Assembly (NCBI RefSeq): GCF_014397245.1
Contig: NZ_JACLHY010000020.1
Coordinates: 1-64,000 of the forward strand
Length of the DNA stretch: 64,000 nt
Origin: Arenibacter arenosicollis
GTDB lineage: Bacteria; Bacteroidota; Bacteroidia; Flavobacteriales; Flavobacteriaceae
Direction: 5' to 3'
The translations under genes and the position numbers were made by a program. Shown piece after piece: positions 1-64,000 of the stretch (the first letter of the stretch is position 1; every line of letters begins with the position of its first letter). The notes beneath the pieces are model-generated. The model was not told where the DNA came from. It made no database searches and saw nothing but the letters and a program-made list of their open reading frames with translations.

Positions 1-39
1 AATTTTCTGTTCCATAGTTGTTGTTTCTTTCCAAGGCAT
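1..39 (-). CDS. Transposase N-terminus (IS481-like), partial
   Basis: Only the first 13 codons are present, reading MPWKETTTMEQKI from an ATG at 39, before the window edge cuts the gene. Many IS481-type transposases begin with MPWKE followed by a short acidic helix and a helix-turn-helix that recognises the ends. The preceding TGTAAA-type end motifs support the call. Whether the gene is intact cannot be judged. Confidence 0.45.
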   Translation of the reverse strand, partial: MPWKETTTMEQKI

Positions 40-118
40 GATAATTTGATTTTGATCTCAAATTATAACCTAAAAAAGTGTAAACTATGTGACTTTAACT
101 TTGTAAAGGATGTCCCTT
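1..118 (-). mobile_element. Left end of an IS481-type insertion sequence, cut by the window edge
   Basis: Outside the partial transposase start at 39 lie two related motifs, TGTAAACTATGTGA (79-92) and TGTAAAGGATGTCC (102-115). Repeated TGTAAA-N-ATGTCC motifs are typical of IS481-family ends as I remember them. I therefore place the outer end near 113-118. The other end and the target duplication lie outside the window. The family call rests on recall of the end motif plus 13 transposase residues. Confidence 0.5.
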
Positions 119-136
119 TAACGTACCAGCTTGCAG

Positions 137-333
137 GTAACGCCTAAGCTATGAGTAGTGCGGGAGCAAACTTGCGCTTACCATTCCGTTTTGCCCATAG
201 CAAAAGCTTTTTGTTTTGATATATTTTTTATTCTCAGAGCAAAATCGGAAAGATTTTGCGCCCTTATAAATATAGATAAAACTTTGAATTGAAGACCAGG
301 GCCCGCATTACTTCATAGGCTCTGTTGCCCACA
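137..333 (-). repeat. attC-like foldable spacer (arm type with central hairpin)
   Basis: The outer arms pair: AAGCTATGAGTAGTGCGGG (147-165) and CCCGCATTACTTCATAGGCT (302-321) are near-perfect reverse complements. A central hairpin GCAAAATC-ggaaa-GATTTTGC spans 239-259. The element ends in GTTGCCCACA (324-333), which pairs with TGTGGGCAAC at 884-893 on the far side of the next gene. This is the layout of an attC recombination site downstream of a cassette gene. No protein match is evident in it. Confidence 0.6.
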
Positions 334-334
334 G

Positions 335-880
335 TTATTTTTCGGTTAGCTGCTTTTTGAGCTTTTTAAATGTTACCCAATCGTTTGAGGGATAATCTTT
401 TATAATAAAACTTGAATCGCTGGATATAACCCTATTTACTATTCCTGCGTGAGAGAAAGAAGAGCGATTATTTATTTTATTTTTTGCAAGTTCCACAATC
501 GCTTTTTCGATAAGGTCGATTTCTACATTATTTAACTCAATGCTATCAATCTTAAGTTCCAGCATTTTATATTCATACCATTTCTTGGGTTTTTCATTTT
601 CTTTGGGTGGCATTGGTGGCTCATAAGAACCTAAATATTTTGAATAATCAGCATAAATTTTTTCGCCGTCAGAGTAAACTAAAATCACATCCGAGTCCCC
701 GCCCCATTCACCATATTTATCATCAGTATGAGCAAGTTCAAGTTGATTCCATTTGTCTATGAAATCCAATGAAATATTCATTGCGTTTTTTACCTCACTA
801 TTTGATTCGTTTTTATTCTCATCAACACAACTGACCATAAAAGGAATAACCATTATTAACGTCAACGCGATTTTTTTCAT
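335..880 (-). CDS. Predicted lipoprotein of unknown function (cassette gene)
   Basis: About 181 residues from an ATG at 880. This start gives a clean lipoprotein signal, MKKIALTLIMVIPFMVSC, with the lipobox cysteine at residue 18. A longer frame to 919 would put 13 extra residues before the signal and run into the spacer repeat, so I reject it. The mature part is acidic, charged and lacks any domain I recognise. It should be exported and lipid-anchored. The gene is alone between inverted cassette ends GTTGCCCACA and TGTGGGCAAC, so it is probably a single-gene cassette carrying its own start signals. Confidence 0.65.
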   Translation of the reverse strand: MKKIALTLIMVIPFMVSCVDENKNESNSEVKNAMNISLDFIDKWNQLELAHTDDKYGEWGGDSDVILVYSDGEKIYADYSKYLGSYEPPMPPKENEKPKKWYEYKMLELKIDSIELNNVEIDLIEKAIVELAKNKINNRSSFSHAGIVNRVISSDSSFIIKDYPSNDWVTFKKLKKQLTEK

Positions 881-883
881 AAT

Positions 884-1165
884 TGTGGGCAACAATTGTA
901 TATAAATACTAGTGTGCATATTCTTATTATAGGTCCAATTTAATAAAACTTTTTGGTTAGCCTAGTTATTAATTATATCGTTTATGGACCTGCAGCCCTC
1001 TATTCTATTTTGTGGGGTCCGGCTTTCGTTCGTTTGCTTAATTTGAATGAACTAAAGGAAAACAATTCCTTGAGAAGTAAGTTGCGGGAAACCGTAATTT
1101 GGGTGCAATTATTGCGCTCTAATCTTGAAAAGTGGCATAATAAAACCGAAATACTTGGCAGATTA
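884..1165 (-). repeat. Long spacer repeat, family A, copy 1
   Basis: Begins with the cassette end TGTGGGCAACA and continues with CAATTGTATAT...ACTAGTGTGCATATTC, TTATAGGTC-TAATTTA (here with a C) and a conserved core TTGCGGGAAACCGTAATT near 1083-1100. The same order recurs at 5435, 8885 (weaker) and 11625, and the core alone near 26660. Copies are clearly homologous but too diverged for a recent insertion. A plus-strand open frame over 953-1168 is not conserved in the other copies and is treated as chance. Confidence 0.6.
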
Positions 1166-1200
1166 TAGGTGGTAAATTTAGCAATCCCATCGTGAAGGAA

Positions 1201-1296
1201 TCTGGGCCCGGTTTGGTGAACACGGTCTTATAGATTGGCTTCCGCAGAGATTAAGGGACAGGCTGTACCGGCCGCGCGGACCCTTGGTTGTTACTG
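1201..1296 (-). repeat. Spacer repeat, family B, copy 1
   Basis: Contains CCCGGTTTGGTGAACACGGT, then GACAGGCTGTACCGGCCG and TTGGTTGTTACTGCC. Copies 2 (1653-1722) and 3 (5731-5824) share ACGGTCTT, a CTGTACC or CGTACC block, and an ending like TTAGTTATTGGC. Family B seems to be the gene-proximal half of the spacer whose other half is family A. Here the two halves are split by the maturase remnant. Confidence 0.5.
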
Positions 1297-1333
1297 CCAG
1301 TTGCTTAATTCCAAATGTCATTGGATTCTGTTA

Positions 1334-1563
1334 AAATGACTAGAAAAACCAGTCCGATGACCTTTGACCAGCGTATTGCCAGGATAAACGAAGTGCAGCG
1401 GGGATGAATGAACAATTTCCGGGGTACAAGTATTCAGGGCAAGCTACGATATATGGACGACGAGATTAGGAACCGGTTACGCTATGGTGTAGGCTACACC
1501 TGGACGGGAAAAACGACACAAGAAGATCAAAAAGGAACTCGGGCGGACAAAGGAAAATGAATT
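1334..1563 (+). pseudogene. Group II intron reverse transcriptase/maturase, C-terminal remnant
   Basis: On the plus strand the translation reads KMTRKTSPMTFDQRIARINE, then VQRG, a TGA stop, then MNNFRGTSIQGKLRYMDDE and RNRLRYGVGYTW. This matches the maturase (domain X) end of bacterial group II intron proteins, in which the stop position is normally tryptophan (VQRGW). After TW the frame shifts: the basic stretch REKRHKKIKKELGR continues in another frame. There is thus at least one stop and one frameshift, and no reverse transcriptase catalytic domain upstream. It lies between two family B repeats. Group IIC introns are known to target attC sites, which fits this setting. Confidence 0.65.
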
Positions 1564-1652
1564 TTGACCACTTTAGGGACCTGACATGACTTCGATATCC
1601 ATCTGAAAAACTCCATCAAACCATAGCAATCCCCTTAGTAAGGGGCAACTGG

Positions 1653-1722
1653 ACCCGGTTCAGTCAACACGGTCTTCATGTTTGGCCGTACCGACCACAC
1701 GAAGTCTTAGTTATTGGCATTA
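1653..1722 (-). repeat. Spacer repeat, family B, copy 2, with cassette end
   Basis: Contains CCCGGTTCAGTCAACACGGT followed by CGTACCGACCACACGAAG and TTAGTTATTGGCATTA. The terminal TTGGCATTA (1714-1722) pairs with TAATGCCAA (3443-3451) on the far side of the next two genes, marking the left end of a two-gene cassette. Confidence 0.55.
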
Positions 1723-1725
1723 GTA

Positions 1726-2955
1726 TTATTGGTCAAAATGGAATAATATTATTTCTAAATACACATTTTTATTCTCATCCTTTGGTAATTGGAATAAATA
1801 ACTAAATGATGATTCTCCATTCGTTCCATTTGTTTTTTTATAGTATTCGTGTTTTTTAGTTTCTTCTTTTACAGATTCTAAAACTCGTGTAAAATCGTTA
1901 TTCTTAACAAAAAATATCAATGCTACTTTTGAATCTCTCCAAGTTAAATACCTGTCGAAAAGCTGATTTATAGCTTGGTGAAATTCAGATTTCCCTTTCC
2001 AAAATTTACATTCTGCGACAAATAAGTTAGTGTTATCAGCAGCATACTTTAAAATAATATCTGTTTTCCCTTTTTTATTAAAAGTTTCTCCTGTAGCTGT
2101 AATACCTTCGTATCTAGTTTCCAAGATAAAAAGAAACTGGTCTCTTAAACCTTCTTCATCTTTATTTTGATAAAGAGCAGGTTTTTTTTCCATACTTTTT
2201 CCCGCATCATAAACTACTTTCAAAATATCTGAATACATAGTTTTTGACATCGTAGGAATGGAAGCAAATTCTTTGTTCTTATCTACTTTCGGTTGAGGAA
2301 TATCAACTTTTTTAATTGCTGGGACTGAAAAAATAGATTCTGTATTTTTATTAGTTGATATATTTATTGCTGCGAAAAAATCGTTTTCTTTTAAAAATTT
2401 GTCTTTTACTTTTTTAAATTCTCGGTTAACAACACCTTTAACACAAGCATTCCAACTATCTGCAAATTTGTTGACGTTTGCCAAATTCGTAAAAGCTGCT
2501 CGATAAGCGTCTGATTTCTGCCTTTTGAATTTATCAGGATTCTGTTCATAAAGTTTAAATGAGAAAGAGACTGTGTTATTGTGTTCATTTACATTAATTT
2601 CATAGCTAGTCATTGTCCAAGTGCTAGGTCTTATTTTGAAAAGGACTGTCGAACCTGAAAAGGTATATCTAATTGTAAAATGATAAACGTCTTGTTCGTA
2701 AACGTAATCTCTTGGATAAGCTGTAGTTTTTTCCTTTGTTACTCTTGGTTGCTCAATTTGTTCACTTTCTTCATAAACAACTAATGGAACTACTTTAAAA
2801 TCTTCGGTTAAGAAATTTTTATATTCTTCCTCATCAACACCAAGAATGTACTCTTTGGATTCACTTTCTATTCTCTTTTTGATTTGTTCCTCCCATTGTT
2901 TTTGAGCATTATAGCTGTCAACTTCTGAAAATGTTCTGATTTTTGAATTATACAT
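1726..2955 (-). CDS. PD-(D/E)XK-type nuclease domain protein, likely defence
   Basis: About 409 residues from ATG 2955. A TTG at 3003 would add 16 residues and overlap the upstream gene by 34 bases. The N-terminal 250 residues match nothing I recognise. The C-terminal part carries a restriction-endonuclease-like core: a helix with GLRDQFLFILE, then GKTDIIL (D about residue 299), then VAECKFWKG (E315 and K317), then a helix with AINQLFDRY. The D...ExK spacing is the PD-(D/E)XK signature, so DNA or RNA cleavage is likely. The gene sits 14 bases after, or overlaps, a HEPN-like gene, and both share one pair of cassette ends. The pairing suggests a two-component defence or toxin module; substrate unknown. 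Confidence 0.6.
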   Translation of the reverse strand: MYNSKIRTFSEVDSYNAQKQWEEQIKKRIESESKEYILGVDEEEYKNFLTEDFKVVPLVVYEESEQIEQPRVTKEKTTAYPRDYVYEQDVYHFTIRYTFSGSTVLFKIRPSTWTMTSYEINVNEHNNTVSFSFKLYEQNPDKFKRQKSDAYRAAFTNLANVNKFADSWNACVKGVVNREFKKVKDKFLKENDFFAAINISTNKNTESIFSVPAIKKVDIPQPKVDKNKEFASIPTMSKTMYSDILKVVYDAGKSMEKKPALYQNKDEEGLRDQFLFILETRYEGITATGETFNKKGKTDIILKYAADNTNLFVAECKFWKGKSEFHQAINQLFDRYLTWRDSKVALIFFVKNNDFTRVLESVKEETKKHEYYKKTNGTNGESSFSYLFQLPKDENKNVYLEIILFHFDQ

Positions 2956-2969
2956 CTGTAAATCTTGTT

Positions 2970-3428
2970 TTATGCATAGTTCATTAAGTTGGACTTTACC
3001 CAATCAGCATAATATCTAATGAATGGAAGTAACTCATCAGATTTGAATTCTGCAACACTTGTTTGATTGTCCTTGAATATTATTTTATCAATCAAAAATT
3101 TGTCATTGGTTGATTTTATTTCTAGGTCAAAATGAGCAATTGAGTTTCTTAAATCAATTATTAGTTCTCGCAGAAATTGGATTTTTGGATTTATTTCCGA
3201 TTTTTTTAATCCCATTTCTTTTTTCAAATCACTTGTTATTCTGTGGTTAGGAATATGAGAAAAGAACTGTTCTTTAGGCATAACTATAATTCCCAGTAAA
3301 CAGTTCAATAAAAGCGTATAGTTGTATTGTTGTTCAAAAGGGTATTTGTTCAAATCAGATTCATATTGAGTTATCAAATTCATAGTCCTTTCAATGAAAT
3401 CGTGATTGATATTTTTATAGTTTCCCAT
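2970..3428 (-). CDS. HEPN-like protein (possible RNase) paired with the downstream nuclease
   Basis: 152 residues, mostly helical. Near the C-terminus RELIIDLRNSIAHFDLEI contains R94-N-S-I-A-H99, the Rx4H motif of HEPN RNases, at the usual place at the start of a helix. HEPN proteins are common as RNase toxins and as parts of abortive-infection and other defence systems. The downstream gene encodes a PD-(D/E)XK protein and begins at or before this stop codon, so the two are translationally linked. The pair lies in one cassette with ends TTGGCATTA/TAATGCCAA. The motif is a direct observation; RNase activity is inference. Confidence 0.6.
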   Translation of the reverse strand: MGNYKNINHDFIERTMNLITQYESDLNKYPFEQQYNYTLLLNCLLGIIVMPKEQFFSHIPNHRITSDLKKEMGLKKSEINPKIQFLRELIIDLRNSIAHFDLEIKSTNDKFLIDKIIFKDNQTSVAEFKSDELLPFIRYYADWVKSNLMNYA

Positions 3429-3440
3429 AGTGTTTTCGAT

Positions 3441-3577
3441 ATTAATGCCAACGGCTCGGGTATGAAACGTAGGGCATTTCGAAGCACTTCACTGTCCGCC
3501 CGAGACAAAGCTTGCTTAAATCCCAAAACTTGCGGAAACCACCGTCCGCCCTATGTTTTATACCCATTGTTGTGCTT
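3441..3577 (-). repeat. attC-like foldable spacer with near-perfect arms
   Basis: GGGTATGAAACGTAGGGC (3458-3475) pairs with GCCCTATGTTTTATACCC (3548-3565) with two mismatches. Outside the arms, TAATGCCAAC (3443-3452) closes the HEPN/nuclease cassette and TTGTTGTGCTT (3567-3577) opens the next. The 137-base length, long imperfect palindrome and flanking YAAC / GTTR bases are attC-like. The same arm consensus, GTATRAAACRTAG, recurs at 10735-10907. Confidence 0.65.
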
Positions 3578-3586
3578 TCGTGTTTT

Positions 3587-5413
3587 TTAATTTAGTAGTT
3601 CATTAATTTTTTCAAACCAACCTTTAACTTCACCATTTGGGTCACGTTCTTCTATCATTTCAGCTGTCATGTTTGGGAATGCTCTTTCAGCTAAGAATTT
3701 TTTAGCATTAGTATCTTTTATTGGGTTTTGGAAGCCAACTTTCTGCGAGTATGCTTCTGCGAAGATTTTCGGTGTAGCCTTGCCAACATCATTCAAATGG
3801 TCAGGTATTTCAATATCAATATCGAAACCTGCAATTATTGCATCTTTATGCAAGTAACTTTCAATTTCAAGCTTTTGGGTCAATTGTCCACAAGAATTAT
3901 CTTCTCGGTTATTTACTTGGTCAATTGAAAGTTGATATGTATTGACATCATTATCGTATAAATGAAATTCGGGTTTACACAATTCTTTCAAGTAGTTATG
4001 ATTAACCCAATGTTTTAATGTAGAACCACCCATTAAGACAAAAGCTACTCTTTCATCATTTGTTAGGTCGGGCAATTCTGGGTATTTAATTTTCATTGCT
4101 TTGCTCAAAGCGCATATTGCGGAAACATCAGTCGGACCTTCAACACAAAATAGAACTTTAACTCTACTATCAGGTGTCACGCCTAAAGTCTTGGCGATTT
4201 TTGGGAAAACATCTTCACCAAGTTCTATTTTCAAATTACCTGAATCATCATGGAAAATGAATCTCAAACTTTCGATAGGAAGTTCTGATGCCAAGCCTGG
4301 ACTGTGTGTAGTTAGAATTATTTGACAGTCACTTTCATTTGCCAAAGATTTAAATGACTCTATTAATACTTTTTGGTTGTTTGGGTGTTGAGCTGTCTCA
4401 GGTTCTTCAATTGCATAGATGATATTTTTTTTTGAAGAGGATTTCAAGCGTCTCTCGGCTTCCGCTTTGAAAAAACTAACAAGAATCATTCTTCTAACAC
4501 CGCTTCCCCTTTTATTTAAAGGTATTCCATCATCTGTGTCTAATTGGATAGAGAAAAGTCCATTCCATTTTGCAGGTGTAGGCGGATTAAACTTTGGATC
4601 TAATTTATTAGCTAAATTTTCATCAATCTCTTTAAGTGCTTTGTGAGTATTTGCTGCTATTTCTTCTGCTTTTTCTTTTACTTTTTGCTGAATGTCATTA
4701 ATCTCCTTTTGAACTTCTGAAATCGCAGTTGCAATTGCCGCCTTCATTGGGTCTTGTACTTCATTGTCAGAGTCGCTACTACTCCTGTCACTTTGAAATA
4801 ATGCGAAGATTGGAAGATATCCGTCAATTTGTTCCCAAATCCTTTTAGCATCTTCTTTGGGCTTGGAAACTGGAATTTCAATGGTTTGAAGTTTTAAATC
4901 GCTAATAGATTCCCAAATTGCTTTTCTCATAGTCGGGTTTCCTTTCAGCTTAGAATCAAGCGATTTTGATTTTATTATTGCTTGAAGTTCCTTTTCCTTC
5001 AACTCCAAAAGGTTTGATACTTCCTTATCTGTCGGATGATTGGCGATAATAAAAATTTCAACACTTGGTGTTTTCTTGCTGCAATCAAAACTCTTCTTAA
5101 TTACAAGGGTATCATCTGTTGATAATAGATATTCATCTTTAAGGTTTGTTGGCGAAGATGTATCAATGGATATTTCTGAAGGGTATTCTGTGAACTCACA
5201 TGTAATCTCAACAGTTTTTAATGTTGAGTGGATGTTCGCATCCGATGAATCAATTTTTACAGTCTGATTATTAAAAAATATTTCAAGCGCTTCAAGAATT
5301 GTTGATTTACCAATATCATTTTTCCCAATAATAGTCGTCAGTTGGTCAAATCCGATTTTAGTTTCATCTTGGTAAGCTCTGAAGTTTTTTACTGTTAGTG
5401 ATTTTAGTTTCAT
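3587..5413 (-). CDS. OLD-family ATPase/TOPRIM endonuclease, likely phage defence
   Basis: 608 residues. The N-terminus is an SMC/RecF-type ATPase: LTVKNFRAYQDE, Walker A IIGKNDIGKST (about 29-38), signature KRGSGVRR (301-308), Walker B IIYAIEEPETAQHPNN (E336, E337) and switch His in TTHSPG (H370). A coiled-coil arm lies around 220-270. The C-terminal TOPRIM part shows LFCVEGPTD (E425) and HLYDNDV (D487, D489), the metal-binding residues of OLD nucleases. This is the architecture of OLD and GajA. No UvrD-like helicase follows, so class 1 (stand-alone) OLD is more likely than Gabija. It is alone in a cassette with ends TTGTTGTGCTT/AAGCACAACAA. Some OLD proteins act against phage; that role here is inference. 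Confidence 0.8.
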   Translation of the reverse strand: MKLKSLTVKNFRAYQDETKIGFDQLTTIIGKNDIGKSTILEALEIFFNNQTVKIDSSDANIHSTLKTVEITCEFTEYPSEISIDTSSPTNLKDEYLLSTDDTLVIKKSFDCSKKTPSVEIFIIANHPTDKEVSNLLELKEKELQAIIKSKSLDSKLKGNPTMRKAIWESISDLKLQTIEIPVSKPKEDAKRIWEQIDGYLPIFALFQSDRSSSDSDNEVQDPMKAAIATAISEVQKEINDIQQKVKEKAEEIAANTHKALKEIDENLANKLDPKFNPPTPAKWNGLFSIQLDTDDGIPLNKRGSGVRRMILVSFFKAEAERRLKSSSKKNIIYAIEEPETAQHPNNQKVLIESFKSLANESDCQIILTTHSPGLASELPIESLRFIFHDDSGNLKIELGEDVFPKIAKTLGVTPDSRVKVLFCVEGPTDVSAICALSKAMKIKYPELPDLTNDERVAFVLMGGSTLKHWVNHNYLKELCKPEFHLYDNDVNTYQLSIDQVNNREDNSCGQLTQKLEIESYLHKDAIIAGFDIDIEIPDHLNDVGKATPKIFAEAYSQKVGFQNPIKDTNAKKFLAERAFPNMTAEMIEERDPNGEVKGWFEKINELLN

Positions 5414-5434
5414 TGGTTAGTTTTTTTCAGCATG

Positions 5435-5824
5435 AAGCACAACAATTGTATATGATTACTAGTGTGTATATTCCTATTATAGGTCTAATTTAGTAAATCT
5501 TTCTTGTTAGCCCAGTTTTAAATTTCATGCTTGATGGCTCTGCTAACCCTACGCTATTTTGTGGGGTCTCGTTGTTATTTACTTGCATATTTTTTGGAAC
5601 TAAAGAAAAACAATAATTTGAGAATTTGGTTGCGGGAAACCGTAATTGGAGATGTTTTAGATCTGTATTGGTCCAAAAACAACTAAATAATTAGGAAGGG
5701 GATTACTTTTATGCCAATGGACAAACGATGAAGTATAGGAAATACGGTCTTCATTTTTTGGATACTCAAGGTCTGGAGGATAGGCTGTACCAACCATATG
5801 AAGGCTTAGTTATTGGCGGTTCGG
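5435..5824 (-). repeat. Long spacer repeat, families A and B joined, copy with both halves
   Basis: Starts with AAGCACAACAA (5435-5445), which pairs with 3567-3577. It continues with the family A order: CAATTGTATATGATTACTAG, TATTATAGGTCTAATTTAGT, TTGTTAGCCCAG, then the core TTGCGGGAAACCGTAATT. The family B half follows: ACGGTCTTCATTTTTTGG, GGATAGGCTGTACCAACC and TTAGTTATTGGCGG. This copy shows that A and B are two halves of one spacer of about 390 bases. Confidence 0.6.
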
Positions 5825-5826
5825 TT

Positions 5827-6171
5827 TTAATTTTTGCTCTCTTTTATTAGCGCAGATAATTTTTTTGGTGCAACCTCACAATAACCTGTTGTCAAAACTT
5901 TTGAAAGCAATTCAGGATTCACTTGACTTAATTCTATGAAGGTCCAACCTTGTTTTCCCCACTTATTATTTACAGGGTAAATGCTTGAACTTAAAGATGA
6001 GAAATTATCCTGGTCAATTTCCGATAGTTTGACCGTTATTCTATTGTGTTTCTCGTCATAGGTTGCAAATATTTTCTTTTTTATCCGAAATGATATTTTT
6101 TCAAAATGAGGTTCAATTGTAATTTCAGGAAAGTTTAGAGTTATTTTTTCAAATGTTCCGAAAGTAACCAT
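5827..6171 (-). CDS. MmcQ/YjbR family protein
   Basis: 114 residues, the usual length of the MmcQ/YjbR family (CyaY-like fold, often called DNA-binding, true function unclear). Visible are LNFPEITIEPHFEKISFRI near the N-terminus and WGKQGWTFIELSQV with a final YCEVAPKKL, matching the family ending in which a tryptophan-containing strand precedes a helix. Soluble and cytosolic. The left cassette end GTTATTGGCGGTTC precedes its 3' side, but I cannot find the paired right end, so the cassette is decayed or the gene is not cassette-borne. Confidence 0.7.
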   Translation of the reverse strand: MVTFGTFEKITLNFPEITIEPHFEKISFRIKKKIFATYDEKHNRITVKLSEIDQDNFSSLSSSIYPVNNKWGKQGWTFIELSQVNPELLSKVLTTGYCEVAPKKLSALIKESKN

Positions 6172-6291
6172 TAGCTATTTTTTAAATATTTTAAGAGAGT
6201 CATTACAAGAAGTCATTTAAGATTTCACGATCTTATAAAAATACGCAAACAATAAAATTCTGGTCCAAGTCCATATTATTTGTAAGATGTG

Positions 6292-7092
6292 TTATTTACT
6301 GGCAATTTCTCCTCTAGTTTCAGAAAGATTCATTGTCATGGATATAGCCTCTGTTTCCACCCAACTATTATATTCCTTTGCCGCATATAGTCTCTGGGAA
6401 TCCTCTATAAAACCTTCTTCGGATATTTGTTTTAATCCAGCTACTTTACTCCAAATGCCAACTTTAGACTTAAAATCCTCTCTATCCCGAGTATAGTATT
6501 CATCTGAATTTAATGTTTGTATATTTTTTAGTCCAATCTCCTGAAATAATGACGGCAAATGATCAGCGATTTCATTATTCATACCCGCGTTCTCCCTCCA
6601 CTTAAGAAATGCTTCATAGAATTCCATCATACTTTGCGGTGGATCTGGATTCCATTGAATTTTCTTATGATTATAATCCAATATTGTTATAACACCATTA
6701 GGGTTAAGCAATGATTTCATTTTTAACAAAGCTTCTTTCGGATTGGATAACCATTGAAGCATTCTAGCAGATATAATTAAATCAAATTTCTGATCGGTAT
6801 TAAAATCAAATATATCTGTTGAGATCAGCTCTAAATTCTTTATATATCCATAATTGGCAATTCCATTTTCTATAAAATTAGGATCTTTATCAATACCTGT
6901 TACTCTACCACCATTTCCAATTATGGCGGCCACATCTTTGGAAATAGCTCCCGTTCCACAGCCCACATCAAGAACTCTGATATCTTTTCTCAATAAGGTT
7001 TTTAAAGTACGATAATCAACTTCTAATGATCTATTATTATATACTTCTGACCCTTCTTTGGAATCTCTTTTTACGATTTTGTTTTGTTTCAT
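6292..7092 (-). CDS. Class I SAM-dependent methyltransferase
   Basis: 266 residues. Motif I is IRVLDVGCGTGAISKDVA (about 38-55), followed by the acidic residue after strand 2 in VTGIDKDP, and a motif IV region FDLIISARMLQWLSNP that ends in a helix, as in UbiE/Methyltransf_11-type enzymes acting on small molecules. Substrate unknown. No clear cassette ends were found beside this gene. The 7093-7345 gap on its 5' side holds no gene I can support. Confidence 0.8.
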   Translation of the reverse strand: MKQNKIVKRDSKEGSEVYNNRSLEVDYRTLKTLLRKDIRVLDVGCGTGAISKDVAAIIGNGGRVTGIDKDPNFIENGIANYGYIKNLELISTDIFDFNTDQKFDLIISARMLQWLSNPKEALLKMKSLLNPNGVITILDYNHKKIQWNPDPPQSMMEFYEAFLKWRENAGMNNEIADHLPSLFQEIGLKNIQTLNSDEYYTRDREDFKSKVGIWSKVAGLKQISEEGFIEDSQRLYAAKEYNSWVETEAISMTMNLSETRGEIASK

Positions 7093-7345
7093 TTTGGATA
7101 TCTAGAATTTCAATTATGCTAGTCGCTCACAAGATAGAATTAAATCATGTAAGCCTAGTGCGCAGTTTTTGGTTTAGCTGTTGAACTATGCGGTCTCGGT
7201 TTTGTGCTGCCATTGTCATTGGGACTAATATTTTATTTCTTATCAATTTAGGGATTTTTGCTTTGTGCAGAGGAGTATTTCATTTGTTTGCCTTTGTAGC
7301 CTTCCCTAAAAATTTTATTGTTGTTATTTGTGTGTTGAAGTTTTA

Positions 7346-8047
7346 TTACTTTTTAATACATAGATATTCCGCAATGAGCCCACCTTGTATTTCTTTTGAT
7401 ATTATTTCGAATCCTGATCTATTTAATAAACCATCTAGAATCCAATCGTAAGTAGAAAATTCTTCTCGAAAATGCACTTCGGCATCATCTCTTAAAAAAT
7501 CCCCTCCTAAAATTGCTTGGTTATCAATAAACTTCTGAATATTGCGTTTTGAATTTTTTTCTTCCATGACGACATCTTTAATGTATAAATACCCTCCTGG
7601 GATTAACATTTTATTTAATCTTTTAAGTGCAATTCCTTTCCAATAATCAGGCAAATGATGAAAAGAATAGGTAGAAGTAATGTGATTTATTGATTCATTG
7701 TTAACTGCAAAATTTAGGAATCCCGAATTACAGAAATCTATATTTTTTATTGAATTTTGAATAGCTTTGTTTTTTGAATAATTCAACATTTTATTTGAAA
7801 TATCTACGGCGTAAACTTTTTTACAAATTTTAGCAGATTCTATTGCAAAAATTCCTGTCCCAGACCCAAAATCAATTAAAACATCATTTTTTTTGAGTCC
7901 TAACTTTTTAATTAGATCAAGACTTTCTTGTTTAATATTGCGAAAGTTGGCATGGCTTGACTCATATATCTTAACTTCATCTTCATCAGAATAATCTTTA
8001 CCTACTTGTTTAAATTCATCATATTTCCAATTACAGTTTTCGTTCAT
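7346..8047 (-). CDS. Class I SAM-dependent methyltransferase
   Basis: 233 residues. After a lead containing DEVKIYESSHANFRNIKQE comes motif I, LIDFGSGTGIFAIESA (about 58-73), then VYAVDISNKML, and a post-motif segment HITSTYSFHHLPDYWK typical of Methyltransf_11/25 proteins. The first residues resemble the putative AdoMet-dependent methyltransferase YrrT group. It is not closely similar to its neighbour at 6292-7092, so the pair is not a recent duplication. Substrate unknown. A decayed spacer follows on the 5' side. Confidence 0.8.
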   Translation of the reverse strand: MNENCNWKYDEFKQVGKDYSDEDEVKIYESSHANFRNIKQESLDLIKKLGLKKNDVLIDFGSGTGIFAIESAKICKKVYAVDISNKMLNYSKNKAIQNSIKNIDFCNSGFLNFAVNNESINHITSTYSFHHLPDYWKGIALKRLNKMLIPGGYLYIKDVVMEEKNSKRNIQKFIDNQAILGGDFLRDDAEVHFREEFSTYDWILDGLLNRSGFEIISKEIQGGLIAEYLCIKK

Positions 8048-8149
8048 TATATTATATTTTTTGGGATTACACGGTCAAGCTTGTTGCGAACTGTCTCGGC
8101 TTAGCGTAGTGCGGAGGTACGCCATCTGCGACAGCAGTGGGCGAGTTGA

Positions 8150-8325
8150 CGCGTTGGCCAGTTTCCGTCTACGTATGAAACTAAAGCTTATTGCCTGCCC
8201 GAACGCACCTTTTTGGTACTGGCGGGTTTTGTAATTATTTTTATTTTAAAAGCCAAATCTAAAAAATTGGCGCACCTTTTGATTTAATAATCACTAGCTA
8301 TGATTTATAGCATCTAGTAGCTGGT
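8150..8325 (-). repeat. attC-like foldable spacer (arm type with central hairpin)
   Basis: CGTATGAAACTAAAGC (8172-8187) pairs imperfectly with GCTATGATTTATAGC (8297-8311). A central hairpin GCCAAAT-ctaaaaa-ATTGGC occupies 8252-8272, the same motif as in the spacer at 10720-10920. The end CTAGTAGCTGG is only a weak partner to GGCTACAACTA near 8888, so this cassette boundary is partly decayed. The 8048-8150 stretch before it holds nothing I recognise. Confidence 0.5.
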
Positions 8326-8327
8326 TT

Positions 8328-8873
8328 TTAATCGTCAAGGATTTTCGTTTCAAATCCATCAATACTTATGCTGTTTTTGTTTTTCCAATATTCTTCAATT
8401 TTGTCCTCACCTTGTTTTGCCGCCCAAGAATTTAAAGTTGTGCGCTCTTCTTTGAAATCCATAAAGGGCACCGCAAAGCCGCAGGAAGTTTGAACCAAGT
8501 CTACTTCCATTTCGATAATTTGTCGGGCACCTACATTCTCAGGGAACAAATTGTAATATTTGTGAAATTCACTATCCCTTTTATGGTAAATCTTTGCTTT
8601 TCCATACAGTCTTAAAATCAAAGGTTTCCCTTCAAAAGCACAGAACATAATAGTCATTCTATTATTCTTTAATATATGCGCAGCGGTTTCATTTCCACTT
8701 CCTGTTAAGTTCAACCAAACAATTTTGTTCTTACTAATAACTCTAAATGAGTCGGTACCTTTTGGAGACACATTAACCCTTCCATCATTGGAAGCTGTAC
8801 CTACAAAAAATAGTTTTTGATTTGCAATGAATTCTTGTAATTCAGTGGTAATAAAATCTAATTTCTTTCCCAT
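8328..8873 (-). CDS. Pyridoxamine 5'-phosphate oxidase-like flavin protein
   Basis: 181 residues. The N-terminus LQEFIANQKLFFVGTASNDG and VNVSPKGTDSFRVIS fit the split beta-barrel of the PNPOx-like FMN-binding family, followed by NKIVWLNLTGSGNETAAHI and NNRMTIMFCAFEG, strands that line the flavin site. The C-terminal CGFAVPFMDF...LNSWAAKQGE is typical of a stress-related subgroup. Probably an FMN or F420-type reductase; substrate unknown. Single gene between a decayed attC-like spacer and a family A spacer. Confidence 0.75.
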   Translation of the reverse strand: MGKKLDFITTELQEFIANQKLFFVGTASNDGRVNVSPKGTDSFRVISKNKIVWLNLTGSGNETAAHILKNNRMTIMFCAFEGKPLILRLYGKAKIYHKRDSEFHKYYNLFPENVGARQIIEMEVDLVQTSCGFAVPFMDFKEERTTLNSWAAKQGEDKIEEYWKNKNSISIDGFETKILDD

Positions 8874-8884
8874 ATTTTTAAATT

Positions 8885-9196
8885 GGCTACAACTAATGAA
8901 TTTAGATGTTCACTATATTTCCTTTATAGGTCTAATTTAGTAAATCTTTTTTGAGACCTAATTATAAATTAAGAGGTTAGCTCAATTTCTCCCCTACTCT
9001 ATTTTTGTTACTACTAGCATAAAGTGACTGGTCAAAAATATAGCTATAAAGAAAGACATTTATTTAAGAATTAGACGCGGGAAACAGCACAGAACATCTT
9101 AGGTGCAGGCATGATAAAATATAAAATCTTGAAATTGAGGTCCAGGTAATTATCCAGATGGACTAGTGCTTTTCATAGGACACGTTGTTAGGCGAT
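8885..9196 (-). repeat. Long spacer repeat, family A, diverged copy
   Basis: Begins GGCTACAACTAATG and shares TTTATAGGTCTAATTTAGTA and the core GCGGGAAAC with the other A copies, but is more diverged. It ends in GTTAGGCGAT (9187-9196), which pairs exactly with ATCGCCTAAT (9869-9878) around the next gene. No coding content seen. Confidence 0.55.
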
Positions 9197-9199
9197 GGT

Positions 9200-9841
9200 T
9201 TACTTGTTTTTATATTTCTTAATACTCTTCACAATACGATTCGCATTAATTTGACCTTGAGATAAAAAGATATTTCTAAAAACTGGATTATTGTGTTCAT
9301 ACTCGTGACTATTCATAATCCACGACGAAGGGTGAACATATTTTGAATAAAGTTTGAAAAAAGCATCGTATTCGAGTTTATTGTTTGTTTCAAGTGCTAG
9401 GTGACTAACACTCCAATGTCTTGTTGGAGTTAGTACGTAGTCTTTAGTAAGCTTCTCAATGTAATCGATTCTGTCATGAATCATTTTGATAGCTGTTTCA
9501 GATGCGTTTTCAGTTTTTAAAGACAAAAAACCCTTATTGATTTCTAATTCCTCTTTAGGTTTTTGACTAATAAAATCTTTGGCTTTAGAAGGGTCTTTTA
9601 TAATGAACTCTACCAATAAATAACATTCAAAAAGACTTCGTGCAGAAAAAGCTAGATACTCAATTGGTATATTTTGCTCCGTTGTTAAGCGTTTAAAAAG
9701 CGTACTTGTATAGCGAACCAAACCTCTTAAAGCGAACAAGAAGTAATCCGTTTCATTTTTTTTAATGAGTGATGATATTTCTTCCTCAATTCCTAATATA
9801 ATTTTGTTCAACTCGTTATTAATTTCATTCTTAGAATTCAT
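9200..9841 (-). CDS. Hypothetical helical protein, DUF5677-like (cassette gene)
   Basis: 213 residues, predicted all-helical and soluble. The segments LAFSARSLFECYLLVEFIIK and FFKLYSKYVHPSSWIM recall the DUF5677 group, in which a helical bundle carries a conserved ...YskyvHpss segment. Function unknown. It is a single-gene cassette with an exact 10-base inverted pair of ends (GTTAGGCGAT/ATCGCCTAAT). I cannot assign an enzymatic role. Confidence 0.6.
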   Translation of the reverse strand: MNSKNEINNELNKIILGIEEEISSLIKKNETDYFLFALRGLVRYTSTLFKRLTTEQNIPIEYLAFSARSLFECYLLVEFIIKDPSKAKDFISQKPKEELEINKGFLSLKTENASETAIKMIHDRIDYIEKLTKDYVLTPTRHWSVSHLALETNNKLEYDAFFKLYSKYVHPSSWIMNSHEYEHNNPVFRNIFLSQGQINANRIVKSIKKYKNK

Positions 9842-9868
9842 AAATTATAGTTCAGAGTTTACTTAAAT

Positions 9869-10007
9869 ATCGCCTAATGGTTGGGCTATGATTTCGTTGC
9901 GGCGATATCCGGCAGGAAATTGTCGGTTAGAAATCGGGCCCTGTTAAAAGTTGATTGGTTTAAATTTAGTAATTAAGCAGCAATGGATTATAGCCGGTGT
10001 TGTGAGC
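9869..10007 (-). repeat. attC-like foldable spacer
   Basis: Opens with ATCGCCTAAT and closes with GTTGTGAGC (9999-10007). Inside, GGCTATGATTTCGTTG (9884-9899) pairs with CAATGGATTATAGCC (9981-9995). The element is 139 bases long, comparable with the spacer at 3441-3577. No coding content. Confidence 0.6.
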
Positions 10008-10014
10008 TCGCTTT

Positions 10015-10710
10015 TCATTTTTTTAGAGCAATTTTACCTACTGGAACAATTCCAGAACCATGAGGCGCTACACTCATTTCATAGTAAAGGTCATGTTCTT
10101 TCAAAAAAAGTCCTGCTCTTGGAGTTCCAGCTGCTTGATAAGAAAGTGCCATCATATAAAAAGTATGCTCTTCATAGGGATTAATCGTTTTTTGCAATAT
10201 GCCAGCATTATCAAAATTTTCATCTAAGAAAGGTTTTATTTCAGTTAGACCATAGTTGAATTTTGAAAGCTTATCAAGCGAGAATTTTTCTTTGTGCAAA
10301 AATAACTTTAAGAAAGAGTCAGGTGGATTGAAAATTCGAAATGAATTAGTAGGAACATTTATGTTTAGCTCTACAGGAATGTCAGTTTCATTTATTATTC
10401 TAGTCCAAAAGCACGCAAACCCATATAATTTACCAGTAGAGTCGGAATATTGTGTTCCTGGTTTAATCATTCCTCCCTTTGGAAAGCTGTTTAGTATGGT
10501 AATCCTTTTTCCATTAGCAAGGGTGTAGGTAGTATCCGTATAGATGTATTTTTGTAAATCATGATTCTGTAATTGTTGTCCCAAATTACTATAGGCAGCA
10601 GTTCTTATGTCTGATTCAATCGCTGCCTTTTCCGTAATCGATTTACTTTTTTGCCCACAAGAACAAAGCCACACTATTGAACAAATCGATAAAAATAAAA
10701 CTCTTTTCAT
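10015..10710 (-). CDS. Predicted lipoprotein of unknown function (cassette gene)
   Basis: About 231 residues from ATG 10710, chosen because it starts a lipoprotein signal MKRVLFLSICSIVWLCSCG with the lipobox at LCSC. A longer frame to 10764 would run into the spacer. The mature protein has a beta-rich look (YIYTDTTYTLANGKRITI, LYGFACFWTRIINETDIPVE, TFYMMALSYQAAGTPRAG, GIVPVGKIAL) and no named domain. Probably exported and membrane-anchored. The cassette ends GTTGTGAGC (9999) and GCTCACAAC (10720) are an exact 9-base inverted pair; the right one lies 10 bases before the start codon. Confidence 0.6.
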   Translation of the reverse strand: MKRVLFLSICSIVWLCSCGQKSKSITEKAAIESDIRTAAYSNLGQQLQNHDLQKYIYTDTTYTLANGKRITILNSFPKGGMIKPGTQYSDSTGKLYGFACFWTRIINETDIPVELNINVPTNSFRIFNPPDSFLKLFLHKEKFSLDKLSKFNYGLTEIKPFLDENFDNAGILQKTINPYEEHTFYMMALSYQAAGTPRAGLFLKEHDLYYEMSVAPHGSGIVPVGKIALKK

Positions 10711-10719
10711 GTTTAGCTT

Positions 10720-10920
10720 GCTCACAACGGACTTGTGTATGAAACGTAGCGTGCAAAAAGACACTAACTTTTCGGATTAACACAGAGCCGAATTTTTATA
10801 TTTTGTTTTTAATTTTCTCTTTTTAAAAGCCAAATTAAAAATTTGGCGGACTTCATAAATATACAGAAACCCTTCGGTAAAGCACTTATTAGCTATGTTT
10901 TATACACCGTGTTAGCCATA
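10720..10920 (-). repeat. attC-like foldable spacer with arms and central hairpin
   Basis: Opens with GCTCACAAC (10720-10728) and closes with GTTAGCCATA (10911-10920). The arms GTGTATGAAACGTAGC (10735-10750) and GCTATGTTTTATACAC (10892-10907) pair with two mismatches. A perfect central hairpin GCCAAATT-aaa-AATTTGGC lies at 10829-10847. This is the clearest example of the arm-plus-hairpin spacer. Confidence 0.65.
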
Positions 10921-10928
10921 GTTTTTTA

Positions 10929-11615
10929 TTACCTAAATATTACTTTATGCACTTTTAATTCAACTTTCGTTCCGCCAATTCCTGTTCTTTCCATAAAATG
11001 CGTTCCCATTGGTTTTCCAATGTCAATTTTTTCAATTCTCGAAAAGTAATATTCAGCATCTCTTTCCGAAAATCTGGAAAGAGAATCTAATTTTAAATCG
11101 CGAATTTTTTTCGCAAACTCTTTTCCATTTATGGGTTCTATTTCTTTTACAATTCCAATTTCAGTAGGCATTTCTGATTCAGTTCCATTAAAGAAGTGCA
11201 TACTTTTCCTAACTCTCTTTTTTGGTTTAAATCCAAATGGTGCTGGAATTAATAGTTCTCCATTTTTTGTGTAATTATTATGGTCGTATTCAGAACTCGA
11301 AAAAAGTGCTTTTGTATAAACTTTATTTTCGGTCTGTTGAAAATTCAAGGGTATTTTGAAAGGATTTTTAAAGTCCATTTCTTTGTTTTCTGACTCTAAT
11401 TCTAAATCACAATCTTCTGGTAAATTAAATGTTACTTCGCAATCACAAAATCCACCATTCAATTTCAAAACGTCAATCAAGTCAGCTTTGTTAATTCCGT
11501 TTTTTTCAGCCCATTCGAAAGTGTTTTTCAATGAGTGGTCACATCCGTTTTTTTCAATTCGGTTTTCTATAAAAAGACAAAGTTCAGTTACTTGATTTTC
11601 TGTTAATAAGGTCAT
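10929..11615 (-). CDS. DUF2695-containing protein (cassette gene)
   Basis: 228 residues. Residues about 14-65, with CDHSLKNTFEWAEKNG and VLKLNGGFCDCEVTFNLP, match the DUF2695 pattern: a CDH motif, a tryptophan helix and the GGFCDCEV ending. The C-terminal 150 residues, with IPAPFGFKPKKRVRKSMHFF and ERTGIGGTKVELKVHKV, are not recognised. Soluble; function unknown. Cassette ends GTTAGCCATA (10911) and TATGGCTAAC (11625) are an exact 10-base inverted pair, so this is one of the best-defined cassettes here. Confidence 0.7.
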   Translation of the reverse strand: MTLLTENQVTELCLFIENRIEKNGCDHSLKNTFEWAEKNGINKADLIDVLKLNGGFCDCEVTFNLPEDCDLELESENKEMDFKNPFKIPLNFQQTENKVYTKALFSSSEYDHNNYTKNGELLIPAPFGFKPKKRVRKSMHFFNGTESEMPTEIGIVKEIEPINGKEFAKKIRDLKLDSLSRFSERDAEYYFSRIEKIDIGKPMGTHFMERTGIGGTKVELKVHKVIFR

Positions 11616-11624
11616 TTTTTAAAT

Positions 11625-11995
11625 TATGGCTAACAATTGGATATAGTAACTGGTGATTATATACCTATTATAGGTCTAATTTAATAAATCTTTTTTGTTT
11701 GCTCCAATATTAATTAAGGGCTCTGTCCTAAGTGACCCTACTCCAATTATGGTAGAGTATTGCCCTCCCTGGCGTCCCAAATAACAGACTTCTAGAAAAA
11801 CAATATCTATCAAGTAGGCTGCGGGAAGACGTAAAACATATTGAGCACTTGTTTAAAATCTTTACGATGGTAAAAATGAACCAAAGTATTAGGAAATTTA
11901 GTTTGCCAAACGGAGTATGGGAAAACCAGACCAAGTATTTAAGGTTTGGTGATTTCAGGCTGCTATCGAGGAACATTGGTTATTGTACCAGCCTT
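11625..11995 (-). repeat. Long spacer repeat, family A, copy 4
   Basis: Begins TATGGCTAACAATTGGATAT and keeps the family order TATTATAGGTCTAATTTAAT, TTTTTTGTTTGCTCC, AAAACAATATCTATC and GCGGGAAGACGTAA. The expected family B ending and a paired cassette end are not visible on the left side of the following gene, so the far part has decayed. A plus-strand open frame (11849-12061) is not conserved. Confidence 0.5.
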
Positions 11996-11998
11996 TTT

Positions 11999-12559
11999 TT
12001 ACAAGATGTTAAAGGTCAAGAACCAACTGTAGCCGGGTTGATTTATCATAATCCATGCTAGTAATTTATCGGTTTCGGGGTCCAATAATACAACACCCAA
12101 TGGGTTTTCAGGTTCTTCTTTTCTGTAGTAAGCAAAAACATTATCATGTTTAGCATACATTTTTTCGCCTTTGACCGTTTTTAGTTCAGCTTTTTCTTCA
12201 TCAAAAGGCTCATAAATTTTATGATTTTTATAAAATCTCACAGGTTTCGCGTCTAGATTTTCAAATCCAATACTGTCAACGGTCTTTTTAAAATAATCGA
12301 AAAGACCATCGAAGGCAACAATGCGTATTTCCCGTCTTTCCGTAACGGTGTCCTTTAATATATTGTCAAAAAAGACGTAGTTTTTAAACAGGCTATCTTT
12401 AGAAATTTCAAATTTTTCTTTCTTGTAAATGTAATTAGCCAATTCTTTCAATTTGGCATATTGCGCATGATCATTTTCAGTCCAATGTTCCGAAATTTTA
12501 GTTTGTCCAATTCCCAAACTTGTCGCCAGGATAAAAAGCCCAATTAATATTCTTTTCAT
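11999..12559 (-). CDS. Hypothetical secreted protein
   Basis: About 186 residues from ATG 12559, which starts a type I signal peptide (MKRILIGLFILATSLGIGQ, cleavage expected after GIGQ). The longer frame to 12667 has no support. The mature part is charged, with a C-terminal beta-rich section (EKMYAKHDNVFAYYRKEEP, LGVVLLDPETDKLLAWIMIN). No known domain. Likely periplasmic or secreted. It lies 129 bases downstream of the methyltransferase gene and could be read through from that operon. Confidence 0.6.
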   Translation of the reverse strand: MKRILIGLFILATSLGIGQTKISEHWTENDHAQYAKLKELANYIYKKEKFEISKDSLFKNYVFFDNILKDTVTERREIRIVAFDGLFDYFKKTVDSIGFENLDAKPVRFYKNHKIYEPFDEEKAELKTVKGEKMYAKHDNVFAYYRKEEPENPLGVVLLDPETDKLLAWIMINQPGYSWFLTFNIL

Positions 12560-12688
12560 TTTAATTCTTTTATTGGGCACAGTGCTTTGGCTATGATTAG
12601 ATTCAAACTTTCCCAACGGAAATTTCCACCGGGACTTAAAGATAGTTAATTGCGAGGATTTCCACATGGGAAATCGGCCGGCAATTCA

Positions 12689-13318
12689 TTATACCTCCTG
12701 TTGAGGGTGGTAATATTTTTTCTTTTTGCATTTGATCAGATACATTGGTTGGTTTTCTTTTACTTCTGTAATTTCAAAAAGACCATACTTGTTAAATTCC
12801 GTATGAACTGATACTTGGTCATAGTAAAATATTTTTGCTCCTTTATGAATTTCGTAACGGTCTTTACTTATCAATTCACCCTTTCCATATTGAGGAGTGT
12901 TTTTGGTTATGGCGGTAAAAACCATAAATCCATTTTCTGTCAATTGGTTGTAGCAGTCTTGTATCAGTTTTTCTCTTTCTTGGCAGTCCAATAAATGAAT
13001 GAGGGCATAACAAAAAATTCCGTCATATTTTATGTCCTCAAAAGGCATTTTCTTTACAGAGCCGTAAAAAATGTTCATTTTATTTCCATAATGTTTTTTT
13101 GCTAACGCGATGGCTGTTTTTGAAATTTCAATTCCGCTTACTTTTATACCATTTTCGATGAATGGTCGGGCATTTCGCCCATATCCAATTCCCGGGATGA
13201 GGATATTTTTTATGGCATTTTCTACAAAAAAATCTTTTGTCAATTGGGCAGATTTTGCAGGTTCCATTCCCCACATTTCTTGTTTGCCGGTAAATGCTGT
13301 TTCCCAAAACTCTGCCAT
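12689..13318 (-). CDS. Class I SAM-dependent methyltransferase (thiopurine/tellurite-type)
   Basis: 209 residues. MAEFWETAFTGKQEMWGMEP is typical of the TPMT/TehB-like branch, then motif I ILIPGIGYGRNARPFIENG (about 38-56), VSGIEISKTAI, and YDGIFCYALIHLLDCQER. Members methylate small thio-, seleno- or tellurium compounds or other small acceptors; the substrate here is unknown. Third gene of a tight operon: one base after the 13320-13565 gene, which follows the FAD oxidoreductase. The operon is divergent from a Fur-family gene and probably controlled by it. Confidence 0.75.
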   Translation of the reverse strand: MAEFWETAFTGKQEMWGMEPAKSAQLTKDFFVENAIKNILIPGIGYGRNARPFIENGIKVSGIEISKTAIALAKKHYGNKMNIFYGSVKKMPFEDIKYDGIFCYALIHLLDCQEREKLIQDCYNQLTENGFMVFTAITKNTPQYGKGELISKDRYEIHKGAKIFYYDQVSVHTEFNKYGLFEITEVKENQPMYLIKCKKKKYYHPQQEV

Positions 13319-13319
13319 A

Positions 13320-13565
13320 CTACCTACAAATTTTATCTGCTAATAATTCACATTCAATTCCTTTACTTTTAAGTTGTTGGGTTATTGAATTTGTATCGAT
13401 CGTTTTTCCTTCAATTCTTAAAATGGAATGACCGCAAGGATATGGTCTGTTGAAATCTTCCAAGTCAAAATTGAATTTTAGCTGTGGATATCCATTTTCC
13501 AAAAATTGTAGAATTTCAGTCGATAGAATTTCTGATTTTACGTTGGTCATAAACACTTCTACCAT
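13320..13565 (-). CDS. Small ferredoxin-like-fold protein, member of a three-copy family
   Basis: About 81 residues from ATG 13565, which overlaps the stop of the upstream FAD oxidoreductase; a longer start at 13592 overlaps it further. The pattern VEVFMTNV...LKFNFDLEDFN...HSILRIEG...GIECELL gives a beta-alpha-beta-beta-alpha-beta order like heavy-metal-associated domains but without a CxxC. Relatives occur at 27321-27569 and 29772-30029 with the same VEIFKTNV, INFDLED and LRIE blocks. Unlike them, this copy carries PYPCGHS before the LRIE strand, adding a Cys-Gly-His that could bind metal. Function unknown; operon context suggests redox or metal stress. Confidence 0.6.
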   Translation of the reverse strand: MVEVFMTNVKSEILSTEILQFLENGYPQLKFNFDLEDFNRPYPCGHSILRIEGKTIDTNSITQQLKSKGIECELLADKICR

Positions 13566-13566
13566 A

Positions 13567-14568
13567 TCAAAAATTTTCTTGTGACAATTCATGATTTACC
13601 ATTGCACCTGTGATAGTACCACTGCTAACTGCTATTGATACAGAGCGCATCATTGTACTGTTGTCTCCACAAGCAAATATGCCATCTTCACTGGTTTTTT
13701 GCATAAAATTCACTTCAATGTGTCCGTTTTCCGTGATTTTACAACCTAATTCTTGGGGTATATTTGAGTTTTGCTCAAATGGAATAGCGGCATAAGCAGA
13801 TTCAAAATATTCCGTACTACCATCTTTGAATACAATTTTTTCCATTTGTCCATTATGATGTTCTATTGCAGAAATTTCTTTTTCAATGATTTTAATATCG
13901 TGTTGTTTTAACTTTTCGAGTTGGTTTACTTCAAAGTCTTTTGATCCCGAAGTAATAATCGTAATTTCTTGAGTTAAATTGTTTACTAAAGAAGCAAGGT
14001 GAAACGCTCTTTCTCCTTTTGCAATTATGGCAGTTTTCTTGTTTCTTATTTCGTAACCGTGACAATATGGGCAATGCACAACTGATATTCCCCAACATTC
14101 AGAAAAACCTTTTATATCTGGCATTAGGTCTTTAACTCCTGTTGCCAAAACCAATTTCTTTGCTGTAAAAACATCGCCTTTTGAAGTAGTGACTTCAAAT
14201 CCTATATTGTTTCTTTTACCGCTAACAGCAAGTCCGTCATAGAATTCAATGCTGTCGTATTTTGCTACTTGACTTTTAGCAATTTCAGAAATTTCCTTTG
14301 GTGTACTTCCGTCTTGAGTTAAAAAATTATGTGAATGTGGTGTTTGCCGATTACATGGTTTACCTGCGTCAATGACCAAGGTCCTGCGAAGTGAACGTCC
14401 TAATGCCATTGCTGCTGAAAGTCCTGCATAACTTCCACCTATTATGATGACTTCAAATTCATTTTTATTCATATTGTTATTGTTTTGAGCAAAGAGTGTT
14501 ATTGGTTGTGGTATTGTAAGTACTAAACCTGATACGCCGAATAGTTTAAATATTTGTCTTCTGTCCAT
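13567..14568 (-). CDS. NAD(P)/FAD-dependent oxidoreductase, thioredoxin-reductase-like
   Basis: 333 residues. The N-terminus MDRRQIFKLFGVSGLVLTIP is a Tat-like or type I export signal, then the FAD Rossmann motif VIIIGGSYAGLSAAMALGRS (about 40-59), a redox-type CPYCHGYE motif near 165-172, NADPH-site strands (KTAIIAKGERAFHLASLV) and the FAD-closing IFACGDNSTMM. This is the thioredoxin reductase fold with the active disulphide CPYC, but with an export signal, unlike cytosolic TrxB. Electron acceptor unknown. First gene of a three-gene operon, divergent from a Fur-type regulator with two operator-like palindromes between them. Confidence 0.75.
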   Translation of the reverse strand: MDRRQIFKLFGVSGLVLTIPQPITLFAQNNNNMNKNEFEVIIIGGSYAGLSAAMALGRSLRRTLVIDAGKPCNRQTPHSHNFLTQDGSTPKEISEIAKSQVAKYDSIEFYDGLAVSGKRNNIGFEVTTSKGDVFTAKKLVLATGVKDLMPDIKGFSECWGISVVHCPYCHGYEIRNKKTAIIAKGERAFHLASLVNNLTQEITIITSGSKDFEVNQLEKLKQHDIKIIEKEISAIEHHNGQMEKIVFKDGSTEYFESAYAAIPFEQNSNIPQELGCKITENGHIEVNFMQKTSEDGIFACGDNSTMMRSVSIAVSSGTITGAMVNHELSQENF

Positions 14569-14583
14569 TAAACAAACAATTAA

Positions 14584-14652
14584 ATGCGAAGTTGTCGCAA
14601 TAGTGTTTTGGCAAATATACTATCTTTTTGTATTATTGCAACTTATTCGCAA
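14584..14652. promoter_or_regulatory. Two Fur-family operator-like palindromes in a divergent promoter
   Basis: TGCGAAGTTGTCGCA (14585-14599) has perfect 5-base arms, TGCGA/TCGCA. TTGCAACTTATTCGCAA (14636-14652) is a related inverted repeat; on the opposite strand the first reads TTGCGACAACTTCGCAT. The two share TTGC-RAC-N-A/T...TTCGCA and lie between divergent genes starting at 14568 and 14659, the second 7 bases before the regulator's ATG. This fits autoregulation and control of the oxidoreductase operon by the Fur-family protein. Binding is inferred. Confidence 0.6.
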
Positions 14653-14658
14653 TAAAAT

Positions 14659-15036
14659 ATGAATCGAAGAAATACACCTACAAAAGAGGCCGTGCTAAAC
14701 TTATTAATGAATTCGAGAAAGGCGTTAAGTCAAGACGCTATTGAAAGGCAGTTGGATATTGAAATCAATAGGGCTACAATTTATAGAGTATTGAACAGGT
14801 TTTGTGAGGATGGGATAGTCCACAAAATAGTTGCAGAAGATGGAAAACAGTATTTTGCAATTTGTAAAAAATGTGAGAATCCACAAGAAGTTATTCAACC
14901 TCATTTTCATTTTCGTTGTTTGTCGTGTGATACGATTGAGTGCCTGCAAGTTCCTGTTGAGTGTTCAGTTCCTAATGGTTACGAAGTTCAAAATGCAAAT
15001 TGTGTTCTGACTGGTACTTGTAATGATTGTTCGTAG
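14659..15036 (+). CDS. Fur-family transcriptional regulator
   Basis: 125 residues. The winged-helix domain shows RRNTPTKEAVLNLLMNS and INRATIYRVLNRFCEDGIV (recognition helix ATIYRVL), typical of Fur/Zur/PerR proteins. The dimer domain has HFHFRCLSCDTIECL and a terminal CNDC, giving two CxxC pairs of a structural zinc site and a His-rich sensing site. Subtype (Zur, PerR or other) cannot be set from this. It is divergent from an exported FAD oxidoreductase with two matching palindromes between, one just before its own start, so negative autoregulation is likely. Confidence 0.85.
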   Translation: MNRRNTPTKEAVLNLLMNSRKALSQDAIERQLDIEINRATIYRVLNRFCEDGIVHKIVAEDGKQYFAICKKCENPQEVIQPHFHFRCLSCDTIECLQVPVECSVPNGYEVQNANCVLTGTCNDCS

Positions 15037-15048
15037 GTTTTTATATTG

Positions 15049-15190
15049 TCATCATCGTTTGTGTATGAAAAGTGGCTGGATTTTCGAAACTGAGGTTTGT
15101 CTCACGTGGCCAAACAGAATTAATAAACTAAAACTAAAATTATACACTGTGCCCTAGCCAAGTTTACTACACTTTGTTAGCGGTTCGTTG
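15049..15190 (-). repeat. attC-like foldable spacer next to a VOC cassette
   Basis: GTGTATGAAAAGTGGCTGG (15061-15079) pairs imperfectly with CCTAGCCAAGTTTACTACAC (15153-15172). The end GTTAGCGGTTCGTTG (15176-15190) pairs with CAATGAACGCCAAC (15660-15673) beyond the next gene. The arm sequence GTGTATGAAA is shared with the spacer at 10735, so this is the same element type. Confidence 0.55.
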
Positions 15191-15203
15191 TTTTCCCTTC
15201 AAA

Positions 15204-15578
15204 CTATTTTGTTTCTCTTCTTTGCACATTGAATACTGTTCCTGCTGGGTCTTGTATCCAATGCATATTTTTTGGAAGTTCTTCAAGCTCGTCACAAGTT
15301 TCTACTCCATTTGATTGCAAATAGTTTGTCGCTTCATTTACGTCTGGAACTGTAAGTTGTAACCAAGTTTCTGAATGTGTATAGTTGTCAACACAGTCTA
15401 ACCATATAATATTACTTCCGAATATAACTTCGTGAGTTCTGGAAATAGTTGGACTGTCAATAGGTTTTTCTTCAACGGACAACTTCAAAATATCCCTATA
15501 AAAAGCAACCGTTTTCTCGTATTTACTTTTCGGAATTTTTATCGCAATATTTATTCCTGCTTCAAATTTAACGTCCAT
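15204..15578 (-). CDS. VOC family (glyoxalase-like) protein
   Basis: 124 residues, single VOC module pair. GINIAIKIPKSKYEKTVAFYRDILKL is the first beta-alpha unit, TWLQLTVPDVNEATNYLQSNG the second, and MHWIQDPAGTVFNVQRRE the final strand. Metal ligands are not conserved in the glyoxalase I pattern (the HxxE positions are not clear), so it is a general VOC protein: isomerase, dioxygenase or resistance type unknown. It is the right-most gene with clear cassette ends (GTTAGCGGTTCGTTG/CAATGAACGCCAAC). Confidence 0.75.
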   Translation of the reverse strand: MDVKFEAGINIAIKIPKSKYEKTVAFYRDILKLSVEEKPIDSPTISRTHEVIFGSNIIWLDCVDNYTHSETWLQLTVPDVNEATNYLQSNGVETCDELEELPKNMHWIQDPAGTVFNVQRRETK

Positions 15579-15702
15579 TGTCCTTATGTTTTTTAGTTTG
15601 TCAAATTATAGTTTTCTTATTTGTTAATTTCTGTCGTTGGTCTGCATTGTGTTGTTCCCCAATGAACGCCAACGTTTGGTAATGCTATCCTACTTATAAG
15701 AA

Positions 15703-15966
15703 CTAAAGTAATAATTGAAAATCAGATTCATATAAAGTCCAATTGTATTGAGTTGTTCTTTTTTGTTTTCCATTGTCTATCGATTTGTTTTCAACCTCAC
15801 TTTCTATAAGTTCTAAAGCAATTTTGAGAGCCTCGATTCTATTCTTTAGCAAAGTATGCTGTGACGTTCTATACGTAAGTTTTAGCATGGACTTTTCACA
15901 TTTATGTAATAGCGACTCAATAACTGTTGTGGCCTGTATTAATTTGTCTTTAGGATAGTTTTTCAT
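15703..15966 (-). CDS. Small conserved hypothetical protein
   Basis: 87 residues. YPKDKLIQATTVIESLLHKC and TSQHTLLKNRIEALKIALEL resemble a small helical family seen in other Bacteroidota, in which two helices end in ...LLKNRIeALxIAl.LI. The last 25 residues look unrelated. Function unknown. It starts 2 bases after the DUF4180 gene stops and is probably the last gene of the operon from the ArsR gene at 17871. Confidence 0.5.
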   Translation of the reverse strand: MKNYPKDKLIQATTVIESLLHKCEKSMLKLTYRTSQHTLLKNRIEALKIALELIESEVENKSIDNGKQKRTTQYNWTLYESDFQLLL

Positions 15967-15968
15967 AT

Positions 15969-16328
15969 TTATTTTGATGAAAATTTTATAGCTTCCGAAA
16001 AATTAGACGCGAAATTAACATGCGTTCCCTTGTTACTTTCGTAAATAAAGTCCTTTAAACTTTTGCTTTCATACTTTGAGAAGCACCCAACAATAAATAA
16101 CGGCATTCTATATTGACTAAATTTTTGCAGTATATCTCCTGCTATTTTTGTTTTTAAATCAAAGAAGGCAGGAGTTATGTTTTTCTCGTGGATTATGATT
16201 TTATCAAAACCTTGGTAATATAAATTTCCAAGTATATCTAAAGCGGTTTCGGTATTCTCAATAATTATCTCGTTAGAAATAACCTCTGCGATTTTAATAC
16301 CACTTACCAAATGTTCTTTAATCTCCAT
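15969..16328 (-). CDS. DUF4180 family protein
   Basis: 119 residues, alpha/beta. IAEVISNEIIIENTETALDI, then LGNLYYQGFDKIIIHEKNIT, FFDLKTKIAGDILQKFSQY and MPLFIVGCFSKYESKSLKDF match the DUF4180 layout (a STAS-like alternation of strands and helices). Function unknown; often found beside stress and ArsR-type genes. Co-directional with the DUF1801 gene, 5 bases away. Confidence 0.75.
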   Translation of the reverse strand: MEIKEHLVSGIKIAEVISNEIIIENTETALDILGNLYYQGFDKIIIHEKNITPAFFDLKTKIAGDILQKFSQYRMPLFIVGCFSKYESKSLKDFIYESNKGTHVNFASNFSEAIKFSSK

Positions 16329-16333
16329 TTGAT

Positions 16334-16690
16334 TTATATTTCGTTTCTTTTAGCCTGATCTTTAATTAACTGTTTTAATTCAGCTTCAGGAACCTTTTGG
16401 TCGAATTTTATTTGAATGGTTTTCTTTCCCGTTTTATAGCCTTTATTTTCGAGTACTTTTCTCACGTCTTCTGTTAATGCATCTATGCCAAAACTTACGT
16501 GCTTTTTAGCCAAGGAAAAACCTGCAAGAATGCCGTTATACTTATAAATAGGCACATTCCAACTTATACCGCCTTCAGCGGTGGGCTTTGTAGTTTCGAT
16601 TATGTTTTTAAGCTGTATCATTACCTCTTGCGCTGCTACCGGTGAAATGTGGATATACTCATCCACTGTCTTTGGTTTTGAATCTTCCAT
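16334..16690 (-). CDS. DUF1801 family protein
   Basis: 118 residues. TVDEYIHISPVAAQEVMIQL, then EGGISWNVPIYKYNGILAGF, then LAKKHVSFGIDA and LENKGYKTGKKTIQIKFDQK follow the DUF1801 (YdhG-like) pattern: a conserved pY near the middle and a KTIQxxFD strand near the end. Small cytosolic protein of unknown role. It sits 5 bases downstream of the DoxX-type gene in the first of two related operons; the other operon also ends in a DUF1801 gene (32004-32378). Confidence 0.8.
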   Translation of the reverse strand: MEDSKPKTVDEYIHISPVAAQEVMIQLKNIIETTKPTAEGGISWNVPIYKYNGILAGFSLAKKHVSFGIDALTEDVRKVLENKGYKTGKKTIQIKFDQKVPEAELKQLIKDQAKRNEI

Positions 16691-16695
16691 TTTTA

Positions 16696-17070
16696 CTATT
16701 TTAGTGTTTTACGATCAGCAGGTCTGAAATACCAGGAGGTAATTGTAAGTGCCAAGAGTAATGTGGGCCCAAAAAGCGTTATCATTTCATCGCCAACTAT
16801 TATATGTGAAGTCATTGCACCAGTCATAGTGAAGAAAAAGCCAGCATAGGCCCATTCTTTCACTAAAGGGAATTTGGGAATTAAGATGGCTATAACACCT
16901 AGGATTTTCCATACACCAAGTATTGGTAACAAAAAGGTTGGGTAGCCCAAAGCATTTATGCTTTGTACCTCTTCCTCCATTTTTATCAATTGTACAATCC
17001 CAGTGGAAAGCATTCCTAATGACAACCAGACTGTGGCTATCCAATAGATTATTTTATCTCTTTTTTTCAT
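16696..17070 (-). CDS. DoxX family membrane protein
   Basis: 124 residues with four transmembrane segments: YWIATVWLSLGMLSTGIVQL, FLLPILGVWKILGVIAILIP, EWAYAGFFFTMTGAMTSHII and LFGPTLLLALTITSWYF. The GYPTFLLPILGVWKILG and EWAYAGFFF motifs are typical of DoxX-like proteins, which sit in the inner membrane and are linked to redox or thiol stress in some bacteria. Six bases after the SRPBCC gene, second of a pair with 33286-33675. Confidence 0.85.
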   Translation of the reverse strand: MKKRDKIIYWIATVWLSLGMLSTGIVQLIKMEEEVQSINALGYPTFLLPILGVWKILGVIAILIPKFPLVKEWAYAGFFFTMTGAMTSHIIVGDEMITLFGPTLLLALTITSWYFRPADRKTLK

Positions 17071-17076
17071 ATGGAC

Positions 17077-17541
17077 TTATTGTTGAATTGAAAGTACTTC
17101 CTCAAGTTTGTTGTGGGCCATATTTAAGCCATATGAAAATGGTAGTTTTAATTGTTCTGCTCGGTGTTTTTCTGATTTATAAATAATCTGAATGGTTAGC
17201 TTGCTTTTGTCTTCTGTAACTTTTTCAAAATTCAAGAACTCCAATTGTACACCTACCGGCATATTTTCCATTTCAAAAGTTCGTACCATCTCTTGGTTGG
17301 GAATAAGCTTGTGTATGGTTCCATTCGCCTTAAACATTACATTTCCTTCATATGAGGTTTCGAACTCAAAACTTCCGTGGTTTCTGTTTTCTAACTTTAG
17401 TACGTTAGTACCCATCCATTGTGCAATAAATTCAGCTTCGGTATACGCTTTGTAAACAAGTTCTACTGGAAGGTCAAATTCTCTCGTAATGGTTAGATCT
17501 TGCTTGCCTTCTAGGGCATTGATGTTGGTTTTTTGCTCCAT
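17077..17541 (-). CDS. SRPBCC (AHSA1-type) domain protein
   Basis: 154 residues. LTITREFDLPVELVYKAYTE then FIAQWMGTNVLKLENRNHGS is the START/Bet v1 opening of AHSA1-type proteins, followed by MVRTFEMENMPVG and LTIQIIYKSEKHRAEQL, the C-terminal strand and helix of the ligand cavity. Lone AHSA1-like proteins bind hydrophobic ligands and are often encoded beside an ArsR regulator, as here (17545-17871, gap 3 bases). Function unknown. Confidence 0.8.
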   Translation of the reverse strand: MEQKTNINALEGKQDLTITREFDLPVELVYKAYTEAEFIAQWMGTNVLKLENRNHGSFEFETSYEGNVMFKANGTIHKLIPNQEMVRTFEMENMPVGVQLEFLNFEKVTEDKSKLTIQIIYKSEKHRAEQLKLPFSYGLNMAHNKLEEVLSIQQ

Positions 17542-17544
17542 AAT

Positions 17545-17871
17545 CTATTTCAATTTTGATTGATGTTTCTTCATTATAGTTTCCAGGTTGTTAAAGCGTT
17601 CATCCCACATTTTCCTAAAAGGCTCAATGAAATCTGCTATTTGTTTCATCCCCTTTGGGTTTAGCTGATAATAGATTTCCCTTCCTTTTTGTTCCTGTTC
17701 CAATAATTCACATTCAGTCAGAATTTGAATGTGTTTGGAAATAGTTTGTCTAGAATAATCGAAATTCTCTGCAATAGTACTTGGTGTCATTGCACTTGCT
17801 GCGACCAATGTGATAATTGTTCTCCTTGTTGGGTCAGCTATAGCTTGAAAAACGTCTCTTCTTAATTTCAT
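17545..17871 (-). CDS. ArsR-type winged-helix regulator
   Basis: About 108 residues from ATG 17871, giving [20 protein letters not shown]; a start at 17892 would place seven residues over the operator and is less likely. The HTH is [20 protein letters not shown] followed by [16 protein letters not shown] as wing. No cysteine metal site is visible. This is the subgroup that lies next to AHSA1 genes. Its own promoter and two 16-base inverted repeats lie just upstream (17875-17921), so it probably represses its operon. The paralogue at 35205-35537 shares [19 protein letters not shown]. Confidence 0.85.
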
Positions 17872-17874
17872 AAT

Positions 17875-17921
17875 GCAGTTATTTGACTGCAAATATAAGC
17901 GCAGTTATTTGATTGCGCAAA
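17875..17921 (-). promoter_or_regulatory. Bacteroidota-type promoter with two ArsR operator repeats
   Basis: On the minus strand, -33 TTTG (17918-17921) is separated by 20 bases from -7 TATATTTG (17890-17897), an exact match to the Bacteroidota consensus. Two inverted repeats GCAGT-tatttg-ACTGC (17875-17890) and GCAGT-tatttg-ATTGC (17901-17916), 26 bases centre to centre, flank or cover the -7 box. This fits repression by the ArsR-type product. The second operator reappears at 26761-26776. Confidence 0.75.
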
Positions 17922-18131
17922 ATTTTGAAGGAAAAATATAATTGAAAATGTGTTTTCTATGAAATTAGATGACTGTAAATGGACGGTTATTAGACCTTAT
18001 AATTGTTGAATAGTCTGTTATGAAATAATATCTAGAAGGTACGCCGGATAGCGGTAAACAATTTTATCAAAACTTCAAAGACAAGGGGAAAATTATAATG
18101 CTTAATTTACTAAAGCTTAAAGAAACAGTAG
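17901..18131 (+). pseudogene. DUF1330 gene remnant with upstream region (decayed copy of 26761-26988)
   Basis: Bases 17901-18128 match 26761-26988 at constant offset 8860 with few mismatches, including the upstream stretch with TTTTGAAGGAAAAAT. The copy of the start reads ATG AAA TAA, so codon 3 is a stop; the paralogue reads ATG AAA AAA TAT. Similarity ends after about 36 codons, near AAAGAAAC. This is a 5' fragment of a DUF1330-like gene, dead at the third codon. Confidence 0.75.
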
Positions 18132-18322
18132 AGGTTGTAATACCATTGAAATTACAAAAATACGTTCAGGTATAGATAACCACACACCCTGTTGGCCATC
18201 CAAGGTGGATTACTTCTGTATTAAAGTCATAGTATAAAGCTTTGAGAATAATGGTAGAGGAATTTAAAACCATCATCAACCATGTAGATAATTTTCTGAA
18301 TCGTCAATTACCTAATTGTCGT

Positions 18323-18988
18323 TTATTCTTTTTCTATTAGGGCAATGAAATCATCTTTAATACCATTGCAAATAGTAACTGAGTTATGAGTGCAATTTTT
18401 TAAGGCAATAGGGTCAAAGCTATTGATTTTAATTTTTGAAGTCTTGAATTCCTTGCACTGTAAATGGGTAAACATATTCAATGCGGCTTTAGAAGTCGCA
18501 TAAGCAGTCATACAATAGTTGGAATAGCAGAATTCGTCATCCCGCATTTTATTGATATCGCCCAATGCACTAGTAATATTAATAATACTGGGATCTATGC
18601 CCTTTTCAAGCAAAGGCTTCAATACCTGGATAATCCTGATGACTGCGAACAAATTTGTCTCATATACAAGCCTCACCTCATCGAGGTTGATTTGATCGAT
18701 TTTTTGACCAAAGCCATTGGCTATTTCAGCATTGTTGACCAAAAGGTCCAATCTCCCAAATTCAGAATCTATTTTTGTTTTTAATTCCAATAGGCTTTCT
18801 GCTGATGTGAAATCTGTTTTCACCAACTTATAGTCTTGAAGAACTCCTCCATCTTGAGAAAGCAATTCGAAACTTTTCTTACTAGCAGCAAGAATTACAT
18901 TATAATTATTGTTCAATAAAATATTGGCAAATGTTTTTCCCAACCCATTACCAGATTCTGTGACAACTGCAATTCTATTAACATTCAT
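18323..18988 (-). CDS. SDR family oxidoreductase
   Basis: About 221 residues from ATG 18988, which starts directly on the Rossmann strand: NRIAVVTESGNGLGKTFA, with the TGxxxGxG-type motif as TESGNGLG. NNAEIANG is the NNAG-equivalent, INITSALGD holds the catalytic serine region and YATSKAALNMFT gives YxxxK. A classical short-chain dehydrogenase, NAD(P)-dependent, substrate unknown. The longer frame to 19066 adds a basic N-terminus not typical of the family. Downstream of an AraC gene on the same strand. Confidence 0.75.
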   Translation of the reverse strand: MNVNRIAVVTESGNGLGKTFANILLNNNYNVILAASKKSFELLSQDGGVLQDYKLVKTDFTSAESLLELKTKIDSEFGRLDLLVNNAEIANGFGQKIDQINLDEVRLVYETNLFAVIRIIQVLKPLLEKGIDPSIINITSALGDINKMRDDEFCYSNYCMTAYATSKAALNMFTHLQCKEFKTSKIKINSFDPIALKNCTHNSVTICNGIKDDFIALIEKE

Positions 18989-19116
18989 GGCAAAACTATT
19001 TAACTCTACAAATTTAACTAAAAACAATCTCAAAAAATAACCACTTTTCTTTAATAAATGACCCAAATAGTGACTTACTGCAATGTATCCGAATTACTAA
19101 TTTAAATCGCTTTCCA

Positions 19117-20010
19117 TCAATTCAACTGACGAAATTTATTAGGTGTCGTACCACTTAACTTTTTAAAGAATCTCGTGAAATGGGTGGGTTCTTGAAAATT
19201 GAGTCTATAGGCAATTTCCGCTATATCCAGGCCTGAAAATTTCAACAGGCTTTTGCTTTCAACTAGTAGCCTTTCCTGAATGATATCCTTGGCGCTTTTA
19301 CCTGTTAATTTTTTTACCGTCGTGGTCAGGTAATTCGGTGTAATGTTGAGTTGATCGGCATAATCACTGACATTCTTGGTGTCCACATACATTTTATCAA
19401 CTAGGGTTTCAAATTTTTGGGTTATCATTTGTGCACTTGTCAAATGATTTTCGGTAGTTTTGTAGCGCTCATACACTGCTTTACAGTAATACAAAAAAGT
19501 GAGCAACATGCCCTCCAGCATTTTTTCTTGGTAGGGATGAGGATTCTTAAATACGGAATGCATTCTTTCGGCATCAAAATAAAGGGATTCGTGCTCCTCT
19601 TTTGTCAATACCAACACTTTGTTTTCTGACATTTTTAAAAACGGGAAATCCTCAATTAAATTAGGGACCGCATGCATTAAAAATTCCTTTTTAAACATGA
19701 TATTAAATCCAGCTATTTTTGCATCCCATACCCAGGAGAAAACTTGCCCTGGTACTACAAATAATAATGGATACCCATCTAGACTAAGCCAGTCAGTGTT
19801 CAGATTCAATTTGCTATCCCCAACATAACTCAATAGACCTATATAATAAAAACCCTGCCGATAAGGTGGCATGCATCGCCTTGTGGAAGGTTCCAACCTT
19901 TCGAAGGCATACACATCAAAATTAGGGATGTGGCTTCTATGGGGAAATCCAATCGCTTCATGAAAATCATTACTTGTTTCAAAAACAGGAATTTCGGTTT
20001 TAATCATCAA
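19117..20010 (-). CDS. AraC-family transcriptional regulator
   Basis: 297 residues. The first 170 are a sensing domain, beta-rich, with RCMPPYRQGFYYIGLLSYVG and PLLFVVPGQVFSWVWDAKI, characteristic of the cupin-like arm of Bacteroidota AraC proteins. The C-terminal two HTHs show VSDYADQLNITPNYLTTTVKK and LDIAEIAYRLNFQEPTHFTR, then FFKKLSGTTPNKFR. It lies between the SDR gene and the RND operon, on the same strand as both. It may control one or the other; no operator was found. Confidence 0.85.
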   Translation of the reverse strand: MMIKTEIPVFETSNDFHEAIGFPHRSHIPNFDVYAFERLEPSTRRCMPPYRQGFYYIGLLSYVGDSKLNLNTDWLSLDGYPLLFVVPGQVFSWVWDAKIAGFNIMFKKEFLMHAVPNLIEDFPFLKMSENKVLVLTKEEHESLYFDAERMHSVFKNPHPYQEKMLEGMLLTFLYYCKAVYERYKTTENHLTSAQMITQKFETLVDKMYVDTKNVSDYADQLNITPNYLTTTVKKLTGKSAKDIIQERLLVESKSLLKFSGLDIAEIAYRLNFQEPTHFTRFFKKLSGTTPNKFRQLN

Positions 20011-20264
20011 ATAAAATTACAAAATAATGGTCTTAATGTTAGGCCGTCAGCCACTAAAATAGTTAAATGAAACAAAACAATGTAACTCCATATTTGTATA
20101 TATCACCACTCGTTTTAAATTTATCCAATACCTTGACCTTATACTGCTATCCAAGCGAAATATTTATCCATTCGTAAAAAAAAATGATTTTTTTTGGCGA
20201 AAAAGGGAACTACCATATTCCTCACTGAAAAGTGGTAGTCACGATGAAACCCTTAAAATTAGCG

Positions 20265-21731
20265 CTATTTTGAATTATCCTCGAGGTATTTCATTTGCTC
20301 AAATTTGGTGTTCAATTCACTTTCGGATATAATTTCCCAGCCCCCACCTAAAGCTTTATATATTGCTATTAGGGATGTTGCCGAAGAAATCTCACTTCTT
20401 GCCAACAAGTTTTCGGATTGAAGAAGTGTATTATCGGCACTTAAAAAGTCGATAAAGCTATCCAGACCGGCATTATATCGCTGTTTGGCAAATTTGGCGG
20501 CCTCTGCACTGGCCTCCGAAGAGGCTCTTAATGTTTCCTTTCTTTGCAATTCGTTCGAATAATTGCTCATAGCTGTTCGGATCTCCTCCAATCCATTTAA
20601 TACGGTTTTCTCATATTGATTCAGTATTGCAAATGTTAAGGCATCGTTCCCCTTGATCTGTTGTTTCACCTTTCCCAGGTTAAAGGCAGCCCAACTAATA
20701 TTTGGCATGACACTCCAAGTAAAGGTTTCGTTACTTCCAAAATTCGAAAAATCAACGGCAGAAAACCCAATTGATCCACCAAATTGAATTTTAGGATAAA
20801 GTTCTGCCACAGACAAGTTGTACCTGGCAATTTGTATTTGTAATGCAGCTTCTGCCCGACGTACATCCGGACGGCGACGCAACAGTTCGTTTACATCTCC
20901 CAAAGCCACTGATAAAGGTAAACTTGGCAAAGGTTGCTTCTCTACCATGGTCGAATCCAGATTACCAGGCACTTCTCCAATCAAGACGCTCAATCTATTT
21001 TTCAATGCTTCAATATTTGCTTTTAGAGGAGGAATCGTAGCTCTGGTATTTTCCAATTGCGCCAACGCTCGAGAAACGTCAAGATTATTGCTTGTTCCAG
21101 CCTCCGACAATTTAACAGTCAGATCATATGTATCTTGTTGCCCTTTTAAGTTACGATGTGCTATATCCAACAGGTATTGCGACCCTCTCAGTTCCATGTA
21201 ATTTTTGGCCACTTCGGCAAAAATACTCACATATACCCCTTGCATATCGGCCACAGCCAATTGATTATTGGCATGGGCCCCTTTAATACGATTGGAAACC
21301 CTTCCGAACAGGTCAGCCTCCCAAAATGCATCGAAGCTACCATTATAGTTGCTATAAGTGGGATTGCTCCCTTGTACAAAGACGTTTTCTCCAAGACGGG
21401 TTCTGGTATAATTGCCATTGGCCGTCACTGTTGGCACTCTATCAAATTTTGCTTCTTTAAATAAAGCCTTTGAGGCAAAAACGTTCGCGACGGCAGAATT
21501 GATATCCATATTGTGTTTTCTTGCTTTTTCAATTAAAGAGTTCAAATTGGGGTCGTTGAATTCTGACCACCAATTCTGGGCCGCAGCAACTTTGGTAAAA
21601 ACATTGGAACTATCTACTTCTAAGAAATTCTCTTCAACCTTTGCGTTGGGCGCCACCTCAAAATCACGTTTGGTAATTCCACAGGAAACCAACAGAAATA
21701 ACAATATGGCGACAATAAACAAATTCTTCAT
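20265..21731 (-). CDS. RND efflux outer-membrane lipoprotein (NodT/OprM type)
   Basis: 488 residues, close to the OprM/NodT length. The signal MKNLFIVAILLFLLVSCG ends in a lipobox, so it is lipid-anchored in the outer membrane. The two TolC repeats show NWWSEFNDPNLNSLIEKARK and, later, LLRRRPDVRRAEAALQIQIA, FGGSIGF and QRYNAGLDSFIDFLSADNTL. It forms the exit duct of the tripartite pump with the next two genes. Starts 11 bases after the permease stops. Substrates cannot be told from sequence. Confidence 0.9.
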   Translation of the reverse strand: MKNLFIVAILLFLLVSCGITKRDFEVAPNAKVEENFLEVDSSNVFTKVAAAQNWWSEFNDPNLNSLIEKARKHNMDINSAVANVFASKALFKEAKFDRVPTVTANGNYTRTRLGENVFVQGSNPTYSNYNGSFDAFWEADLFGRVSNRIKGAHANNQLAVADMQGVYVSIFAEVAKNYMELRGSQYLLDIAHRNLKGQQDTYDLTVKLSEAGTSNNLDVSRALAQLENTRATIPPLKANIEALKNRLSVLIGEVPGNLDSTMVEKQPLPSLPLSVALGDVNELLRRRPDVRRAEAALQIQIARYNLSVAELYPKIQFGGSIGFSAVDFSNFGSNETFTWSVMPNISWAAFNLGKVKQQIKGNDALTFAILNQYEKTVLNGLEEIRTAMSNYSNELQRKETLRASSEASAEAAKFAKQRYNAGLDSFIDFLSADNTLLQSENLLARSEISSATSLIAIYKALGGGWEIISESELNTKFEQMKYLEDNSK

Positions 21732-21742
21732 TTTTTTTAAAT

Positions 21743-24700
21743 TTAAGTTAATTCAGTTTTTTCAACGCTTGTTGGCACCGGTTTAATTGTGTTGGGGTTT
21801 GAAGATTTGGAGGACCATTTTCTTCCCAAATAATAGAATACCGGTGTCAGGAAAATTCCAAAAAGTGTCACTCCGAGCATACCGCTGAATACCGCAATAC
21901 CCAATGACACCCGTAGCTCTGCGCCGGCACCAGTTGCAATGGCCAAAGGAACAACACCTAAAATAAACGCCATGGCTGTCATTAAAATAGGTCTGAGCCT
22001 TAATTTACTAGCTTCCATAATTGCGGTTTTCAAGTCCTTGCCCTGATCTTCCAATTGCTTGGCGAACTCTACAATTAAAATGGAGTTCTTGCTCGCCAAT
22101 CCTACTAAAACTATAAGTCCGATCTGTACCATTATGTTGTTGTCCAACCCTGCCAAGTCAATACCGATCATTGCGGACAATAATACCATAGGAACAATGA
22201 ATATGACCACTAGAGGGAGTACCAAACTTTCAAATTGAGCCGCCAACAATAGAAAGACAAATACGACGGCCAATAAGAATGCGATGCCTGCCGTGCTTCC
22301 CGTCTGTTTTTCTTGATACGCCAATTCTGTCCACTCATATGAAATACCTTGTGGAAGAATCTTTTCCGCCAACTGTTCCATTCTCTCCAAAGCTTGCCCT
22401 GAACTATATCCAGCGGCAATATTTCCATTTAACGAAGCTGCAGGATATAAGTTAAACCTTGGAATCCTTGAGGGTCCGGAAATATTTTGTTGGGTGGTGA
22501 TCGTTCCAAGTGGCACCATTTCCCCACTTTTATTTCGAACCTTGATCCGTGATATATCATCTGGTGTTAAACGGTTTGGCGCATCGGCCTGTGCAGTCAC
22601 TTGAAAGGTTCTCCCTAAATAATTGAATTCATTGACAAATGCGGATCCCATATAGATCTCCAAGGACTGAAATACATCACCTACATTTAACCCCAATTTT
22701 TCTGCTTTAACCCGATCGATATCCAAATACAATTGGGGGGTCTGATTGTTGAAAAAAGTGAATACATTATTAAGAATTGGGTCATTGTTGGCTGCAGCGG
22801 CCAATGCATAGGTGGCGTTCAAGAGTTCATCCGTTCCGACATTCCCTCGATCCTGAACCATCATTCTAAACCCACCGGCATTCCCTATCCCTCTCACAGA
22901 TGGAGGAGGAATTACAAGAACTACAGCATCATCTATCTGTGCCAATTTCTGTTGTAGGGTACCTAGCAATGCTTCATATTTTAGGCCCTTTTTTCTTCTT
23001 ACCTCAAAATCTTCCAAGGGTAAAAATACTGCAGCGGCATTGGAAGCATTCGTAAAGGAGGCAGCATCAAATCCAGTAAATGCAACCGCATTTTCAACTC
23101 CGTCCACAGCCAAAGCAATATCCAATACCTTTTGCATGACATTATCAGTTCTAGATAAGGAAGAGCCTGGCGGTAATTGCACAATCGTGATAAAATACTG
23201 TTGGTCCATGGCTGGAATAAACCCTTTGGCCACCCTGTTGAATTCTATTCCTGTAAGTAATACCAGACCACCGTAAACTACCAATACCATTATTGACGTT
23301 CTAATGAGTTTTTGAACAGTTTTACCATAGTTTATGGAAATTTTTTCCATGAAATTATTAAAGGTTGTACCAACAAAAACAAATGGTTTGAGTAATATGG
23401 GCGTCTTTTTATTATGATCTTTTTCCTCATGCCTCATTAATAGAGCTGCCATAGCCGGACTCAATGTTAAGGAAACGAAAACGGAAATGGTCGTTGCAAC
23501 TGCAATGGTCAATCCAAACTGTTTGTAAAATTGCCCCGATATGCCCTCCAGGAATGCTGTCGGAATAAAAACCGCTATCAAAACCAGACCTATGGCCACC
23601 AAAGCACCTCCCACCTCATCCATGGTCTTAACGGCAGCCTCTTTAGGGGAGAGTCCTTTTGACAAATACCTCTCCATATTTTCAACCACGACAATGGCAT
23701 CATCCACTACAATTCCGATAGCCAATACCAAGCCAAACAACGTAAGGTTGTTCAAAGAAAACCCAATGGCTTGCATAACGGCAAAGGTTCCTATAAGGGA
23801 TACCGGTATGGCAAGAATTGGAATGATGGCCGCTCGCCAAGACTGTAGAAACAAAAGGATTACCAAGACCACTAAAATGATGGCTTCAAAAATTGTATGG
23901 TATACTTCATCTACAGATTTTTGGATGAATTCTGTCGGATTATAAGCGATTTTATATTTCAGATCTTCTGGAAAATTTTTGGACAACTCCACCATTTTGG
24001 CTTGAATTTCAGCAGCTGTTTCCAAAGCATTACCTCCCGGTTGTTGGAAAATAGGCATGGCTATAGCAGGATTTTTTCCCAAGTATCCCTTGGTGGCATA
24101 ATTTTGAGCCCCCAATTCAACCCTTCCTATATCTTTTAATTGTACAATTCTACCATCTCCATGCGACTTGATGATGACATTCTCAAACTGCTCGGTAGTT
24201 ACAAGCTTGCCCTGGGTCTGAATATTTATTTCGAAGGCAGATTGGCTACCTGAAGGCAAAGTATTCAAAGTACCACTGGCAATTTGTATGTTTTGTGCGC
24301 GAAGTGAAGCAACCACTTCACCTGCGGTCAAATCCAAATTGGCAATTTTATCAGGATCCAACCAAATTCGCATGGCATATTCAGCAGCCCCAAAAATCTG
24401 TATATCGCCAATACCTTTTATACGTGCCAATTGGTCCTTCAATTGCAAGGTGGCATAATTCCCCATATAGGTTTGGTCATAGGTTTTATTCGGGGAATAC
24501 ATATTAACCACCAATAGGATGTCAGGTGATATTTTTTTGGTAGTAATTCCTAATCGACGGGAAGATTCCGGTAACCTTGGCTCTGCAATGGCGACACGGT
24601 TCTGAACCTGAACCTGTGCCCTGTCGAGATCGGTTCCCAGTTCAAAGGCTATTTGCAGCACTACCCGGCCGTCAGCAGAGGATTGGGAGGTCATATAGAT

Positions 24701-24931
24701 CATCCCCTCTACCCCATTGATTTCTTTTTCGAGAGGTGCTGCTACTGTTTCCGAAAGAGTCTTGGCATTTGCTCCTGGATATAGGGCCACAACCTCTACC
24801 GTTGGCGGCGCAACATCTGGGAATTGAGAAACTGGCAAGGATACGTATGCCAGACCGCCCACAATAAGTATGAGTACACTCAGTACTGCAGCAAAAATGG
24901 GTCTTTTTATAAATATGTGACTGAATTTCAT
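21743..24931 (-). CDS. RND efflux permease (HAE1 type)
   Basis: 1062 residues, the usual length of AcrB-like HAE1 pumps. MKFSHIFIKRPIFAAVLSVL is the first transmembrane helix; the proton-relay aspartates are in GIVVDDAIVVVENMERY (TM4), TM10 has a lysine in VGLASKNSILIVEFAKQ, and the porter domain has VSETVAAPLEKEINGVEGM-like signature ALYPGANAKTLSETV. Expels hydrophobic drugs, bile-like compounds or dyes with the outer-membrane protein and adaptor. The long loop region is intact and there is no internal stop. Third-position use looks like its neighbours. Confidence 0.95.
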   Translation of the reverse strand: MKFSHIFIKRPIFAAVLSVLILIVGGLAYVSLPVSQFPDVAPPTVEVVALYPGANAKTLSETVAAPLEKEINGVEGMIYMTSQSSADGRVVLQIAFELGTDLDRAQVQVQNRVAIAEPRLPESSRRLGITTKKISPDILLVVNMYSPNKTYDQTYMGNYATLQLKDQLARIKGIGDIQIFGAAEYAMRIWLDPDKIANLDLTAGEVVASLRAQNIQIASGTLNTLPSGSQSAFEINIQTQGKLVTTEQFENVIIKSHGDGRIVQLKDIGRVELGAQNYATKGYLGKNPAIAMPIFQQPGGNALETAAEIQAKMVELSKNFPEDLKYKIAYNPTEFIQKSVDEVYHTIFEAIILVVLVILLFLQSWRAAIIPILAIPVSLIGTFAVMQAIGFSLNNLTLFGLVLAIGIVVDDAIVVVENMERYLSKGLSPKEAAVKTMDEVGGALVAIGLVLIAVFIPTAFLEGISGQFYKQFGLTIAVATTISVFVSLTLSPAMAALLMRHEEKDHNKKTPILLKPFVFVGTTFNNFMEKISINYGKTVQKLIRTSIMVLVVYGGLVLLTGIEFNRVAKGFIPAMDQQYFITIVQLPPGSSLSRTDNVMQKVLDIALAVDGVENAVAFTGFDAASFTNASNAAAVFLPLEDFEVRRKKGLKYEALLGTLQQKLAQIDDAVVLVIPPPSVRGIGNAGGFRMMVQDRGNVGTDELLNATYALAAAANNDPILNNVFTFFNNQTPQLYLDIDRVKAEKLGLNVGDVFQSLEIYMGSAFVNEFNYLGRTFQVTAQADAPNRLTPDDISRIKVRNKSGEMVPLGTITTQQNISGPSRIPRFNLYPAASLNGNIAAGYSSGQALERMEQLAEKILPQGISYEWTELAYQEKQTGSTAGIAFLLAVVFVFLLLAAQFESLVLPLVVIFIVPMVLLSAMIGIDLAGLDNNIMVQIGLIVLVGLASKNSILIVEFAKQLEDQGKDLKTAIMEASKLRLRPILMTAMAFILGVVPLAIATGAGAELRVSLGIAVFSGMLGVTLFGIFLTPVFYYLGRKWSSKSSNPNTIKPVPTSVEKTELT

Positions 24932-24964
24932 AATTTATCTATAATTGAAAAATAGCAATCCTCC

Positions 24965-25003
24965 TGCTCCTCTCTCCCTCCAATTTATGGACGTGGAGGA
25001 GCA
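24965..25003 (-). other. Intra-operon hairpin between adaptor and permease genes
   Basis: TGCTCCTC (24965-24972) and GAGGAGCA (24996-25003) are exact 8-base arms around a 23-base loop in the 120-base gap. There is no T-run, so it is not a strong terminator. It could affect mRNA processing or lower expression of the permease relative to the adaptor. Confidence 0.35.
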
Positions 25004-25051
25004 ATTTAAGGGACTGTAATAATTTTTGGGTTTCTTTTTATGTGATGGCTA

Positions 25052-26275
25052 TCACTCTATTTTGGCAATGGCCAACTCTCCTGATTCACTCTTTTGCAAT
25101 TCCGTTTCTATAGGGGTGACAGCCATTCCCTGACTTATTTTTTGAATGTTATTCGTTATCAATTTATCCTCTTGGGAAATTCCATCCCTAATGATTCTCA
25201 ATCCGTTGGAATGTAATGGCCCCAATGTGACATTCTTTGTTGTTACAAGATTGCCCTCACCCAATACATATACAAAACGAATGGATTGGTTGGTACCTAT
25301 GATCTCATCTGGAATCATAATGGCCTCGTATTCGGCACTTCCAGCTATCCTTGCTTTTCCGAACATTCCGGGTTCCAACAAATGATCTTTGTTTTCAAGC
25401 ACCGCCCGACTTTCGATCGTTCCGGTACTGTTATCTATCTCGTTATCCACAAAATCCATTTCAGCTTCGTGCACAAAATCCTCTTCATCTTGAAGTTTTA
25501 TAAATACTGGTATACCCTCAGAGCGGGCGGACCTTCGTTCACCGTTTCTTGCCAAACGAACATATCTTAAATAATCCGATTCACTTCCGGTGAAATAAAA
25601 ATCAATAGGGCTTGTGGCAACAATAGTGGTCAACAAGGTGGAGTTGGAAGAACCTCCATCGATTAAATTGCCCTCATTAACCCTATCTCTGCTCACTAGA
25701 CCGGCCATTGGTGCCGTAACCCTTGTGAATTCCAAATTTAATTTTGCATTATCAACCCTTGCTTGTGACAATTGAATACTCGCTTTGGCATATTCAAGGG
25801 CTTGTTTTCTGCGATCGTATTCTTCAATGGACACAGCTCCGGATTCACGAAGTGATTCTACTCTTTCAAAATTATCCTGTGCTGTTTTTAAGGATGCCTG
25901 TGCTTGACTAAGATCTCCATTTGCTTGGTCAAGAGCAATTTTAAATGGCCTGTCATCAATGGTAAAAAGCACATCGCCCTTTTTTACCATCTGTCCATCA
26001 ACAAAATTGACGCTTTCTAAAAATCCGCTAACACGGGCCCGTACTTCCACTCGGTTACTTGCCTCAAAACGGCCTGTGTATTCATCCCATTCGGTTATTT
26101 TTTCTATTAGGGGTGACGACACTTCTACCGGCATGGCCTGTGGAGCCGCAACAGTTTCAAATTCTTCTTCATCCCCTGACGTGAAAGAGAGTACAATAAT
26201 TATAATAAAAAGTAATCCGGCCAGTGCCAATACACTTTTGGAAATTTTTTGGGTATTTATATGAAATTTTTTCAT
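25052..26275 (-). CDS. RND periplasmic adaptor (membrane fusion protein)
   Basis: 407 residues. An N-terminal helix ISKSVLALAGLLFIIIIVLS anchors it to the inner membrane. The lipoyl halves are VEVRARVSGFLESVNFVDGQ and VTAPMAGLVSRDRVNEGNLI, joined by an alpha hairpin (LDQANGDLSQAQASLKTAQ ... YAKASIQLSQARVDNAKLN). A beta-barrel and membrane-proximal end follow (RAVLENKDHLLEPGMFGKAR). This is the AcrA/MexA type and the first gene of the operon adaptor-permease-outer-membrane protein. Confidence 0.92.
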   Translation of the reverse strand: MKKFHINTQKISKSVLALAGLLFIIIIVLSFTSGDEEEFETVAAPQAMPVEVSSPLIEKITEWDEYTGRFEASNRVEVRARVSGFLESVNFVDGQMVKKGDVLFTIDDRPFKIALDQANGDLSQAQASLKTAQDNFERVESLRESGAVSIEEYDRRKQALEYAKASIQLSQARVDNAKLNLEFTRVTAPMAGLVSRDRVNEGNLIDGGSSNSTLLTTIVATSPIDFYFTGSESDYLRYVRLARNGERRSARSEGIPVFIKLQDEEDFVHEAEMDFVDNEIDNSTGTIESRAVLENKDHLLEPGMFGKARIAGSAEYEAIMIPDEIIGTNQSIRFVYVLGEGNLVTTKNVTLGPLHSNGLRIIRDGISQEDKLITNNIQKISQGMAVTPIETELQKSESGELAIAKIE

Positions 26276-26315
26276 CTTGTTCTTCTTTAGGTTTTTGATT
26301 AATGTTTTGACACAG

Positions 26316-26353
26316 CAAATTTATAATGAGCTGTTCCCTAATGGCTAACCATT
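26316..26353 (-). promoter_or_regulatory. Promoter and operator-like repeat of the RND operon
   Basis: The minus strand carries TAAATTTG (26316-26323), a match to the -7 consensus TANNTTTG, 41 bases before the adaptor start. An imperfect palindrome AATGGCTAACCATT (26340-26353) lies just upstream, where a repressor or activator site would be expected. No clear -33 TTTG is seen at 19-21 bases. Assignment to a regulator is not possible. Confidence 0.4.
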
Positions 26354-26639
26354 ATGTTTATATAAATGACCAAAATCTAATCTTCTTGGTTATTTTTTTA
26401 TCTAATCTCCGGAAGCACTCTTATACCGTTTTCTAAAAAGACATTTTATACCATTAGATTTGATCCAGGGCTAGATACAATACCATTTATACTTTATATA
26501 ATGTCATTGCTTTAAACTTCTATATGAAAAAATGATGCGATAAACTAGGATAGAGGAAAGCAGCAACGAAATTACAGTCACCAAATAGAATAAATAGCCT
26601 TCTGTCGCCGGTTTATTTTCATGGCCTAAATGAAAAACA

Positions 26640-26740
26640 AACCTTTGTAAAGTAATTTGCGGGAAACCGTGATTTGAGATTTTATTAGTTCTGTTGTAGC
26701 ATAAAACGTATCGAAAAATTAGGAAATGGCTTGAAAAATA
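26640..26740 (-). repeat. Isolated fragment of spacer repeat family A
   Basis: AATTTGCGGGAAACCGTGAT and AGATTTTATTAGTTCTGT, followed by AAAATTAGGAAATGGC, match the core of the family A spacers at 1083 and 5630. No cassette ends are visible. The copy lies 11 kb from the nearest cassette and directly beside the ArsR operator remnant at 26745-26776. An 80-codon minus-strand frame crossing it (26504-26746) does not look like a real gene. Confidence 0.5.
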
Positions 26741-26744
26741 TCTC

Positions 26745-26776
26745 ATCTTAATTTTAATATGCAGTTATTTGATTGC
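26745..26776 (-). promoter_or_regulatory. Remnant of an ArsR gene start and operator
   Basis: CTCATCTTAATTTTAATATG followed by GCAGTTATTTGATTGC corresponds to the N-terminal codons of the ArsR gene (TCTCTTCTTAATTTCATAATG) and its operator at 17858-17916. Here the 26 bases between the two operators are missing, as if deleted by recombination between them. The start codon of ArsR is destroyed and no ArsR frame follows. This marks the lost half of a divergent ArsR/DUF1330 pair. Confidence 0.55.
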
Positions 26777-26879
26777 ACAAAATTTTGAAGGAAAAATTTA
26801 ATTGAAAATGTGTTTTCTATTAAATTAGATGGCTGCAATTTGACGTTTATTAAACCTTAACATTATCGAATAGTCTGTT

Positions 26880-27308
26880 ATGAAAAAATATCTAGAAGGT
26901 ACCCCGGATCGCGGTAAACAATTTTATCAAAACTTTAAAGACAAGGGAAAAATTATAATGCTTAATTTACTAAAGTTTAAAGAAACGGCTGACTACACAA
27001 ATATAGAACATCTAAGTCCCAAACAAGAAATTAGTGGAGAAGAAGCTTATCAGTTATACCTTGATGCTACAATACCACAGTTTCAAGAAGTAGGAAGTGA
27101 AATTATATTTTATGGAAAAAGCAAGGAATATTTAATTGGACCAGAAACTGAAAAATGGGATGCTGTTTTATTGGTTAAACATCAATCGGTAATGAAATTC
27201 ATGGAATTTGCACAAAGTGAGGACTATCTAAAATATGCAGGTCACCGAACTGCTGCGCTTGAAGATTCACGTTTATTGCCTACAACTGAAATAAAAAATG
27301 AGCTGTAA
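26880..27308 (+). CDS. DUF1330 family protein
   Basis: 142 residues. GKIIMLNLLKFKETADYTNI, then EEAYQLYLDATIPQFQEVGSE and YGKSKEYLIGPETEKWDAVL show the DUF1330 ferredoxin-like dimer fold. Small cytosolic protein, function unknown. It carries an intact reading frame, whereas the near-copy at 17901-18131 is dead at codon 3. Upstream there is an ArsR-type operator, so it may once have been divergent from an ArsR gene. Confidence 0.8.
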   Translation: MKKYLEGTPDRGKQFYQNFKDKGKIIMLNLLKFKETADYTNIEHLSPKQEISGEEAYQLYLDATIPQFQEVGSEIIFYGKSKEYLIGPETEKWDAVLLVKHQSVMKFMEFAQSEDYLKYAGHRTAALEDSRLLPTTEIKNEL

Positions 27309-27320
27309 AATTACAATCAT

Positions 27321-27569
27321 TTAATAGCCGAGAAGCTTTATTTCTAGGTTATTTAATTTTCCAAAATTGATAATTCCCAAAACATCAATACTAGTATAGC
27401 TTTCCACACGAAGTACCTTATCACGATCTTCTAAATCGAAATTGATACGATACTTAGGATATAACTGATTGAGCTCATAAACTATTTTGTTGGCCAATTG
27501 TCGGTTGTTAACATTAGTTTTGAAAATTTCGATAATATTTCTATTGACCAAGCTGTTTTTTACATTCAT
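27321..27569 (-). CDS. Small ferredoxin-like-fold protein, family copy 2
   Basis: 82 residues. VNSRNIIEIFKTNV-type opening (here NIIEIFKTNVNNRQLANKIV), then LYPKYRINFDLEDRDKVLRV and NNLEIKLLGY. The same blocks occur at 29772-30029 and, more weakly, 13320-13565. Predicted beta-alpha-beta-beta-alpha-beta fold without cysteines or a metal motif. Function unknown. Lies 12 bases past the convergent DUF1330 gene and 15 bases downstream of an SRPBCC gene. Confidence 0.6.
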   Translation of the reverse strand: MNVKNSLVNRNIIEIFKTNVNNRQLANKIVYELNQLYPKYRINFDLEDRDKVLRVESYTSIDVLGIINFGKLNNLEIKLLGY

Positions 27570-27584
27570 AATTAATTAAAACTG

Positions 27585-28172
27585 TTATTTATCAGGTAGC
27601 CCCCATTTTCTAACTAATTCCGCATTTAGACCACCTTCTTTTGCATTGGGTTTGCCAAAACCTGTTTCTATTAAACCTTTTAAGCTTCCTTGTATATAAC
27701 TAGTCCATGCATCATTACATACCTCAAAGCATTCATATTCAGGTGTTAGCCCTACATGGGTAAACACTACTTTTGTTTGATTGCCTTCTTCGGATATTTC
27801 AAATATTAGTTTTGTGTTTATCCATTCTGTTTTGTCTTTCACAAAGCTAAACTCGTTGTCTGTTACTAGATATACCAACTTGTTGTTTGGTAGCTCTTCA
27901 ATTAATTTTACTTTACACAAGTGCACATCTTTATAATGGTAGAAAAAAGTTTCACCTAAGGTGCCGGTTTCTCCAATAATTTCTTCAGACCACCAAGCTC
28001 TAAAGTTTTTGATAGCATTAAATGCTGTTTGAGCATCTTTTTTTACTATAATAGTTGACGTGTAATTCTGATTTTCCATTTGATTTATTATTAAGTTTTG
28101 ATTTATCACTTTACTTTTTAAATTGCTCATTAGTAATACAGAAATAAAAAGGAATAGTATTAGTTTTTTCAT
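27585..28172 (-). CDS. SRPBCC domain protein with hydrophobic N-terminus
   Basis: 195 residues. The first 22 (MKKLILFLFISVLLMSNLKS) are hydrophobic and may be a signal; an internal ATG at 28079 would start directly at MENQNYTSTIIVKKDAQTAF and give a cytosolic protein. The SRPBCC core shows FNAIKNFRAWWSEEIIGETG, KVKLIEELPNNKLVYLVTD, EWINTKLIFEIS and VVFTHVGLTPEYECFEVC, with a final helix. The start codon overlaps the stop of the decayed paralogue upstream (ATGA), a trace of translational coupling in a former tandem pair. Confidence 0.7.
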   Translation of the reverse strand: MKKLILFLFISVLLMSNLKSKVINQNLIINQMENQNYTSTIIVKKDAQTAFNAIKNFRAWWSEEIIGETGTLGETFFYHYKDVHLCKVKLIEELPNNKLVYLVTDNEFSFVKDKTEWINTKLIFEISEEGNQTKVVFTHVGLTPEYECFEVCNDAWTSYIQGSLKGLIETGFGKPNAKEGGLNAELVRKWGLPDK

Positions 28173-28605
28173 TTTTTATTAAGTTTTGTTTCAAGTTGTT
28201 CTGAATAGTTTAACCAAGTACTGGAACATTGATTATAACATTCAACCTGTGGTGCTAAACCTTTATGTGTAAACTGAACCCACGTATTTCCCGTTGAATT
28301 TTTACTAATATTAAATATCAATTTAGTGTTATTCCATTCGTTGTGATCTTTTAAATATGAAAGGTTACTTTCTGTTACCAACCAAGCAATTTTTTACTGG
28401 GTATTAATTCAACTAGCTTTTGATTGGTAATATGCATGCCTCCACCTGCGAAAAAACAAAACCCATCTCCAATATTTTGACTACTTCCGGTTATGGTTTC
28501 TTCATAAAATCATACCCACCATTTAGTAATATCTAATAAAAAATTAAAAACTTCACTTGCAGTCTTATCATTTGAGAAGTTGTATATAAAGTTTCCCAAC
28601 TTGTA
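28169..28605 (-). pseudogene. Decayed SRPBCC paralogue of the downstream gene
   Basis: Read from about 28605 the frame gives NDKTASEVFNFLLDITKWWV, then TGA, then FYEETITGSSQNIGDGFCFF and LVELIPSKKL, where the functional copy has FRAWWSEEIIGETG and LIEELPNNKLVYLVTD. After KKL the frame shifts by one base to AWLVTESNLSYLKDHNEW, and the last 70 codons (28169-28381) remain open, ending in STWLNYSEQLETKLNKK. So there is one in-frame stop and one frameshift. The C-terminus is also shortened. Confidence 0.75.
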
Positions 28606-28729
28606 TGTTATTTATTATTAATTCAAATTTAATGGGTATTACACACTTGTAAGGTGTGGTATTTAGACATTATGAAGGGTTGATTTAGACATTAGAATAA
28701 ATTATATTCGATTAACGGTTTAATTTAAT

Positions 28730-29728
28730 ATGAGACACTTAAGTATACTTGTTCCAGATGACCAAACAAATATGAGTACTGTGGCTTGTATAGTTGGTAG
28801 TTTACAAGTGTTTGCAGCAGCAAATGCTTATTTTGAGAATAAGGGCAAGAAATCTGTTTTTCACATTAATTTGGTAAGCGCAACTAAGAAAAAGTTTTTA
28901 GACAACGGTTTTTTGTCTATAAAATCAGATGTCGCCATTTCTGAATGCACAAAAACTGATCTGGTCATTGTGCCAGCCACATTGATTCGTAATTATCAGA
29001 TGGCTACACCCAACAACCAAATCTTGATTGATTGGATAAAAAAACAGTATAAGGAAGGTGCTGAAATAGCTAGTATGTGTGTTGGTAGCTTTATGTTGGC
29101 GTCAAGTGGCTTGCTATCAGGAAAAATATGTTCTACCCATTGGGCTAAGGAAGAAGAATTTAAAAAGTTATTTCCGGACGTGGGTATCCAAACTGATAAA
29201 TTGATAACCGATGAAAACGGAATTTACACCAATGGTGGGGCATATTCTTTTTTGCATTTATTGATGTATTTGGTTCAAAAATTTTATGACAGGCAAACGG
29301 CAATTCACTGTGCCAAATACTTTCAGGTAGATGTTAACCGAAGCCAACAATCTGAATTTTTGATTTTTAATGGACATAAAAATCACAATGATGAAATTAT
29401 TCTGGAAGCTCAGTTATTCATGGAAAACAATTATCAAGACAAAATTTCCATTGAAGATTTATCTACAAAATTTGGACTGAGCAGAAGAAGTTTTGACCGC
29501 AGATTTATCAAGGCAACGGATTTACGGCCATTAGATTATTTACAAAGGTTAAAAGTGGAAGCAGCAAAGAAAGCATTTGAAAGTACGCGAAAATCTGTTA
29601 GTGAAGTGATGCATGAAGTCGGCTATAACGATACCAAGGCATTTAGGGAGGTCTTTGGTCGAATTACAGGTATAACACCCATTGCGTATAAAGAAAAATA
29701 CAATGTTGATGCTCAATATTATATATAG
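28730..29728 (+). CDS. GlxA-type AraC regulator (DJ-1/PfpI domain + HTH)
   Basis: 332 residues. The N-terminal DJ-1/PfpI-like domain has LSILVPDDQTNMSTVACIVG and a nucleophile-elbow-type IASMCVGSFMLASSGLLSGK (Cys near residue 115), often not catalytic in GlxA regulators. The C-terminal AraC HTH pair shows ISIEDLSTKFGLSRRSFDRR and VSEVMHEVGYNDTKAFREVF, then GRITGITPIAYKEKY. Probably controls the neighbouring SRPBCC, VOC and small-protein genes; divergent from the decayed SRPBCC gene. Confidence 0.88.
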   Translation: MRHLSILVPDDQTNMSTVACIVGSLQVFAAANAYFENKGKKSVFHINLVSATKKKFLDNGFLSIKSDVAISECTKTDLVIVPATLIRNYQMATPNNQILIDWIKKQYKEGAEIASMCVGSFMLASSGLLSGKICSTHWAKEEEFKKLFPDVGIQTDKLITDENGIYTNGGAYSFLHLLMYLVQKFYDRQTAIHCAKYFQVDVNRSQQSEFLIFNGHKNHNDEIILEAQLFMENNYQDKISIEDLSTKFGLSRRSFDRRFIKATDLRPLDYLQRLKVEAAKKAFESTRKSVSEVMHEVGYNDTKAFREVFGRITGITPIAYKEKYNVDAQYYI

Positions 29729-29771
29729 TTAGGACTATCATCTCATAAAGAGTTAAATAGAAATTATCTCA

Positions 29772-30029
29772 CTAAACTATAAGTTTGATTTTAACATTGT
29801 TTTTTTTACCATAGTTAACAACACCTAAAATGTCAATGAAATCGTTATCCTCAATCCTTAATATGTTGTCACAATCTTCTAAATCGAAATTGATACGGTA
29901 ATCCGGATATAATTGAATGAGGTCAGCAATTATTCTATTTGCTAACTGTTGGTTGTTAACATTCGTTTTGAAAATCTCAACAATGGTAAGGTTAACCTTT
30001 AAGTGCTCATTAATTTTCATTTTCTTCAA
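29772..30029 (-). CDS. Small ferredoxin-like-fold protein, family copy 3
   Basis: 85 residues. LTIVEIFKTNVNNQQLANRI, LYPDYRINFDLEDCDNILRI and NNVKIKLIV match copy 2 at 27321 closely and the copy at 13320 in outline. No metal ligands or catalytic residues are obvious. Function unknown. Followed 24 bases upstream (in transcription) by the NTF2-like gene on the same strand. Confidence 0.6.
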   Translation of the reverse strand: MKKMKINEHLKVNLTIVEIFKTNVNNQQLANRIIADLIQLYPDYRINFDLEDCDNILRIEDNDFIDILGVVNYGKKNNVKIKLIV

Positions 30030-30053
30030 ACCATTTCTATAGTCATGGTTAAT

Positions 30054-30431
30054 CTAAATCTCTATGCAGTACGACGTAATGGCTTTTATTTTTTCACCCT
30101 TTGCACCCTGAAAAATATAAAAATCCGAAAAGGCATACTGATTTCCATTTTCCATTATCATTACACCATTTGCAGCTCCTTCTTTACCATGGGATAAGAT
30201 TTGATTTATTATCAATTCAGAGGTTTTTAAAGATTGCATTTTTTCTAATTCTACTGTAAATGCTTCTATTCCTACGATTTTCTTGTCACCAATGATGTTC
30301 CAAACAATGTCGTCCGTTACATTGTTGGTAAGAAAGGTAGCATCCCCTTTGGCAAAGGCAATATTAAATTGTTCTATGAATTCCATTTTGGGCGAGTTCC
30401 CGCAATTAGGTCTTGATATTATTCTGGTCAT
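30054..30431 (-). CDS. NTF2-like (SnoaL-type) protein
   Basis: 125 residues. MTRIISRPNCGNSPKMEFIE then FNIAFAKGDATFLTNNVTDD IVWNIIGDKKIVG gives the helix and strand order of NTF2/SnoaL proteins, with the conical cavity closed by ANGVMIMENGNQYAFSDFYI. Likely a small-molecule-binding or isomerase-type protein; ligand unknown. The Cys in the N-terminal RPNCGNSPK lead is shared with relatives I have seen. Confidence 0.7.
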   Translation of the reverse strand: MTRIISRPNCGNSPKMEFIEQFNIAFAKGDATFLTNNVTDDIVWNIIGDKKIVGIEAFTVELEKMQSLKTSELIINQILSHGKEGAANGVMIMENGNQYAFSDFYIFQGAKGEKIKAITSYCIEI

Positions 30432-30451
30432 TTAGAGTCATTCTATTTTTC

Positions 30452-30835
30452 TTAGTTCATCGAATGAAACCCAATAGAATTTCCTTCTGTATCTTTAACA
30501 ATGGATACAAAACCATGTTCCCCAATAGCCATTTTTTCTTGAATTACTTCAGCTCCATTTTTTGCTGCTCTATCTTCTAAAACCTTACAATCCTCACATC
30601 CAAAATAAATGAGACTCCCATTAGTAGAAGGTTTTACTGCTTCCATTTTTACCAAAGCTCCGGCTGCACCGTAATTTTCCATATCACTAGGGAAGCATTT
30701 CATTTGTACGGATGAATCTGTTGGGTCGCTCATATCTTCTAACACAACTTGAAGTACTTTTTCATAAAACGTTGCAGCTCGATCTATATCATTTACATAA
30801 ATTTCGAACCACACCACAGGATTAAATTTTTTCAT
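30452..30835 (-). CDS. VOC family (glyoxalase/bleomycin-resistance-like) protein
   Basis: 127 residues. VVWFEIYVNDIDRAATFYEK then VLEDMSDPTDSSVQM, KMEAVKPSTNGSLIYFGCED and EHGFVSIVKDTEGNSIGFHS show the two paired beta-alpha-beta-beta-beta units of a VOC module, ending in the usual DxEGNxIGxhS strand. Ligand unknown. Sits 20 bases upstream (in transcription) of the NTF2-like gene, so both are probably one unit. Confidence 0.8.
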   Translation of the reverse strand: MKKFNPVVWFEIYVNDIDRAATFYEKVLQVVLEDMSDPTDSSVQMKCFPSDMENYGAAGALVKMEAVKPSTNGSLIYFGCEDCKVLEDRAAKNGAEVIQEKMAIGEHGFVSIVKDTEGNSIGFHSMN

Positions 30836-30917
30836 CTTTTCTATTTTTTAAATTATTAGTATAACAAAAGTGAAAAAAGAAAATCATTAAAATCTTGTCC
30901 TATGGCAAGTTATCTAC

Positions 30918-31493
30918 TTAAGTTAGTACTTCTTTTCTTATTCTACTTAAAGATGTATCAGTAATCCCCAAGTAAGTAGCAATGTGTTTTAACGGAACTT
31001 CCTTAATGATTAGGGGCTTTTCCTCTGCTAAGTTTAAATATCGTTGTGAGGCACTTTGTGTGTGCATATTAACGGCACGATGTTTTGCCATAAAAAGTTG
31101 GTGGGACATCCAAGCTCGTCCCCATTCTGTAAATCCGTCTATGGTGCTATATAAATTTTGGAAATCGTTGAAATCGATTTTATAAACTTCACAGTCTGTT
31201 ATGGCTTGAATGGTTTCTTTGGAAGGAATACGAAGAAATAAAGAAGCTACTTCAATTAAAATATCATTTGGACCAAAAAAATCGGTGGTAATCTCGTTAC
31301 CTTTATAATCCATAACATAGGATCGAAACAATCCCTTTTTAATTAAATAGTATGCGTTACTAATCTTTCCTTCGCTAAGTATAGTGTCGTTCTTGAAAAA
31401 CTCAACCCTTTCATGGGCCTCTATAATGGTCTTATAGTTATCATTTTTAATGTTTGGATGGCTATATATTTGTTTGAAAAAGGAATCCTTCAT
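30918..31493 (-). CDS. Crp/Fnr-family transcriptional regulator
   Basis: 191 residues. cNMP-binding fold: FKNDTILSEGKISNAYYLIK, then LFRSYVMDYKGNEITTDFFG, then CEVYKIDFNDFQNLY. The C-terminal HTH is short and reads EVPLKHIATYLGITDTSLSR IRKE, matching the Bacteroidota subgroup whose recognition helix includes SLSRIR. No Fe-S cysteines, so probably not oxygen-sensing. Could control the VOC and NTF2-like genes. A similar regulator is at 42646-43218. Confidence 0.85.
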   Translation of the reverse strand: MKDSFFKQIYSHPNIKNDNYKTIIEAHERVEFFKNDTILSEGKISNAYYLIKKGLFRSYVMDYKGNEITTDFFGPNDILIEVASLFLRIPSKETIQAITDCEVYKIDFNDFQNLYSTIDGFTEWGRAWMSHQLFMAKHRAVNMHTQSASQRYLNLAEEKPLIIKEVPLKHIATYLGITDTSLSRIRKEVLT

Positions 31494-32003
31494 TATTTTA
31501 TGTTTTGTTTAAAAATAAGGAAATAGAATAATATTATAACGTATTGAAAATGATTGAATTAAGGTTCGATTGATAATCTTATCGTTTTTAAAAGCTTCAT
31601 TATTTTCTAGTTTTGCGTCGAAGTTATAGCAAATCCAACGACCATCTTACTCTTCCCTTTTAAAACTCCCCACCTGCCATAATGTACCTGAGTCTCTTTA
31701 GAATTTCCATTCTCCCTCCATCACATCATTAATAGATAAACTTTGTGCCTTTATTTTCAATCTTAAAAAGCATGTAAAAGTGCTTCTGTTTTGTTAATTA
31801 TTTTGCGTCCCTTCTCTATAAGAGTTTAAGGATTGGAATAATTCAATCCTTTAGTTTATTTAGGCCAAAATTCCATGTTACCAAAAAAACTACAAAATAC
31901 CCTGACCCTTGCGAATAAGCTCTTCAATAATTTGTTTAATTTTTATTACATCCTTCCATATTGCTGGATTAGATATTAGGAACCATTCTTGGAATGGATG
32001 TTT
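31494..32003. other. Intergenic stretch without a supported gene
   Basis: About 510 bases of AT-rich DNA between the Crp/Fnr and DUF1801 genes. A short minus-strand frame (about 31607-31740) reads VHYGRWGVLKGKSKMVVGFA before a stop, but the frame is broken by an upstream TGA and I recognise no family. No promoter of the exact consensus or repeat was found. Confidence 0.4.
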
Positions 32004-32378
32004 TCATATTAAATCTTTTTTATGATCTAATGCTATTGCTTGCAAAATATAGTATTCAAATACTTCGTCACTATATTCCTTACTATCACTTATTCTAAGA
32101 TTTAAAGTTTTATTACCAACCCCTTCCAGTAGGTTATACTTATCTTCAAATAGTTTACCATCCGTAAATGAGAACGTAACTCCTTTCTGTGTGGGGCTCA
32201 CCGTTATGATGATTTTATTGTTCCGGTAAACAGGAACTCCGTAATATTTCTCGGTTCCCCCTCGCATTTCTTCGTTTAAAAATGGGAATTTCGAGTGAAT
32301 TAAGTTTCTGAATTTTGTAATAATTGGTTGGTATTCTTCCTTAACTCTATCTGTAAGGAATTGATTAACGGTTTTCAT
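32004..32378 (-). CDS. DUF1801 family protein (second operon)
   Basis: About 124 residues from ATG 32378; a TTG at 32387 would add three residues. TVNQFLTDRVKEEYQPIITK and MRGGTEKYYGVPVYRNNKII match the DUF1801 layout, followed by VTFSFTDG and the LNLRISDSKEYSD strand. Last gene of the 35.5-32.0 kb operon, six bases after the DUF998 gene; equivalent to the DUF1801 gene at 16334-16690. Confidence 0.7.
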   Translation of the reverse strand: MKTVNQFLTDRVKEEYQPIITKFRNLIHSKFPFLNEEMRGGTEKYYGVPVYRNNKIIITVSPTQKGVTFSFTDGKLFEDKYNLLEGVGNKTLNLRISDSKEYSDEVFEYYILQAIALDHKKDLI

Positions 32379-32383
32379 TAGAA

Positions 32384-33019
32384 TCAATTTTTGAAATTAG
32401 ATTTTTGTAGATAATTTGCACAAGCCCAAACCCAAATGGCACAAATTACTATTACAACTCTGCCAAGCCAACCAATTGGAGTTTCTGGTGTTATCATACC
32501 GTTAGTTTCACTCATATAAATACCCATAGTAACAATTAAAGCTAACTCTGAACCCCAAAGAATTACAGTTAAAACAAGCATGTTTTTTCCAAATGGTTTA
32601 AGTTGTTCACGTTTTATGAATTGGAATGCTATAAACACTGTAGCTAAAATCATAAAACCCAATAGCCCTGCAGCTGAGTTATGAATTTGACCGCTCATTG
32701 TCATTTGGTCGGGAAGTGTACTAATGGGATCCGTATTAAAAATGCTTGCTAAAAAATTACCTAGGGATGCTAGTATTAATAGGATTCCTCCGACTTTTGC
32801 ACCTGTTTTTGGGAAGTTTTTAATTAAGTATAAGCCCAAAGTTAGAAAGCTTATACCAAGTAAAAAGAATGCAATATTCATTAACCAACCTGCGGTACCA
32901 ATGGCATATACGCTGATAGGTTGCCATTTTGGATTGACAGATGTGTTTACGAAATGTAATATGAATAATATGATAATAAATACAATGACTCCTATCTTGG
33001 AGATGGTTAACTTTTTCAT
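32384..33019 (-). CDS. DUF998 family membrane protein
   Basis: 211 residues, about six transmembrane helices, among them IGVIVFIIILFILHFVNTS, MNIAFFLLGISFLTLGLYLI, GGILLILASLGNFLASIFN, LLGFMILATVFIAFQF and LVLTVILWGSELALIVTMGI. HNSAAGLLGF is the conserved histidine motif of DUF998. Inner-membrane protein, function unknown. Part of the second ArsR/SRPBCC operon, absent from the first. Confidence 0.8.
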   Translation of the reverse strand: MKKLTISKIGVIVFIIILFILHFVNTSVNPKWQPISVYAIGTAGWLMNIAFFLLGISFLTLGLYLIKNFPKTGAKVGGILLILASLGNFLASIFNTDPISTLPDQMTMSGQIHNSAAGLLGFMILATVFIAFQFIKREQLKPFGKNMLVLTVILWGSELALIVTMGIYMSETNGMITPETPIGWLGRVVIVICAIWVWACANYLQKSNFKN

Positions 33020-33070
33020 TTAATTTTAATTTGGAGGATAGTACAATTAGATATTATATAATGGATGTTA

Positions 33071-33283
33071 TTAATCTCTTTTTCCCTTAATATAAGCATA
33101 CATTGCCGTTGCGTGTCCGTGACCTAATTGAAATTCTTCTTTAAGCCAATTGGTTACTTCGGTAGCTTTTACAACTAGTTCTCCGTTTTTGGTAAACCCT
33201 TTTTGTTCAGCAAAATCTTGAAAGTCTTGAGCAGTTTTACCTGTTTTTTCTTCAATGTTTTTGATATATGTTTGAAATGACAT
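33071..33283 (-). CDS. DUF4287 family small protein
   Basis: 70 residues. MSFQTYIKNIEEKTGKTAQD and WLKEEFQLGHGHATAMYAYI KG is the complete DUF4287 pattern: a KTG helix and the GHGHAxA motif near the C-terminus. Cytosolic; function unknown, often beside DUF1801 and SRPBCC genes as here. Two bases downstream of the DoxX-type gene. Confidence 0.85.
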   Translation of the reverse strand: MSFQTYIKNIEEKTGKTAQDFQDFAEQKGFTKNGELVVKATEVTNWLKEEFQLGHGHATAMYAYIKGKRD

Positions 33284-33285
33284 AA

Positions 33286-33675
33286 TTATATATTTTTAGA
33301 TTTGAATATGATTTTTTGTGAGTGGACATAGGAAACTCCTAGCACAACTCCCACCATTACAGGCATTAGGATATATGATATAATTTGATCTACTGCCAAA
33401 TGGCTAATGACGGCAAATAGTAAATTGAATGTTAAACCTGCATATGCCCATTCCCTTAGCTTAGCAGGAAGTTTTGGGAACATTATTGCAGTTGCCCCTA
33501 ATATCTTACAAACTATTAAAGCATAGGCAAAGTAATCGGGGTAACCCAAGGGTTTAGTTCCAGCATTAAAATGTTCGTGCGCAAATAAAAGCGTTGCCAA
33601 AGGCATTAATGCTTCCATTACAAAAATGATGGAAGTAGTTGTCCAGAATATGATTTTATTCTTTTTCATTGTCAT
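33286..33675 (-). CDS. DoxX family membrane protein (second operon)
   Basis: 129 residues (start 33675; a second ATG at 33669). Four transmembrane segments: IIFWTTTSIIFVMEALMPLA, YFAYALIVCKILGATAIMFP, EWAYAGLTFNLLFAVISHLA and YILMPVMVGVVLGVSYV. ALIVCKILGA...LREWAYAGLTF matches the DoxX-like protein at 16696-17070. The start overlaps the stop of the preceding fusion gene (TAATG), so translation is likely coupled. Confidence 0.85.
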   Translation of the reverse strand: MTMKKNKIIFWTTTSIIFVMEALMPLATLLFAHEHFNAGTKPLGYPDYFAYALIVCKILGATAIMFPKLPAKLREWAYAGLTFNLLFAVISHLAVDQIISYILMPVMVGVVLGVSYVHSQKIIFKSKNI

Positions 33676-34637
33676 TATTGGTTTTGATAATTAATCATCC
33701 AATTGATTCCAAACTTATCCGCACAACTACCGAAATAAGCACCCCAAAACATATCTTGAATAGGCATTTCTATATTTCCACCTTCCGAAAGTGCATCAAA
33801 AAGCCGCTTAGCTTCTTCTCGGGATTCTGGTTCAAGATTGATGTGCATATTGTTTCCTAGGTTTACAGTCATCCCAAATTCTTTGGGTGCATCTGTACCC
33901 ATTAAAATATGACCTCCAAGAATGGGAAGCTCTACGTGTAACACCATTTTCTTAACGGATTCGTCCATAGGTGGATGATTATGGTCATCTGGGACTTCGT
34001 CAAAGCGCTTGATGCCATTTATGAAATCGGATTTAAAAACTTGTTTGTAGAAGTTAAAAGCTTCTTCTGTATTACCAGGAAAGTTTAAATAGGTGGACAC
34101 TCTAGCCATATTATTCGGTTTGTTTTGTTTACGTAATTTAAATTGTGATTCGATGTACTGATCTAAATTTGATAGAGCCATTTCAAAACCTTCTTTGAAG
34201 CCCATTTTAATCATCGTCTCAATATCTTCCAGTTTATCGTGTTTTAAGATAATATCTACTAGGGTAACCCCATTTTTTTCGGTGAAAAGATTTGTCCATA
34301 GCGAACGTGGTTTTAATGTGTTCTCAATCCCATTTTCATCACAGAACGCATCTAGCCAAGACAATAACTTATTTGGTTCAATCTCTTTATAATCTGCCTT
34401 GCACCATGTTTTTTCATTTTCGGGGCTTACCATTGCATAAAGCCACATTCCGCCCACTTTTAAATCCAAACTCTTTGTTTCTATATGGTAAGGTTTGGGT
34501 GCCCACCATTGATTTAATAATTCAGCTTCTGTCCAAGCTTTCCATACCAATTCAAGTTCTGCATTAAACTCTCGTTGAATATTAATGGTTTTATTTTCCT
34601 TATTTACCGAAAAATTGAATAATAGACTACTTTTCAT
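33675..34637 (-). CDS. SRPBCC-VOC (AHSA1 + PhnB-like) fusion protein
   Basis: 320 residues. Residues 1-165 are an AHSA1-type SRPBCC: INIQREFNAELELVWKAWTE, LNQWWAPKPYHIETKSLDLK, VTLVDIILKHDKLEDIETMI. After a short basic linker RKQNKPNN comes a full PhnB-type VOC domain starting MARVSTYLNFPGNTEEAFNF, with VDEVPDDHNHPP-type region, ILGGHILMGTDAP and ending FWGAYFGSCADKFGINWMIN. The internal ATG at the domain border suggests two formerly separate genes joined by loss of a stop. No sign of frame damage. Roles unknown; both halves bind small ligands. Confidence 0.8.
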   Translation of the reverse strand: MKSSLLFNFSVNKENKTINIQREFNAELELVWKAWTEAELLNQWWAPKPYHIETKSLDLKVGGMWLYAMVSPENEKTWCKADYKEIEPNKLLSWLDAFCDENGIENTLKPRSLWTNLFTEKNGVTLVDIILKHDKLEDIETMIKMGFKEGFEMALSNLDQYIESQFKLRKQNKPNNMARVSTYLNFPGNTEEAFNFYKQVFKSDFINGIKRFDEVPDDHNHPPMDESVKKMVLHVELPILGGHILMGTDAPKEFGMTVNLGNNMHINLEPESREEAKRLFDALSEGGNIEMPIQDMFWGAYFGSCADKFGINWMINYQNQ

Positions 34638-34711
34638 TCTAATTATTTTTTAATGTTCCTAAAGGCATCATAGCTACTTTCAAATAAATGATTTTACTTT
34701 TTTTCATCATC

Positions 34712-35215
34712 TTATTTCTTTAAGGTTGCCAGTAGTTCATCTAATTTCTCAAGCGTTGCTATCATTCCTTCTTCCATTCCCATATTTATAATTGTTTCGA
34801 GGTCATTTAGTGAATCATAGGTAACAACAGTGGTAACCGTAGAATTATCGCCTTTATCGTTAAAAGTCACAAGCCATTTTGCTCTTGGAAGGTCTTCATT
34901 GATTTTAGCTTCACTATCACAAAATGCATCGATTGTACGATAATAATCAATGGGATTTATATCGTGATATTCCGTGTAACCCCAATACTCCGTTCCTTCA
35001 GGGTCAACCATTGCGTAGTGCCAATGTCCGCCATTGCTAAAATCCATTGATTTGGTCTTGGTTGTAAATGGTTTTGGTGCAAACCATTGGTCTAACAGTT
35101 CTTGTTTGGTGTAGCAGTCCCAAACCAATTGCCTTTCTGCGTTGAACTCACGAACAATGGAAAGCGTGTTTTTTTCTTTATCGACAATGAAGTCGAATTG
35201 CAAATTATTTTTCAT
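34712..35215 (-). CDS. SRPBCC (AHSA1-type) domain protein (second operon)
   Basis: About 167 residues from ATG 35215; a start at 35260 would lie deep in the upstream ArsR gene. [40 protein letters not shown] and [20 protein letters not shown] show an AHSA1-type opening, with [20 protein letters not shown] as late strand and helix. The start overlaps the ArsR stop by 11 bases, so it is translationally coupled. Related to the N-terminal half of the next gene. Confidence 0.8.
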
Positions 35216-35537
35216 TTTTTTTGTTTTTAAGAGTTGATAATAAATTGTCAAGTTGGTCAAAACGGTTTTCCCAAATCTTTCTGAACTGTTCCAACCATTT
35301 ATCGATTTCTTTCATTTTTTCGATTTTCAGTTCGTAGTAGATTTCCCGACCTTGTTGGTTTGCTTCTACAAGATCGCATTCGTTCAAAATTTGTATGTGT
35401 TTTGAAATGGTAGGTCTCGCTGCATCAAAGTTTTCGGCAATTGCTCCTGCTGTCATTGCTTGAGAAGTGAGCAATACTAATATCGCTCGTCTTGTTGGGT
35501 CTGAAATTGCTTGAAATATGTCTCTTCTTAATTTCAT
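35205..35537 (-). CDS. ArsR-type winged-helix regulator (second operon)
   Basis: 110 residues. [20 protein letters not shown] opens as in the paralogue at 17545-17871; the HTH is [20 protein letters not shown] and the wing [19 protein letters not shown]. No metal cysteines. Two operator-like repeats and a consensus promoter lie directly upstream. It probably represses the 35.5-32.0 kb operon (SRPBCC, fusion, DoxX, DUF4287, DUF998, DUF1801). Confidence 0.87.
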
Positions 35538-35540
35538 TAT

Positions 35541-35587
35541 GAAGTTATTTGACTACAAATATATATGAAGTCATTTAACTACGCAAA
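35541..35587 (-). promoter_or_regulatory. Bacteroidota-type promoter with two ArsR operator repeats (second operon)
   Basis: Minus-strand -33 TTTG (35584-35587), 20 bases, then -7 TATATTTG (35556-35563). Operator-like repeats GAAGTTATTTGACTAC (35541-35556) and GAAGTCATTTAACTAC (35567-35582) are 26 bases apart, the same spacing and position as at 17875-17921. The core AGT-tatttg-ACT is conserved between the two operons. Confidence 0.75.
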
Positions 35588-35795
35588 AAATTTTTGAATG
35601 TATTAGGTTTTTTTTTGACTACTTCAATTGCACCAAACCATTTTCAAATGATTTTGCGTACGAGAATCGCAAAAAGGTGTTTTAATCTTTCTTCTTAAAA
35701 GAAAGAATCCTGTTTTATAAAAATAAGAATGAACACACTGTGTGTAATGAGGCCACTTGTTTAAGTCCTTATAGTTAAATTTGTTGATTACTTTA

Positions 35796-36209
35796 TTATC
35801 TATATCGCAATAGTTCAGTTCCAATTTCCTTCATTATTTTATTCCAATAAACTTTCATTTCAGCTCTCTGTTCTGCATCTAATAATTTTTCTTGATGGAT
35901 GGCTATGGTTGTCTTTGTCTGATTTCCAATAACTCTAATTTGAACGGTTGACGTATTTTCCCAATGTGTGGATTTCCAATTCAAGCGAATATGTGAATTT
36001 GCTTCAAAAACACGGATAAGTCCTGTTATGCCATTTTCAGTTTCGTAATCCTTTTTAATTTGAAGTTCATTTTTCAATTGACCCAACCAAATATTTATTC
36101 CTTTTTTGGAGAACAAAAAGTCCCAAACCCTTTTAGTTGAAACAGGAAATGTTTTCCTTATTCCGAATTGAAATCCTACGTCTTTGGTTTTTCCGACTTG
36201 ATTTTCCAT
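35796..36209 (-). CDS. SRPBCC domain protein
   Basis: 137 residues. GIRKTFPVSTKRVWDFLFSK then INIWLGQLKNELQIKKDYET, RVFEANSHIRLNWKSTHWEN and VQIRVIGNQTKTTIAIHQEK give an AHSA1-type fold with a late helix (AEMKVYWNKIMKEIGTELLR). Likely cytosolic ligand-binding protein, role unknown. Monocistronic by position, 80 bases downstream of the dihydrofolate-reductase-family gene. The 35588-35795 gap holds no supported gene. Confidence 0.75.
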   Translation of the reverse strand: MENQVGKTKDVGFQFGIRKTFPVSTKRVWDFLFSKKGINIWLGQLKNELQIKKDYETENGITGLIRVFEANSHIRLNWKSTHWENTSTVQIRVIGNQTKTTIAIHQEKLLDAEQRAEMKVYWNKIMKEIGTELLRYR

Positions 36210-36288
36210 ATTTCTATTGAGGTTTAAAAAGTTATTACGTCAATTTCAAGTACTTTGTTAAGACACTATTATGGCAGTAGACTTGTAG

Positions 36289-36828
36289 TTAATACTTTGT
36301 TTTTCGCTTGTAATACAACTGAGTTAACCCTGTTTCAAATGTTTTGGCACTTACAAATTCCAGAAGTTGCTCTGGTCTACCTTCCTTAAATAGTTTTGTA
36401 CCATTGCCAACTAGAATGGGCACAATGGAAATAGTAAGTTCATCTATGAGGTCATTTTTAAGTAGTTCGTTAACCACTTCAGCACCACCATCACAATAAA
36501 TATCTTTTCCTTCTTCACTTTTAAGTTTGGTGACCAATTCTTTCAGGTTACCTGTATGAAATTTGATTCTTCCATTATCGGGACGTTCTGTGCGTGTAAT
36601 GACATAGACATCTCTTTCGCCATTGTCGTAATGCGAAGCACCAATTTCCTTAACTACATAATCATAGGTTTTGCGGCCGATAATAATAGTATCAATAGTT
36701 GATGTAAATGCTGCGTAACCATAATCTTCCCCTTCCTTTTCGACAAGTTTTAGGAAACTAAGGTCATCATTTGGCTGGGCTATAAACCCGTCTAAACTAG
36801 TAGCGATAAATAGTTTTATCTTTCTCAT
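36289..36828 (-). CDS. Dihydrofolate reductase family (RibD C-terminal-like) protein
   Basis: 179 residues. IKLFIATSLDGFIAQPNDDL is the NADPH/substrate loop of RibD_C, with TIIIGRKTYDYVVKEIG, then ELVTKLKSEEGKDIYCDGGA and LLKNDLIDELTISIVPILVG NGTKLF, the standard RibD_C ending. Likely an NAD(P)H reductase of unknown substrate. A decayed N-terminal copy of the same gene lies at 37770-37882. Confidence 0.87.
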   Translation of the reverse strand: MRKIKLFIATSLDGFIAQPNDDLSFLKLVEKEGEDYGYAAFTSTIDTIIIGRKTYDYVVKEIGASHYDNGERDVYVITRTERPDNGRIKFHTGNLKELVTKLKSEEGKDIYCDGGAEVVNELLKNDLIDELTISIVPILVGNGTKLFKEGRPEQLLEFVSAKTFETGLTQLYYKRKTKY

Positions 36829-36900
36829 TGAATATAGAATTATACTTTTCTACAAAGGTAGGAGGTTATCAAAGGCTATGCTTTGGAAAAAAACGACATT

Positions 36901-37638
36901 TTAAAGTTCGGAGGGTACAAATCCCGTATGTTGTTTAATGGCATTGGTGAGGTGGGAGTGGTCATAAAATCCACATTCAAAAGCAATATCCAATAAAGCT
37001 TTATGGTTATTATTTGATGCTATTAAGGCTAATGCTTGTTGAATCCGAATGATGTTGGAATATTCTTTTGGTGTTAACCCTATAAAATCTTTGAATAGTC
37101 TTTCTAGTTGCCTTGTTGAAATACCGTTTTGTTTAGACAACTCATCAATTGTTAATAGTCCTTTAGAAGCCTGTACAGCATTTACTATCGTGCGTAACCT
37201 TATAGACTTGCTACATACCTTGTCATTGAAGAACTGGTTTAAATAGTCAATGTAGTTACCATTGAAAAAATAGTCTCGGTCAAAAGATAAATTGTGGTCA
37301 AATTGAATTGTGTTATTTTTTATTTCGCTTAGAGAAGCATAAGAGAAGAAAGATGCAAAGGTGGAAGGTTTAAAACAGACGCCTATCAAGTGTGTGTTTT
37401 CGTCTATATAACTTTCTTTAAAAGAAGTCATGGCACCAACCACATAGGTTTTACCGTGATCCATGGTTGTAGCTCCATTATCGGTTAGGCATCTGTCACC
37501 AAGGTTTATGATTAAGCCTGGGCAACCATCAGGGAAAATACGTTCCCAACTATGGCTCGTGACATCTCCTTTTAACTCCCAGAAGTTGTGAATTTTGCTT
37601 TGAAGGTGTTTCCCTGGATTAATTTCTTTATACTTCAT
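36901..37638 (-). CDS. AraC-family transcriptional regulator (DUF6597 type)
   Basis: 245 residues. The N-terminus, INPGKHLQSKIHNFWELKGD and FPDGCPGLIINLGDRC, is typical of the DUF6597 sensor module of AraC proteins. The C-terminal HTHs show LTIDELSKQNGISTRQLERL FKDFIGLTPKEYSNII and ALLDIAFECGFYDHSHLTNA. Likely controls neighbouring reductase or SRPBCC genes. Divergence from the DHFR gene is not seen; both are on the minus strand. Confidence 0.85.
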   Translation of the reverse strand: MKYKEINPGKHLQSKIHNFWELKGDVTSHSWERIFPDGCPGLIINLGDRCLTDNGATTMDHGKTYVVGAMTSFKESYIDENTHLIGVCFKPSTFASFFSYASLSEIKNNTIQFDHNLSFDRDYFFNGNYIDYLNQFFNDKVCSKSIRLRTIVNAVQASKGLLTIDELSKQNGISTRQLERLFKDFIGLTPKEYSNIIRIQQALALIASNNNHKALLDIAFECGFYDHSHLTNAIKQHTGFVPSEL

Positions 37639-37769
37639 AAATGCTTTTATACAACCGATGGAAATATTACCCCGATTTGGGCATCTTGGCCATTAAGGTA
37701 AAATTTCAATTCTCCTTTTACAAGTAATCATGGATCTTTAGATCAAAAACAATAGTACAAATGGTTGCG

Positions 37770-37882
37770 AAGATTACTGCTCAACCGTAATATTCTCCTT
37801 CTTTATCAACTAACTTTTGCATTCCACGGGCATCATTTGACTTGGCTATGCAGCCATCTAAACAGGTAACTATAAGTTAATT
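37770..37882 (-). pseudogene. Decayed N-terminal fragment of a dihydrofolate-reductase-family gene
   Basis: Read from ATG 37882 the frame is MN-stop-LIVTCLDGCIAKSNDARGMQ then KLVDKEGEYYG-stop, against MRKIKLFIATSLDGFIAQPN...KLVEKEGEDYGY in the intact gene at 36289-36828. Two in-frame stops are present, at codon 3 and after YYG. Beyond about 37770 no further similarity is seen. It is not a close copy, so it reflects an older duplicate. Confidence 0.7.
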
Positions 37883-37930
37883 CATTTTTCCCTTTGGGCC
37901 ATTATGAACTGAATTTCTTTCCATCCCAAA

Positions 37931-40198
37931 TTATTCCCTATAATTATCCAAAATTTTCGTACTTACCCAATAAATATCATTATTACTTGTATAAAAGAGA
38001 TACTTTCCGTCCTTAGTTACAAAAGGACAAAGTTCGTGCTTTTCCGTATTAATTGCGTTTCCCATATTAACTGCATCGCCCCATTTCCCGTCTTTATCTT
38101 TGAAACTAATATATAAATCACCTTGACCTTTCCCGATTTTACGAATGGAACAAAATATCATATACGACTCATCAGGTGCAATAAATACATCCGCTTCGTA
38201 TCTATTGGTATTAATTGATTCGGATAGTAATTCAGGTTTGACGAATTTTCCGTTAACATATTTGGAACGGTATATATCATAAGCATAGTTTGGGGCATTT
38301 AAAGTTTTATCTTGAGATGCGAAATAAAGTGTACCATCATTTGTAAAAGAAGCGTAGTACTCATTTAAAGGGCTGTTGATCGGTAACCCTAAATTGATTG
38401 ACTCAGACCAGTTTGATTGTTTGTTTTCCCTTTCTACATACCAAATATCCATATCATCTTTAGTAATATCTTCATTTAGTGAACGATTGGATATAAAATA
38501 TAATCTTTTCTCATCCGGAGATAACATTGGATCATTGTAGCTTATTGAAGCCGAATCGAAAAGTTTACTGGGTGGAGACCAGACACCTTCTAATAAGTTC
38601 GTGTAATGAATTTCCGTAACGCCATTATTGTCTACTCCAAAATAGAATTCATTCCCATCACCCGATATTGTACAGCCGAACTCATGTCTATTAGGTTTTG
38701 AAATTATATTCGGCGCGAATAGTTCTGGTTCATTCGAAGGAGTTTTTTGGCCAAAATATACCATAGTATTGTCTGTTTCCGAACCAACATTTCCTTTTGC
38801 AGATTCAATCAGTTTATTTGGATCGAAGCCAATACCATTTTTAAATACAATTTCCACTTCTCGAATAACTTTGGGGTTTCTTTCCAGATCTCCATTGAGA
38901 ACTACAATATTGGCCAACTTTCCTTTCTCAATTGTCCCTATGTCAGTTCTTGACAGTAGCTTTGCTCCATTAGAGGTCATTACCTGTAAGGCTTCCTCTG
39001 GCTTGAATCCAGCCTCAATAAATAGTTCGTAATTTTTTTGATCTCCAAATCCGGGCATATTGTGGAGGCCAGGATCAAGACCCGCTACCAGCAATCCACC
39101 TTGCCTGAAAAATTGAAGTTCGTATGCCATTGATTTTACCAACCATTCTGGTTTAAAATACCAGTCGTTACCCTGTTCTTTCTTACGTAATTTACGCTGG
39201 TGATACGCTTCTTTATGAATGGGAGCCATTACTTCAAGGTCTCTGGCATCTGCCATTACATTAGCTTGTGCTTCAAAAATGGCAAGTGTTGAACCTAGTG
39301 CCACCCCATTGTTTATAAGGTTTTGTTGCACATCTTTGACCGTATCACTGTCAATGTCCAGATTTGTTCTAAAGTCGTTATTTTTAGAGCAAACTCCAGC
39401 TTCCCTTTCTGTTCCATGGTCATAACTGTGTATAAATCCATGTTCTATGGCATCGATCCCTATTTCTGCAGCTTCGGTAAAAGTTGTGGCACAAAGGTGA
39501 CCTGTTACTTTTAGATTATTCCTATGTGCTTCATCAACTATTACTTTTAAGTCCTGTGGCCTGGTATTTCTATAAACCTTCAGCCATTGTACTCCTTTGC
39601 TTGCCCAATATCGAATGGTATCCCTGACCATTTTTTCATTGGTAAATCTTATGAAATTCGATTTACCCTCTGGACCTGTGAAATATGGCCCGGAATTAAT
39701 GATTTCAGGACCAGGCTGCTCTCCCCTATCTATCGATTTTGCGATAGCTAACTCTTCAAAGGGATTTCCTGTCCCACAAGTTTGGATTGTAGTCACACCA
39801 CTTGCTAAATATAGTTTAGGTGATGTAGATAACATTGCGGATTCAGGTATTCTCATGTGGTTGTGCATACCGATTATGCCTGGGATAATAGTCCTGCCAG
39901 ATAAATTTAGTTCAAAAAAATCATCTGCTATTTGAATGTCATTGGCATCTCCAATCCCGACAATTATTCCATTTTCTATCAGAACAGTCTGTGAAGTTTT
40001 GGATGGATTCCCTGTTCCATCAATTATTTTAACATTTGATATGGCAATATTCGGAGAGTCGAAGGAAATAAAACTTTGGGAATAATCCGATATGTCAATT
40101 CTTGTGGATTGTATATCCGTTGCCTGTTTCTGTCCACACCCTTGCAGTGAAACCAGAATGGTAAATGTTAAAATTATAGTTTTAGTTATTCTGTTCAT
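37931..40198 (-). CDS. Amidohydrolase fused to a PD40/TolB-like beta-propeller lipoprotein
   Basis: About 755 residues from ATG 40198, which begins a lipoprotein signal (ITKTIILTFTILVSLQGCG). Residues about 35-440 form an imidazolonepropionase-like amidohydrolase: HNHMRIP (HxH), KGVQWLKVYRN, LKVTGHL, DAIEHGFIHSYDHG and VAGLDPGLH supply metal ligands, and the ending GTIEKGKLANIVVLNG is typical. From about 480 onward, YFGVDNNGVTEIHY, PMLSPDEKRLYFISNRS, YYASFTNDGTLYFASQDK, ADVFIAPDESYMIFCSIRK and FVTKDGKYLFYTSNND are repeated propeller blades. The protein is exported and lipid-anchored. Hydrolyses an unknown cyclic amide, peptide or imide. Confidence 0.85.
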   Translation of the reverse strand: MNRITKTIILTFTILVSLQGCGQKQATDIQSTRIDISDYSQSFISFDSPNIAISNVKIIDGTGNPSKTSQTVLIENGIIVGIGDANDIQIADDFFELNLSGRTIIPGIIGMHNHMRIPESAMLSTSPKLYLASGVTTIQTCGTGNPFEELAIAKSIDRGEQPGPEIINSGPYFTGPEGKSNFIRFTNEKMVRDTIRYWASKGVQWLKVYRNTRPQDLKVIVDEAHRNNLKVTGHLCATTFTEAAEIGIDAIEHGFIHSYDHGTEREAGVCSKNNDFRTNLDIDSDTVKDVQQNLINNGVALGSTLAIFEAQANVMADARDLEVMAPIHKEAYHQRKLRKKEQGNDWYFKPEWLVKSMAYELQFFRQGGLLVAGLDPGLHNMPGFGDQKNYELFIEAGFKPEEALQVMTSNGAKLLSRTDIGTIEKGKLANIVVLNGDLERNPKVIREVEIVFKNGIGFDPNKLIESAKGNVGSETDNTMVYFGQKTPSNEPELFAPNIISKPNRHEFGCTISGDGNEFYFGVDNNGVTEIHYTNLLEGVWSPPSKLFDSASISYNDPMLSPDEKRLYFISNRSLNEDITKDDMDIWYVERENKQSNWSESINLGLPINSPLNEYYASFTNDGTLYFASQDKTLNAPNYAYDIYRSKYVNGKFVKPELLSESINTNRYEADVFIAPDESYMIFCSIRKIGKGQGDLYISFKDKDGKWGDAVNMGNAINTEKHELCPFVTKDGKYLFYTSNNDIYWVSTKILDNYRE

Positions 40199-40381
40199 TG
40201 GCTCAAAATAATAGGTGTCATCCTTAATTGACAAATTGATGGTAATGTAAAACTTTGATGACCGCTGTACCTAACAGCAGTTTTTTTTACATTCTGTTCT
40301 TTTGCTTTTGTGCGAAGTGCCAAATCTGGCATTTGACAGTGTTTGTAATTAGCCTTGAACTTAAATGGACCAATGAAAACC

Positions 40382-41875
40382 CTATTCATTATGTACAGTG
40401 TTACCATGTTTTTTTTGTTTTTCTATTAAATGTTTTACGATATAATCCAGTTGGCTATCAATTCCGTCGATTAAGTCCTCCACAGTTAGTTCAACTTCTA
40501 TGTCGGGCAGTACTCCACTACCCTTAGGGACGGTTTTGTCAAGAACATATTTATCTATTTTTACAAATGGCACGCGAACCATAATTTTTGAATTGGGTAA
40601 TTTATAAAGTGCAGAATATTGTGCCGTATGAAAATAATACCCTCCTCCTGTTTCGTTGCCAACAAGTGTAATTTCCTGACAGTTTTTTGCATTCAGCGCA
40701 AAAGCCGAAGCGGCAGAAAAAGTATTTCCTCCTATTAATACATACACCTTGCCCTTAAATGGTTTTTTGTAAGGAATCATTTCTTCCTGGGCATGGTCTT
40801 TTGTTAATATCCAACGTCCAACTTTCTTTTCAGCAGAAGCAAAATATCTTTTAAAAAACTCATTGTAATCGGCCATACTGTGAATCACATACCTTTTTTT
40901 GGGAAGAGTATCTGTGACCGTACTTTCAGATATTCTTTGCTTAAAAGGTTTCTCTGTTAAAAAAGAGAATAAATTAATTGCGTTTATTCTGTATCCTCCA
41001 ATGTTTTGCCTGATGTCCAAAATAAGATTGGACACCCTTTTCTTTTTTATATCTTTAAAGAGATCAACCAACCTTGATTTGAACTCTTTCGGGTCTAAAC
41101 CGAAAGAATTGACAGTTAGTACACCGGATTTAATGGAGTCCATGTAATATACGAAGGGCCACTTTTCAGCTAATGTATTTTTAAAATGTTCTACGCGATC
41201 GGTATTTCCGTGATACATTGCAAAATGTGAGCTTCTCTTAGGGTATCTATTTTCTAAACTTTCAAATGATTCTGGGACAATTTCGATTGTTCTTAATTCG
41301 CTGTTGTTGATAGAATACTTGACGGTAAAGCTTTCCTTTTCTCCATATTCATAATAGTAGAGTATACCAAATTCCTTCTCTATCTGTCTATACTTTTTGT
41401 TTAGATTGTACCCATCGGATGCTGCGTATTTCAAAAATTCGTGAATAATTCTATTACTTTTTAAACCTTCTATAGAAGTTATTTCTGCTCCTAGAGGAAT
41501 ACCAAAATCATCGGTATCCGTATAAAGTTTTCCATCGATTATTTTTAAAAGTAATGGAAATAATGCAGGGACTGTATCCATTTTAGGGTGATAAATGACT
41601 AAATGTCCATCATATGCATTTTTTGCTATTGAATTTATAGATTTAAAAAGCTCTTTAGACTCTGTTAGATCTTTTATCCGTGTTTGTTCAAAATCGTAAA
41701 AAATACTATCCCACTGCGCCTTTGAAGTGTACTCATATAAACTTGGATGGCCCGTTGTTATAATTTCTTTGAAAATGGTATAGTCTTCCAAAACTTGTTT
41801 CTGTGATAATTCGTTTTGCCCAAAAATGCAAAAAGAAAACAGGAGTAATATGATTATGTTATAATTGGTTTTCAC
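40382..41875 (-). CDS. S41 family (C-terminal processing-type) peptidase
   Basis: 497 residues from GTG 41875 (next ATG is far inside). MKTNYNIIILLLFSFCIFGQ is a signal peptide. The S41 region holds SNLILDIRQNIGGYRINAIN (oxyanion/ strand before the catalytic unit), GKVYVLIGGNTFSAASAFAL with the nucleophile Ser, and EITLVGNETGGGYY. No PDZ domain is evident, so it belongs to the non-CtpA S41 group common in Bacteroidota. Exported to the periplasm or cell surface; substrate unknown. Confidence 0.85.
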   Translation of the reverse strand: MKTNYNIIILLLFSFCIFGQNELSQKQVLEDYTIFKEIITTGHPSLYEYTSKAQWDSIFYDFEQTRIKDLTESKELFKSINSIAKNAYDGHLVIYHPKMDTVPALFPLLLKIIDGKLYTDTDDFGIPLGAEITSIEGLKSNRIIHEFLKYAASDGYNLNKKYRQIEKEFGILYYYEYGEKESFTVKYSINNSELRTIEIVPESFESLENRYPKRSSHFAMYHGNTDRVEHFKNTLAEKWPFVYYMDSIKSGVLTVNSFGLDPKEFKSRLVDLFKDIKKKRVSNLILDIRQNIGGYRINAINLFSFLTEKPFKQRISESTVTDTLPKKRYVIHSMADYNEFFKRYFASAEKKVGRWILTKDHAQEEMIPYKKPFKGKVYVLIGGNTFSAASAFALNAKNCQEITLVGNETGGGYYFHTAQYSALYKLPNSKIMVRVPFVKIDKYVLDKTVPKGSGVLPDIEVELTVEDLIDGIDSQLDYIVKHLIEKQKKHGNTVHNE

Positions 41876-41880
41876 CTTTT

Positions 41881-42570
41881 TTAAGAAATAGAATTTACAA
41901 TATTAGTATCAAATCCCTTAACTATCAACCAAGTTGCTAAAATCAATTCCAACAAAGCCGTAGGGAAGGTTAATGTAATATAGGTAGGTGTAATAATGTT
42001 TATAACACCAAACATAAGCAGTATGCTGGCCAAAACACTGCTCAAAATAGTGGCGAAAATCCCCCAAATTGAAAGCCATCTAGGGACAAGCTTGGATTGA
42101 TACAAAATATAATAGAACATTAAGTTACCTACACTCAGGATTAAAGGCATTGCTACATGGTTTATTAAATCTCTGCCTGACCGAATCAAGTTATCCAACG
42201 TTTGAAAATAACGCAAGTCAGGACTTCCAGCTTGTATGAATTCCTGACTCAAGGTCAATAGCAGCAGTATGCTCATCCAGCCGATTAAAATGAAAACCAC
42301 AGTTATAATTCTAAAAACTAGAAATCCAATTGTCAGTCCAGTATTAAATGTCTTAAATAATGAATAAAGTATAATAGGTATGCTCGCATAAATAAGAGCC
42401 AAGATAAACTGCATGAATGCTCTAATAAGTATCGGTTTTGAATGGTGGGAAATATTCACAAGGTTGTCCATCCCATCAATGACCGGGTCTATACTTAGAA
42501 TACCTACAGCTATGCTTGAAATTAATAATACACCAACGAATATTGATTTTTTTCTGAATACGTTCGTCAT
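41881..42570 (-). CDS. DUF4386 family membrane protein
   Basis: About 229 residues from ATG 42570; a GTG at 42594 would add eight residues. Six transmembrane segments, including SIFVGVLLISSIAVGILSI, FMQFILALIYASIPIILYSL, GFLVFRIITVVFILIGWMSI, MLILSVGNLMFYYILY-type region and LSIWGIFATILSSVLASILL. Matches DUF4386 in length and helix order; role unknown. Five bases after the S41 peptidase gene starts (41875), on the same strand, so possibly co-transcribed with it. Confidence 0.8.
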   Translation of the reverse strand: MTNVFRKKSIFVGVLLISSIAVGILSIDPVIDGMDNLVNISHHSKPILIRAFMQFILALIYASIPIILYSLFKTFNTGLTIGFLVFRIITVVFILIGWMSILLLLTLSQEFIQAGSPDLRYFQTLDNLIRSGRDLINHVAMPLILSVGNLMFYYILYQSKLVPRWLSIWGIFATILSSVLASILLMFGVINIITPTYITLTFPTALLELILATWLIVKGFDTNIVNSIS

Positions 42571-42645
42571 ATTTTTATTTATTAAAATTTGCACAAAAAT
42601 ATGATGACGTTGATTTTAACTTGTTGACTTAAGTTAAGAAGTCAA

Positions 42646-43218
42646 TTATTTGTTAATTAATCTTTTTCTAATTCGGCTCAATGACTCCGGTCTTATACCT
42701 AAGTAGCTAGCTATTTGATATTGAGAGGCTCTTTGGAGCAAATTGGGCCTTGTTTTTAGCAATTGTAAATAGCGCTCCTCCGGTGTAGAAGATTTAAATG
42801 CAGTGTATGATTCTTGTTGCTTTGTTAATATTACTTCAGCGATCACCCTGGATAGGGATTCCAATTGTGGATACTTTTGATACATTTCATTTTCCAAGGC
42901 AGGATTGCCTACATTTACAACTGTATCTTCCAAACATTCCAAGAAATATTGGGAAGGCGTTGATTTACCTATATTGGAAGGTGTAACAACTTCTTCCTCA
43001 GTATAAAACTCTATAGTTTTTTCTTCTCCATCTTTAACAAAATAGCTTCTAATACAACCTTCCAATATGAAATAACATTCATTTGAAAAATCTCCTTCCT
43101 TAAGTAGGATATCCCCTTTTTTATAGCTTTTGAAATATGCACTTTCGTTTATTGCATTCTCTAACTGCTCTGTAATCTCAGTGTATTTTGAGAGATATTT
43201 TAATATTTTACTTTTCAA
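42646..43218 (-). CDS. Crp/Fnr-family transcriptional regulator
   Basis: 190 residues. FKSYKKGDILLKEGDFSNEC and YFILEGCIRSYFVKDGEEKT IEFYTEEEVV give the cNMP-binding barrel; the C-terminal HTH is YQIASYLGIRPESLSRIRKR. No Fe-S cysteines. It precedes the DUF4386 gene on the same strand (76-base gap) and is probably its regulator or part of the unit. Closest in style to 30918-31493. Confidence 0.87.
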   Translation of the reverse strand: MKSKILKYLSKYTEITEQLENAINESAYFKSYKKGDILLKEGDFSNECYFILEGCIRSYFVKDGEEKTIEFYTEEEVVTPSNIGKSTPSQYFLECLEDTVVNVGNPALENEMYQKYPQLESLSRVIAEVILTKQQESYTAFKSSTPEERYLQLLKTRPNLLQRASQYQIASYLGIRPESLSRIRKRLINK

Positions 43219-43329
43219 AATTCAATACTTTATTGTTTAGCCCAAATTCTAAATCGGCATATATTAAAATTAACCCAGATTTATTTTTGTTCTCTTATCA
43301 AACTCAATCAATTATATTTTATGCATTTT

Positions 43330-44514
43330 TTAATTGTTTAAATTTATGGTGAACAATGCCCCTTCATTAGGTTTGCTTTTGACTTCGATCTTTCCACCAT
43401 GTGTCTCAACAATGGATTTAACAATGTACAGGCCAACCCCTACTCCTTCTTCATGGGTATGCAAGCGTTTAAATAGGCCGAACACTTTTTCACCATGTTT
43501 TTCAGCGTCAAAACCAAGTCCATTATCTTTTATGAGGAGATAAACTCTTTCGTTGCGCTTTCTGGTTTTTACTTCGATTTTCAGTAACCGATCCGGGCTT
43601 TTGAATTTCATCGAATTGCTTAGCAGATTTTGTAGGATACTTATTAAATGCAAGGGTGGATATTCAATTTCAGAGCATTCGGAAAAGTCTACGTCGATGT
43701 TGGCGTTTGTAGATTTAAGACGGTCAGGAATACTCTGTTTAACTTCATCAAATACCTTTTCGAATTCCAGGTGTTTTTTCTGGTCATTTAGTGTTGTTTT
43801 AAAATTGATGACATCGTTCAGAGCGAATACCTTTTTATAAACTTGTTCAATGTTATTTTTCAATTTATTGAATAATTCAATATCCTTGTCACCACGAATA
43901 CTTTGCGTATTTATCATTTCAATTAACACATTGAGATTGGTGATAGGAGCTTTCAAATCGTGAGCGGCCACATAGGCCAACTCTTCCAATTCTCTATTTT
44001 TTGTTTCAATTTGTTTGGCGTTCAATTCCGCTTTGCTTACCTCTTCTTCCAAAGCTGTATTTAACTTCTTCATTTTTTCTTCCGCCTGCTTGCGTTCGGT
44101 GATGTTTTGAATGTGGACATGTACTACCGGCCTATCGTCAATTATATACATACAGGGCGTGATATCTGCAAAAAAAACGGACCCGTCCTTACGTTTAAAG
44201 GTTCTTTCAGCAGTTAACTTTTGCGTAGGTATCTTGTTCCCACCAAATCGAATTGAAGGCTCTTGATCAACTTTGTATTGTAAGTCTATTAGTTTCTTTC
44301 TGAGTAGTTCATTCTTGGGGTAACCAAATTCTTTGATGGCACTGTCATTCGCCTCAATGATACGCATGTCCATATTATGGATGATTTTTGGAAAAATGGA
44401 GTACTTGAAAACTTGTTTGTAAATGTCATTGGTTATTTTAACTTGTAGAAATTCTTCAAATGGATTTGTATTGTCTGAATTATCCTTTTCATTCATTTCC
44501 TTATTAAAGTCCAT
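43330..44514 (-). CDS. PAS-domain sensor histidine kinase
   Basis: 394 residues. A PAS domain at about 40-140 (KIIHNMDMRIIEANDSAIKE, TFKRKDGSVFFADITP), a coiled coil at 145-180, an H-box LAYVAAHDLKAPITNLNVLI with His185, an N-box LLSNSMKFKSPDR, and G-boxes DNGLGFDAEKHGEKVF and GVGLYIVKSIVETHGGKIEV. No transmembrane segment or receiver, so it is a soluble kinase. A single-domain receiver at 45157 is the nearest likely partner. Signal unknown. Confidence 0.9.
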   Translation of the reverse strand: MDFNKEMNEKDNSDNTNPFEEFLQVKITNDIYKQVFKYSIFPKIIHNMDMRIIEANDSAIKEFGYPKNELLRKKLIDLQYKVDQEPSIRFGGNKIPTQKLTAERTFKRKDGSVFFADITPCMYIIDDRPVVHVHIQNITERKQAEEKMKKLNTALEEEVSKAELNAKQIETKNRELEELAYVAAHDLKAPITNLNVLIEMINTQSIRGDKDIELFNKLKNNIEQVYKKVFALNDVINFKTTLNDQKKHLEFEKVFDEVKQSIPDRLKSTNANIDVDFSECSEIEYPPLHLISILQNLLSNSMKFKSPDRLLKIEVKTRKRNERVYLLIKDNGLGFDAEKHGEKVFGLFKRLHTHEEGVGVGLYIVKSIVETHGGKIEVKSKPNEGALFTINLNN

Positions 44515-45156
44515 TTTTATGATTTTTACATGTTTCTGATGTCAGAAATCAATTCATTTTAATATTGCCTTAAGACCATAAATAAATATCTGTTGTAGCT
44601 TGCAGCTATTCTAGATCATAGTCCCAATCTAACCTTTCCTTGATCTTGTTCCCTAATAGTACCCAAAATAGTTAATTTTAAATAAATGGAAACTTGTAAT
44701 GGGCATTTTTGGAAAAAGGTTCTGCAGTATTATTAGGAATAATGGGTCATATAATAAATACCGAATACATAATGGCATTAAACTTGGTCAAATTACTTAT
44801 AATCTAATTCTTGTCCCAGACCACATTTTGGTCTTTTGCAATATCATGGACTTTCCATACATAGCAACCAAATCCCCACTAATTTTTTGGGATGAATTCA
44901 CAATTTTTAAGTTTAGGATTCTGCCATTCTAAAAATGTACGTGTCATGAACCAATAAACCAGATACTAAAACAGTTCAGCGAATTTCTATTGAGTTGAGG
45001 CTAGGCAGCCCTTATTTTGGGACAAATAAATAAGTAGCTATTATTTCAGGGATTATTTTGGATTATTAAATGAAATCGGAGATTAATTTGGTAAAAACCG
45101 ATCTTAAATCCGGATGTTAATTGTTGATGACATATATTAAGGTATATTAGATTAAT
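44515..45156. other. Intergenic stretch without a supported gene
   Basis: About 640 AT-rich bases between the divergent histidine kinase and receiver genes. A 77-codon plus-strand frame (44699-44932) has no recognisable pattern. No repeat family or exact consensus promoter was found. Confidence 0.45.
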
Positions 45157-45549
45157 ATGAGAGAAGAAACCTTGTGGATAATTGATGATGATATGGTATC
45201 ACAATTTGCCATTAAGTATAAGATAGGGCAATCTTACCCCAACAATAGGGTTAGTACTTTTTATTCTGTTCAGGAGGCTTTGACCGCCCTAAAGGAATGT
45301 ATGGATGGTAAATTGGAGTTTCCGGAAAAGGTTTTATTGGACTTAGGCTTGCCAGTACTTACAGGGTGGCACTTTCTGCAGGAACTGGAAAAAATTCGAG
45401 GAAATATTGCCCCGTTCGAAATTTATATCGTTTCAGCATTTTCCAATTCAATGGACCGTAAGCGCGCTAAAGATCATTCTTTGGTCAAGGGCTATTTTGA
45501 AAAACCGTTGGATAACTTTGCCGTAGACCAAATATTTATGTCGCGGTAG
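45157..45549 (+). CDS. Single-domain response regulator receiver
   Basis: 130 residues. WIIDDDMVSQFAIKYKI gives the acidic pocket, KVLLDLGLPVLTGWHFLQEL holds the phospho-acceptor Asp62, and VKGYFEKPLDN the conserved Lys. The DLGLP form and the IYIVSAFSNSMD strand are typical of stand-alone Bacteroidota receivers that relay a signal or bind a partner. Probably paired with the soluble kinase to the left; no output domain. Confidence 0.87.
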   Translation: MREETLWIIDDDMVSQFAIKYKIGQSYPNNRVSTFYSVQEALTALKECMDGKLEFPEKVLLDLGLPVLTGWHFLQELEKIRGNIAPFEIYIVSAFSNSMDRKRAKDHSLVKGYFEKPLDNFAVDQIFMSR

Positions 45550-45599
45550 CACGATCATGGATTAGGTTATGCTGTTGAACATGGAGACAAAAGTGATTC

Positions 45600-46352
45600 C
45601 TAATCTTTCCAATTTTGAAGTCGATCAAGATATAGATAATCTTCAACAAACTTTCTATGCCCTGGACCGGACATTTTTTCCAAAAGATTTAGGGCAGATA
45701 TGTAGCTTGCCAAATTACCGTTGGAGGAGCTGAATTTTCCGTCCTCTACAAAGGTCACCGAACTGTCGTTCTGTACCTTTAGATTAGGGTAATCCTTCTG
45801 CAATTGTGTGCCCCCTCCGATCCAGGTAACAATTTTATGTCCATCTGCAATACCGGATTTGCCGATCAATTGTGCTCCAGCACAATTGCTTACGGTATAT
45901 AGCGTTTCCCTATTTTTTTCCTTTATAAAACTTACAATTTTTTCATTATGAACTTGAGCGTACATGTCATAGGCACTTGGAACAAACAAGGCCGTAAGTT
46001 GTGGGCAGTTTTCAAAGGTGTAATCTGGTAAAAACCGTATTCCTTCCTCTGATGTTATTGGGTCGGCATTTTCAGCAATGGTTATTACATTATACAGCTG
46101 ATTTCCTTCTATACTTGGTTTGGCAAAAACATCAGAAGTGGCAATGACTTCACTCTGCAGGACGCCATTGAACATCAGCAGTCCTATAGTTGGCAACTCC
46201 TTTTTGAAGGGCTTTAAGTGTTTCGTCAAAGTGTCCGTGGTAATGCTCAGGTCTGGTAAATGTCCAGTTTTGGCACTATTTTTTGATTGGTCCATTTTGC
46301 AACTTCCGAAAAAAACCAACAATGCAACTAATATTAGATTATACTTTTCCAT
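45600..46352 (-). CDS. DJ-1/PfpI-family lipoprotein
   Basis: 250 residues. MEKYNLILVALLVFFGSCKM is a lipoprotein signal. The DJ-1/PfpI fold shows TIGLLMFNGVLQSEVIATSD, QLTALFVPSAYDMYAQVHNE and LYTVSNCAGAQLIGKSGIAD with a nucleophile-elbow-type Cys in SNCAGA. An exported, lipid-anchored member is unusual for this cytosolic family. Function unknown. Transcribed from the region near the NDH-2 start. Confidence 0.75.
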   Translation of the reverse strand: MEKYNLILVALLVFFGSCKMDQSKNSAKTGHLPDLSITTDTLTKHLKPFKKELPTIGLLMFNGVLQSEVIATSDVFAKPSIEGNQLYNVITIAENADPITSEEGIRFLPDYTFENCPQLTALFVPSAYDMYAQVHNEKIVSFIKEKNRETLYTVSNCAGAQLIGKSGIADGHKIVTWIGGGTQLQKDYPNLKVQNDSSVTFVEDGKFSSSNGNLASYISALNLLEKMSGPGHRKFVEDYLYLDRLQNWKD

Positions 46353-46366
46353 AAGTCCTTAAGGTA

Positions 46367-47629
46367 TTATTTTTTATCGTTTGGTTTGATGATCATTCTA
46401 AAATACTGATCCTTATACAGGTAGTACCCGATCCAGTTAATGAATGTGCGAAACCTATTTTTAAAATTAACCAACCCCATAATATGCACGAAGATCCAAA
46501 TTAACCAGGCTATAAATCCTTTTATAAAAAACCTTTCCTTTGGCAAGTCAAAAACTGCCTTATTTCTTCCAATAATTGCCAATGACCCTTTGTCCCTGTA
46601 CTTGAAAGGAGTCCATGGGCTTTTGTCCCTGTCTAAATTAAAGGCCAAATTCTTGGCCTGTTGAATTGCGGGTTGGGCCAATTGGGGATGGCCTTCAGGA
46701 TAGCCAATATCTCCTTGGACCAACGCACAATCGCCCAATGCATAAATATTATCGTAGCCGTTGACCAAATTGGAAGAGTTGGTTTTTAACCTTTTTCCCT
46801 TTCCAAAACTGTCCATGGAGAAACCATTGAAAGCCTTGGCAGTTACCCCGGCCGCCCAGATTAGATTTTTGGATTCTATTGTAGTACCATCGGACAGTAA
46901 AACAATATCTTCCTTAAAATCATTTACCAAACAGTTCAGCCTTATTTCTACACCCAATTCATTTAGCTTGGAGTAGGTATAGCTTTGGGAGTTTTTTGAC
47001 ATGGTATTCAAAACTGCACTTTGACCATCTATTAAATATATTTTTCCTAAATCACTTTCACTCAATTCTGGATAATCTTTCTTCAAAATAGAGGTCTTCA
47101 TCTCTGCTAAAATGCCTGAAAGTTCAACTCCTGTAGGTCCGGCTCCAGCGATAACAAATGTCAATAATTTTTTTCGTTCTTCTTTGTCATCGTGTCTTGT
47201 TGCCCTGTCCAGCCTAGTAAGAATGGTGTTTCTAAGAGTTAACGCATCACTTATGGTTTTCATCGGTAAACTATACTTTTCAATGTTCTTATTACCGAAG
47301 TAATTACTTTCAGTACCTGTGGCCATAACCAATATATCATAGTGCAACTCACCATTGCTCAGCATTACTTTGTTTTCATTGGGAACCACTTCCAATAAAC
47401 TTCCAAGCCTAAAGCGAACATTCTTAAAGTTCCTCAATATTTTTCTAAAGGGGTAACTAATCGCCGATGGTTCCATAAACCCGGTAGAGACCTGATAGAT
47501 CAAAGGCGGAAAGAAATTATAATTATTGGCATCTACCAATATGGTTTGGTACTTTGGTGAATTTCCGATCCTTTTTATCAATTCCAAGCCAGCAAAACCT
47601 CCCCCTACTACTATTATCGACTTTTTCAT
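46367..47629 (-). CDS. Type 2 NADH dehydrogenase-like FAD oxidoreductase
   Basis: About 420 residues from ATG 47629; a start at 47650 is less typical. SIIVVGGGFAGLELIKRIG is the FAD Rossmann motif, NNYNFFPPLIYQVSTGFMEP is characteristic of NDH-2, TFVIAGAGPTGVELSGILAE the NAD(H) motif and NIYALGDCALVQGD the FAD-closing motif. The C-terminus FIKGFIAWLIWIFVHIMGLV NFKNRFRTFI is an amphipathic membrane anchor. Transfers electrons from NADH to quinone at the inner face. Probably one unit with the DJ-1 lipoprotein gene (14-base gap). Confidence 0.87.
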   Translation of the reverse strand: MKKSIIVVGGGFAGLELIKRIGNSPKYQTILVDANNYNFFPPLIYQVSTGFMEPSAISYPFRKILRNFKNVRFRLGSLLEVVPNENKVMLSNGELHYDILVMATGTESNYFGNKNIEKYSLPMKTISDALTLRNTILTRLDRATRHDDKEERKKLLTFVIAGAGPTGVELSGILAEMKTSILKKDYPELSESDLGKIYLIDGQSAVLNTMSKNSQSYTYSKLNELGVEIRLNCLVNDFKEDIVLLSDGTTIESKNLIWAAGVTAKAFNGFSMDSFGKGKRLKTNSSNLVNGYDNIYALGDCALVQGDIGYPEGHPQLAQPAIQQAKNLAFNLDRDKSPWTPFKYRDKGSLAIIGRNKAVFDLPKERFFIKGFIAWLIWIFVHIMGLVNFKNRFRTFINWIGYYLYKDQYFRMIIKPNDKK

Positions 47630-47687
47630 AGTATTCCATTTAAGGTACAAAGGTCCTGGATTCAGCCATAAATAATCTTGAACTGGT

Positions 47688-48260
47688 TCAAGAAATGTCT
47701 TTTTTATTTAATTTACTTACGTATTCCGGCGATAAGCCTAAAAAGCTTGCCACTAGATATTGAGGTACATTGTTTACAAAATCAGGAAAGGCCTCTTTAA
47801 ACCTAAAATAGATTTCTTCCTTTGAATAAATAAAAAGATACTTTATCCGATTAAGTGAGGCACCATAAGCTGTTTGATATATCTTTCTGAAATAAGTTTC
47901 CATATTAGGAAACCGTCTAAGTAATTCTCTTTCGTTATTATGTGTTAAGTGAAGTATGGTCGAAGCTTTAACTCCTTGGATATAACACTCTGAACGCATA
48001 TTGTTGTGATAGGCCAAATAATCCGTAATCCACCAATTCTCTATGGCAAATTGTAAAGTATGCTCGGTACCCTTTTCATCAATAATATACAATTGAAGAC
48101 ACCCGCTTAAAACAAAATAGTGGTCCAGAGATTTGTTTCCTGGTTCGTAAAGTAGTTCTTTTTTTTTGACAGTTTTCAAATCAAAGTACTTCGCAATCTC
48201 CTGAAACTCATTATTGTCAACTGAAGTGTATTTGTTAATATGTTCGAACAGTTTTTGCAT
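47688..48260 (-). CDS. Crp/Fnr-family transcriptional regulator
   Basis: About 190 residues from ATG 48260; the frame to 48293 has no support. ELLYEPGNKSLDHYFVLSGC LQLYIIDEKGTEHTLQFAIE is the cNMP-binding fold. The C-terminal HTH is short: YLVASFLGLSPEYVSKLNKK. No cysteines typical of Fnr. It precedes the NDH-2-like gene on the same strand with a 58-base gap and is a candidate regulator of it. Confidence 0.83.
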   Translation of the reverse strand: MQKLFEHINKYTSVDNNEFQEIAKYFDLKTVKKKELLYEPGNKSLDHYFVLSGCLQLYIIDEKGTEHTLQFAIENWWITDYLAYHNNMRSECYIQGVKASTILHLTHNNERELLRRFPNMETYFRKIYQTAYGASLNRIKYLFIYSKEEIYFRFKEAFPDFVNNVPQYLVASFLGLSPEYVSKLNKKDIS

Positions 48261-48500
48261 TTTAATAGGTTCATCTAATATCAAATTTAGCACAATTCAT
48301 CGATTACCCCAGACCATTCAATTTTTTAGTTTTTTCAATGATTTAATTAAATCAAGTATCTGAATAGACAGCCACCGGATAATTAACTACCCATAAGTAT
48401 CATTTCACAACATATTATAAAGGGTTGTCATCATTTATTGTGCTCAGGTATGTCATTTGGGTACCTTGAACTTTTTATTAATCAATCTATCCCTCCGATT

Positions 48501-49193
48501 ATGAAATTGAGATGTATAATAGTGGACGATTCGTTTATGCAGCGAACTACCATGGCCAGATTAGTGGACAATCATCCGAACTTGGCAATGGTGGCTGAAT
48601 ACAGTAATGCCATTGAGGCAAAAAACGGTCTAAAAAATAATGAAATCGACCTTATTTTCCTGGATGTGGAAATGCCCATCATCAATGGTTTTGATCTTTT
48701 GGAATCTTTGGACAACCCACCACAGGTAATTTTGATTACCGGTAATCCGGATTATGCACTCAAGGCTTTCGATTATAACGTAACCGATTATCTTTATAAG
48801 CCCATTTCCCTAGCTCGATTTGATGCCTCTGTAAAAAGGGCCGTGGCCAAATATGAGCAGATTAATAAATTGGATGAAGAAGAAGAGTATATCTTCGTTA
48901 AAAGTAACCTTAGACAGCGCAAAGTTGTTCTGAACGACATTAATTGGGTCGAAGCTCTCGGCGATTACATTAAATTGGTAACGATTGAAGGCAATGTCGT
49001 TATCCTTTCCACAATGAAATCTTTTGAACAAAAATTACCGAAGGATAAATTCCTAAGGATACATAAATCCTATATCGTTAATCTGGAAAAAGTTGAAAAG
49101 TACAATAGTAAAACAGTAGAAGTAGCTGGTAAACAGGTACCTCTTAGTAGACATAAAAAGACAGAACTCGCCGAGGCCCTTTACAACGTCTAA
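48501..49193 (+). CDS. LytTR-type response regulator
   Basis: About 230 residues from ATG 48501, which opens directly on the receiver; a start at 48438 is unsupported. Receiver: MKLRCIIVDDSFMQRTTMAR, LIFLDVEMPIING with Asp55, NVTDYLYKPI with Lys. Output: LytTR, with EEYIFVKSNLRQRKVVLNDI, WVEALGDYIKLVTIEGNVVI, TMKSFEQKLPKDKFLRIHKS YIVNLEKVEKY. Binds DNA as a dimer. No LytS-type kinase is adjacent. Confidence 0.92.
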   Translation: MKLRCIIVDDSFMQRTTMARLVDNHPNLAMVAEYSNAIEAKNGLKNNEIDLIFLDVEMPIINGFDLLESLDNPPQVILITGNPDYALKAFDYNVTDYLYKPISLARFDASVKRAVAKYEQINKLDEEEEYIFVKSNLRQRKVVLNDINWVEALGDYIKLVTIEGNVVILSTMKSFEQKLPKDKFLRIHKSYIVNLEKVEKYNSKTVEVAGKQVPLSRHKKTELAEALYNV

Positions 49194-49246
49194 ATTATAG
49201 GGGCCTATAATTTGGATTTGAATATCGGGGTATTACCCCCGATATT
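49193..49246. terminator. Convergent-junction hairpins, probably bidirectional terminator
   Basis: AATATCGGGG (49221-49230) and CCCCGATATT (49237-49246) form a perfect 10-base stem with a 6-base loop followed by TTAG. A second palindrome, AAATTATAGG-ggCCTATAATTT, starts at the LytTR stop codon (49193-49213). The position between a plus-strand gene ending at 49193 and a minus-strand gene ending at 49326 fits termination from both sides. Confidence 0.6.
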
Positions 49247-49325
49247 TTAGTATGTAACTTTAAGCTGATTTCAATTCTACGGCAATAAGTTATTTGCAAT
49301 AGGGCTTTCCAAGAATAACTGCGAT

Positions 49326-49610
49326 CTAATTTTCTATTTGTTCAGGCTCGGTTAGACGAAAGTTTTCAAACTTCTGACCTTTAAGATGTTTGTGCCATTT
49401 TTCAATTAATGGCCGTTCAAGTTTAAACTCACGGAATTCGTCAGGACTCATAATTGGTATTCCTTTTACGATTGGATAAAACCTTTTGCAGGATGAGCAT
49501 ACAAAAAAGCCTTCCAAAATATTATCATCTACATCTTTTGTGATTTCTGTTAGGCTAAGGTCCCCTTTGTCAAACGGACAACAAAGTTTATCGATTGTTT
49601 CTTTTTTCAT
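49326..49610 (-). CDS. Trm112-like zinc-binding protein
   Basis: 94 residues. KLCCPFDKGDLSLTEITKDV, FFVCSSCKRFYPIVKGIPIM is the Trm112/YcaR pattern: a first zinc pair, here CCPFD, a CxxC second pair, and the YPIxxGIPIM closing strand. Members are often activating partners of SAM methyltransferases. The start overlaps the stop of the ThiE-like gene (ATGA), and a class I methyltransferase opens the same operon, so it may be that enzyme's partner. Last gene behind the TPP riboswitch. Confidence 0.8.
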   Translation of the reverse strand: MKKETIDKLCCPFDKGDLSLTEITKDVDDNILEGFFVCSSCKRFYPIVKGIPIMSPDEFREFKLERPLIEKWHKHLKGQKFENFRLTEPEQIEN

Positions 49611-50254
49611 ATGTTATTTAATTTGTGGGCATATTTTTTAATGGATTCGTTGGGGACATCGCTACTCATAATTCCTGACACTACTGCAATTCCCGTATAT
49701 TTTAACGCGTCTAGTCGATGGAGGTTTTCAGGTTTGATTCCACCAGCTAAATAAATAGGTAAATCGTAATTTTTTGACGCATGATGAATGGTTCCAAAAT
49801 TTACAATTTCACAACTGTTGGCCGTTTGTGACGGGAAAATGGAACAGAATGAAATATAATCCAGCTTGTTCCTACTTGCCCATTCTACATGTGTTAAATC
49901 GTTGTTGCATGTAAGTCCACTAATAAAAGGATGGAGTACGCTTCCTACTATAGATGTGTAATCCGTTGGAATATCGTCAAAATGTACACCATCCAATAAC
50001 GAATTATTGAGCAGTTCCCATCTGTTGTTTATCAATACCGGAATATTTTTAGCATGGCATTTTTCACAAATCCTGTTGATCAGTTCAATTATGTTTTGGT
50101 TGACTTTAAAATTGTCCCAAATTTGAACTGCGGCTAATTTTTCACTTAAACATAAATTTAATTTATTCATGAGAATTGATTCATCCATTGCCGGGTCGAC
50201 AATTAAATAGATTCCAGAACCCATGTTTCTTTTCGCTTTCCCCCTTATTTCCAT
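49607..50254 (-). CDS. ThiE-like TIM-barrel protein (thiamine phosphate synthase superfamily)
   Basis: 215 residues (ATG 50254; ATG 50224 also possible, opening with GSGIYLIVDP). The barrel follows ThiE: AAVQIWDNF where ThiE has VQLR-K, PVLINNRWELLNNSLLDGVH where ThiE has INDRxxLA..ADGVH, SFCSIFPSQTANSCEIVNFG where ThiE has GPxFPTxTK, and PIYLAGGIKPENL. The Arg/Lys of the pyrimidine-pyrophosphate site are not conserved, so a changed substrate or a partly inactive enzyme is possible. It lies between an AIR-synthase-like gene and Trm112, under a TPP riboswitch. Confidence 0.75.
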   Translation of the reverse strand: MEIRGKAKRNMGSGIYLIVDPAMDESILMNKLNLCLSEKLAAVQIWDNFKVNQNIIELINRICEKCHAKNIPVLINNRWELLNNSLLDGVHFDDIPTDYTSIVGSVLHPFISGLTCNNDLTHVEWASRNKLDYISFCSIFPSQTANSCEIVNFGTIHHASKNYDLPIYLAGGIKPENLHRLDALKYTGIAVVSGIMSSDVPNESIKKYAHKLNNI

Positions 50255-51300
50255 CCTGAATTGAGTGCTTTGAAAAAGGCCGCCCAGTAAGGGTCGTTCT
50301 CATTGTACAATAGATCATTGGCTACATCATTGGCTACGAGTTTAATACCCTGCTTCCTATGGGTTATTTTTCCCACTTCTGAGCAGAAAATATTTTCCCT
50401 GGCCAAACGATTGATAACTTTTTTTGCACTACCCTCCTTACAGGTGATGATCATTGAACCTGCTCCAATACAGTAACGCGGATCCAACGAAAACAATTTA
50501 CAAACTTCACTTTGTAGAATGCCTATAGGCAGTTTGTCGTTATAAACGATTGCACCATTGTTCGAGGCGGTTGCCAATTCATATATTGCACCCAAGACAC
50601 CTCCTTCCGTAACATCGTGCATGGCGGTTACATCATTATGTTCACGGTTTTGACCTACTGCTGCCAGGGCGTCCTCAAGGGAAGAAGTTTGATAAAAAGT
50701 AGCGCATGCCTGTTGTTGTATTTCGGAACCAAGTTTATTAGTAACCGTTTCAGGGAAACACATAGCAAGTATGGCCGTCGAAGAAATAGCACATGATTTG
50801 GTAACTAATATCACATCGCCGGGTTTCGCATATTTAGAAACCAATATTTTAGTTTTCGGAGCAATACTGACAAATGTCCCACCGCCTGCGATGGTAGAAT
50901 TTTGGCCTTCAATAAAACCTGTATGCCCCCCGGTAATGGCAATGCCTATTTTTGAGCAAAAGCTGTGGATATAACCCCAATATATTTGAAAATCGGATTT
51001 CGAAAAAGTACTCGGAAGATTTAGAACAAACTGCCCATACATAGGTGCATATCCCGTGGTTGCCATGTCATTTGCCATTAATTGCACGGATAGCCAAGCG
51101 GACTCTTCCAAACCGAGACTTGGAAGTAAGGTCAGAGGGTCACTGGTCATGGCCATCGCCATAGTTCCGGGTAAATCTACTATGGATACATCAACACCGA
51201 AATTAGGACCTACACTTACTTCCTCTCTATTAAAACCACATTTATTACTGATAAACTGCTCAAATACATGTGGGTCTATTTTCCCTAGTTTATCACCCAT
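50245..51300 (-). CDS. AIR-synthase-like protein (HypE/ThiL superfamily)
   Basis: About 351 residues from ATG 51300; a frame to 51402 lies inside the upstream gene. ATPase-type acidic sites: NFGVDVSIVD, AMTSDPLTLL, VQLMANDMATTGYAPMYGQF and ITGGHTGFIEGQN. The C-terminal AIRS_C shows AMHDVTEGGVLGAIYELATA and GAGSMIITCKEGS. Members bind ATP and phosphorylate or activate small substrates (AIR, thiamine phosphate, HypF thiocarbamate, selenide); this one is not clearly any of them. Start overlaps the methyltransferase stop (TAATG). Confidence 0.8.
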   Translation of the reverse strand: MGDKLGKIDPHVFEQFISNKCGFNREEVSVGPNFGVDVSIVDLPGTMAMAMTSDPLTLLPSLGLEESAWLSVQLMANDMATTGYAPMYGQFVLNLPSTFSKSDFQIYWGYIHSFCSKIGIAITGGHTGFIEGQNSTIAGGGTFVSIAPKTKILVSKYAKPGDVILVTKSCAISSTAILAMCFPETVTNKLGSEIQQQACATFYQTSSLEDALAAVGQNREHNDVTAMHDVTEGGVLGAIYELATASNNGAIVYNDKLPIGILQSEVCKLFSLDPRYCIGAGSMIITCKEGSAKKVINRLARENIFCSEVGKITHRKQGIKLVANDVANDLLYNENDPYWAAFFKALNSGWK

Positions 51301-52022
51301 TATTTTACGTCGTTTAATTTGATATACAAGCCAAAAAAGTCCCCAAAGGGTAGACTCCATTGTTGGATCGGAAACCATTTTGGTAGGCCTGTACACGTCC
51401 ATTCAATGGAATAATCGCGTCCTTGAAGTGCCTCTTCGATAATTTTAGAGAGTTTTTCAGGTGTATAAAAGGTCGCTGTTAGATAGAAAGGATTCATCCC
51501 AAATACTTCTTGTATTCTTCTTCTAACTACCTTGGTCGAATTTCTGTTCATCATTCCCATAGCTATTCCATATTTTCCAACGCGTGCGGCTTCGCGAATT
51601 ACTTGAACTGGGTTCTTGTAATATTCAAATGTGGTAATGAATGCAAGCGAATCAAAAGTATGGTCCTTAAATGGCATATAGTGTGAGTCGGCCATAACAA
51701 GATCACCATCAAATAGTTCTACGGCTTGGGATAGCATAAGTGGTGATATGTCACCACCAGTAGCTTCAATGCCAATCTCCTTCCACCAGCGTGTAAAACG
51801 GGTTGTACCACAGCCAAACTCCAATAGGGTTTTAACACGTTTGTCTTTTGAAACCAATTGCTCCATTACCTTTTTTTGCCATATTTCAGCGCGCTTGTAC
51901 CTACCTTCATACCATTGTTCGTAGGTGTCTGTATGTTCTCTATTAAAAAACCATTCTGGCCTGTTCTGCCAGTTTTGATCTTCCTTGGGAATAAGTTCTG
52001 AAGTTGCTTTTTCTATTTTCAT
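51300..52022 (-). CDS. Class I SAM-dependent methyltransferase, first gene of TPP-riboswitch operon
   Basis: 240 residues. WQNRPEWFFNREHTDTYEQW, VKTLLEFGCGTTRFTRWWKE (motif I), ATGGDISPLMLSQAVELFD, and FDSLAFITTFEYYKNPVQVI REAARVGKYGIAMGM follow the Methyltransf_11 order. Substrate unknown. It lies directly behind a TPP riboswitch and its terminator. The operon (methyltransferase, AIR-synthase-like, ThiE-like, Trm112-like) has overlapping or touching genes, so all four should respond to thiamine pyrophosphate. Confidence 0.8.
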   Translation of the reverse strand: MKIEKATSELIPKEDQNWQNRPEWFFNREHTDTYEQWYEGRYKRAEIWQKKVMEQLVSKDKRVKTLLEFGCGTTRFTRWWKEIGIEATGGDISPLMLSQAVELFDGDLVMADSHYMPFKDHTFDSLAFITTFEYYKNPVQVIREAARVGKYGIAMGMMNRNSTKVVRRRIQEVFGMNPFYLTATFYTPEKLSKIIEEALQGRDYSIEWTCTGLPKWFPIQQWSLPFGDFFGLYIKLNDVK

Positions 52023-52035
52023 TTTATATTATTTA

Positions 52036-52075
52036 AAACAAAAACTCCATTCTTTGGGGTAACCAATGAATGGAG
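52036..52075 (-). terminator. Riboswitch-linked intrinsic terminator
   Basis: On the minus strand CTCCATTC (52068-52075) and GAATGGAG (52045-52052) form an 8-base stem followed by TTTTTGTTTT, a T-rich tail. It lies between the TPP aptamer and the methyltransferase start and is the likely expression platform: transcription stops when ligand is bound. Confidence 0.75.
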
Positions 52076-52098
52076 CCTAAAATGAAATATCTTAGCTT

Positions 52099-52173
52099 GC
52101 ATCCCTACGTTGGCATTATCCAAATCAGGTCTCGGGTATTATCTCAGCTTGGCTTTTACCAGGCACCCCGTGC
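52099..52173 (-). promoter_or_regulatory. TPP riboswitch (THI element) aptamer
   Basis: The minus strand reads GCACGGGGTGCC, then a short hairpin, AAGCTGAGATAATACCCGA, ACCTGATTTGGATAATGCCA and ACGTAGGGATGC. These are the canonical TPP aptamer landmarks in order: GGGGTGCC, CTGAGA, ACCC, ACCTGAT, GGATAATGCCA and GTAGGGA, with closing GCA/TGC pairs. Thiamine pyrophosphate binding should promote the downstream terminator and turn the four-gene operon off. No canonical thiC, thiH, thiD or thiM gene is next to it. Confidence 0.95.
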
Positions 52174-52647
52174 TTTTGTGTTGATAAATGTACGATTAAA
52201 ATTTAAAATTCTAAGCTATACTAAATGTTTCAAGAAGGTAAATTGTGTTACTCAAGTTTCTATTGAGAGTATCCATAATAATTGTACTTGGAAGGCACGG
52301 TCTTTGGGAAACGCCACTGTACATATTTTTGGTTGCAAGGGAAAACGGTATTGGTTCAAGATGGGCTGGCTTGAAGAATTGAATACCACATGTTTAATAG
52401 GTTTCGGAATGCATTACTGTTACATAGGCATTTAATGCAATAAAAAAGTTATTCTATCTTCCATAACACTTTTTATACTGTTAATTTAACGTATAGAATA
52501 AGAACCTCAATAAGAAGTCAGTATTGGCGAGTTGTACGAATAACTAATAATCCATCGACATTAAAGCTATTACTATGGGAGAAGATTATAGGTACCATGA
52601 AATTCATCCTTAGTGTTTTTTAGAGTTGGTTTCATATAAGCAATGCT
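52174..52647. other. Intergenic stretch upstream of the riboswitch
   Basis: About 470 bases between the aptamer and the end of cysI. It should hold the promoter of the riboswitch operon. A plus-strand frame (52070-52435) runs through the aptamer and is a shadow. No other feature was found. Confidence 0.5.
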
Positions 52648-54348
52648 CTAGTTCATAACCCGTATTGGCCGATCTGTTGGTTCAATAATATTCTTTCTGA
52701 TTACGAAATCTCCAAAATGCTCCTCCCCTAACCTATCCTGGGCATAGGCTTTGATAATTGGCTCTAATTCCTCTAAAATGTTTTCCTCGGATAGCATTTC
52801 CTTATATAAGGTATTTAATCGGTCACCGTTATGGCTTGCACCCAAGTACATGTTATATCTACCAATGGCCCTACCCACAAAACCTATTTCCCCTAGTGAT
52901 GATCGTGCACAGTTATTTGGACAACCTGTCATCCGAATATTAATTTCATCCTTCTCCAGGCCATTATTTTTCATAATTACCTCCAGCTTATCTATTAAGG
53001 AAGGAAGGTAACGCTCTGCTTCGGCAAAAGCCAATCCACATGTGTTCAATGCGACACAGGCCATGGAACTCTTGCGTAGGCCCGTTAGTTTAGGATGGTT
53101 ACCAACACCATACAATTCCAAAATAGCATCAATGCCCTGCTTTTTACCTTCCTCTATATTTCCAATAATGAGATTTTGGTTACCTGTCAATCGAAAATCT
53201 CCTGTATGAATTTTGGCAATTTCCCTTAAAGCCGTTTTCAGCTGATAATTATTTTCATCCCTAACTCTACCATGTTCCACAAATAAGGTGTAAAACCATT
53301 TATTGTTGGTGCCTTTTAGCCATCCATATTCATCTCCGTTTGATTTGAATCGATAGGATTTTGGTTTGGCCAGATTCCATCCCAATCGGTTTTGAAGTTC
53401 CGCTACAAACCATTCCAACCCCCTGTCGTCTATGGTATGTTTTAATCTCGATAACTTGCGGTCAGATCGGTTGCCGTAATCCCTTTGGATGGCTATTACT
53501 GTTTCGGCTAAATCAATCACTTTTTCCTTCGGCGCGAAACCAATAACGTCGGCTAATCGCGGATAAGTGGCGTCATTACCAAAGGTACTTCCCAATCCAC
53601 CACCAACACATATATTATATCCTGCTATGTTGTTGTTTTCCTCAATAGCAATAAGTCCAAGGTCATTCGCAAAAACATCGATGGCATTGTTTGGTGGAAT
53701 TGCCAATGCTATTTTGAATTTTCTTGGAAGGTAGTGGTGATGATACAATGGTTCAAAATCTGGGGTTCCCGCTACTTTTTCCTGGTCCAACCAAATTTCA
53801 TGATAGGCAGTTGTCTTTGGAAGAAAATAATCGCTTATTTCTTTTGCAAGTTGGTATACCTCTTCGTGGATATGGGATTGGTAAGGGTTTGGATTGCACA
53901 TTACGTTCCTATTCACATCCCCGCAGGTCGCAAGCGTACTTAACAAAACTTCGTTAACCTTCTGAATCGTAGGTTTTAAATTCCTTTTTAATATGCCATG
54001 AAATTGGAAAGATTGTCTAGTGGTCAATTTAAGGGTGCCATTTCCATATTGCTCAGAAAGTTCATCGAGGGCCAACCATTGCTTAGGAGTAGTAACACCA
54101 CCAGCAGCTCTAACTCGAACCATAAACTGGTACAATGGCTCCAATTTCTTCTGCCTTCGTTCACTCTCCAAATCCCTGTCGTACTGCTGATAAGAACCGT
54201 GGTATTTTATAAGCTTGACATCGTCGGGAAATAAAGCTCCGGTCAAAGGGTTTTTTAGGCTGTCCTTTATACTCCCTCTGAGGAAATCGCTCTTGTCCTT
54301 GATATGTTCATCTTCCGATAATTCCTTGTAATCCAATTGTTTTCCCAT
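52648..54348 (-). CDS. cysI: Assimilatory sulfite reductase hemoprotein, beta subunit
   Basis: 566 residues from ATG 54348, close to the CysI length; a TTG at 54420 lies inside cysJ and is less likely. LTTRQSFQFHGI and GDVNRNVMC belong to the siroheme fold, and the siroheme/4Fe-4S cysteines appear as CVALNTCGLAFAEAE and GCPNNCARS, the signature of sulfite/nitrite reductases. Reduces sulfite to sulfide with six electrons delivered by CysJ. Last gene of the peroxiredoxin-cysJ-cysI unit; 40 bases after cysJ, with an AAGGAAA sequence before the start. Confidence 0.92.
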   Translation of the reverse strand: MGKQLDYKELSEDEHIKDKSDFLRGSIKDSLKNPLTGALFPDDVKLIKYHGSYQQYDRDLESERRQKKLEPLYQFMVRVRAAGGVTTPKQWLALDELSEQYGNGTLKLTTRQSFQFHGILKRNLKPTIQKVNEVLLSTLATCGDVNRNVMCNPNPYQSHIHEEVYQLAKEISDYFLPKTTAYHEIWLDQEKVAGTPDFEPLYHHHYLPRKFKIALAIPPNNAIDVFANDLGLIAIEENNNIAGYNICVGGGLGSTFGNDATYPRLADVIGFAPKEKVIDLAETVIAIQRDYGNRSDRKLSRLKHTIDDRGLEWFVAELQNRLGWNLAKPKSYRFKSNGDEYGWLKGTNNKWFYTLFVEHGRVRDENNYQLKTALREIAKIHTGDFRLTGNQNLIIGNIEEGKKQGIDAILELYGVGNHPKLTGLRKSSMACVALNTCGLAFAEAERYLPSLIDKLEVIMKNNGLEKDEINIRMTGCPNNCARSSLGEIGFVGRAIGRYNMYLGASHNGDRLNTLYKEMLSEENILEELEPIIKAYAQDRLGEEHFGDFVIRKNIIEPTDRPIRVMN

Positions 54349-54388
54349 AAAAATATTTCCTTGGTATTTTAGCTCACCTGAATCGGCC

Positions 54389-56209
54389 TTAATAGATATC
54401 TGCTTGGTAACGGTTCGCAATTTGAAGATTTTTTACATACTCTTCTGCCTTTTCAATAGTTATCCCCCCCTGTTGTTGTATAATCTGCTTTAAGGCAACA
54501 TCAACATCTTTGGCCATTTTTTTAGCGTCACCGCACACGTAAAAATGCGCTCCTTTCTCCAACCATTCATATAACTCCTTACCGTTTTCCAACATTCTAT
54601 GTTGTACATAGTGCTTTTGATCCTGATCTCTTGAAAAGGCAACATCTGCTTTGGTCAGCACCCCCTCCTTCAAATATTGTTGCCATTCTGTCTGATAAAG
54701 GAAATCTGTAGTGAAATTCCGATCGCCAAAGAAAAGCCAGGAAGGTCCCTTTTTGTCCAATACTTCCCGTTGTTGCATAAATGCCCTAAATGGCGCCACT
54801 CCAGTTCCCGGACCAACCATAATAATAGGCACTTCAGGATTTTTGGGAAGCTTAAAGCGTGTATTCCGATCAACAAAGACCTTTACTTTATCGCCAATAT
54901 CAAGCCTGTCTGCCAGGGTAGATGAACAATGCCCTTCCTTGTTTCTGCCTAATGCACTATATCGGACAACCGACACCAACAGATGTACTTCTTCATCAAC
55001 TACATCTTGAGCCGAGGCTATGGAATACATCCGTGGGGTATTTTTGCGCAAAATGGAAATCAGTTCGTCAGAAGTCAACTCGTACGGCACCTCGTTTATC
55101 AGATCTAAAAAATCACGTCCGGAAAGATACTCCTGAAGTGCAATTTTATCCTCAAGGATTTTCTTTAACCCCTTATTGTCTGTTAGTTCTGCATATCCGG
55201 AAAGCGTGTTCCTTGAAAGTGGAGTAAGTTCATAGTTATATGTAAGTGCATCATGTAGCGTTTTGGTACCTTCATAGGTTTCTACCTCCTTTTCGCCCGC
55301 TAACTTTGTGGTATGCAAAACTGACTCTACCAGTTCATGGGAATTGGAACCGTACACGCCTAAGGCATCCCCAGGCTCATATTTTATTCCAGATCCTTCC
55401 AGATCCAATTCAAGGTGAACGGTCTCTTTGGAAGATCCCTGTCCGTTTAGATTGATTTTCTCGAGAATGGTGGCTTCAAAAAGATTATTTCTGGAATATT
55501 GGGACTTATTAGCCGGATTATCGGGAATGTTCTCCGCTTTGACCGGGGAAGTTTGGCCATTTGTCTGCACTACGGCACTAAGAAACGTGCTTTGCCAAGC
55601 CTCTGCCTGTTCTGCGTAATCTACATCGCAGTCCTCACGCGGAACAATTCTTTGAGCTCCAAGTTTTTCAAGTACGGTATCAAAATCTTTGCCAGTCTGG
55701 CAAAAGTCAATATAACTACTATCTCCTAGGCTTAAAACCGAGAATTGCAAATGCGCCAGGTTTGGTGCCTTATTGCTGTGCAGGTATCGATAGAAATCTT
55801 CAGCTTGTACCGGGGGTTCTCCCAATCCATGGGTGCTTACGATTATGGCCAATTTTTTGATGCCCTTGAGTTCCCTGGTTTTAAAAGAGGCCATGTCGGA
55901 AATAACTGCATCAATTCCCAAATCCTTTACCTTGGAATGTAGGTCTATGGCCAAACTTTCAGAATTACCTGTATGGCTCCCGAAAAGAATATGCACTTTT
56001 TCGTGTTTAAGCTCATTTTTAGTATTGTGGCCCGAATCCAATGGTAGATTTCCAGTAGAGGGTTTGTTTAAAGACGTATGAATGAGCCCTTCGAAATAAC
56101 CACTTAGCCATTGAAGCTGACCGGAGTCAAGGCCGGACAAAGCTATATTGAGTTTGTCCACTTGCTCATCGTTGAACGGTCCTCTGTCCAATCCTCTTTT
56201 TAGTTCCAT
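54389..56209 (-). CDS. cysJ: Assimilatory sulfite reductase flavoprotein, alpha subunit
   Basis: 606 residues. Flavodoxin domain: VHILFGSHTGNSESLAIDLH, STHGLGEPPVQAEDFYRYLH and LGDSSYIDFCQTGKDFDTV. FAD and NADPH domains: ALGVYGSNSHELVESV, RMYSIASAQDVVDEEVHLLV, VGPGTGVAPFRAFMQQRE, LFFGDRNFTTDFLYQTEWQQ and FYVCGDAKKMAKDVD. This is the CPR-type order FMN-FAD-NADPH. Donates electrons to CysI, the gene 40 bases downstream. Confidence 0.93.
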   Translation of the reverse strand: MELKRGLDRGPFNDEQVDKLNIALSGLDSGQLQWLSGYFEGLIHTSLNKPSTGNLPLDSGHNTKNELKHEKVHILFGSHTGNSESLAIDLHSKVKDLGIDAVISDMASFKTRELKGIKKLAIIVSTHGLGEPPVQAEDFYRYLHSNKAPNLAHLQFSVLSLGDSSYIDFCQTGKDFDTVLEKLGAQRIVPREDCDVDYAEQAEAWQSTFLSAVVQTNGQTSPVKAENIPDNPANKSQYSRNNLFEATILEKINLNGQGSSKETVHLELDLEGSGIKYEPGDALGVYGSNSHELVESVLHTTKLAGEKEVETYEGTKTLHDALTYNYELTPLSRNTLSGYAELTDNKGLKKILEDKIALQEYLSGRDFLDLINEVPYELTSDELISILRKNTPRMYSIASAQDVVDEEVHLLVSVVRYSALGRNKEGHCSSTLADRLDIGDKVKVFVDRNTRFKLPKNPEVPIIMVGPGTGVAPFRAFMQQREVLDKKGPSWLFFGDRNFTTDFLYQTEWQQYLKEGVLTKADVAFSRDQDQKHYVQHRMLENGKELYEWLEKGAHFYVCGDAKKMAKDVDVALKQIIQQQGGITIEKAEEYVKNLQIANRYQADIY

Positions 56210-56228
56210 GTTTTCAGATAATTAGTAA

Positions 56229-56864
56229 TTATTTATTGGGCTGGGGAGTATACCTCAAGTATGGCTTTATAACTCGATGACCTTTAGGATATTTGGCTTC
56301 TACATCTTCCTGCTTCACTCCTGGTGGAATAATTACATCCTGGCCATCTTCCCAATCCACTGGAGTGGCCACATTATGTTCCGCTGTAAGTTTTAGTGAG
56401 TCGACAACGCGGAGAATTTCGGAAAAGTTTCTTCCCGTAGAAGCGGGATACGTAATAATGGCCTGTACCTTTTTGTCGGGACTGATAAAATAAACAGATC
56501 TAACTGTGGCAGAAGTAGATGCGTTGGGATGTATCATATTATAAAGGGTTGCCACATTTTTGTCATTATCCGCTATAATAGGGAAATCCACATTGCAGTT
56601 TTGGGTTTCGTTGATGTCCTTTACCCAGCCATAATGTGAATCCAAGTCGTCAACACTAACAGCGAGTACCTTAGTCTTTCTTTTTGCAAAATCTTCCTTT
56701 AACTGGGCGGTCCTGCCAAGTTCTGTTGTACACACAGGGGTATAGTCTGCAGGGTGTGAATATAAAATTCCCCAACTATTGCCCAGCCATTGGTGAAAAT
56801 CTATTTCACCTTCCGTCGTCCGCGCCTTAAAGTTTGGCGCATCGTCTCCAATTCTCAAACTCAT
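56229..56864 (-). CDS. 1-Cys peroxiredoxin (Prx6 type)
   Basis: 211 residues. SWGILYSHPADYTPVCTTEL holds the peroxidatic Cys45 in PVCTTE; VDDLDSHYGWVKDINETQN and IIADNDKNVATLYNMIH follow, then the long Prx6 C-terminus ending VEAKYPKGHRVIKPYLRYTP. No second resolving Cys is obvious. Reduces peroxides. It lies 19 bases before cysJ, in the same unit, which ties oxidative defence to sulfite reduction here. Confidence 0.9.
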   Translation of the reverse strand: MSLRIGDDAPNFKARTTEGEIDFHQWLGNSWGILYSHPADYTPVCTTELGRTAQLKEDFAKRKTKVLAVSVDDLDSHYGWVKDINETQNCNVDFPIIADNDKNVATLYNMIHPNASTSATVRSVYFISPDKKVQAIITYPASTGRNFSEILRVVDSLKLTAEHNVATPVDWEDGQDVIIPPGVKQEDVEAKYPKGHRVIKPYLRYTPQPNK

Positions 56865-56975
56865 ATCTTTAATTTTTAAATTATACTATTAGGCAACTTC
56901 AAAATTAATGAAGCCTTTCAGATTCAAATTTACGAGGGTTTATTCCCAATAGCCAATTGCAAACATTAATTTATG

Positions 56976-56990
56976 ATAACCTAAGGTTAT
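56976..56990. promoter_or_regulatory. Perfect 15-base palindrome upstream of the peroxiredoxin-cysJI unit
   Basis: ATAACCTAAGGTTAT has exact 7-base arms around one base and fits the T-N11-A form of LysR-type sites. It lies between the LysR gene and the peroxiredoxin start (56864). A -7-like TAAATTTG is at 56925-56932 on the minus strand, about 44 bases away, which suits an activator site. The link to the LysR product is inference. Confidence 0.55.
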
Positions 56991-57090
56991 GACGATTGTC
57001 GACCTTGATGAGTGGAAGTTATAATATAGTTTAATGTAATATTAGTGAAGAGATGCTTCTATCGATTCTCAATTCAATAACCAATGACAA

Positions 57091-57984
57091 CTAAAAATTA
57101 TGGTTTCTCCTTAAAAAATTCATTAGTAATAAGGACAACCCTCCTTCAGGACCTTGGGGCGTTATAAAATAAAATTGCCTATGGATCGGCAGTTTTTTAA
57201 TCTCTATTATCTTTAAGACGCCGCTTTTAAGTTCTTTAAATATGGCATGTAAGGAAACGAATGCCATACAATCAGAGTGTTGTAGGTAGGATTTTATGGC
57301 TTCCGTGCTGCCCAATTGCATTTCTATTTTTAGGTCTCCAAGTCGGATTCCTTTTTGCTTTAAAGCATCGGCAATGACTTCCAAGGTCCCCGATCCGGGC
57401 TCCCGTAATAGCAAAGGAATGTTCTTCAGGTTTTCGGGTCTTATCTCTTCTTTGGTTGACATAGGATTTTTACTCCCGCAAACCAGTACGATCTCATCTT
57501 TTAAGAAAGGGGAATAGTGAATTTCACGCCTTTTGGATTTGCCCTCAACTACGCCAAGTTCTATGCTCTTATTTAGAAGGGCCATCTCAATTTGTTCCGA
57601 ATTGCCACTGAACAGCTCTACCTTCACATCTTGGTGCATAGCATGGAACCGGGCCAATAATGGAGGTAATATGTACTGCGTAATGGATGTGCTGGAACCC
57701 ACATGTAAAACCCCTTTGAACGCCTCGTTGAACTGGTTTAGATCAAACTCGATTTGCCTATAGATTTCTTGAATGTTTTCTGTATGTTTTAGAAGAACTT
57801 CTCCTGCCCTGGATAGTATTACCTTGTTTCCCCTTCGATCAAAAAGTGCCAGGTTAAATTGACTTTCCAACTCTTTTATATGTTTGGTCACAGCAGGTTG
57901 GGATATTAATAATTCCTCTGCGGCTTTGGTAAAATTTAGCCTTCTAGCGACCGTATGAAAAACCTTTAAACGAAAATCGAACAT
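57091..57984 (-). CDS. LysR-family transcriptional regulator
   Basis: 297 residues. FHTVARRLNFTKAAEELLIS QPAVTKHIKELESQFNLALF is the LysR HTH and linker, and the effector domain runs LHVGSSTSITQYILPPLLAR, ELGVVEGKSKRREIHYSPFL, LLLREPGSGTLEVIADALKQ. CysB/CbbR-like in pattern; effector unknown. It lies directly before the peroxiredoxin-cysJI unit on the same strand, with a LysR-type palindrome between them. Confidence 0.9.
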   Translation of the reverse strand: MFDFRLKVFHTVARRLNFTKAAEELLISQPAVTKHIKELESQFNLALFDRRGNKVILSRAGEVLLKHTENIQEIYRQIEFDLNQFNEAFKGVLHVGSSTSITQYILPPLLARFHAMHQDVKVELFSGNSEQIEMALLNKSIELGVVEGKSKRREIHYSPFLKDEIVLVCGSKNPMSTKEEIRPENLKNIPLLLREPGSGTLEVIADALKQKGIRLGDLKIEMQLGSTEAIKSYLQHSDCMAFVSLHAIFKELKSGVLKIIEIKKLPIHRQFYFITPQGPEGGLSLLLMNFLRRNHNF

Positions 57985-58113
57985 TTACAATATTACTCAT
58001 ATTTTTCAGTATGGAAAGTTGGAAAAATAAAAATCTGCTTATAAGAATAAAAATTACCAAGAGCTTTAGGTATTGAAAGCAGTAAATAACCCAGAAGATT
58101 TGAACGCAATGGT

Positions 58114-58545
58114 CTATTCTTTTATTTTTTTGAATCTCATCATGGGTATTTCTCCAATCATTAAATTTAGCCTACCCTCCTTGTCAAGGCTAAAGGCATT
58201 TATTTTTTTCATCATATTCAAAAACTGTGGTTCGCCATCACCACAATACATCATTGTGGAAGGACCAGGTTCGCCTATGGTGATACTATTACCATCAATT
58301 TTAAAATCGGCGGAATAACCGTTACAGCTGTTATTGCCCGTAATCTTCCCTGTGGTTTGGTTAAATGAAATTACCGGCTTCTTGTCCGGATATAGGCCAT
58401 CAAAAGCAATCCGCGTTCCTGATATATACTCCAATTCCCATATGGAATTGTAAAGGTTATTATTACTCCCATTCTTAGTTGCGGTACATGAAACGATAAC
58501 CACCATAAACAAAAGGGTTGAAACTAAAATGTAATTCTTTTTCAT
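58114..58545 (-). CDS. META domain lipoprotein
   Basis: 143 residues. MKKNYILVSTLLFMVVIVSC is a lipoprotein signal with a lipobox Cys near 20. The META/HslJ-type domain shows SIWELEYISGTRIAFDGLYP DKKPVISFNQTTGKITGNNS CNGYSADFKIDGN and a CGDGEPQFLNMMKKINAF helix. Such proteins are outer-membrane- or periplasm-facing stress proteins with no known reaction. Four bases downstream of the Pr6Pr membrane gene. Confidence 0.85.
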   Translation of the reverse strand: MKKNYILVSTLLFMVVIVSCTATKNGSNNNLYNSIWELEYISGTRIAFDGLYPDKKPVISFNQTTGKITGNNSCNGYSADFKIDGNSITIGEPGPSTMMYCGDGEPQFLNMMKKINAFSLDKEGRLNLMIGEIPMMRFKKIKE

Positions 58546-58549
58546 ATAA

Positions 58550-59173
58550 TTATTCTTTGATCAAGTTTTTACGAAATTTTCCAGTGATTATGAGCAATGT
58601 CATCATCAGGATGGATACACCCAAAATTATGCCAATATTAAACAGGGAACGTTCGAGGCCTATTTCAGGTATATTTAGAAATGGATAAGGATAGTAATTT
58701 GAAATATATCCTCTTGAAACTATGAACACAACATAGATCAATGGATATAGTAACCAGTTTAGAACTGATTTGGTCTTCAATTCAGTTGTTTTCGAATAGA
58801 TGAACCAATATATTAACATGTAGATCGGGATAACCGTATGTAGTAATTCATCCACCACAAATTGTAAGCCGGTAGGGCTCCATATGTGTCTTAAACTAAC
58901 CTGATATACCAAGCCTACAATTAATATAAATGTAGTTAAGGCAGTCATGGCTCCAGTGGACAGAATTAGGTTTAAAGGATTCTTCTTGGAATCTAAATAT
59001 GACATTGTAAAGTATAGTGCGACCAATATATTGGTCAAAATGGTGAAAAAACTAAAAAAACGAATAATGGTTTCAAATAACCCCGCTTGCCTATTCATAA
59101 TCAATAGGATAAATTGACCAAAAATTGCAAACCACCCCATTGTAAATCCTATGGTTTCAAGTTTTCTTTTCAT
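58550..59173 (-). CDS. Pr6Pr-family membrane protein
   Basis: 207 residues, six transmembrane segments. FTMGWFAIFGQFILLIMNRQ, FFSFFTILTNILVALYFTMS, ALTTFILIVGLVYQVSLRHI, HTVIPIYMLIYWFIYSK, LLYPLIYVVFIVSRGYISNY and NIGIILGVSILMMTLLIITG. LLHTVIPIYMLIYW and YPLIYVVFIVSRGY fit the FAR-17a/AIG1-like Pr6Pr pattern. Role unknown. Operon partner of the META lipoprotein. Confidence 0.8.
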   Translation of the reverse strand: MKRKLETIGFTMGWFAIFGQFILLIMNRQAGLFETIIRFFSFFTILTNILVALYFTMSYLDSKKNPLNLILSTGAMTALTTFILIVGLVYQVSLRHIWSPTGLQFVVDELLHTVIPIYMLIYWFIYSKTTELKTKSVLNWLLYPLIYVVFIVSRGYISNYYPYPFLNIPEIGLERSLFNIGIILGVSILMMTLLIITGKFRKNLIKE

Positions 59174-59298
59174 TTACTTTGAATTAATTAACTAGACCAA
59201 TGGCAATATACTTATTATAAAGAAATCCGAATATTAGAGAGATATTGAATGATGAAGTTTTAAGACTTGGTAAAAAAGCTATTTATTTCCTACGACGA

Positions 59299-59661
59299 TT
59301 ATTCCTTTGCTTTGGAAATTATCCGATTCTTCCAACCCATGATTGCGGAATGCCCTTTTAAATGGGCATCATGGGAATGATAGTATATATTCTTTTTCAA
59401 ATCCAAAATAACCGGCCATTGTATGTTGTCCACTCCCTGCCCCAATACATTGACAATGGCCGTTTCAACAAACTTCGAGCATATTGGCCCCAATAATCTA
59501 ATTTCATCATGATGACCTGGACCGGATAAACCAATATAATAATCAGCAGGTTTACCTGAAAAGGAGCATATGGGTATTTCGGGCATATCGGGCAAAGAAT
59601 TTTCCACAAGTCCTCCGAAAGTTTCGCTATTTGAAAACAAGGTATTTCTGACACTTTTCAT
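59299..59661 (-). CDS. Hypothetical protein
   Basis: 120 residues with a globular look: PDMPEIPICSFSGKPADYYI, GPGHHDEIRLLGPICSKFVE and YYHSHDAHLKGHSAIMGWKN. The two cysteines (SFSGKP and GPICSKF context) and a His-rich C-terminus do not match a family I know. Transcribed alone 125 bases past the Pr6Pr gene. Existence is likely but function is not assigned. Confidence 0.45.
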   Translation of the reverse strand: MKSVRNTLFSNSETFGGLVENSLPDMPEIPICSFSGKPADYYIGLSGPGHHDEIRLLGPICSKFVETAIVNVLGQGVDNIQWPVILDLKKNIYYHSHDAHLKGHSAIMGWKNRIISKAKE

Positions 59662-60959
59662 AAATCCAAATCTAGCCTCTTTTCTGTTTGGATAGAAGAT
59701 TGCCCCATTTATTTTATCATCTGAATTATTAACTATTAAATAGGCTTGGGTTCAGATTATTACAGTTTTAATCAACACAACTTGTTTTTTACCTAATTTA
59801 ATTCCATAAGCCGAGTATTGGCTGGCATCTGTTTATACCCTGAAAATATAGGTATTTGGGATTTACTGAACTTGTCCTTCCCAAACCGAGACACCCCAGA
59901 TGGCGGCTGGCCGGCAAGTATTTCCATAAGGCTGTTGCAAGTTCAAAATAGGTCTCATAAATGATCAAAATACTTTGGTTTGTTAATTTTAATTCGGCTG
60001 AAGCAACCAAATCTAATGATTGACGTCTTCTACGAAGAATAATTAATCTTTAATGAGATTATGGGTAGCGACGATGTCAAACTAATTTTCGATTAATAAA
60101 AAATAATCCCAACGAACACCTAGGTATTGAATCAACTGTGGCATTATAATACAGAATAGGATTGCACGAATAGACTATAGTTCCATGGCTGAAAATCGTT
60201 CGTAGCGCGGTTAATGGTATAATGGCCCCATCACAAGGAATTTCCATCCTCCCCCAAAACTTAAAATGGAAATAATTTCAATTGTCAACTGGATCAATGT
60301 TATGTGGGCCTATGAGTCCTTTGGGCCTATTTGTGAAACAAAGTATTAAGCCATTCTTGAAGTCCGGATATTTTTTTCTATGTACATGTAGCGTTTTACC
60401 GCAACCTTTCGTATAGGGAATAATTTAGGTTAATGCCATGGTCCGTAGATCATTCGGGCAATTGGCGTTAAGGTATTTAAATTCAATCTAATAACTATGC
60501 GAAGGAATGGGCCATTTTGTTTAAAGCACTATTGATGCTGGGCCGTTAAAGGTAATTCTGTCCTTTTGGAATAGGGAAGACAAATTGATTTTAAATTTCG
60601 ATCAAGATTAATATTAATAAATTTTTATTGGTATAAGAATAGTTCTTGCACCGCTTGAATCAAAATATAAAAAATAACAGCCGTTGCTTTAAAGGGTCAT
60701 TTGATTTGAACCGGAACCCATTTATTTTAAGTATTCATTTTTGGATGGACCAAAGTTCAATAATGCCCCTATATATATTATTATAAAGCCATAACCATCA
60801 TTTTAAATAATTCTAAGTATAAAGTGTGAACGGTTTTTTTAAAATATGGGAACCTGTTCATTCACAAAATAAAATTGCGGAGAAAAAGAACAATCAATGT
60901 GGCTACCGGTTTCAGGAAATTCTTTTTAATTCCCTTAACTGGTATAATTGTGAATAAGG
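59662..60959. other. 1.3 kb stretch without a supported gene
   Basis: AT-rich DNA between the 59.3 kb gene and the sigma factor. A 70-codon minus-strand frame (59798-60010) matches nothing. No repeats shared with the cassette region and no full consensus promoter were recognised. It may hold decayed genes. Confidence 0.45.
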
Positions 60960-61505
60960 TTGGGCAAGGACACTAAGGAGGAAGAGACGAAATTAATTTC
61001 TGGTTGTATTTCGAAAATAGGAAAAGATCAGGAACGTCTGTATAAGAAATATTACGGTTATGTCATGGCCATAGGAATGGCATATTGTACAAATAAGGAT
61101 ATAGCAAGAGAAGTGGTTGATGATACCTTTATTAAGATTTTTGATTCGATCGAATCCTTTGATCACAAACAATCGTTTAAAGGTTGGATAAGAAAAATTA
61201 CCATTAATTGTGCCATAGATGAATTTAGAAGAAACAAAAAACATCTATATCATTTGGACGTATCCGATTGTTCCAGGGATTTGCCGGCAGTGGAATTATT
61301 GGACAACTTGGACATTGATGATATTTATCAATTATTGGGAGAACTTCCTGAAATGTTAAGGACGGTTTTTAATCTCTATGAAATCGAAGGATATGACCAT
61401 AAGGAGATTTCTGAGTTAATGGGCATAGGCGAAAGTTCATCTAGGACTTATCTCGCAAGAGCTAAGGAGAGATTGAGGGGCTTGGTAACCAGACATTTTA
61501 AATAG
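60960..61505 (+). CDS. RNA polymerase sigma-70 factor (ECF-like)
   Basis: 181 residues from a TTG at 60960, the only start after the in-frame stop at 60951. Region 2: DQERLYKKYYGYVMAIGMAY, TFIKIFDSIESFDHKQSFKG WIRKITINCAIDEFRRNKKH. Region 4: LGELPEMLRTVFNLYEIEGY DHKEISELMGIGESSSRTYL ARAKERLRGL. This is the Bacteroidota ECF type with two-domain sigma. The next gene, five bases away, has a short cytosolic N-terminus and one membrane helix, as expected of an anti-sigma partner. Confidence 0.88.
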   Translation: MGKDTKEEETKLISGCISKIGKDQERLYKKYYGYVMAIGMAYCTNKDIAREVVDDTFIKIFDSIESFDHKQSFKGWIRKITINCAIDEFRRNKKHLYHLDVSDCSRDLPAVELLDNLDIDDIYQLLGELPEMLRTVFNLYEIEGYDHKEISELMGIGESSSRTYLARAKERLRGLVTRHFK

Positions 61506-61510
61506 TAAGG

Positions 61511-62779
61511 ATGAAAGAACAATTTGACGAAGAATTAGCAAAGAAAGTAAGATACACAATACTTCACCATGTAGAAGTCTATGAGGATGGCGCATGGGAG
61601 CGTTTTTTAACCCGCAAGAAGAAAAGAAAGAACCGTATTCATTATTGGTGTATGACGGGAGTCGCCTCTTCTATGTTGTTACTGATTTCAATTGGCTGGA
61701 TATTAATAAAAAACCCACATCATCCTGTAGATTTTCAATATCCCGTAACTATAAAGGACCTCACCCTACCCCATTCCAGAATATTGGAATCTACATCAGG
61801 CGAGGATAGTGTTGGAACTGGTATAAATCTCCTGAAAGAGAGCACCGAGATGGATAATATTAATGTAACTAAAGTTAGTGATTCTAAGCCAATGAATCTA
61901 GATGCTGAAGATGCATTGGCCCATATGAATAGTAGATATGTCGATTCTAACGGAAAAGTGAGAACAATAGTTGCCGTAACAAAGTCTGTAAAGATATTTG
62001 AGAACGCTTTGCCTATTCAAGTTGGAGACATTGATTTGTTCAATTTACCCTTTGACAATTATGATTGGATTACAGAGCAGTTTGCAACTCTCAAAAAGGA
62101 TGTCGACTACAAAGTTACAAGTACTGTCCAAGGGGATGTTGAAATTGGATTCCAGGTGTCGCCAAGTTATGGTTCAAATAATGCCAATAGCCAGACCCTG
62201 ACTTCCACCAACTTTGGGGCCGGGGTTGTTTTGAATGTGCCGATAAAATCCTCGGCATTTGCATTTAACACTGGCATCATATTTAATAATTTGCGACTTA
62301 AGAATGAAGAATCAATTCTTGCAACATCTGAAGCCTCAATGGAAGAGGATAAATACAATAAGGAAGAAACGAGTCTTAAGAATTTGGATATACCTATTAA
62401 TATTATGTACAAGATCCCTAGTAAAAGAAACTTTATTTTTATTCAAGCAGGGATGTCGTCCTATTTAACGTTTAATGAAAATGCGGTAGCAACAAAAACG
62501 ACCTTCCGTGAGGTAGAGGTATATCACGATGTTAATGGGACTGTGCAGAGTTACAGGGTTAAGGAAGAGATATCTTCAAAAAAAGAATCAGACTATAAAG
62601 GAAGTCGGTTACACCCCTTTGGTACAATTAATTTATCCATTGGTTATAAGGCTCCTTTATCGGATCGGGTAAAATATGAAATACAACCCTTTTATAAGTT
62701 ACCGTTAAATTCTATATCCACTGATAATACCAAAGTTCCGATGGGCGGTATAGCCTTAAAAGTTTCCCTAAATCCATGA
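61511..62779 (+). CDS. Membrane-anchored protein with anti-sigma-like N-terminus and outer-membrane-barrel-like C-terminus
   Basis: 422 residues. The first 45 (DEELAKKVRYTILHHVEVYE DGAWERFL) are cytosolic-like; SSMLLLISIGWILI is a single helix at about 50-65. The rest resembles an outer-membrane beta-barrel repeat protein: VGFQVSPSYGSNNANSQTLT, GAGVVLNVPIKSSAFAFNTG IIFNNLRL, INIMYKIPSKRNFIFIQAGM SSYLTF and PFGTINLSIGYKAPLSDRVK YEIQPFYKLPL. One helix cannot place a true barrel in the outer membrane, so the C-terminal fold must be periplasmic or the helix is a signal. Probably translated with the sigma gene. Confidence 0.65.
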   Translation: MKEQFDEELAKKVRYTILHHVEVYEDGAWERFLTRKKKRKNRIHYWCMTGVASSMLLLISIGWILIKNPHHPVDFQYPVTIKDLTLPHSRILESTSGEDSVGTGINLLKESTEMDNINVTKVSDSKPMNLDAEDALAHMNSRYVDSNGKVRTIVAVTKSVKIFENALPIQVGDIDLFNLPFDNYDWITEQFATLKKDVDYKVTSTVQGDVEIGFQVSPSYGSNNANSQTLTSTNFGAGVVLNVPIKSSAFAFNTGIIFNNLRLKNEESILATSEASMEEDKYNKEETSLKNLDIPINIMYKIPSKRNFIFIQAGMSSYLTFNENAVATKTTFREVEVYHDVNGTVQSYRVKEEISSKKESDYKGSRLHPFGTINLSIGYKAPLSDRVKYEIQPFYKLPLNSISTDNTKVPMGGIALKVSLNP

Positions 62780-63371
62780 TTGTATTCTGGAAAATCAGTA
62801 CTTATAAATAAAATGATATGGAAATATAGCTGTGAGTCGGACATTTGGATACATGTAGGTAATTCTGACAGCATAGTTTTCTAGAGCCTTTAAATATATT
62901 TTATTGATTGAACTATGTTGGATGGGTTTAGTTAAGAACAGGTATTCATTATCATTGGAATAAATTGTCTTTAAGTCCACTGGAATAATGTGAATGAGTA
63001 CACGAAATAAGACATAGGTTGGAAAATCACTAGAATTTGAATTAGTTGTTGTTTTTATTTATCAAAAGTCTCTATTGTTCTTGATAGGGGCTTTTTTTTG
63101 TATCCTCAGTTAATCCAAGTTATTGCATTTGTCATCCATATTAAATAGTGCGTTGAAATATCATATCTCTTGACATTTAGTATGATATATTGTTCGTCGG
63201 AAAAACAAAGTTTATGAGCCACCTTGTCCAATGTCTTTTATTGAACTTGGCCATATTTAGGATCGATTTTTCATTCTTGTTTGGATTATTTAAAAAAAAA
63301 AATTAAAAGCATGTAGCGTTTAGTAAAGCTTCAACGTAATGGGGTTATTAACATTAAAAAACAAAAATTAC
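62780..63371. other. Intergenic stretch with a plus-strand terminator
   Basis: Between the sigma operon and the fibronectin lipoprotein. AAAGTCTCTAT (63065-63075) and ATAGGGGCTTT (63084-63094) form a GU-containing stem followed by a run of T (63092-63099), a likely terminator. Otherwise no feature is supported. Confidence 0.5.
63064..63099 (+). terminator. Intrinsic terminator
   Basis: Stem AAAGTCTCTAT / ATAGGGGCTTT with two G-U pairs, then TTTTTTTT. It lies 285 bases after the barrel-like gene and before the next lipoprotein gene, so it may end the sigma transcript or be bidirectional. Confidence 0.5.
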
Positions 63372-64000
63372 ATGAAAAACAAGATTAAATTCCCATTGTA
63401 TTACTTTTTAATTAGTATGGCTTTAGCCCCAGTTTTGACAACGTCTTGTAGTAAGGATGACGACAATGATTCGGATTCAAAAGTAGCGGCCCCTACCCTA
63501 AGCAATGCCAGTGAACTTATGGCTACTTCGTTTAAAGCATCCTGGTCGAAAGTGGATTTGGCGGATAGTTACCTCATTGAAGTTTCCACCAAAGCTGATT
63601 TTAGTACTTCGGTTACGGGTTACAATAAAAAATCGGTTACCACCAACAGTACCACAATCAGTGGATTAGAAGGGGAAACCAAATATTATTTCAGGGTCTA
63701 CGCAAAAGATGGCGGTGACGTGTCAAAAGCATCTGCAGCTAAAGATGCTACGACCACTAAACTAATAGCAGGACCAGTGCTAAAGGATGCAACTGATATT
63801 CAGAATACATCATTCAAAATTGAGTGGAGTGCAATAACCGGAGCAGATAAGTACCTGGTAGAAGTTTCCACCAAATCGGATTTTAGCTCTACCGTTGCCG
63901 GTTTTAATAAGAAGGAGGTAAGTGAATTATCCGCAGCCGTAAGCGGTTTGACAACCAAAACCAAGTATTACGTTAGGGTTTATACCAAAAAAGGTACAGA
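63372..64000 (+). CDS. Fibronectin type III repeat lipoprotein, partial (cut by window end)
   Basis: At least 209 residues, no stop in the window. The signal FPLYYFLISMALAPVLTTSC ends in a lipobox (LTTSC). Two tandem FnIII-like modules follow: SDSYLIEVSTKADFST-type core (ADSYLIEVSTKADFS, GETKYYFRVYAKDGG) and a second (GADKYLVEVSTKSDFS, KTKYYVRVYTKKGT). The modules share 60-70% of positions by eye, so this may be a longer repeat protein exposed on the cell surface. More repeats probably lie to the right. Confidence 0.85.
   Translation, partial: MKNKIKFPLYYFLISMALAPVLTTSCSKDDDNDSDSKVAAPTLSNASELMATSFKASWSKVDLADSYLIEVSTKADFSTSVTGYNKKSVTTNSTTISGLEGETKYYFRVYAKDGGDVSKASAAKDATTTKLIAGPVLKDATDIQNTSFKIEWSAITGADKYLVEVSTKSDFSSTVAGFNKKEVSELSAAVSGLTTKTKYYVRVYTKKGT

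Follow-up and report, generated by a model that had tools for sequence, protein, structure and literature searches.

A four-gene cassette preceded by a TPP riboswitch in Bacteroidota: a candidate module for thiamine salvage or repair

Within a 64 kb stretch of Arenibacter arenosicollis DNA (64,000 nucleotides, hereafter the window), a TPP riboswitch aptamer and an intrinsic terminator precede four overlapping genes that are found together across Bacteroidota (Table 1). We give about an even chance to the view that this cassette is a portable, TPP-repressed salvage or repair module, which would convert a vitamer into thiamine or TMP without HMP-PP. The initial annotation had placed a TPP aptamer and a terminator ahead of four overlapping genes and had predicted an operon under TPP control that lacks a standard thiamine gene set; the Rfam match, the sequence and folding of the hairpin and the gene content bear this out. 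Neighboring genes overlap, in order, by 1, 10 and 4 bases. The start of the ATPase gene in Table 1 is the one common to its relatives in an alignment, the mechanical open reading frame beginning at 51402.

Table 1. Features of the riboswitch-cassette locus in the window
Feature	Position	Strand	Evidence
TPP riboswitch aptamer (RF00059)	52085..52180	-	Rfam 61.4 bits (gathering 54.3), E 1.3e-9
Intrinsic terminator, hairpin and T tract, between aptamer and first gene	~52033..52077	-	Sequence and folding
Class I SAM-dependent methyltransferase, 240 aa, first gene	51300..52022	-	Pfam Methyltransf_11
AIR-synthase-superfamily ATPase, 351 aa, HypE-like	50245..51300	-	Pfam AIRS/AIRS_C, predicted fold
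ThiE/TenI-fold barrel, 215 aa	49607..50254	-	Pfam TMP-TENI, predicted fold
Trm112-like small protein, 94 aa	49326..49610	-	Pfam Trm112p

Apart from this aptamer, no second Rfam match above the gathering threshold was found within the 64 kb. The terminator hairpin (CTCCATTC...GAATGGAG, then TTTTTGTTTT) folds on its own at -18.3 kcal/mol; it is absent from the output of a generic consensus terminator scan. The loop of the terminator (ACCCC) and a GGGGT of the aptamer could possibly pair once the 3' arm is missing, forming an antiterminator. Aptamer and terminator are predicted from their sequences to be positioned to switch off the four-gene transcript at high TPP. When loci were fetched by the ATPase alone, all of the 80 named ones (the best 80 of 177 relatives) had the aptamer directly upstream, and a crude rule picked up a hairpin followed by a T run at 50 of these best 80. 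The same held for the aptamer in all 12 loci of a first sample that included the window, one of which (L015) scored 47.8 bits, below gathering. The two sets comprise 91 distinct loci (12 plus 80, minus one genome counted twice), every one with an aptamer just upstream, and all except the window were retrieved via the protein, not the RNA. Since 12 of the 17 aptamers on which the covariance model of the 80-locus survey was trained came from these operons, 16 of the 80 loci were rechecked with Rfam's own model, which confirmed the aptamer in all 16. A chance or decayed aptamer was rejected on these counts, and the neighborhood survey that the initial annotation had proposed thus came out in its favor. 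Further TPP aptamers in the carrier genomes sit, at the loci read, before TonB receptors or PnuT. TPP-riboswitch operons described in Bacteroidetes are thiSEGCHF-tenI, OMthi and pnuT-tnr3 (PMC5613172); they share TPP control and the phylum with the cassette, whereas the operon descriptions given there include none of its four genes.

The cassette is conserved as a unit. All four genes were present in the same order in 78 of the 80 named loci, the other two being cut by contig ends, and they were ordered alike in 12/12 loci of the first sample. The named loci are the best 80 of 177 relatives, and the remaining 97 lie outside all 80-locus counts; the alignments used below comprise the window plus 66 of 78 loci or the window plus 65 of 80 loci, near-duplicates having been removed by hand. 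No flanking gene family occurred in more than 9 of these best 80, and a larger operon was rejected on that basis. The cassette tree, moreover, conflicts with taxonomy. Given the lack of conserved neighbors and this conflict, the cassette probably moves horizontally along with its own riboswitch. Searches of plasmids with the methyltransferase returned distant matches only (11 records, all <60% identity), and 73 records, again all <60% identity, were found with the ATPase. Seven plasmid neighborhoods were read, the reading taking in one for the methyltransferase match. An ATPase relative lay head-to-head with thiamine-binding genes on three Haloarcula plasmids, a weak association; no such pairing was seen in the Halobacterium, Haloferax and Acaryochloris neighborhoods, and one more record is unannotated there.

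Horizontal spread would also suit a competition trait, and the cassette might serve to make, modify or disarm, under TPP control, a thiamine analogue, an antivitamin such as bacimethrin or oxythiamine. A methyltransferase, odd for thiamine metabolism, would suit an analogue or detoxification pathway, and the bacimethrin cluster contains one. We nevertheless judge this reading improbable: the 80 named loci (best 80 of 177) show neither an exporter nor a resistance gene, nor any further recurrent neighbor, and being repressed by TPP is more in keeping with a role in supply than in competition.

The second protein of the cassette belongs to the AIR synthase superfamily (Pfam AIRS, 33.1 bits against a gathering threshold of 24; AIRS_C, 72.3 against 23.1). 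The GGHT and DVTEGG motifs reported by the initial annotation are present, and GGHT and HDVTEGG are invariant. In its structure model (pLDDT 93.2) the nearest fold is HypE (Z 34.5, rmsd 2.6, 322 aligned), with ThiL and SelD at Z 28.5. All three NCBIfam scores fall short of their cut-offs: 67.6 of 251.6 bits for hypE (TIGR02124), the highest of the three, 64.9 of 184.15 for thiL (TIGR01379) and 46.9 of 125 for selD (TIGR00476). HypE or SelD proper was rejected for this reason. HypE, despite being the closest solved fold, also differs in that it requires a C-terminal Cys, whereas none of 12 aligned ATPase sequences ends in Cys, and no hydrogenase genes adjoin the cassette. ThiL belongs to the same superfamily, but its GGDT motif is replaced here by GGHT, and a separate ThiL scores above the cut-off in 11/11 carrier genomes (308.2 bits in the window genome, outside the operon). 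The earlier assignment of the ATPase as HypE-like rather than ThiL therefore stands. As a point in favor of a salvage or repair module, the presence of ThiL in carriers says little, since 3/3 tested non-carriers that have neither ThiC nor a ThiE-family match keep ThiL as well.

The third protein has the ThiE/TenI barrel fold. It scores 89.8 bits with Pfam TMP-TENI (PF02581; cut-off 27), and its model (pLDDT 92.8) is nearest to ThiE (Z 23.9, rmsd 2.5, 209 aligned), followed by TenI (Z 20.9). It reaches only 84.7 of 145.1 bits with NCBIfam thiE (TIGR00693) and 47.9 of 251 with TenI (NF005819). TenI, which uses a catalytic histidine, acts without a diphosphate donor, as the barrel would; the barrel differs in its low TenI score and in its setting, thiazole synthesis genes, as judged by full-length ThiG, being absent from 11/11 carriers. 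The resemblance to ThiE was followed residue by residue in 67 aligned copies, the numbers being those of the ThiE positions in the alignment. Residues matching Q57, H107, S130 (as T) and T156 (as S) were kept in 67/67 copies, as were the GG and SG phosphate loops, and the residues of the predicted pyrimidine and thiazole-phosphate pockets are retained. In contrast, equivalents of R59, K61, D112 and K159 occur in 0/67 copies and of D93 in 1/67; these five are the diphosphate and Mg residues of ThiE. The VQLRxK site is likewise missing, as had been noted from the single sequence. Because the diphosphate and Mg residues are lost, and because two cysteines that set it apart from ThiE (Cys137 and Cys148) are invariant, the barrel is not expected to act as an ordinary TMP synthase, as judged from the alignment.

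These data bear on the simplest explanation of the operon, namely that it encodes a diverged but ordinary pair of TMP synthase and TMP kinase (ThiE and ThiL) accompanied by two passenger genes. The folds and family names match such a pair. However, the loss of the diphosphate and Mg residues and the separate ThiL of 11/11 carriers speak against it; a full-length ThiD-type kinase was found in only 1/11 carriers, so that HMP-PP should be missing; and wherever the contig extends far enough, the two supposed passengers, methyltransferase and Trm112-like protein, are both encoded. This explanation was set aside on account of the separate ThiL, the lost diphosphate site and the usual absence of ThiD, and we regard it as very unlikely.

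The methyltransferase is a class I SAM-dependent enzyme by Pfam Methyltransf_11 (PF08241, 58 bits, cut-off 21.2) and is the most conserved member of the cassette: at 121 of its 240 positions, at least 98% of 81 copies share the same residue. The small protein matches Pfam Trm112p (PF03966, 36.2 bits, gathering 22) and reaches 65.1 bits with NCBIfam Trm112_arch, below the equivalog cut-off of 77; its CC...CxxC pattern is kept in 79/79 copies. The pairing of the two, which the initial annotation had suspected, recurs in 78/80 named loci, the other 2/80 being cut by contig ends, and the Trm112-like protein probably binds zinc and partners the methyltransferase. The well-known partners of Trm112 are RNA or protein methyltransferases, and the profile matches of the cassette enzyme include the Trm112-dependent 18S rRNA methyltransferase (E 2.6e-6). 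Both facts would suit a cassette that acts by modifying macromolecules or TPP-dependent enzymes, or by retaining or trapping thiamine, instead of salvaging a small molecule. Unlike known Trm112 systems, which also pair a methyltransferase with a small zinc protein, the present pair sits in an operon under TPP control, alongside a ThiE-fold protein. Its constant linkage to TPP control, and to a barrel with conserved small-molecule pockets, makes this reading a rather remote prospect.

We then considered the thiamine genes of the carriers. ThiC was found in 0/11 carrier genomes and full-length ThiG in 0/11, although five of the 11 (G000, which is the window genome, G277, G190, G151 and G250) gave partial matches to the ThiG family that exceed the Pfam cut-off, at 24 to 30 bits. 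Partial kinase matches over the cut-off, which are not included in the ThiD count above, occur in 6/11. No additional full-length ThiE-family protein was found in 10/11 carriers, G250 and G203 yielding weak partial matches above the cut-off, and TenA was found in 0/19 carrier genomes. Thiamine pyrophosphokinase is present in 10/11, the window genome having no match to the PF04263 pyrophosphokinase. Carriers thus usually lack the known genes of B1 synthesis. In a larger set of 60 carriers (the 11 plus 50 named, minus one shared genome, G277 = L129), ThiC-family matches occur in 4/60, or in 3/60 if the divergent ThiC-like ORF of G315 is left out. The other three belong to the 50 named carriers and possess a complete ThiC operon; the cassette is therefore not strictly for non-makers.

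The cassette might instead be an alternative route by which thiamine, or one half of it, is synthesized from ordinary metabolites, replacing ThiC, ThiD, ThiE and perhaps ThiG. ThiC is indeed rarer in carriers than in a phylum sample, where it occurs in 103/285 genomes (Fisher p 0.008 for 0/11 and 9e-7 for 4/60, uncorrected for ancestry); that sample is taxonomically uneven, 63 of the 103 ThiC genomes being from one family (f17), and with 182/285 genomes lacking ThiC, many non-carriers lack it too. Genus g13 includes four listed genomes with ThiC but without the cassette and one, G277, with the cassette but without ThiC. On the other hand, four genes are few for the task, and the cassette encodes neither a sulfur carrier nor a thiazole enzyme. 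A strain of Riemerella anatipestifer, ATCC 11845, is described as not growing without B1 (PMC8383284), which would also tell against such a route, although in this species the cassette was seen only in another strain, CCUG25054. We consider synthesis from ordinary metabolites quite improbable.

A salvage or repair module would operate as follows. When TPP is scarce, the HypE-like ATPase would, in the manner of its superfamily, use ATP for activation of the oxygen in a carbonyl group (amide or formamide) of some thiamine-related compound; the methyltransferase and its Trm112-like partner would make or unmake a methylated intermediate; and the ThiE-like barrel would join or reshape the two halves without HMP-PP. 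The resulting TMP or thiamine could be finished by the separate ThiL or the thiamine pyrophosphokinase of the carrier. That TMP or thiamine is assembled by chemistry bypassing both HMP-PP and ThiE is a proposition that we think unlikely. A specific version, to which we attach very little probability indeed, starts from FAMP (pyrimidine-CH2-NH-CHO), a compound measured in coastal seawater (PMC10881298), and would rebuild the thiazole on the pyrimidine of this thiamine breakdown product, which would amount to a third way to assemble thiamine. In this scheme the HypE/PurM-like ATPase would activate the formamide of FAMP, sulfur would be added, perhaps via the invariant cysteines of the barrel, and the barrel, with a phosphorylated carbon unit bound in its phosphate pocket, would close the ring to yield TMP, on which the separate ThiL would act; a methylation, with no assigned place in the scheme, would come from the methyltransferase and its partner. 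Several observations weigh against a salvage or repair module in general: carriers own thiamine receptors and thiamine kinases, with which uptake alone could suffice; a few carriers have a ThiC operon, and many non-carriers lack ThiC; and the role of the methyltransferase is left unexplained.

No published description of the four-gene set was recognized in a search that covered few subscription papers and excluded preprints, a weak form of absence. Vitamin B1 is essential and in short supply in many waters and soils, and organisms without ThiC or ThiG are called auxotrophs in genome surveys. Should the module recover B1, be it from damaged thiamine or from a vitamer, the status of many Bacteroidota would have been misread, and current maps of B1 cycling would lack at least one step. 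Vitamin metabolism would, in that event, gain an ATPase of the HypE type and a methyltransferase pair of the Trm112 type.

Upstream of four overlapping genes in the window lie a TPP aptamer and a terminator hairpin; this placement and the anatomy of the operon are observed directly. When the terminator 3' arm was omitted from the folding, the GGGGT of the aptamer paired with the ACCCC of the terminator loop, and a TPP-off switch acting by termination is therefore plausible.

Features of the switch and the operon
Feature	Position	Strand	Description
TPP aptamer	52085-52180	minus	61.4 bits
Terminator hairpin and T tract	about 52033-52077	minus	between aptamer and genes; -18.3 kcal/mol folded alone
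Four overlapping genes	3' of terminator	minus	class I methyltransferase, AIR-synthase-superfamily ATPase, ThiE-fold protein, Trm112-like protein

When 296 genomes of the phylum were searched with the ATPase, close relatives (47-68% identity) turned up in ten other genomes, and the window's own genome proved to have a second copy. All 12 loci, the window included, carry the four genes with a TPP aptamer upstream; 11 of the aptamers score above the gathering score, the exception being L015 (47.8 bits). Scanning named genomes with an ATPase alignment yielded 177 relatives. The best 80 of these all belong to the Bacteroidota and have the aptamer upstream; the gene order is intact in 78, and the remaining two stop at a contig end. 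Rfam's own model confirmed the aptamer in each of the 16 loci checked, low scorers included. By a crude rule, a hairpin with a T run is present in 50 of the same best 80; the others of this set may be controlled at translation, or may have a form of hairpin that the rule missed. No neighbor family flanks more than 9 of these 80 loci. In the ATPase tree, Riemerella clusters with Aquirufa, Cognataquiflexum, Ferruginibacter and Pedobacter (support 100/96), and Persicitalea joins one Arenibacter group (97/86), two other Arenibacter species being placed elsewhere. Since families are intermingled in this way, the cassette appears to travel horizontally together with its switch. The gene set is real and conserved, apparently mobile and, given its aptamer, predicted to be TPP-controlled.

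The operon in the window lies in a duplication of ~7.2 kb (45153-52287 versus 9673-16816 of L028, the second locus; 82% nucleotide identity), along with genes for a LytTR regulator, a cyclic-nucleotide-type regulator, an NADH-dehydrogenase-like protein and a DJ-1/PfpI protein. Arenibacter sp. F26102 likewise has two copies (L112, L113). Other riboswitch matches near operons were a SAM riboswitch (L146, 13855-13956), a cobalamin riboswitch divergent from the TPP aptamer (L121, 6792-6991) and a weak second TPP-like match (35 bits) 3' of the operon on the opposite strand (L150, 10102-10189, minus strand).

We then considered the thiamine genes of the carriers. Neither ThiC nor full-length ThiG was found in any of 11 carriers, nor TenA in any of 19; a full-length ThiD-type kinase is present in one of 11. 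A separate ThiL is encoded by all 11, and thiamine pyrophosphokinase by all except the window's genome, which as a whole has no PF04263 match and has ThiL and PnuT. The same genome is the only one of the 11 with a further full-length ThiE-family protein; its gene (L045, contig C66, 194872-195390) is degenerate, with the R59 and K159 positions changed, and adjoins a gene whose predicted product resembles the oxidoreductase old yellow enzyme. ThiC-family matches occur in 4 of 50 named carriers: three full ThiC genes adjoining ThiD, and a 363-aa ORF in Chryseobacterium kimseyorum (L193; 34% identity over 243 residues) that is too divergent for an ordinary ThiC. Across the phylum sample ThiC is present in 103 of 296 genomes and is negatively associated with the cassette, in a comparison that does not control for ancestry and in which many non-carriers lack ThiC too. 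Three non-carriers with neither ThiC nor ThiE (G118, G049, G146) retain ThiL.

The ThiE-like protein is modeled with a pLDDT of 92.8, and its closest fold is ThiE (Z 23.9; TenI, 20.9). In ThiE numbering transferred by alignment, all 67 barrel copies retain Q57, H107 and the GG and SG loops, have Thr for S130 and Ser for T156, and share invariant Cys137 and Cys148. Trp takes the place of R59 in 66 copies, no copy has Lys at K61, and a single one keeps D93; neither D112 nor K159 is retained in any. The functional roles of these residues are those we take from the structural literature. If the diphosphate site is indeed lost, then, with ThiD mostly absent, the barrel would be unable to use HMP-PP.

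For the ATPase, modeled with a pLDDT of 93.2, the nearest fold is that of HypE (Z 34.5); ThiL and SelD follow at 28.5 and PurM at 23.6. D37, SDP53-55, ND77-78, H126, T127, HDVTEGG228-234 and DPYW336-339 are invariant in all 66 copies. Enzymes of this superfamily carry out ATP-dependent activation of a carbonyl oxygen. On three Haloarcula plasmids (L231, L234, L237), a distant relative lies head-to-head with genes for an MTH1187-type thiamine-binding protein and for the substrate-binding component of a thiamine ABC transporter. Within the cassette, conservation is highest in the methyltransferase, where at least 98% of 81 copies agree at 121 of 240 positions; its profile matches include an 18S rRNA methyltransferase, a Trm112 partner. 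The Trm112-like protein retains CC and CxxC in 79 of 79 copies.

The published Bacteroidetes TPP operons are thiSEGCHF-tenI, a TonB receptor and pnuT-tnr3 (PMC5613172). The carriers' other aptamers, in the loci examined, precede TonB receptors or PnuT. At L039 (7603-9365; L003), the aptamer precedes PnuT and an overlapping gene for a 339-aa protein that matches acyl-CoA dehydrogenase only weakly (23.4 bits), in the place where Bacteroides has thiamine kinase. Riemerella anatipestifer ATCC 11845 is described as requiring B1 (PMC8383284); the cassette was seen in another strain, CCUG25054. FAMP and HET are among the vitamers reported from seawater (PMC10881298).

TPP most likely turns the operon off. 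In the chemical steps, all of which we infer, the enzymes would act during B1 shortage on a thiamine-related compound that keeps the pyrimidine and at some stage carries a phosphate in the thiazole-phosphate pocket. The ATPase would activate a carbonyl oxygen, as in its superfamily, and either TMP or thiamine would result. The cassette is likely to represent an unrecognized step of B1 salvage or repair.
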